Positions 1 through 20,903 of a stretch of 20,903 nucleotides of DNA are shown here, one piece after another. The stretch is from positions 1 to 20,903 of the IMG/VR virus record IMGVR_UViG_3300037584_003056; one strand, given 5' to 3'. Below the pieces are notes generated by a model. The model was not told the origin of the DNA. It ran no database searches and was given only the letters and a program-made list of their open reading frames with translations. Origin of the DNA: a virus. Position 1 is the first letter of the stretch. Each line of letters opens with the position of its first letter. The position numbers and the translations under genes were made by a program.

Positions 1-1
1 G

Positions 2-127
2 GCAGACATATTTGTGAACAAAAGCAGACACGAGGCGATGAGAGCTTGTGACGATGGAATTGCAGATCTGACTTACTTCAGATTACTACTGCAAGAAGTG
101 GAAAGGAGTGCTCCGACTTTACACTGA
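2..127 (+). CDS. 3' end of an unknown phage gene (partial)
   Basis: The reading frame is open from the window edge and gives the last 41 residues of a protein ending in QEVERSAPTLH before a TGA stop. The start lies outside the window. The tail is mixed in charge and predicted helical by eye (ACDDGIADLTYFRLLLQEVE), with no motif I recognise. A structured leader of about 110 bases follows it, so it is probably the last gene of an upstream plus-strand transcription unit. That the frame is coding is inferred from its being open to the edge and its ordinary composition; 41 codons alone is weak proof. Confidence 0.5.
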   Translation, partial: ADIFVNKSRHEAMRACDDGIADLTYFRLLLQEVERSAPTLH

Positions 128-134
128 AGCGTTT

Positions 135-159
135 CCTCAGTCCGAAATTGCGACTGAGG
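135..159 (+). promoter_or_regulatory. Small stem-loop in the leader
   Basis: CCTCAGT (135-141) pairs with ACTGAGG (153-159). A bulged C at 142 is followed by a further CG/CG step, closing on a six-base loop. No T-run follows, so it is not a standard intrinsic terminator. It begins eight bases after the stop of the upstream gene and could be a processing or mRNA-stability element. The right arm carries the ACTGAGGA word that recurs at 172 and 263. Confidence 0.4.
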
Positions 160-171
160 AAGAGTGCTTAC

Positions 172-275
172 ACTGAGGAGAATACAACGCAAAAACCTTC
201 CTCCTTAGTTATACGTATATATATACGTAACTAAGGAGGGAGTGAGGCGGATATATAAAACGACTGAGGAGAATA
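172..275. repeat. Direct repeat ACTGAGGAGAATA flanking the hairpin
   Basis: The same 13-base word occurs at 172-184 and 263-275, on either side of the large hairpin, and its first eight bases occur again at 153-160. The copy at 263 supplies the GAGGAG ribosome binding site of the gene starting at 281. The copy at 172 has no start codon at usable distance, so it looks like a duplicated leader segment. Confidence 0.55.
197..242. promoter_or_regulatory. Long near-perfect hairpin that buries a Shine-Dalgarno-like AAGGAGG
   Basis: The left arm from 197 and the right arm ending at 242 pair over 14 positions with one T.G wobble; the core is CCTCCTTAGTT (200-210) against AACTAAGGAGG (229-239). After a two-base bulge (AT, 211-212), the inner part ACGTATATATATACGT (213-228) is itself a perfect palindrome. 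The right arm contains AAGGAGG immediately before a possible GTG at 242, so folded RNA would hide that site. Read on the minus strand, the hairpin is followed by GGTTTTTG and resembles an intrinsic terminator, although no minus-strand gene lies just to the right. It could act as a translation switch, a terminator or a protein-binding cruciform. Confidence 0.55.
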
Positions 276-280
276 GTATC

Positions 281-892
281 GTGGTAAATAAAAAGAGAAC
301 TAAACGAATAACTTTAACAGAAGCTGAAAGGAAGGGACGTGATGTACTTGGCAGACCTACTGGTGAGGATATCCCTATTAAAGCAGAAGTGCTTGGACAA
401 CTTAAACCGCTGGATCGTATTGCCCGGGAAAAAGTTGATAAGTGGGGTGATACATTGCCTACGTTTGTGCCGCCAGAAATGGCTGGCCGTTTTGAAGCTG
501 CTTACGAGGCGCTAGGTTACGCAGTCGAGGCTAACGACGTAATGGCGACTAATCAGATTGCTGGTCAACTTATGAGAGCGTGGGACGTTCTAGAAAAGAC
601 TGCAATTGAGGCCGGGCATAAGCCTCCGGCTGAGGATTGTTATTGCGTCGAGCTCGAGGGTGGCAGGATCGTATGCATTGCGTCTAGGAATGCTCACATA
701 TTACGTGAGAAGTACAAAGACTGGATAGTTTACAGTTTTGAGGATGTTGCTAGAATATTATCTAATGATTTTACGGCTAAGTTTTTGGAGGAGGCTTACG
801 ATAGTTTTCCTAAAGCAAAAATAACAACCGTAATTAGGGATGGAATTGATAAATCAATCGACTGGTCAATAGGGGATGAGATACCGTGGTAA
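281..892 (+). CDS. Unknown phage protein upstream of the terminase genes
   Basis: 203 residues, start GTG at 281 chosen because GAGGAG lies nine bases upstream; an in-frame GTG at 242 would add 13 residues but is the last base pair of the large hairpin. The N-terminus is basic (VNKKRTKRITLTEAERKGRD) and the middle is rich in alanine and probably helical (AAYEALGYAVEANDVMATNQIAGQLMRAWDVLEKTAIEAG). The C-terminal half has a CYCVELEGGRIVCIASRN stretch, likely beta strands, followed by a helical segment. I do not recognise a family. It sits first in a run of overlapping genes that leads into terS, so it may belong to the late or packaging unit. It is not an obvious enzyme and has no membrane segment. 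Confidence 0.8.
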   Translation: MVNKKRTKRITLTEAERKGRDVLGRPTGEDIPIKAEVLGQLKPLDRIAREKVDKWGDTLPTFVPPEMAGRFEAAYEALGYAVEANDVMATNQIAGQLMRAWDVLEKTAIEAGHKPPAEDCYCVELEGGRIVCIASRNAHILREKYKDWIVYSFEDVARILSNDFTAKFLEEAYDSFPKAKITTVIRDGIDKSIDWSIGDEIPW

Positions 893-894
893 AA

Positions 895-1164
895 ATGGAT
901 AGAGATGAAATTTTAAAGGAAGCAATGAAAGTCATAAATAATGACCGCAATGCTGATTATGGAGATGCAAGAGAAAACTTTGAGAACACTGCTAAGTTGT
1001 GGTCAGCTTATACTGGCTACGAAATAGGTCACATCGATGTAGCTGTGATGATGGTGTTGCTTAAAATATCTAGGATAAGAGTATCACCTGATAAAGCAGA
1101 TCACTGGGTAGATATTTGTGGGTATTCAGCTTTAGCCGGGGAGATAGGATCAGATGGTAGGTAA
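895..1164 (+). CDS. DUF6378-like protein
   Basis: 89 residues from the ATG at 895; a GTG at 886 overlapping the previous gene is the alternative start. The motif NDRNADYGDARENFENTAKLWSAYTG followed by HIDVAVMMVLLKISRIRVSPDKADHWVDICGYSALAGE matches the pattern I associate with phage DUF6378 proteins (a DRxxxYGxxxxNF segment, then LWSAY, then DxxxMMxLLKxxRxxxxPxxxDxWxDxxGY). The family has no assigned function; the helical layout with conserved acidic and basic residues is reminiscent of the all-alpha nucleotide pyrophosphohydrolase fold, which is my inference. The last 11 bases overlap terS. Confidence 0.8.
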   Translation: MDRDEILKEAMKVINNDRNADYGDARENFENTAKLWSAYTGYEIGHIDVAVMMVLLKISRIRVSPDKADHWVDICGYSALAGEIGSDGR

Positions 1165-1588
1165 GGTAGGAAAAGCTAAGATTGCAGTAATAGAAAAGAT
1201 GGGAGAGGATGAGGTGCTCGATAGAATATCTACGGGCACTTCAGTTAGATCTCTTATGAAGGAGTTCGACGTTGGCTATAAGTTATTTGCTATGTGGCTC
1301 GACGCTGTTGACGGCAGGAGAGGCAGATATGAACAGGCATTATCAGAAGCCGGGAATTATTATGCAGAGCGCGCAGTTGACACAGCTCAAAACGCGCAAC
1401 CTGAGGATGTTAATGTGTCGAGATTAAAAGTTGATACTGATAAATGGATAGCCAGTAAACTTAATCATAAATACGATACGAGACAGCGTGATGTGGCTAT
1501 AAATATAAGCGTTAATGACTTACACGCTCAAGCAGCTCAATTACTTGGTGATGTTATCGAGGGAGAAGCTGAGGAAGTTGAACCGTGA
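1154..1588 (+). CDS. Terminase small subunit
   Basis: 144 residues. Small terminase subunits bind the viral DNA at the packaging start and hand it to the large subunit. Residues 20-50 (EVLDRISTGTSVRSLMKEFDVGYKLFAMWLDA) fit a helix-turn-helix, followed by a helical YEQALSEAGNYYAERAVDTA segment and the family-typical VSRLKVDTDKWIASKLNHKYDTR near residues 88-110. That last segment is the clearest sign of the Sf6/P22-like small terminase group. The C-terminus is acidic (GEAEEVEP), the region that in such proteins contacts the large subunit. The start ATG at 1154 has GGGGAG ten bases upstream and overlaps the previous gene. TerL follows after a gap of about 250 bases rather than directly. Confidence 0.82.
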   Translation: MVGKVGKAKIAVIEKMGEDEVLDRISTGTSVRSLMKEFDVGYKLFAMWLDAVDGRRGRYEQALSEAGNYYAERAVDTAQNAQPEDVNVSRLKVDTDKWIASKLNHKYDTRQRDVAINISVNDLHAQAAQLLGDVIEGEAEEVEP

Positions 1589-1835
1589 TTTCGCACACTA
1601 AATCACAATCGCGTGCGCGCGCGCGAATGCCGCAAAGCAGCAAAAAAGTCAACTTTCAGCCCATTTTTAGCCATTTTACGCTGCAACTGCGAAAAAACAG
1701 GCCAATAATTAACATAATACATATTATGCGTAAAACTATTTTCTGCGGTGCAGCATTTTTTATTTTAGCCCCCCCTTACTTTTTGTTTGCGCCCCAGCAT
1801 TTGCAACCACCCCATCACAGATAGAGACGTAGAAA
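1589..1835. other. Structured non-coding gap between terS and terL
   Basis: About 247 bases with no convincing gene. It holds a 16-base alternating purine-pyrimidine run (1610-1625, nearly all CG steps), which is Z-DNA prone. It also holds a long imperfect stem, 1680-1695 pairing with 1739-1754 (15 base pairs, two single-base bulges). Inside the loop of that stem is a second inverted repeat, CATAAT/ATTATG at 1713-1718 and 1723-1728. A C-run follows near 1769-1775. The position between the terminase genes and the nested symmetry make a packaging or regulatory site plausible; this is inference. Confidence 0.5.
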
Positions 1836-3242
1836 ATGACCAGCAACCCATTTTTAAAATTAATGAAAAGATACCAACACGATCCCGTAAAATTTGCCCG
1901 GGAAGTGATAGGGATGGATCCCGACGACTGGCAATGTGAGCTTTTACAATCTGTCGCTGATCCAAAAATTAGACGTGTCAGTTGCCGCTCGGGCCACGGC
2001 GTCGGTAAATCTTCCGCTGTGGCAATGGCAGCCATTTGGCACGTTTTAATGCGCGTGCCATCGAAGACAGTTGTCACCGCCCCCACCTCTGCACAGCTTT
2101 TTGACGCCTGTTTCGCTGAAATGAAAAATATTGCAAAACGCTTAAAACCGCCATTTGACGATTTACTCGAGATAAAAAGTGATCGTATTGAGCTCAAGAG
2201 CTCCCCGGAGAGCACGTTTATTTCCTGTAGAACCTCAAGACAGGAACAGCCGGAAGCTCTGGCAGGCGTGCACTCTCCAAGCACGCTTTTATTGGCCGAC
2301 GAGAGTAGCGGTATCCCGGAAAGCGTTTTCGAGGCAGCCAGTGGATCAATGTCGGGCATTCACGCGACGACAGTTTTGACCGGGAACCCCACCCGGAACA
2401 CTGGCTTTTTTTACGATACGCACAATCGACTTAAAGAAAATTGGCACACCATGCACGTATCCTGTATTGACAGTAATCGCGTATCCGACGACTTCGTTAA
2501 TGACATGAAAAATCGCTACGGCGAGGATAGCCCGGCGTACCATGTTCGCGTGCTCGGAAATTTCCCTCCGTCGGAAAGTGACACAGTTATCCCGGTATCT
2601 TTAATTGATCACGCCATGAAAAACGACGTAAAGATCCACGAGGATACTGTTTCCATTTGGGCTCTCGATGTAGCCCGGCAGGGAAATGATAGCTCCGTTT
2701 TATGCAAGCGACAGGGCCCGGTAATTCACCCACTGACCGTGTGGAACAATTTAGACTTGATGCAATTGACTGGGGCCGTGAAATCCGAATACGACGCTGC
2801 ATCCACATCTAAGAAGCCCGTCGAGATCATCGTCGATAGCGTAGGCTTAGGAGCCGGCGTATTGGATCGACTTAGAGAGCTGGGCCTCCCGGCTCGAGGC
2901 TTGAATGTCTCGGAGAGGTCCGTCCAGAAGGATACATATATAAATTTGCGCGCAGAGCTCTGGTTTAAGTGTAAGGCTTGGCTGGAGGGCAAAGACGTTA
3001 AAATACCTCAAGACGACAGGCTCTGGGCCGAGCTGGCAGCTCCCCGGTATCACTTTACCAGCTCCGGGAAGATCCAAGTCGAGAGTAAGGAGGCCATGAA
3101 AAAAAGAGGCATCACCTCACCTGATAGAGCCGATGCAGTCTGTCTCTGTCTAGCAAATGAAATGACGACGATGGCTTACGGCACGAGCTCCGCCGGGTCA
3201 TGGAATAAGCCGCTGCGTCGAGAGATCTTAGGCATTGTATAA
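1836..3242 (+). CDS. terL: Terminase large subunit (packaging ATPase and nuclease)
   Basis: 468 residues, a normal length. The protein docks on the portal, pumps DNA into the capsid using ATP and cuts the concatemer. The N-terminal ATPase shows DPDDWQCELLQSV (adenine-binding type Q motif, residues 28-40), Walker A SGHGVGKS (52-59), Walker B LLLADE (151-156) and a coupling-motif candidate TGNPTRNTG (182-190). The C-terminal RNase H-like nuclease shows three acidic positions typical of the family: D278 in ALDVARQGNDSS, D334 in IIVDSVGLGAG, and D430/D433 in SPDRADAV. All key residues are present, so it should be active. Its stop codon overlaps the T-run of the terminator of the convergent minus-strand module. 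The portal gene is about 7 kb away, an unusually large separation. Confidence 0.95.
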   Translation: MTSNPFLKLMKRYQHDPVKFAREVIGMDPDDWQCELLQSVADPKIRRVSCRSGHGVGKSSAVAMAAIWHVLMRVPSKTVVTAPTSAQLFDACFAEMKNIAKRLKPPFDDLLEIKSDRIELKSSPESTFISCRTSRQEQPEALAGVHSPSTLLLADESSGIPESVFEAASGSMSGIHATTVLTGNPTRNTGFFYDTHNRLKENWHTMHVSCIDSNRVSDDFVNDMKNRYGEDSPAYHVRVLGNFPPSESDTVIPVSLIDHAMKNDVKIHEDTVSIWALDVARQGNDSSVLCKRQGPVIHPLTVWNNLDLMQLTGAVKSEYDAASTSKKPVEIIVDSVGLGAGVLDRLRELGLPARGLNVSERSVQKDTYINLRAELWFKCKAWLEGKDVKIPQDDRLWAELAAPRYHFTSSGKIQVESKEAMKKRGITSPDRADAVCLCLANEMTTMAYGTSSAGSWNKPLRREILGIV

Positions 3243-3268
3243 AAAGGACCAGTTGATCAAACTGGCCC
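3241..3268 (-). terminator. Intrinsic terminator of the minus-strand module
   Basis: Read on the minus strand, GGGCCAGTT pairs with AACTGGTCC (nine base pairs including one G.T) around a five-base loop and is followed directly by TTTTT. This is a textbook rho-independent terminator for the leftward genes ending at 3367. On the plus strand the same stem has an A.C mismatch and no T-run, so it is a weaker terminator for terL. It overlaps the terL stop codon. Confidence 0.8.
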
Positions 3269-3366
3269 TTAGTGCTAGATCACCAAGAAAGGAGACGAGG
3301 CTCTAGCTGCGCGCGGTTTAGTGGGAAATACTCAAAACCACCGGCACTCACGGCTTACCGTATACG

Positions 3367-3747
3367 TTATCTGTTTCTCAACTCCTGTATGTACAGGCAC
3401 TCGTTGCATCTATCCTGCATTTGACCCTTTTTAATTTTTTTAGATCTAAGCAGTAAAAAATTTCCGCACGCGCATTTGCATACCCACATACTTCCGTTGC
3501 AATTTTTCTTCGTATTTAAATCTTTACCAAGAACGGTTATGCGTCCATTTTTTCTACCTACCATTTCATTATAAAGTTTTCTCTCGTCGCCCAGCGCCGT
3601 GTGATCCGCTTTTCTAAAATATATCGGATCCTTGTAGACGTTTTTTAATTCTTTTTTAGGCGTGAAGTGAGTGCCCTTCGATAAGACTACTCTCGCAGCA
3701 TTACCGTTAATAGGCGTAAAATATTTATTAGCTTTACTTGTTACCAT
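3367..3747 (-). CDS. Small zinc-ribbon-like protein
   Basis: 126 residues from the ATG at 3747, chosen over an upstream in-frame ATG at 3783 because GGGAG lies seven bases before it. The C-terminal part reads WVCKCACGNFLLLRSKKIKKGQ and then CNEC, giving cysteines at about 90, 92, 94, 114 and 117, a probable zinc ribbon or zinc knuckle. Similar CxCxCG...Rxxx(I/L)xxG...CxxC segments occur in phage HNH and AP2-type DNA-binding proteins, so DNA binding is a fair guess. No HNH catalytic histidines are visible. It is the last gene of the minus-strand module and is separated from the previous one by about 54 bases, so it may also have its own promoter. Confidence 0.75.
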   Translation of the reverse strand: MVTSKANKYFTPINGNAARVVLSKGTHFTPKKELKNVYKDPIYFRKADHTALGDERKLYNEMVGRKNGRITVLGKDLNTKKNCNGSMWVCKCACGNFLLLRSKKIKKGQMQDRCNECLYIQELRNR

Positions 3748-3801
3748 TACAAATCTCCCGGTTGTATACTTTAACTGTAACATACAAATTTTGCAAATTT
3801 A

Positions 3802-4029
3802 CTAGTTGACGTTATTTTTTTTATTTAATTTTTTTATTGCCTCATTTATTTCTTTATCTGATCCGTCAGTTTCAATAATCCTGCCATCATTTTTATCATA
3901 ATATCTTTCGTATTTTGGATGCGTGTATCCATTGTAGTCATAATAAAAATGTAATTCCAAATTTTGTTTTAGTTTATTTTTGGCGACGAGCTCCCACTCG
4001 TCACCGTTGTCAATAAATAGAGCATACAT
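3802..4029 (-). CDS. Small unknown protein in the minus-strand module
   Basis: 75 residues: an N-terminal beta-type stretch (YALFIDNGDEWELVAKNKL), a tyrosine-rich middle (HFYYDYNGYTHPKYERYYDKNDG) and a lysine/asparagine-rich helical end (KEINEAIKKLNKKNNVN). I recognise no family. The start ATG overlaps the TAA of the upstream gene by one base (TAATG) and is preceded by AAGGGAG, so it is very probably translated by coupling. It is more AT-rich than the terminase genes. Confidence 0.7.
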   Translation of the reverse strand: MYALFIDNGDEWELVAKNKLKQNLELHFYYDYNGYTHPKYERYYDKNDGRIIETDGSDKEINEAIKKLNKKNNVN

Positions 4030-4223
4030 TATTTAACTCCCTTACGCTTAGACGCCGCCGATGCGCGCCTTGCGGCTCTGTTTGTCGAGCCGTCCAAAAC
4101 TCTATTTCTTCTCCCGTGGCCTCGCCCGGACAATGAGAAACTATGTCCGAGCTGAGATCCAGCGGCAAGAAAACTATCAAACGTCACACTCGTGTGACCT
4201 TTTACGTTTCCCTTCTTTTTCAT
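4029..4223 (-). CDS. Small basic unknown protein
   Basis: 64 residues, strongly basic at both ends (MKKKGNVKGH at the start, RRASAASKRKGVK at the end) with a small serine/glycine-rich middle (SQLGHSFSLSGRGHGRRNR). No known domain. It has an excellent ribosome binding site, AAGGAGG seven bases before the ATG, and overlaps the stop of the upstream metalloprotease gene in a TAATG. The composition suggests a nucleic-acid-binding or disordered protein, but that is inference from charge alone. Confidence 0.65.
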   Translation of the reverse strand: MKKKGNVKGHTSVTFDSFLAAGSQLGHSFSLSGRGHGRRNRVLDGSTNRAARRASAASKRKGVK

Positions 4224-4861
4224 TACGCTACCTCCTTAGCTATTTTCTGTGCAGCCATACGCTGGCTCCAGTTTAAGTTACCTTTAAACCCGGCCCTCCA
4301 TAGGGCGATGCAGACTTTACGAACTACCGGGTCATTACAAAACTTCTCTCGAAGCATAGAGTAAATATCCTTGAAGCCGTCACCGTGCGCCTTACGCATA
4401 TACTTACCCCAGTATCCCGGGTCACTATGATACAGATTGTGCTGCACAAAATGTGAGAGCTCGTGTAAGACTTGGATCAGGTTGCCATGATCGACGTCGC
4501 CTTTTTTGACGTGCATACCACCGCACTTAGGATCCGCATCAAAGTGACAATACTCGTTCCAGTAGTAGTGCCCCGGCTTGACGTAACCCAGCTTTTTAAA
4601 TCTAGCCTTAACGCCTTGAGATTTACCGCTGATGACGTTTTCAATTTGCCAGTAAGTCGTGCAAATTATTATGCTATCAAAACCAGCCCGGCTACAATTG
4701 CTGCGCCTGTTAGGAGCCTTAACGACTAGCACGTCGTGTGCCTTTTGCTTTTGCTCCTTAGTCATTTGAAAGCGGTAACCGTCGAGGTAATTCAATGCAT
4801 CAGTAATGATGTTATGAAAAAACTCTGTTTGGTTCGATAGACTATATGGATTGTCTGACAT
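4223..4861 (-). CDS. SprT-like zinc metalloprotease
   Basis: 212 residues. HELSHFVQH at about 133-141 is the HExxH zinc site, with E134 as the catalytic glutamate, and a third zinc ligand is likely H159 in KAHGDGFKDIYSMLR. This HExxH plus HGxxF arrangement and the small size fit the SprT-like family, whose cellular member SPRTN cleaves proteins crosslinked to DNA; a role in DNA-protein processing is inference. Upstream cysteines (C105, C113) could be structural. The start has GGGAGG seven bases upstream and forms a TAATG overlap with the previous gene. A phage copy in a separate module beside unknown small genes suggests cargo acting on host proteins or on the viral DNA, rather than a structural role. 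Confidence 0.78.
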   Translation of the reverse strand: MSDNPYSLSNQTEFFHNIITDALNYLDGYRFQMTKEQKQKAHDVLVVKAPNRRSNCSRAGFDSIIICTTYWQIENVISGKSQGVKARFKKLGYVKPGHYYWNEYCHFDADPKCGGMHVKKGDVDHGNLIQVLHELSHFVQHNLYHSDPGYWGKYMRKAHGDGFKDIYSMLREKFCNDPVVRKVCIALWRAGFKGNLNWSQRMAAQKIAKEVA

Positions 4862-5241
4862 TATGATACCTCCCTTTGAATTATTAAGCCCTTCTTGAGC
4901 ATTTCCTTAGCTGACGTAATATCGCCCCTCTCCAAGTTATCGAGAGCCCAAGCAACCCAACTCTCAGCGCTCTTGACAAGCTTTACATCGTCAGAGCTGG
5001 GGAGCTCTGGCTCGTAAAGACCTACCGGCGCATCAGGATCATAAGGCGCAACAATATTGCCGTCAGGATCTCGAGTTAAATTATCATTCGCCATTGATCC
5101 CACTTTATTGGCGTTTAACCAGTTGATGAGATCCTGCTTAGATGTAGGCACGTCAACCTCGGTCCAGTCGCGAGGAGCGCCCCGTTGGGCGTCCCTCTGT
5201 GTTCCAAACCATTGACCATAGCTGCTATTATATAAACGCAT
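4861..5241 (-). CDS. Unknown protein in the minus-strand module
   Basis: 126 residues from the ATG at 5241, preferred to an ATG at 5265 because GGGAGG precedes it by seven bases. The N-terminus is MRLYNSSYGQWFGTQRDAQR, followed by DWTEVDVPTSKQDLINWLNANK, then a proline/aspartate-rich linker (about residues 60-85), and a helical C-terminus (SAESWVAWALDNLERGDITSAKEMLKKG). The DLINWLN segment and the W-rich N-terminus are seen in phage proteins of unknown role; I cannot assign a function. It overlaps the metalloprotease start by one base and is probably co-translated with it. Confidence 0.7.
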   Translation of the reverse strand: MRLYNSSYGQWFGTQRDAQRGAPRDWTEVDVPTSKQDLINWLNANKVGSMANDNLTRDPDGNIVAPYDPDAPVGLYEPELPSSDDVKLVKSAESWVAWALDNLERGDITSAKEMLKKGLIIQREVS

Positions 5242-5254
5242 TATTAAACCTCCC

Positions 5255-5590
5255 TTACCATTCACGTCTGTCGTGTATTGGTAAAATACCGTGGCTCATT
5301 CCCTCAGCCTTATACCGACTGTCACAAGTTCCGCCATAATTTCCGCCAGCCATATACCAGCCCTCACATCGAACCCACTCACCCTTTTCGTCGTCCCACT
5401 CCGCCGGTACTAGCTTTGGATATGGTGTGCCTGTTGGGCGGTCATCTACCAATAGAACCGCTGCATCTTCTGCGTCTGGTTCAAAAGGACCCTCAGCATT
5501 TACCACAATTAAATTATCATGGAACTTTGATACACCGTCCATTGTGCAATCCATTCCGCTACTTCTATAAACAGAAACACGTAAACCCAT
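5255..5590 (-). CDS. Unknown first gene of the five-gene minus-strand run
   Basis: 111 residues, beginning MGLRVSVYRSSGMDCTMDGVS and continuing with beta-type stretches (DNLIVVNAEGPFEPDAEDAAVLLVDDRPTGT) and a PAEWDDEKGEWVRCEGWYMAGGNYGGTCDSRY segment. The end is rich in Gly, Tyr and charged residues. No family recognised; the pattern fits a small globular beta-rich protein. An ideal AAAGGAGAT lies seven bases before the ATG, and a candidate promoter sits about 45 bases further upstream, so this gene leads the transcription unit. Confidence 0.75.
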   Translation of the reverse strand: MGLRVSVYRSSGMDCTMDGVSKFHDNLIVVNAEGPFEPDAEDAAVLLVDDRPTGTPYPKLVPAEWDDEKGEWVRCEGWYMAGGNYGGTCDSRYKAEGMSHGILPIHDRREW

Positions 5591-5634
5591 TTTTTATCTC
5601 CTTTAAAAATTTTTAAAAATTAACTTATACTAAG

Positions 5635-5663
5635 ATAGTATGTTATTATTCTGTTAACATCAA
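5635..5663 (-). promoter_or_regulatory. Candidate sigma-70 type promoter for the minus-strand module
   Basis: On the minus strand, TTGATG (complement of 5658-5663) and TACTAT (complement of 5635-5640) are separated by exactly 17 bases, four of six matches each. The downstream region is very AT-rich and leads to the strong ribosome binding site of the gene starting at 5590. The match is moderate, so the assignment rests mainly on position. Confidence 0.4.
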
Positions 5664-5701
5664 GTTAATAATGCAACTAAATATCCAGGAAAATCAATGA
5701 C

Positions 5702-6043
5702 TTAAGATTTTTTTTCTTCGTAGTGAAAAATGCGATGACAGTTTGCACACAATATTTGGCACTTTGCAGCCTCCTCATATGCACGCTTCCATTGCTTGTG
5801 AGATATGTATTTACTGACTTTTGTATCTCCTTTTGCTTCTGGATGGTGGAAGTCGATAGCTGCCGGGTGAGAAAATCCGCACTTTTCACATCTTAACTTT
5901 GATTTGAATTCCCACCATTTATCTCTGTGTCTCTGGACGTGTTTTTTATTACTCGCCAAAACTTTTTCTCTGTTTTCGAGATACCACTTCATACCGTAAG
6001 ACCTGTTGTAAGTCTTACGCCGCTCTTTACTTTTATACGGCAT
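5702..6043 (-). CDS. HNH endonuclease
   Basis: 113 residues. A basic helical N-terminus (KSKERRKTYNRSYGMKWYLENREKVLASNKKHVQRHRDK) is followed by a zinc-bound HNH core: CEKCG (C52, C55), AIDFHHPE (H66, H67), and CQILCANCHRIFH (C99, C102, H103, H107). The four-cysteine zinc site and the FHH...N...H catalytic set are all present, so it should be an active DNA-cutting enzyme. Small free-standing HNH genes in phages are often homing endonucleases, and some act with terminase at cohesive ends; both are possible since it lies one module away from terL. The start has AGGAG five bases upstream. It is separated by 111 bases from the next gene of the module. Confidence 0.88.
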   Translation of the reverse strand: MPYKSKERRKTYNRSYGMKWYLENREKVLASNKKHVQRHRDKWWEFKSKLRCEKCGFSHPAAIDFHHPEAKGDTKVSKYISHKQWKRAYEEAAKCQILCANCHRIFHYEEKKS

Positions 6044-6068
6044 ACTAACTCCTGCTGGTAACAGTCAG

Positions 6069-6097
6069 TGTATACTATTTTTTAAACAAATTGAAAA
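6069..6097 (-). promoter_or_regulatory. Candidate promoter of the HNH gene
   Basis: On the minus strand, TTTTCA (complement of 6092-6097) and TATACA (complement of 6069-6074) lie 17 bases apart, about 25-30 bases before the HNH start codon. The -35 element overlaps that of a rightward candidate promoter at 6091. Matches are four of six in each box, so this is a suggestion. Confidence 0.35.
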
Positions 6098-6119
6098 AAA
6101 ACTGCATTGATGGCACAAT
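6091..6119 (+). promoter_or_regulatory. Candidate rightward promoter ahead of a short terminated transcript
   Basis: TTGAAA (6091-6096) and CACAAT (6114-6119) are separated by 17 bases. A start of transcription near 6126 would give an RNA of only about 70 bases before the strong terminator at 6165-6197. Confidence 0.4.
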
Positions 6120-6125
6120 ATATTT

Positions 6126-6197
6126 AGCGGTGGGTTCCCTTCTGCCGTAGAGCCCTAGGAGCTCCCCCGTGTGTCCTCCCACGCACGGGGTTTATTT
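6126..6197 (+). ncRNA. Possible short RNA or attenuated leader
   Basis: Between the candidate promoter at 6091 and the intrinsic terminator at 6165-6197 lies a GC-rich stretch that is unlike its AT-rich surroundings and has no start codon with a ribosome binding site. It contains small self-complementary words (GGGTTCCC, GGAGCTCC). The promoter-RNA-terminator order with nothing coding between is the pattern of a small RNA or of a leader whose terminator can be bypassed. No RNA family recognised. Confidence 0.35.
6165..6197 (+). terminator. Strong intrinsic terminator before the small-protein operon
   Basis: CCCCGTGTGT (6165-6174) pairs with ACGCACGGGG (6181-6190) over ten base pairs with one T.G wobble and a six-base loop (CCTCCC), followed by TTTATTT. 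It works on the plus strand; the minus-strand reading has no T-run. Since no plus-strand gene lies between 3242 and here, it must end a short transcript, stop read-through from terL, or attenuate the operon that begins at 6247. Confidence 0.8.
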
Positions 6198-6212
6198 AAC
6201 TTAAAAATAATG

Positions 6213-6221
6213 TATTATAAG
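6213..6221 (+). promoter_or_regulatory. Possible -10 region for the small-protein operon
   Basis: TATTATAAG directly after the terminator contains two overlapping -10-like hexamers (TATTAT and TATAAG, five of six matches each). No good -35 box is visible at 16-18 bases. The position, about 25-30 bases before the ATG at 6247, is right for restarting transcription after the terminator. Confidence 0.3.
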
Positions 6222-6246
6222 GCAGCAAACATGAAGGAGGCTTATC

Positions 6247-6357
6247 ATGCCAAAAGTTGGTGGTAAAACATACGCATACAATACTAAGGGAATGAAGGCT
6301 GCAAAGAAGGCAGCTAAGAAAAAAAAGAAAAAAGTTACTTATAGTAAGGGTAAGTAA
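6247..6357 (+). CDS. Very small lysine-rich protein (36 aa)
   Basis: ATG at 6247 with AAGGAGG six bases upstream, the best ribosome binding site in the area. The protein starts MPKVGGKTYAYNTKGMKAA and then runs into a lysine/alanine tract (about residues 20-29 are nearly all K or A). More than a third of residues are lysine. Phage genomes from the sea often carry such PKVGGKxYxYT(P/K)KG proteins of unknown role; I recall the pattern but not a named family. It overlaps the next start in a TAATG. Binding of the packaged DNA or other polyanion is inference from charge. Confidence 0.75.
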   Translation: MPKVGGKTYAYNTKGMKAAKKAAKKKKKKVTYSKGK

Positions 6358-6533
6358 TGGCTAAGGGTGTTAAGCATTATTTCCGAGACGGGACTGAACA
6401 TAAAGGTGGTATGCATAAAATGCCTAATGGTCAGGTTCATTCTGGTAAAACTCACGGTAAAAATAGTAAGCGTCTTTTTCATTTTAAAGATTTAAGTGAA
6501 GCTTCTAAGAAAAAAGCAAGAAAGAAAAAGTAA
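6357..6533 (+). CDS. Small basic protein (58 aa)
   Basis: ATG at 6357 overlapping the preceding TAA. The sequence begins MAKGVKHYFRDGTEHKGGMH and continues with KMPNGQVHSGKTHGKNSKRLFHF, ending in a lysine tract (SKKKARKKK). The HKGGMHKMPNGQVHSGKTH segment is histidine and glycine rich and resembles small conserved proteins of marine phages. Highly basic, no membrane segment or known catalytic motif. It is translationally linked with both neighbours, and the family is likely a head-associated or DNA-binding accessory. Confidence 0.75.
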   Translation: MAKGVKHYFRDGTEHKGGMHKMPNGQVHSGKTHGKNSKRLFHFKDLSEASKKKARKKK

Positions 6534-6703
6534 TGGCCGTAAAGGGAACTAGAAAAAAGTCTTCGAGCCCGAAGCCTAAAAACCCAAAACTCTACTCCCG
6601 GGTAAAGTCTGAGGCTAAGAAAAAATTTAAAGTCTATCCGTCTGCGTATGCAAACGCATGGCTTGTAAGAGAATATAAAAAGCGCGGCGGTACTTATGCC
6701 TAA
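6533..6703 (+). CDS. Small basic protein with YPSAYANAW motif (56 aa)
   Basis: ATG at 6533 overlapping the preceding TAA. After a basic, probably disordered start (MAVKGTRKKSSSPKPKNPKL) comes YSRVKSEAKKKFKVYPSAYANAW (motif at 35-43) and a closing LVREYKKRGGTYA. This small domain, with its YPSAYANxWxxxxYKKRGG signature, recurs in marine phages and in large eukaryotic viruses, usually beside a DUF5872-like protein as here. Its function is unknown to me. The domain looks compact and helical, and the basic tail suggests contact with nucleic acid. Confidence 0.8.
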   Translation: MAVKGTRKKSSSPKPKNPKLYSRVKSEAKKKFKVYPSAYANAWLVREYKKRGGTYA

Positions 6704-6923
6704 GTCATCAGGCGGATTAACGAAGTGGTTTAAGCAGGACTGGCGCGATGTTAAGACTGGTAAAAAGTGTGGACGCACAAAGTCTAAGAAAGATAAGGGT
6801 AGGCCGTATCCGGCCTGTCGTCCTGCAAGTCAGGCCAAAACAGCCTCAGCTAAAAAGGCGGCAAAAAGAAAAACTGGACCGAAGCGCATAAGCTGGAAAA
6901 CAAAGAAGGGGTCTAAAAAATGA
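6696..6923 (+). CDS. DUF5872-like small basic protein
   Basis: 75 residues. The opening SGGLTKWFKQDWRDVKTGKKCGR followed by GRPYPACRP (cysteines at 25 and 41) matches the pattern I know for DUF5872: a GGLxxWFxxxWxDxKTGxxCGR segment and a YPACRP segment. The C-terminal third is a lysine/alanine-rich tail that looks disordered. The two cysteines may bind zinc or form a disulphide. The gene overlaps the previous one by eight bases and the next by four (ATGA). The same domain pair with the YPSAYANAW protein is seen in other viruses, so they likely act together. Confidence 0.8.
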   Translation: MPKSSGGLTKWFKQDWRDVKTGKKCGRTKSKKDKGRPYPACRPASQAKTASAKKAAKRKTGPKRISWKTKKGSKK

Positions 6924-7369
6924 CAATTGGTTTGCTAGATGCACTAGCTATGGGTTTTGGAATGAAAGACAGAACCCAAGAATACTACGACGCTACAGAG
7001 CAAAGTATTAGAGCTGATCCAACTGGCTCATATAGAAACATGGGCTTTGATCCAAACGAAAGAGCTGACGCTTACGCTGCACTCGCCGAGAGCGAGGGAT
7101 ACCCGGTCAGGGGTGGTCCATTTAGACTTGCTAAAGTTCAAATGCAAAGAGACTTAACTGACGCCTTTGACGGCGGAGGTTTTGGCTACGGCCAAAGCGG
7201 TCCCAGATTTGAGGGAGGCCCCTCGAGTATGTTTTTAAATTTAATCGGCGTTAAGCCTATGGGGTATAATCAGAGAATGCAGTCTGCGCCGGGAATGCCG
7301 GGAATGCCGGGAATGCCCCTCCGGGCTAATATGGCAACATTTGACGTTTTACCAGATATACTGAAATGA
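6920..7369 (+). CDS. Unknown protein with PGM tripeptide repeats
   Basis: 149 residues. It starts MTIGLLDALAMGFGMKDRTQEYYDA, has a middle with EGYPVRGGPFRLAKVQMQRDLTDAF and a Gly-rich patch (GGGFGYGQSGPRFEGGP), and near residues 123-131 carries PGM three times, encoded by three exact nine-base units at 7289-7315. The hydrophobic, glycine-containing N-terminus resembles the start of phage internal or ejected proteins, but it is short. No family recognised. ATGA overlaps at both ends link it to the basic-protein genes. Confidence 0.7.
   Translation: MTIGLLDALAMGFGMKDRTQEYYDATEQSIRADPTGSYRNMGFDPNERADAYAALAESEGYPVRGGPFRLAKVQMQRDLTDAFDGGGFGYGQSGPRFEGGPSSMFLNLIGVKPMGYNQRMQSAPGMPGMPGMPLRANMATFDVLPDILK
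7289..7315 (+). repeat. Three exact tandem copies of CCGGGAATG
   Basis: The nine-base unit is repeated three times without change and encodes Pro-Gly-Met each time. The reading frame is kept, so copy number could vary by slippage without breaking the gene. Confidence 0.9.
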
Positions 7370-7650
7370 GTAAGAAAAAAGATCCACGACTAGCCCGGGC
7401 TGGCGTCAGCGGCTTTAACAAGCCGAAGCGCACGCCCAATCACCCAAAGAAAAGTCACGTCGTCGTGGCTAAGGAGGGCGACAAAGTTAAGACAATTCGC
7501 TTTGGGCAGCAGGGTGTAAGTGGAGCCGGGAAGTCGCCAAAGACGGCGAAAGACAAGGCGCGCCGCAAATCTTTTAAGGCGAGGCACGCAAAAAATATAT
7601 CCAAAGGTAAAATGTCAGCAGCCTATTGGGCAAATAAGGAAAAGTGGTGA
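7366..7650 (+). CDS. Conserved basic phage protein
   Basis: 94 residues, strongly basic throughout: MSKKKDPRLARAGVSGFNKP, then KRTPNHPKKSHVVVAKEGDKVKTIRFGQQG, then SPKTAKDKARRKSFKARHAKN and a closing KGKMSAAYWANKEKW. The sequence recalls a small protein I know as widespread in marine phages and cyanophages (KSHVVVAKEGxKxKxIRFGQQGVxGAG ... RRxSFKARHxKNIxKGKxSAAYWAxKxKW). It has no assigned function that I can name. The single-base TGATG overlap with the next gene shows coupling. A DNA-binding or internal head role is inferred from charge and position near the portal. Confidence 0.8.
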   Translation: MSKKKDPRLARAGVSGFNKPKRTPNHPKKSHVVVAKEGDKVKTIRFGQQGVSGAGKSPKTAKDKARRKSFKARHAKNISKGKMSAAYWANKEKW

Positions 7651-8783
7651 TGGCTAATCCTATTTTAGATTTATTACGTTTTACTATGAAAGGCTCTAAC
7701 TATTTTAAAAAGCCTAGATTTGACACTAGCAGATTAAAAGATCCAGCTCTTTATTCTGGGTTTTCTTTAAATAAACACAGAACAGCTCCATTTAATTATA
7801 ATGTTGAGGGTGATTTACTTGGAAATTTAATAAAGCCGAAAACTGTAAGTCCGTCTGACTTACAGGGTAAAACAATGTATTTTGCTGCTGGGGATAGAAC
7901 TTCTAGTGATAGAGTAATAGACCAGATAAATGATATTTCATTATTAAATCCTGTAAAAACATACGGCGGTCCGACATATATGGATGAAGGTAAAAGAGCG
8001 TGGGCATCAGAGCCTACGGCAATGAAATCTAAAGCAAACGCATTTAAAGAGGCCGCTGACAGAGGAGAAGATGTTGTATTAAGTTATATGCCTATGGGAG
8101 AAAGATCAGGAGATTTTTCTGAGCACATGGCAAATACTTATTTAGAAGTATTAAAGTCTAGCCCTGTAGGATCTAATAGCTATCCAATTTTAGATGAAGC
8201 TATAGCTGCAAAATTTCCAAAAATTGCAGATCAAATACCTAGTCTTAAAAATAAAGAAAAATTTGCTAACTGGTTGCTCAAACAAAAAGGCGGTAGACGA
8301 TCACAATTTATAAAATTTTTTGATAGTAGTTTAATGCAAGATTTAGGTATGCCCGACGTTGGGGCTGTTCGTTTTGCAATTACTAATCCAGATTTAGTTA
8401 ATTCCAAAGCTTTAAGTGTTGGTTATAGAATGAGCCAGCCTGATCTTTTATCTGGTATGATTAAAAGTTCTGATCATCCATCTTACGGTGCATTTGTTCC
8501 TAAAATGAAGAATGCACCCGGTAGTATGACTTTTGAAACTGAATTACCATTTATTATAGGTGCAAGAGACACAGCTTTACCTAAAATTGCAGCCGGTAAG
8601 ATGGATGCTTTACCAAAAGATATAAAATCTTATATGGGTAACCCAAGATTAAGTCAAAAAATTGATCAGCAGTTTGTAGATGAAGCGGAAACTTATTCTC
8701 AAATTTTAAATACTTTAGGCCAGAAAAGTGCAGACGATTATACTTTTGGTTTATTAGAACAATACATAAGAGGTCTTAAATAG
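7650..8783 (+). CDS. Polyvalent-protein-like protein, probably carried in the virion
   Basis: 377 residues from the ATG at 7650 (TGATG overlap). It is clearly more AT-rich than the terminase or portal. Two blocks stand out: GKTMYFAAGDRTSSDRVIDQINDISLLNPVKTYGGPTYMDE (about 73-113), and MPDVGAVRFAITNPDLVNSKALSVGYRMSQPD (about 234-265) followed by HPSYGAFVPKM. Both recall segments of the very large polyvalent proteins of phages, which are delivered with the DNA and contain many enzyme domains; here they stand alone as a small gene. No catalytic residues can be named. The last eight bases overlap a convergent minus-strand gene. The family link is from memory of the pattern, so medium confidence. 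Confidence 0.7.
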   Translation: MANPILDLLRFTMKGSNYFKKPRFDTSRLKDPALYSGFSLNKHRTAPFNYNVEGDLLGNLIKPKTVSPSDLQGKTMYFAAGDRTSSDRVIDQINDISLLNPVKTYGGPTYMDEGKRAWASEPTAMKSKANAFKEAADRGEDVVLSYMPMGERSGDFSEHMANTYLEVLKSSPVGSNSYPILDEAIAAKFPKIADQIPSLKNKEKFANWLLKQKGGRRSQFIKFFDSSLMQDLGMPDVGAVRFAITNPDLVNSKALSVGYRMSQPDLLSGMIKSSDHPSYGAFVPKMKNAPGSMTFETELPFIIGARDTALPKIAAGKMDALPKDIKSYMGNPRLSQKIDQQFVDEAETYSQILNTLGQKSADDYTFGLLEQYIRGLK

Positions 8784-8916
8784 TGTCTTTTATCAATTCC
8801 ATTATATCGTCTATCGAGTCCTCAATATCTTTCGGTAAGTCTTCTTTTTTAGTCCATAATAAATATGCTAAAGCAGTAATTTCATTTCTTATTGGTTCTA
8901 GTTCTTCTATTTCCAT
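8776..8916 (-). CDS. Small acidic protein encoded on the minus strand (46 aa)
   Basis: An ATG at 8916 on the minus strand has AAAAGGAG eight bases upstream, as good as any site in the window. The frame runs 46 codons: MEIEELEPIRNEITALAYLL, then WTKKEDLPKDIEDSIDDIME, then LIKDTI. The protein is acidic and looks like two or three short helices. The competing plus-strand frame over the same bases (8783-8989) has no ribosome binding site and an unnatural Ser/Ile/Leu composition, so the minus-strand gene is the better reading. It is the only leftward gene within the late region and starts 15 bases from a perfect palindrome. Function unknown; a small regulator or anti-host protein is a guess. Confidence 0.7.
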   Translation of the reverse strand: MEIEELEPIRNEITALAYLLWTKKEDLPKDIEDSIDDIMELIKDTI

Positions 8917-8930
8917 TTTACTTTCTCCTT

Positions 8931-8945
8931 TTAACACTGTGTTAA
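8931..8945. promoter_or_regulatory. Perfect palindrome, possible operator
   Basis: TTAACAC (8931-8937) and GTGTTAA (8939-8945) are exact inverted copies around a single T. The site lies between the divergent starts of the 46-codon minus-strand gene (8916) and the plus-strand gene at 8980. Symmetry, size and position fit a dimeric repressor operator; the spacing is too small for an RNA hairpin. No repressor gene is seen in the window, apart from the unknown small gene itself. Confidence 0.5.
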
Positions 8946-8979
8946 CAAAAAATAATAATAAGGTAAAGAGGCGTTTATT

Positions 8980-10125
8980 ATGGCTGTAAAATCTTACCCC
9001 GGACCAATGTTTGGACCGTCTTATTCTTTACTAGATCAAATGACAGAAGTGTCTAGGAGAAACCCGGGAGGCCCACAATTAATACCTAGAGATACTACTT
9101 TTGCAGAGAACATGACTGACCTTCTCACGCCCTATATTGGTAAGAATACGTCAAGAAGATTATTCGGTGGGGCTATGCCGGGGTCAAATAATTCCGGCAT
9201 TTTAAATTATCTTGATAACGCCGGTTTAGCTAACGTTCTACCCGTAACCGCTGGAGTAATGTCAGGCGGTCAGGCCGTCAAAGATTTTAGAGCTGGCAAC
9301 TATAGCGACGCCGCATTAAATACAGGCTTTGCTGGCTTAGATCTTGGTTTAAGCGGCCTCGGCCTAAAACAAGCCTTAAAAACGTCTGCAAGACCTGCTA
9401 AGTCATTGAAATCCCAGGGAAAAATACCCGATTATGAGGATGCAGCTCACTTTATGAGAGTAAACGAAATGATGGGTAATATGCTCAGGCCGCCATCAGC
9501 GACAAACCCAAAATATATACCAAGCCGTTTTGATCGTTTAGGTGTTCACGTAGGATCTCCACCTCAGGCAGCCGATAGATTTAAATTTAGCGTTGGCGAT
9601 AAACTAGATATTAACCAAGCTGGTTTAAAAGGTCAGACATTTCCTTTAAAAATTAGAACAGATAAACCATTTGAAATTAAAGATTTTGAAGAGTTTGGAA
9701 TTAAACCAGATTTAAGGTTTGATATGACAGAGGTCATAGATGGTAAAACGGTTTTGACTGAGGATGGCGTAAGAGAAGTTATGAATACATATGCTGATGC
9801 AAAAAATGTAAGTTTAGAAGATGGCGTAGATTTATTTAGAAAAGAATTAACTGACAAAGGTTATACCAATATTCCCTATGTTAATCTTATAGAGGGAATG
9901 GATAGGAGCGCTGGAGGCGTCATGGAAACTTATAGAGCTGGCCTTGATGATGTTTTTACAAAAGAAAACATAAGCAACATTATGTTAGTTGACAGAACTG
10001 CTAACGATCCGGCGGTAATTAAAAGCAGATTTGCAAAATTAAAAAATATATATGACCCAAATATAATGGCTGGCCTAGCTGGCCTTGGCCTGTTATCGCA
10101 GATAGAAAATGAGGAAGGCGAGTAA
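8980..10125 (+). CDS. Polyvalent-protein/ART-like domain protein
   Basis: 381 residues. Residues 1-140 contain a Gly/Ala-rich amphipathic segment (VLPVTAGVMSGGQAVKDFRAGNYSDAALNTGFAGLDLGLSGLGL) as seen in phage internal proteins. Residues about 186-362 carry RLGVHVGSPPQAADRF, FPLKIRTDKPFEIKDFEEF, KELTDKGYTNIPYVNLIEG, NISNIMLVDRTANDPAVIKSRF and YDPNIMAG. In order and spacing these match the GVHVG...(Y/F)PL.(I/L)...NP(L/F).I.D.........GYdgIpY.N..EG......(D/P)..QIKSrf....(F/Y)DP pattern that I know from ADP-ribosyltransferase-like domains of polyvalent phage proteins. Whether the catalytic residues survive cannot be decided by eye. AGAGG lies eight bases upstream of the ATG. The portal starts two bases after its stop. 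Confidence 0.72.
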   Translation: MAVKSYPGPMFGPSYSLLDQMTEVSRRNPGGPQLIPRDTTFAENMTDLLTPYIGKNTSRRLFGGAMPGSNNSGILNYLDNAGLANVLPVTAGVMSGGQAVKDFRAGNYSDAALNTGFAGLDLGLSGLGLKQALKTSARPAKSLKSQGKIPDYEDAAHFMRVNEMMGNMLRPPSATNPKYIPSRFDRLGVHVGSPPQAADRFKFSVGDKLDINQAGLKGQTFPLKIRTDKPFEIKDFEEFGIKPDLRFDMTEVIDGKTVLTEDGVREVMNTYADAKNVSLEDGVDLFRKELTDKGYTNIPYVNLIEGMDRSAGGVMETYRAGLDDVFTKENISNIMLVDRTANDPAVIKSRFAKLKNIYDPNIMAGLAGLGLLSQIENEEGE

Positions 10126-10126
10126 G

Positions 10127-12256
10127 ATGGAAAATGAAATAAGCGAACTCGTGCAAGAGCTGGAAGCTGAACTCGATCCTAACATCATGGACGATGAGGA
10201 GCTGAAAGGCATCGTAGGAAAAGAGATAGACGACGCAATTGATTTTGTCGATAACTGGGTATCTCCACTGCGCGCCACGGCCACTGAATATTACAGGGGA
10301 GATCCCTTCGGTAATGAAGAGGCCGGGAGATCTCAAATTGTAAGTATGGATGTCCGGGACACCGTACAGGCCATTATGCCATCTCTTATGCGTATTTTTA
10401 ATTCTACTGAGAACACGGTGGAATACGCGCCTCAAGGACCTGAGGATATAGAGGCGGCAAAGCAAGCGACGGAATATGCCCGGTACGTTATCAACAGAGA
10501 CAACGACGGTTTTTTACAGATCCACGCAGCCTTTAAAGATGCTCTAATTCGTAAAGTAGGCGTACTAAAATGCTACTGGGATGATCAGACAAAATTTGAG
10601 ACACACGACTGGACCGGGCTAGACGATAATGCTCTCGCAGCTCTCATGTCAGATAATGACGTTGAGGTTCAAGTCTTAGCCTCTCAGCCAGCCGGTGAGC
10701 CTATGATGGATCCGATGACGGGTGAAATGTTACCGCCTCCAATGGTGCACTCAGTGAGGGCTACATACACTCACCCGGACGGTAGAGTTAAGATGGAGGC
10801 CGTGCCACCTGAGGAGTTCCTAATTTCTCGTGAAGCAAAATCATTGGATCAGGCGTCATATGTCGGCCACCGCCGGGTTATGACTGTATCCGAGCTCGTC
10901 GCTATGGGATACGACTACGACACAGTGTCAGACGCCGGGGCTAACTATGATGACATGGAAAGCAACATAGAGCGATACACTAGGAATAAATCTTTGACTA
11001 GTGAGATGCATGACCGTGACGACAAGGCGATGAAAAAAGTTCTATATGTCGAAAGTTACATAAAAGTCGATTATGACGGCGATGGCATAGCAGAGCTTAG
11101 AAAAGTTTGCACCGTAGGTGACGAGAGTATTGTTCTTATGAACGAGCCGTGCTCAGTCGTCCCATTTGCTGTATTTTGCCCGGATCCAGAGGCTCACGAT
11201 TTCTTCGGTATGAGTGTCGCCGACGCCGTCATGGATATACAAAAAATTAAATCTTCTATCATGCGTAATACTCTAGACAGCCTCTCAATGTCTATTCACC
11301 CACGCATGGCAATTACTGAGGGTATGGTTAATTTAGACGACGCCATGTCAACTGAAGTGGGATCCATAATCCGCCAGAGGCAAAACGGAGCCGTTCAAAT
11401 GCTCAGTATGCCATTTGTCGGTCAACAGGCATTCCCGGTCTTAAAGTATATGGATGAGCTTAAAGAGGCCCGTACAGGCATCTCTAAAGCCTCGGCAGGG
11501 CTCGACGCTGGAGCCTTGCAGTCTTCGACGGCTGCCGCCGTTAACGCCACTGTGAGCGCCGCACAGCAACACATAGAGCTGATTGCACGTATATTTGCCG
11601 AGACTGGCATGAAGCAATTATATAAAATTGTTTTACACTTATTAACCACGCACCAAGACGCGCCGCGCATGGTACGGCTGACTAACGATTTTATCCCGAT
11701 AGATCCCCGTACTTGGAATAGCAATATGGACGTCTCTGTCCGTGTCGCTCTTGGGCGTGGCACAGACACTGAGCGTATGATGATGCTCAAACAGATCGGT
11801 GAGATGCAGAGAGAGGCAATGCAGACTATGGGCGCGGTGAACCCACTGACTGATATTAATAAGCTTGCCAATACACTGAAGGCGATGACAGAGCTTGCCG
11901 GGTTTAAAGATACCTCGCAATTCTGGAGTGACCCGGCACAATTCCAGCCGCCTCCACAAGAGGATAAACCAGATATTCAAGAGCAACTCATTGCCGTTCA
12001 AATCCAGCAGATACAGGCCGACATTCAGAAGAAGGCGGCGGAGCTTAATTTAGAGCGCGATAAAATGATGATGGATGATGATCGCAAACGAGATGAGCTT
12101 GACGCTGATTTATTTGTTAAGGCTGAGGAAATGAAGGCTAAGTATGGAACGCAGCTAAACGTCGAAAAAATCAGATCAGATCTGGCTATTAATCGTGAAG
12201 TCATGAAGGCTCAAGCTGAAGTATTAAAAGGCGCTGTAGATGATAAAGAAAACTAG
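10127..12256 (+). CDS. Portal protein (P22/Sf6-like)
   Basis: 709 residues from the ATG at 10127 (AGGAAGGCGAG upstream), the usual size for this class. Twelve copies form the ring at one capsid vertex through which DNA enters and leaves. The N-terminal EYYRGDPFGNEEAGRSQIVS (55-73) followed by DVRDTVQAIMPSLMRIF and TATEYARYVINRDN-type helical stretches is the P22-like portal signature. DYDGDGIAELRK near residue 306 is a DxDGDGxxE loop that could bind calcium and is common in this group. GAQSSTAAAVNATVSAAQQ-type residues follow in the ring-forming helix. The last 90 residues are a charged helical region (QQIQADIQKKAAELNLERDK), likely the barrel or coiled coil extending into the head. The end overlaps the next gene by 17 bases. 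Confidence 0.92.
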   Translation: MENEISELVQELEAELDPNIMDDEELKGIVGKEIDDAIDFVDNWVSPLRATATEYYRGDPFGNEEAGRSQIVSMDVRDTVQAIMPSLMRIFNSTENTVEYAPQGPEDIEAAKQATEYARYVINRDNDGFLQIHAAFKDALIRKVGVLKCYWDDQTKFETHDWTGLDDNALAALMSDNDVEVQVLASQPAGEPMMDPMTGEMLPPPMVHSVRATYTHPDGRVKMEAVPPEEFLISREAKSLDQASYVGHRRVMTVSELVAMGYDYDTVSDAGANYDDMESNIERYTRNKSLTSEMHDRDDKAMKKVLYVESYIKVDYDGDGIAELRKVCTVGDESIVLMNEPCSVVPFAVFCPDPEAHDFFGMSVADAVMDIQKIKSSIMRNTLDSLSMSIHPRMAITEGMVNLDDAMSTEVGSIIRQRQNGAVQMLSMPFVGQQAFPVLKYMDELKEARTGISKASAGLDAGALQSSTAAAVNATVSAAQQHIELIARIFAETGMKQLYKIVLHLLTTHQDAPRMVRLTNDFIPIDPRTWNSNMDVSVRVALGRGTDTERMMMLKQIGEMQREAMQTMGAVNPLTDINKLANTLKAMTELAGFKDTSQFWSDPAQFQPPPQEDKPDIQEQLIAVQIQQIQADIQKKAAELNLERDKMMMDDDRKRDELDADLFVKAEEMKAKYGTQLNVEKIRSDLAINREVMKAQAEVLKGAVDDKEN

Positions 12257-12485
12257 ACAGCAAGTCATAGACGACGGGGCGGAGGCTGACAGGCTTCTGA
12301 ATACAGAATTACCTCGTTTTATGGATGAGCTGGAAGCAGAGATCTGGGAGGAATTTAAAAAATCTGACCCCAGTGACAAGGATGGCCGGGAGGTTATTTT
12401 TGGTAGAGCGTGCGGCATTGAAAATGTAAAAACTATGCTGCACAGATTAAAACAAAACGCTACTATTGAAAAAAATAGAAAATAG
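12240..12485 (+). CDS. Small unknown protein between portal and scaffold
   Basis: 81 residues, mostly helical and charged: MIKKTRQQVIDDGAEADRLL, then PRFMDELEAEIWEEFKKSDPSDKDGREVIFGRACGIENVKTMLHRLKQNA. Genes of this size, with a DELEAEIWEEF-like segment and a GREVIFGRxxGIExVxxxL segment, occur beside portal genes in other podoviruses. The role is not known to me. The start lies within the portal gene (17-base overlap), so translation depends on the portal message. Confidence 0.8.
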   Translation: MIKKTRQQVIDDGAEADRLLNTELPRFMDELEAEIWEEFKKSDPSDKDGREVIFGRACGIENVKTMLHRLKQNATIEKNRK

Positions 12486-12506
12486 CGCATAATACGGAGT
12501 TAAGCA

Positions 12507-13508
12507 ATGTCAGAAACCAATAACCCAAATGGGACTGATCTGAACACAGCAACTAATGCAATTAAAGCCTTACTAACGCCCCAAGAGGATACCGTGACGG
12601 AGGAACAGGTTGCGCTTGAGACTGAAGCTACTGAAACTGAACAAGTTGAAGAACAGGTAGAAGAAGTCGAAATGTCCGAGGATACGCAAGTATCTGAAGA
12701 CGGTCTTGAAGTTGAAGAGGAAGCAGAAGAATTCGAAGACGCATCTCTGGACATACTTGGACAAGTAGTCGAAGTAGACGGCGAGGAGATAACTGTTGAA
12801 GAGCTCAGACGCGGAAACCTAAGACAAAGAGATTATACACGCAAAACTCAAGAGCTTTCTGAATACAGAAAATCAGTAGAAGCTCAAGCAATTGAGATGG
12901 AGCGTGAACGTGCTCAATATGCTCAAATGCTTCCTGCATTGCAGGATCGTTTAGAGCAACAGGAGCCGGAGCCAGATTGGGACACTCTGTATGATCAGGA
13001 TCCTAACATGGCAAGGAAGGCAGAACGTGCTTGGCAGAAACAGCAAAAGGAGCGACTAGCTTCTATTGAAGCCGTTAAAGTCGAGCGTGAGCGAATGCAA
13101 CAGGTTGATGCAGAGCGCATACAAAATATGCAAATGCAATACCAAGCGCAGCAGCGAGAAATTTTGCCCGACTTAATCCCGGAGTGGCGCGATACAAAAG
13201 TCGCAGCGAATGAGGCTAAACAGGTCCGTGACTTTCTCCTTGGAGAAGGATTTTCGGAGCAAGACATTAGCGGATTAACAAATGCGACGCTTGTAAAAGT
13301 AGCGAGGAAAGCCATGCTGTATGACAAAGGGCAGACTAAAGCGACGGAGGCAAAGACTAAGCCTAAGAAGCAACAGCCCAGAACTCTAAGAGCTGGATCT
13401 CGAAACACGCAGCCAAAACCTAAGACTGAGCAAAAACAAGCGCTACAACGCGCACGTCAAACTGGCAAAGTGGCTGACGCCGCTGCCGCAATTAAACACT
13501 TACTCTAG
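12507..13508 (+). CDS. Scaffold protein
   Basis: 333 residues. It lies between portal and major capsid gene, the standard place for scaffold, which guides capsid assembly and then leaves. Composition supports this: residues about 25-85 are extremely acidic (long runs of E and D with V and T), 115-230 is highly charged and coiled-coil-like with many Q, E and R (LEQQEPEPDWDTLYDQDPNMARKAERAWQKQQKERL, then KVERERMQQVDAERIQNMQMQYQAQQRE), and the end is basic (KPKTEQKQALQRARQTGKVADAAAAIKHLL), which in scaffolds binds the coat. The LPDLIPEW...VRDFLLGEGFSEQDISGL segment is also seen in related scaffolds. GGAG lies seven bases before the ATG. Confidence 0.85.
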   Translation: MSETNNPNGTDLNTATNAIKALLTPQEDTVTEEQVALETEATETEQVEEQVEEVEMSEDTQVSEDGLEVEEEAEEFEDASLDILGQVVEVDGEEITVEELRRGNLRQRDYTRKTQELSEYRKSVEAQAIEMERERAQYAQMLPALQDRLEQQEPEPDWDTLYDQDPNMARKAERAWQKQQKERLASIEAVKVERERMQQVDAERIQNMQMQYQAQQREILPDLIPEWRDTKVAANEAKQVRDFLLGEGFSEQDISGLTNATLVKVARKAMLYDKGQTKATEAKTKPKKQQPRTLRAGSRNTQPKPKTEQKQALQRARQTGKVADAAAAIKHLL

Positions 13509-13517
13509 GAGGCTGTA

Positions 13518-14480
13518 ATGGCTATTACTACCAATACGTTCACATCCTTTGATGCCAAAGGTATTCGTGAGCAACTTTCGGACGTGATAAGTTCGATCTC
13601 ACCTGAAGAGGTCCCACTGCAAAGTAACCTTGGAACAGTCAATGTTTCCAACACATATTTTGAGTGGCAAACCGACTCACTAAACGCTGTTTCAAAAACG
13701 GCGAGAGCTGATGGCGATGACGTAGGAAACACTTTCGACGCTACATCTGCAACAACTCGTGTCGGTAACTATACGCATATTTTGCGTAGAACAGCTATCG
13801 TCGCTGACAACCTTTCTGACCAGTCCTTAGCAGGGCGCAACGATGAAATGGCGATGCAATTGGCGAAGCGTGGACGCGAATTACGTAGAGACTACGAGGC
13901 CGTTTTCACGGATAATAACGCCCAAGTTTCCGGGAACACAAGTACACCGCGTGAGACTGCTGGCTTAGGTGCATGGATTGCAACTAACGACGTTATGGGT
14001 TCAGCAGGGAGCCCTGCAAGTCCAACTGGCGACGGTACTGACGCTCGTACTGATGGTACACAGCAAGTATTCACTGAGGCTATGGTTAAAGAAGCAATGC
14101 AGTTAGCATTTACTTCTGGCGGTAAGCCATCAATTATGATGACTGGCCCGTTCAACAAAACCAAAGTATCAGGTTTTGCTGGTATCGCTGCACAGCGCTA
14201 CATGGCTCCAAGTGATGGTCCAACCACCATTATAGGTGCGGCTGATGTCTATCTGTCGGATTTCGGCAGCTTATCCTGTGTAGTTAACCTTTTTCAAAGA
14301 GAAAGAGACTGCTTTCTGTTAGACCCAGAGTTAGCAGAAATCGCTGTTCTACGTCCTATCCAGACCGTTGATCTAGCCAAAACTGGTGACGCAACCAGAA
14401 AAATGGTTATCGGCGAGATGGGCTTACAGGTTACTAATGAGGCTGGACACGCTGGCGTGTTCGATCTTACAACATCATAA
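13518..14480 (+). CDS. Major capsid protein (SU10/DUF5309-like)
   Basis: 320 residues, ribosome binding site AGGAGG seven bases upstream, the strongest of the head genes. It forms the HK97-fold shell. The start MAITTNTFTSFDAKGIREQLSDVISSISPEEVPLQSNLG and the segment RVGNYTHILRRTAIVADNLSDQSLAGRNDEMAMQLAKRGRELRRDYEAVFTDNNA match the DUF5309/SU10 major head protein pattern. Further matches are KPSIMMTGPFNKTKVSGFAG and the Gly/Asp-rich ending. The length is normal for the family and there is no N-terminal protease segment, consistent with a separate scaffold. A GC-rich hairpin follows the stop. Confidence 0.9.
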   Translation: MAITTNTFTSFDAKGIREQLSDVISSISPEEVPLQSNLGTVNVSNTYFEWQTDSLNAVSKTARADGDDVGNTFDATSATTRVGNYTHILRRTAIVADNLSDQSLAGRNDEMAMQLAKRGRELRRDYEAVFTDNNAQVSGNTSTPRETAGLGAWIATNDVMGSAGSPASPTGDGTDARTDGTQQVFTEAMVKEAMQLAFTSGGKPSIMMTGPFNKTKVSGFAGIAAQRYMAPSDGPTTIIGAADVYLSDFGSLSCVVNLFQRERDCFLLDPELAEIAVLRPIQTVDLAKTGDATRKMVIGEMGLQVTNEAGHAGVFDLTTS

Positions 14481-14486
14481 TAACTT

Positions 14487-14512
14487 TAGGGGCAGCTTAA
14501 TTGTTGCCCCTA
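14487..14512 (+). terminator. Hairpin after the major capsid gene
   Basis: TAGGGGCA (14487-14494) pairs with TGCCCCTA (14505-14512) over eight base pairs, loop of ten. It begins seven bases after the capsid stop codon. No T-run follows, so it may be a partial terminator or a 3' stabiliser that keeps capsid mRNA abundant relative to downstream genes. No new promoter is obvious before 14554. Confidence 0.5.
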
Positions 14513-14553
14513 CTCCCAGGGAATAGCCCTTTAAAAACAAGGACTTATACAAG

Positions 14554-14853
14554 ATGAAAAGATTATGGAGCCATGATCCATTAACCGGGATAAAGAAATA
14601 TTGGCACGTAACTGGCAAGGGTGAGTATGTCGTTGAGACAGTTATGGACGTTAAGCCAATTGTGGAGGCTAATAAAAAGCAAAGAAACAACATGGATAAG
14701 AGGCATAAGGACATTAATAAAGTTGCCTCAATACCGCTACCGATATACTACGAATTAAAGCGTAGGGGTATCGCTGACGATCCTAAGGCATTATTTAAGT
14801 GGCTAAATGATAGCGATAATGCTTGGACTAGAACAAGAGAAAGCACGCTATGA
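14554..14853 (+). CDS. Small conserved phage protein after the capsid gene
   Basis: 99 residues: MKRLWSHDPLTGIKKYWHVTGKGEYVVETVMDVKPIVEANKKQRNNMDK, then ASIPLPIYYELKRRGIADDPKALFKWLNDSDNAWTRT. The pattern of a TGxxxYW...G.YxxETxQDVxPIxExNKxxRN segment and an ASIPxxxxYELxxRGI...ALxxWLND.....RT segment is one I know from short phage proteins next to capsid or connector genes, with no confirmed function. A head-completion or connector role follows from position only. The end overlaps the adaptor start by four bases (ATGA). Confidence 0.8.
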   Translation: MKRLWSHDPLTGIKKYWHVTGKGEYVVETVMDVKPIVEANKKQRNNMDKRHKDINKVASIPLPIYYELKRRGIADDPKALFKWLNDSDNAWTRTRESTL

Positions 14854-15470
14854 GTATTGCAAACTATACCGACTTAAAAAGTTCGATAGCAGATTTTTTA
14901 AATCGTGACGATCTTACTTCAGTTATCCCTGATTTTATAACTCTAGCCGAGGCCGATATGAATAGACGCCTCAGGCACTGGAGAATGGAGAGCCGAAAGG
15001 TGGCTCTTTTAGATACTCAATACACAGCCTTCCCACTCGATTTTATTGAGGGTATACGTTTGATGTTGACGGGTACTACAGAATTTAGAATGGAGCTCAT
15101 TACTCTTAGCGAATTAATGGACAAAAGGGCTGAGAGCAATTCCTCAGGAACCCCAAGATTTTATGCCCCGGTAGATGGATCATTTGAAGTTTATCCAACG
15201 CCGGATCAGGATTATACTATTGAGATGCTTTACTACGAAAGAATAGAGGCGTTGAGCAATAGTATTACGACAAACTGGGTTTTAACTTATTACCCAGATA
15301 TTTATCTTTACGGAGCCCTAACACACAGCGCCCCGTATTTAGGTGAAGATGCCCGGACGAAAGTTTGGGCGGAGTTGTATCAAAACGCAATAAGTGGTAC
15401 AAACATGGAAGACCAACAGGCCAAGTCTAGCGGATCGGGCCACAGAATGAGAATTAGGAGTTTTGGATAA
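14850..15470 (+). CDS. Head-tail adaptor protein
   Basis: 206 residues. Adaptors sit below the portal and join it to the tail. The start SIANYTDLKSSIADFLNRDDLTSVIPDFITLAEADMNRRLRHWRME, a helical block seen in SU10-like adaptor proteins, is followed by a beta block (ALLDTQYTAFPLDFIEGIRLMLTG, GTPRFYAPVDGSFEVYPTPDQDYTIEMLYYERIEALSN) and a closing helix (NWVLTYYPDIYLYGALTHSAPYLGEDARTKVWAELYQNAI). This order, the YPTP-D..Y.(I/L)E(M/L).YY segment and the length are the signature. Its position after capsid fits. It probably works with the 99-residue protein just before it. Confidence 0.85.
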   Translation: MSIANYTDLKSSIADFLNRDDLTSVIPDFITLAEADMNRRLRHWRMESRKVALLDTQYTAFPLDFIEGIRLMLTGTTEFRMELITLSELMDKRAESNSSGTPRFYAPVDGSFEVYPTPDQDYTIEMLYYERIEALSNSITTNWVLTYYPDIYLYGALTHSAPYLGEDARTKVWAELYQNAISGTNMEDQQAKSSGSGHRMRIRSFG

Positions 15471-15920
15471 ATGGCAAGTTTTACAAAAGTAAATGACTTT
15501 GTGGTCAATTTAGCTAACGAAATGGATTTAGATAGTGACACTTTAAAAGTTGCGCTTTGCAATACCGATCCTGCATCTGGTACAAATGTTGTATCGGATG
15601 GTAACGGTGTTTTAGCAAACGTTACGGAGATAAGTTACACTAATCTTTCTGCAAGAACATTAGCAAATGTTACAAGCACACAAACAAGCGGCACATATAA
15701 GCTATCTGCCGATGACTTAGTGTTAACAGCATCAGGCGGCTCGGTTGCACCTTTTAGATATGTTGTGATCTATAACGATAGCCCTGACGCAGCACAATCT
15801 GATCACAGTGTTAGCGATCCTATTGTCGGTTATTACGATTATGGTTCTGCGCTTACATTAAATGACGGTGATACATTTACAATAGATATTGGCGCAAACG
15901 GTATCTTAACGCTTACATAG
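15471..15920 (+). CDS. Conserved phage structural protein (probable beta-rich)
   Basis: 149 residues, AGGAG ten bases upstream of the ATG. The whole protein matches a pattern I know from phage structural genes: a VxDFVxxLANxxDLxSDTLKVALCNTxP start, then TEISYTNLSARTLANVTSTQTSGTYKL, then a VAPFRYVVIYND...DPIVGYYDYGSALTLNDGDTFTIDIGANGILTLT ending. The alternation of beta stretches with T, S and G indicates a beta-sandwich, as in decoration or tail-associated proteins. The exact place in the virion is not known to me; it is next to a fibre gene. Confidence 0.75.
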   Translation: MASFTKVNDFVVNLANEMDLDSDTLKVALCNTDPASGTNVVSDGNGVLANVTEISYTNLSARTLANVTSTQTSGTYKLSADDLVLTASGGSVAPFRYVVIYNDSPDAAQSDHSVSDPIVGYYDYGSALTLNDGDTFTIDIGANGILTLT

Positions 15921-15932
15921 TAGGAGAACATC

Positions 15933-17138
15933 ATGGCAAAGTTATTTAATAGAGCCAAGATGGGAACTTCAACAACTGGCGCAGGGACGGTGACCCTTGG
16001 CAGTGCTGAAACAGGTTTCCAGAGCTTTGCTGATGCAGGAGTATCTGATAACGATGTTGTCCAGTATGTTATTGAAGACGGTTCTAATTGGGAAATAGGT
16101 ACTGGAACTTATGCTGCAAGCGGCACAACATTAACACGTTCTCCAAGTGAAAGCAGTGGTGGCGGTAGTGCGCTATCTCTTAGTGGAGGTGCAAAAGTTT
16201 CTATTACTGTTATAGCTGATGATTTTAAAAGACTTCAGCTAGCAGGGGCTACAAAAGCAGAGGCTACTTCTGGCGGTTTAGATGTTACTGGAAATATTGT
16301 TGTAAGTGGTAATGTTGACGGTAGAAATGTTGCTACTGACGGCGCAAAACTAGATGGCATAGAAGCAAGTGCAACGGCTGACCAAACAGATGCAGAAATA
16401 AAAACTGCATATGAAAACAACTCCGATACAAATGCTTTTACCGACGCTTTGCAAACTAAACTTAATGGTATTGAAACAGGCGCAACTGCTGATCAAACTA
16501 AATCAGACATAGATGCTTTAAATATTAATGCTGACCAAGTAGATGGGGTTGACGCAAGTAGTTTTGTACGAAGTGATGCGGCTGATACTGCATCGGGAGA
16601 TATTACGTTTTCGGGTGGCGCAGGAGCAGTAACTATTTCTGGCGGTAGCGATATTAGGTTTGATCAAGGTACTTGGACAGGGGAAGCTACTTGTAAAATA
16701 CAGCATCACTCAAACCATATGTATTTGCAATACAATAACAGCGGTCAAATGATTTTTAGAGATAGTGCAGGCGCTAATAATTTTCATTTTGATGCAAGTG
16801 GTAATTTTGTGGCAAGCGCTAACGTAACGGCCTATTCTGATATTAGGCTTAAAAAAGATATTGTTACAATAGATAATCCTATTGATAAAATCAAAGCAAT
16901 GCGTGGTGTTTATTATAAAGAAATAGAAACAGACCGACTTAGAACTGGTGTAATTGCTCAAGAACTTGAAAAAGTTTTGCCAGAGGTGGTTATAGATATT
17001 GAAGATACAAATCCAGAGACAGGCGAAACAACAACTACTAAATCTGTTGATTACGGCAATATGGTTGGTTTGCTAATCGAAGCCATAAAAGAGCAGCAAG
17101 ATGAAATAGGTCGACTAAGAGCTATAATTGAGGGCTAA
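15933..17138 (+). CDS. Tail fibre with S74 self-cleaving chaperone domain
   Basis: 401 residues. The N-terminal 95 residues ([23 protein letters not shown]...[33 protein letters not shown]) are a virion-anchoring type known from many fibres. Residues 130-205 contain two copies of a K-L-(D/N)-G-I-E-x-x-A-T-A-D-Q-T motif, typical of trimeric shaft segments. From about 298 to the end lies an S74 intramolecular chaperone: [11 protein letters not shown] with catalytic S302 and K307, then [16 protein letters not shown] and [21 protein letters not shown] as trimer-forming helix. Such domains help the fibre trimerise and then cut themselves off before the catalytic serine. Both catalytic residues are present. 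Confidence 0.9.
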
Positions 17139-17140
17139 AT

Positions 17141-18073
17141 ATGACATTACAAAGCAGTGGCGCAATATCACTAGCAAACATTGCATCTGAATTTGGTGGC
17201 TCTACACCTCACTCTTTAAGCGAATATTATTCGGCGGCTTCTGGGATACCTTCTAGCGGAACTATCAGTATAAGCCAGTTTTACGGAAAATCAGCTAATC
17301 CTTCGGCTAGTGGTGGAAGTGTCTATACGACAGGTGGATACCGCTACCATAGATTTTATAGCAGTGGAAGCTTTAGCGTCAGCAATGCTCAGGGAGCAAC
17401 AATGCAATTTGTTGTCTGCGCCGGAGGCGGCGGCGGTGGTAAAACATACCAAGGGAACGGATCAGGCGGCGGTGGCGGCGGTGGCGGTGGGGTTTCCTAC
17501 CATAGCGGCGAAGGACTACACGGTGGTTATGTTACTGTAGGCGGTGGCGGTGGATTAAAAAGCAACGGCGGTAATTCTTCATTTAGCGGTTGCACATCAC
17601 AAGGCGGCGGCGCAGGAGCGCAAGACTATCACAATGGTTGGGTAGGCGTTAATGGCGGTTGTGGAGGTGGTGCAGGTGTTCACAACTATTACGCTAACAG
17701 GTCAACTTCAACTCAAGGTAACACTGGTGGAGCAACAGGATATGGATACGGAGGCGGCAGAAATGCGGCAGGACACCCTTACTATGGAGGCGGTGGCGGC
17801 GGCGCAGGAGGGGCAGGCGGTGACGCTATGAACTCAGTCGGCGGCTCTCCTAGATATTTATCTGCATTTACTGTTCATAATAGTGGGCGTTACGGCTCTG
17901 GGGGTGGTGCAGGAATAACAATTTATGGTAACTCAGGAGGAAACAAAAGCGGCGGCGGTTACGGTGGTGGAACAGGCAACACATCTAACGGCTCTGCAAA
18001 TACTGGCGGTGGCGGTGGTTGCGCTAGAACTGGTGGCTCTGGAATGGTTATAATTAGATACCCATATGCGTAG
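17141..18073 (+). CDS. Glycine-rich tail-tip adhesin
   Basis: 310 residues. The first 50 residues (LQSSGAISLANIASEFGGSTPHSLSEYY...SSGTISISQFYGKS) are an anchor motif I know from many phage tail proteins. Residues from about 65 form an FSVSNAQGATMQFVVCAGGGGGG segment and then a body dominated by runs of glycine, up to nine in a row, alternating with Y, S, N and H loops, and ending SGMVIIRYPY. The poly-Gly blocks with loops fit the polyglycine-II sandwich of T2/S16 gp38-type adhesins, which bind host receptors; loops between Gly runs are the specificity parts. GAGGG lies six bases before the ATG. It lies two bases after the S74 fibre gene, so the two are made together. Confidence 0.85.
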   Translation: MTLQSSGAISLANIASEFGGSTPHSLSEYYSAASGIPSSGTISISQFYGKSANPSASGGSVYTTGGYRYHRFYSSGSFSVSNAQGATMQFVVCAGGGGGGKTYQGNGSGGGGGGGGGVSYHSGEGLHGGYVTVGGGGGLKSNGGNSSFSGCTSQGGGAGAQDYHNGWVGVNGGCGGGAGVHNYYANRSTSTQGNTGGATGYGYGGGRNAAGHPYYGGGGGGAGGAGGDAMNSVGGSPRYLSAFTVHNSGRYGSGGGAGITIYGNSGGNKSGGGYGGGTGNTSNGSANTGGGGGCARTGGSGMVIIRYPYA

Positions 18074-18081
18074 GTTAGAAG

Positions 18082-18450
18082 ATGGCACATTTTGCACAAT
18101 TAGATGATGATAATAACGTAATAAATGTTCTTGTTGTAGGCAATGATGATTGCGTAGATGAAAATGGCAACGAAAGCGAAGCTGTTGGTATATCTTTTTT
18201 ACAAAGTTTAGTAGGCGAAGATACAAAATGGAAACAAACAAGTTATAACAATAATTTTCGTGTTCGCTATGCTGCTATTGGTGGTTATTACGATAGTGAG
18301 CGTGATGCTTTTATGTATGCGAAACCTTTTCCGTCTTGGACGCTAAATGAAGAAACATTAGATTGGCAGCCACCAGTAGACCCACCAGAAGAAGCCCTTG
18401 AAAGACCTTTTGTTTGGGATGAGGAAAAACAACAGTGGGTTGAATTATAA
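18082..18450 (+). CDS. Small conserved marine-phage protein (MAHFAQLDDDN type)
   Basis: 122 residues: MAHFAQLDDDNNVINVLVVGNDDCVDENGNESEAVGISFLQSLVGEDTKWKQTSYNNNFRVRYAAIGGYYD, then ERDAFMYAKPFPSWTLNEETLDWQPPVDPPEE and FVWDEEKQQWVEL. It belongs to a set of small proteins I know from cyanophages and other marine phages, found near tail or structural genes, with the same AxLDxxNxVxxVxVVxNxxxxDENGxExE, GEDTKWxQTSYNxNFR, (A/G)IGxxYD, KPFPSW and W(D/N)EExxxW elements. Its function is not established; it may be a structural or fibre-associated chaperone. The ribosome binding site is weak (AGAAG). Confidence 0.85.
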   Translation: MAHFAQLDDDNNVINVLVVGNDDCVDENGNESEAVGISFLQSLVGEDTKWKQTSYNNNFRVRYAAIGGYYDSERDAFMYAKPFPSWTLNEETLDWQPPVDPPEEALERPFVWDEEKQQWVEL

Positions 18451-19082
18451 TGCTTGGCTTTTCCCCATTAGGCACAACAGCATTAGGCGCACCAACGGCT
18501 AATGAAGCATATTCACTGCAAGTGACTAGCGGCACGTTTACGTTGTCAATGCAAGGTGCGGCTAAGTTAATTACTGACATTTACCCTTCTGGTTCTTTTA
18601 TATTAAGTGGTCAATCTGTTGGTTTAAGTGCCGGTCGTCCATCTAATTTCAGCGCAGGGTCGTTTACCTTAACTGGTCAGAATATTACTTTTGACCAAAA
18701 CTTTGGGTTAATTATAGATAGCGTTTATAACAGCGCATCATTTTCTTTAACTGGTCAAAATATAGTTTTCGATACTGGTTTTGGTATGGTGCTTGATAGC
18801 GGTGCATTTTCTCTAAGCGGCCAAAATATAAACTTCAAAATAGACATGAATATTGCGGCTGAAAGAGGTGCTTTTACTTTAACAGGGCAAGATGCTCTTA
18901 AAGGCGTTGCTGAAGCTTTTGATCGTGGTCAATTCACATATTCTGGTCAAGATGCAGCACTTTTCGCAGGTAGATTTTTAAGACCAGTTACAGGTGAGTA
19001 TTCTTATACATTTAAAGATTTTAAAATTAGAGGTTGGTTTAGCCCGACAGTACCGGCTGAAATATGGACGGATGCAGCCTAA
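18450..19082 (+). CDS. GQ-repeat structural protein
   Basis: 210 residues. A short GFSPLGTTALGAP start is followed by seven repeats of about 20-26 residues, each with a G-x-F-x-L-(T/S)-G-Q core: at 28 (degenerate, GTFTLSMQG), 48, 70, 96, 118, 140 and 160 (GQFTYSGQD). Each core is followed by a hydrophobic xxxF or xxxL stretch, which suggests stacked beta turns, such as a beta-solenoid. The C-terminus (TGEYSYTFKDFKIRGWFSPTVPAEIWTDAA) is not repetitive. Such GxFxLTGQ repeat proteins are found beside fibre genes in marine phages; the function is unknown to me. It starts at a TAATG overlap. Confidence 0.8.
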   Translation: MLGFSPLGTTALGAPTANEAYSLQVTSGTFTLSMQGAAKLITDIYPSGSFILSGQSVGLSAGRPSNFSAGSFTLTGQNITFDQNFGLIIDSVYNSASFSLTGQNIVFDTGFGMVLDSGAFSLSGQNINFKIDMNIAAERGAFTLTGQDALKGVAEAFDRGQFTYSGQDAALFAGRFLRPVTGEYSYTFKDFKIRGWFSPTVPAEIWTDAA

Positions 19083-19113
19083 CGTGATAGGTTATTATGA
19101 ATAGGAGATCTAA

Positions 19114-19962
19114 ATGGCTATTACTTTAACAAAACCAACAGTGGGTGGATCTGAGGGAACTTGGGGTACTACCATAAATACGGCACTAGATGACGTTCAG
19201 AACGCTCTTAATGGTACAGCCGGAACCGTAGCTCCAGATCTAACCAAACTAACTATTAATGGAACTGATGTAACCGCTACAGCCGCAGATTTAACAAATG
19301 CCATTACTGGGTTTGTTTTAGAAGATGGAGATGGTACAGAAGTAACTATTGCCGGAGCAAAAGAAGTTAAGTTTGTTGAAGGCGGCGGTATTGATATTAA
19401 CTGGAGCGATACATCAACTGGCTCTGACGCAGATCCTTATGATTTAACTTTTACTCTCAATACAGATATGCGTAAAAGTGGTAATGTTGATGTGTACACC
19501 GGGAATACCGCTGATTATGTATTCTACGATGCAGACGTAGGTATGCGGTTTTATACTGCCGGTGCTGAAGATATGAGGCTTACGGATGGCGGTGATTTGC
19601 ACGTTGATGGCAACATTATTGGTTTTTCAACCACAATCTCTGACGCAAGACTAAAGCACGACATTAATAAAATTGATAACGCATTAGATAAAATTTCACA
19701 ATTAAATGGTTACACGTTTACATTTAACCATGACGGAAAAGAAGGCGCAGGTGTAATAGCGCAAGAAGTAGAAAAAGTTATGCCTACAGCCGTCCATAAT
19801 ACCAACTTAGTTTTTCATCCAGAAGTTGAAGGCGATGACAGCGCAATAGTTGATTTTAAAACTGTTCAATATGATCAATTAACTGGACTGTTAATCGAAG
19901 CTATTAAAGAATTAAAAGAAGAACTAGAGAAATGTAAATGTAAAAAATGTGAGTGTGACTAA
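19114..19962 (+). CDS. Second tail fibre with S74 chaperone domain and Cys-rich end
   Basis: 282 residues, AGGAGAT eight bases upstream of the ATG. The N-terminus TLTKPTVGGSEGTWGTTINTALDDVQNALNGTAG is a well-known fibre start motif. A beta-rich shaft (residues 40-165) leads to an S74 domain: TTISDARLKHDI with S176 and K181 as catalytic pair, GAGVIAQEVEKVMPTAV, and [21 protein letters not shown]. The end is unusual: EKCKCKKCECD has four cysteines in a C-x-C-x-x-C-x-C pattern at the tip of the trimer helix. It differs from the fibre at 15933 in the N-terminus and shaft, while the S74 parts are clearly related. Confidence 0.88.
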   Translation: MAITLTKPTVGGSEGTWGTTINTALDDVQNALNGTAGTVAPDLTKLTINGTDVTATAADLTNAITGFVLEDGDGTEVTIAGAKEVKFVEGGGIDINWSDTSTGSDADPYDLTFTLNTDMRKSGNVDVYTGNTADYVFYDADVGMRFYTAGAEDMRLTDGGDLHVDGNIIGFSTTISDARLKHDINKIDNALDKISQLNGYTFTFNHDGKEGAGVIAQEVEKVMPTAVHNTNLVFHPEVEGDDSAIVDFKTVQYDQLTGLLIEAIKELKEELEKCKCKKCECD

Positions 19963-20777
19963 TGCCTCTCCCAAGTAGTGGTCAGATAACAATAAATCAA
20001 ATACACGTTGAAGCAGGAGGCGGTAGCGGTTCCGAAGCCAAAATAAATGACCTTGATATTCGGGATATGATTGGCAAAAGCTCTGGCTCTCAAAACGCTT
20101 TTAATGAGTATTATGGGGTTTCTGCCGCCGCTCCTGTCGCAACTTACAAAGGCCGTATACTTACAACAGGTAACGGATTTCCCTCGGGATATATTGCTCT
20201 TAGTGCTAGTACAAAAATTGTTGTTGTTGCTGCAACCATTCCGGGCTATCGAAATACATACATATCAGTCGGCGGCTCAAATATGACGATGGCCGCAGAT
20301 AGTTTCAGCACTGCTAGTAACACTCAAGGTAGTCATTCATTAATTTATTATAAAGAAATGACTACACCTGCTCAACAATACTATTTCACTGGAAATGGTG
20401 GTAGTGGTAGATCCGTTATTTATGTTTGGGAGATCACTGGATACAATAGTTCCACACCTTCATCTACGGACACAGAGTCAACAAGTACCGCTAACTACGG
20501 TAATAGTTATAGTGAAACCGTATCGTTATCAACTCAGTATAATGGCGTCACAATAGGGGCAGGACTTTGCGAAGATACTATCACTAATGGTGTGACAGTT
20601 AGCAACTCTGATCAAATAGAGCAAATTGATTTAGAGAGCGCTACCAACCATTACACATGGAAAGATGAAGGTACTAGTCTGGGAAGTAGAAGTTATGTAT
20701 GTACGCAAAACAACCCCGGAGCTAACGGTAGCAATACTGGAACTTTTCACCGAATAGCAGCCGCGCACTGGAAATGA
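19962..20777 (+). CDS. Tail protein with adhesin-type N-terminus
   Basis: 271 residues. The start MPLPSSGQITINQIHVEAGG and the later GSQNAFNEYYG are variants of the anchor motif of the Gly-rich adhesin at 17141 (LQSSGAISLANIASEF...SLSEYY), with an insertion. The rest is a different, beta-rich domain (RILTTGNGFPSGYIALSAS..., YYKEMTTPAQQYYFTGNGGSGRSVIYVWEITGYNSS, ending FHRIAAAHWK). The combination of a shared anchor and an unlike body is typical of receptor-binding proteins that swap domains. Function is inferred from this and position. It overlaps the preceding gene in a TAATG. Confidence 0.75.
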   Translation: MPLPSSGQITINQIHVEAGGGSGSEAKINDLDIRDMIGKSSGSQNAFNEYYGVSAAAPVATYKGRILTTGNGFPSGYIALSASTKIVVVAATIPGYRNTYISVGGSNMTMAADSFSTASNTQGSHSLIYYKEMTTPAQQYYFTGNGGSGRSVIYVWEITGYNSSTPSSTDTESTSTANYGNSYSETVSLSTQYNGVTIGAGLCEDTITNGVTVSNSDQIEQIDLESATNHYTWKDEGTSLGSRSYVCTQNNPGANGSNTGTFHRIAAAHWK

Positions 20778-20778
20778 T

Positions 20779-20903
20779 ATGCCTTTAGTACCGTTAGATT
20801 TAAAAGCAGGATTTTACCGAAACGGCACTGAACTTGACGCATCAAATAGGTGGCGTGATGGCAGTTTAGTCAGATGGCGCGATGGTTCTTTGCGTCCTAT
20901 AGG
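20779..20903 (+). CDS. Start of a structural protein (partial, runs off the window)
   Basis: ATG at 20779, one base after the TGA of the previous gene. The first 41 residues, MPLVPLDLKAGFYRNGTELD followed by ASNRWRDGSLVRWRDGSLRP, match the start of a large virion protein that I know from podovirus-like marine phages (LVPLxxxxGxxRxGTxxxxxxRWxxxxLVRWxxGxLRPxGGW). The two RWRDGSL units form a small internal repeat. The rest lies outside the window, so its size and role are open; tail tube, stopper or DNA-stabilising protein are all possible. Confidence 0.75.
   Translation, partial: MPLVPLDLKAGFYRNGTELDASNRWRDGSLVRWRDGSLRPI

Follow-up and report, generated by a model that had tools for sequence, protein, structure and literature searches.

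According to PMC9437464, the box recognised by CtrA is TTAA-N7-TTAA, and CtrA binds and regulates promoters of several phages of Alphaproteobacteria, one of which precedes a previously undetected ORF of 68 aa (DELTA_120). That phage genes can stand behind CtrA boxes is hence already known. The phages described there under 'lytic deferment' (phiCbK, vB_BsubS-Delta and Cp1R7A-A1) have boxes before small genes of unknown function, as does the clade reported here, and in the low-positional-entropy (LPEG) phages of the same source the boxes lie in one gap or terminal-repeat region. A second point of comparison is given by phage repressors of the Arc/CopG type, small ribbon-helix-helix (RHH) proteins with an operator of two half-sites in their own leader. 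The half-sites of Arc are 11 bp apart, the same spacing as found in our clade. New here are the clade itself, the finding of the box together with an RHH gene, and a single conserved switch behind which small leftward genes are exchanged. Compared with the phages in PMC9437464, the clade is unrelated and uncultured and has an RHH gene alongside; each genome has only a few boxes, distributed among several promoters (those for lysis/early, cargo and RHH genes) instead of forming one dense region, and CtrA binding is predicted from sequence. Unlike in the Arc/CopG-type repressors, the operator coincides with the box of a host regulator.

The window, that is, the whole stretch of DNA analysed, is a 20,903-bp IMG/VR virus record (IMGVR_UViG_3300037584_003056, positions 1-20,903), and over its full length it is 100% identical to parts of a longer record, IMGVR_UViG_3300025101_000007 (36,347 bp, G001 below). 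It encodes an SU10-type portal and belongs to an uncultured marine or aquatic bacterial virus whose clade has many contigs in IMG/VR. Judged by terminase and portal, the closest cultured relative is Sinorhizobium phage phiM5, which shares the SU10-type portal (44% identical) and the large terminase (48%) but differs in being without a TTAA-N7-TTAAC site. We propose a podovirus-like phage of an alphaproteobacterium, where the host class is suggested by word usage and by this relative.

GANTC is the site of CcrM, which to our knowledge is restricted to Alphaproteobacteria. The window holds 3 GANTC sites in 20.9 kb (observed/expected 0.09), and 80 loci of the clade hold 232 against 2792 expected, with a ratio below 0.3 in 76 of them; neither contig G012 nor phiM5 has any. 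Control phages of SAR11, a betaproteobacterium and Pseudomonas gave ratios of 0.97, 1.09 and 0.82. A 12-kb piece of the alphaproteobacterial phage phiCbK gave 0.81, so loss of GANTC is not universal among alphaproteobacterial phages. The depletion along with phiM5 as nearest cultured relative points to an alphaproteobacterial host. Among genome contigs, portal relatives (74-76%) turned up in no more than two, the MAG contigs L134 and L135; these are labelled Opitutae and Desulfuromonadales, and are probably phage contigs binned by mistake. As a separate observation, CCNGG is nearly absent (observed/expected 0.00-0.04) in G002, G012, G016 and G017, four of six contigs; in the window and G001 it does not rank with the most depleted words, and it is low in some control phages too.

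The features of the window that concern us are the following.

4223-4861, 4861-5265 and 5255-5590, minus strand: leftward genes (ORFs) behind the second operator copy
5653-5668, minus strand: second operator copy, TTAACTTGATGTTAAC as read on that strand, 63 nt upstream of the leftward gene starting at 5590; the box itself is 5654-5668
7644-8783, plus strand: convergent gene of 379 aa, no known family
8776-8916, minus strand: 46-aa gene of a two-helix hairpin family, no known family
8925-8932, minus strand: Shine-Dalgarno sequence AAAAGGAG, overlapping the operator by 2 bases
8931-8945, no strand assigned: candidate CtrA-type operator TTAA-N7-TTAA, from sequence, conservation and recurrence in the clade
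8980-10125, plus strand: divergent gene of 381 aa on the other side of the operator, no known family

The leftward ORF at 8776-8916 (ATG start, 46 codons and stop) is a real, coding accessory gene of the phage. The original prediction of an overlooked minus-strand gene with a well-placed Shine-Dalgarno sequence and an eight-base convergent overlap was borne out: AAAAGGAG stands 8 nt ahead of the ATG, and the ORF overlaps the convergent gene by exactly 8 bp (8776-8783). Leftward ATG ORFs of at least 46 aa behind AAGGAG number 3 in the window against 0.01 per shuffle, which along with a minus-frame omega of 0.19-0.35 (window against four relatives) places the ORF beyond chance. One plus frame across it is likewise open, with omega 0.31-0.54, so the choice of strand does not rest on omega alone. 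In every one of the 15 subgroup pairs the minus frame has higher protein similarity than the best plus frame, and a coding plus strand was rejected; nor do relatives show a preserved plus frame with a broken minus frame. A GTG start at 8937 (53 aa) was also rejected, as it lies inside the operator and reads TTG in nine aligned relatives beyond the same virus. The gene is not, as first thought, a lone leftward one among rightward genes, since other leftward ORFs fill 3367-6043.

A protein search with the 46-aa gene found 10 contigs including the same virus, the other nine being 77-82% identical. An HMM run over all fetched loci gave a family of six subgroups, all six of which were seeds of the HMM, with 39-84% amino acid identity to the window copy (10 sequences aligned). 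Start, frame and Shine-Dalgarno are conserved among relatives, the last as AAAAGGAG in those aligned. The genomic slot of the gene differs between subgroups of related IMG/VR contigs, and a related site is always ahead of it; in the distant subgroups the homolog precedes the portal, either directly or at a distance of about 0.6 to 1.3 kb. AlphaFold2 predicts a confident helical hairpin (helices 3-20 and 29-45, pLDDT 89.7). We found no convincing family in PHROG (best E 0.0079, in 2 of 10 members) or Pfam (best E 0.05), no convincing DNA-binding family among these profiles, no Foldseek match at E<=0.001, no convincing distant homolog in named phages (best E 0.5), and no match in a search of genome contigs. 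Neither a terminator nor an Rfam RNA was detected at the locus.

The sequence TTAACACTGTGTTAA at 8931-8945, between the 46-aa ORF and the gene at 8980, is the perfect palindrome noted in the original prediction. It is present as described, and its outer base on the plus side extends the operator to TTAAC at 8942-8946. The window holds 9 perfect inverted repeats (arm >=7, loop 0-3) against a mean of 6.2 and a maximum of 13 in 30 shuffles, so a palindrome of this size alone is within chance. The symmetry is not conserved either: nine other relatives read TTAACACCTTGTTAA, which keeps the half-sites, alters the middle and breaks the third pair counted outward from the centre (innermost first). What is conserved is TTAA-N7-TTAA, and all six subgroups have TTAA, TTAG or CTAA followed by N7 and TTAA upstream of the 46-aa homolog. 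The permutation P for single leaders is 0.0003-0.048, and the window's own site taken alone is marginal (P=0.048). The functional mark of the site is thus its recurrence as TTAA-N7-TTAA at promoters of the clade, and not its symmetry. Direct- versus inverted-repeat logic, judged by eye from degenerate half-sites, gave no clear pattern.

The search for the palindrome in viral genomes that had been suggested yielded 14 IMG/VR contigs with palindrome and ribosome binding site. Ten of these have the 46/47-aa gene, while four have an unrelated 56-aa gene with the same operator, leader and spacing and with a convergent gene of 402 aa in place of the 379-aa one. The 379-aa (window 7644-8783) and 402-aa (L033, 3217-4425) genes, which exchange along with the 46-aa and 56-aa genes, are both without known family and look alike by eye in their C-terminal halves.

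To count the box across the clade we used 80 loci (L049-L128) chosen by portal similarity alone; an earlier set of 88 loci had included the window and 7 contigs picked by gene or pattern, and the count was repeated without these. Both the 80 loci and the 15 long contigs used below include several close relatives, and the counts do not equal independent events. In a count of TTAA-Nk-TTAAC over all k from 0 to 20, k=7 occurred at 25 places in 23 loci and 20 distinct contexts, against a mean of 5.5 and a maximum of 10 over 20 shuffles; at no other k was the enrichment clear. The next-highest spacings gave 13, and k=11, 13, 14, 18 and 20 were slightly raised in the 88-locus or 80-locus counts. The box was present in all 15 long records, and a reversed-pattern control gave 0-1 match per strand. 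We take TTAA-N7-TTAA to be a predicted clade-wide operator.

Six contigs were read end to end, and in five of them a box stands at the junction where leftward and rightward-early genes diverge, at the positions below.

G001, position 10520: divergent-junction box
G002, position 28508: divergent-junction box
G012, position 13256: divergent-junction box
G014, position 13673: divergent-junction box
G016, position 16362: divergent-junction box

In G001 the genes left of the junction include an endolysin (PHROG 465) and one with a weak match to Rz-like proteins; those to the right include a RuvC-like resolvase, an exonuclease and a primase-helicase. The same six contigs also have boxes ahead of leftward clusters and the 46/47-aa gene. 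The boxes lie upstream of genes with Shine-Dalgarno sequences, and most of the other sites are 20-65 nt from the starts; the few matches inside genes are probably due to chance. The intergenic boxes of G001 (10520, 21815 and 25092 of 36,347) are dispersed and do not form a single gap or terminal-repeat cluster; judged from positions, the clade lacks the clustering of the LPEG phages in PMC9437464. Scores for -35/-10 pairs around 22 non-redundant sites were 8.61 against 8.14 in shuffles (P=0.003), with no single geometry. Three terminal-repeat sites of phiCbK have the same C and G flanking the spacer as most clade sites, and one of them, TTAACGGTTTGTTAAC, is identical to a site in G017.

An Arc-like RHH family has a member in each of the 15 long contigs. 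PHROG 3887 alone found it in 3 of 15, and a family-alignment search was used instead, for which three of the first six members had served as seeds. The RHH leader contains, in all 15, a site matching 9-11 of the 12 positions of GTTAAC-N5-GTTAAC within 50 nt of the start; the permutation P is 0.0000-0.01 for each, several contigs being near-duplicates. Searching two family members by tblastn gave no match in 50,697 phage records.

We suggest host CtrA as the main reader of the box, and give this reading a probability of about 0.5. The 46-aa gene would then be transcribed leftward from a leader carrying a CtrA-type box that abuts the Shine-Dalgarno, and the same box would serve the divergent lysis/early junction, the second leftward cluster and the Arc-like RHH gene. 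Expression would follow the cell-cycle or motility state of the host, with the RHH gene as another target and its protein as a possible second reader. Since the box adjoins the Shine-Dalgarno and its near end is about 14 nt from the ATG, the transcription start should be located within the box or further upstream, and protein bound there would be expected to repress the 46-aa gene. Activation is conceivable at some other promoters, since most other sites are 20-65 nt upstream and the promoter scores are barely above those of shuffles. Against CtrA as the reader weigh the lack of the site in phiM5, whose host is alphaproteobacterial and whose lack of boxes slightly favours a phage factor, the labelling of the two MAG contigs with portal relatives as other phyla, the dispersal of the boxes, and the marginal P of the window site alone. 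Moreover, autoregulation in the phage would explain equally well why all 15 long contigs have an RHH gene whose leader contains a similar site. A literature search on CtrA, marine phage, Roseobacter and promoter found no paper, nor did one on RHH, phage and CtrA together.

It is possible, although we consider it rather doubtful, that the box is instead bound as operator by an Arc-like RHH repressor which the phage encodes and which controls itself and the early and leftward genes including the 46-aa gene, and that the likeness of this operator to the CtrA box is coincidental. Besides the 15 of 15 leader sites, this would fit the placement of the RHH site in G012, G015, G016 and G017, where, as at the 46-aa gene, it touches the Shine-Dalgarno or comes close to it, and distant portal relatives without the sites gave no tblastn match to the two RHH family members. 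Regarding identity, the G017 protein passes the Pfam cut-off for RHH_3, the only one among those scanned, and the RHH protein matches the PHROG Arc-like repressor at E 5.8e-7, but the signals for G001 and G016 are below the Pfam cut-offs. Further, the recognition ribbon varies (KQIGPR, GQVGPR, KLKGYR) while the operators stay constant, which slightly favours a host factor, and a chance match to the exact CtrA spacing and half-sites seems improbable for a phage whose host probably has CtrA. Overlapping with the CtrA reading, we tentatively consider a further thought, which we hold to be unlikely, that the RHH protein evolved to read the host's CtrA box, so that one set of operators (at the lysis/early junction, before small cargo genes and before the RHH gene) is contested by CtrA and the phage repressor, and small host-acting cargo genes could be swapped behind the switch with no need for rewiring.

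That the site is a conserved recombination junction between exchangeable cargo modules, or a product of chance, and not the target of a regulator, appears highly improbable. It does border a swapped module, and a single palindrome is not rare; however, k=7 is enriched among 21 spacings, the sites occur in unrelated contexts ahead of genes with Shine-Dalgarno sequences, and the half-sites stay while the middle varies. The self-regulating unit of the original prediction, in which the 46-aa protein represses its own gene via the palindrome, is harder still to credit: although the gene is next to the site and occurs with it across six subgroups, 4 of 14 contigs have the same leader ahead of the unrelated 56-aa gene, related sites are found at the distant RHH gene and lysis/early junction and in contigs where the 46-aa homolog was not found, and the protein is a predicted helical hairpin without a DNA-binding family. 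Control through a switch that host CtrA or the phage RHH protein reads is also a better fit than the early-expressed host-acting protein of the original prediction.

If CtrA does read the boxes, an uncultured clade would time its lysis, early and cargo genes by the cell-cycle or motility regulator of its host, and a strategy so far shown in a few cultured phages would be widened. TTAA-N7-TTAAC together with loss of GANTC offers an easy metagenome marker for such phages and their hosts, and the compact operator lends itself to a direct test of competition between the host regulator and the phage RHH protein.

Some further genes were seen along the way. The gene at 5255-5590 matches PHROG 6045, whose function is unknown, and HNH endonuclease-like genes lie at 3367-3783 and 5702-6043 in the leftward region of the window. 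In L031 a 208-aa gene (6133-6759) stands between the operator and the MAVKSYPG gene; by eye only it resembles a methyltransferase, and it weakly matches PHROG 2774, whose function is unknown. The 13 stretches scanned for tRNAs yielded just one, a tRNA-SeC-like gene (anticodon TCA) at 8373-8451 of L142 in G014.
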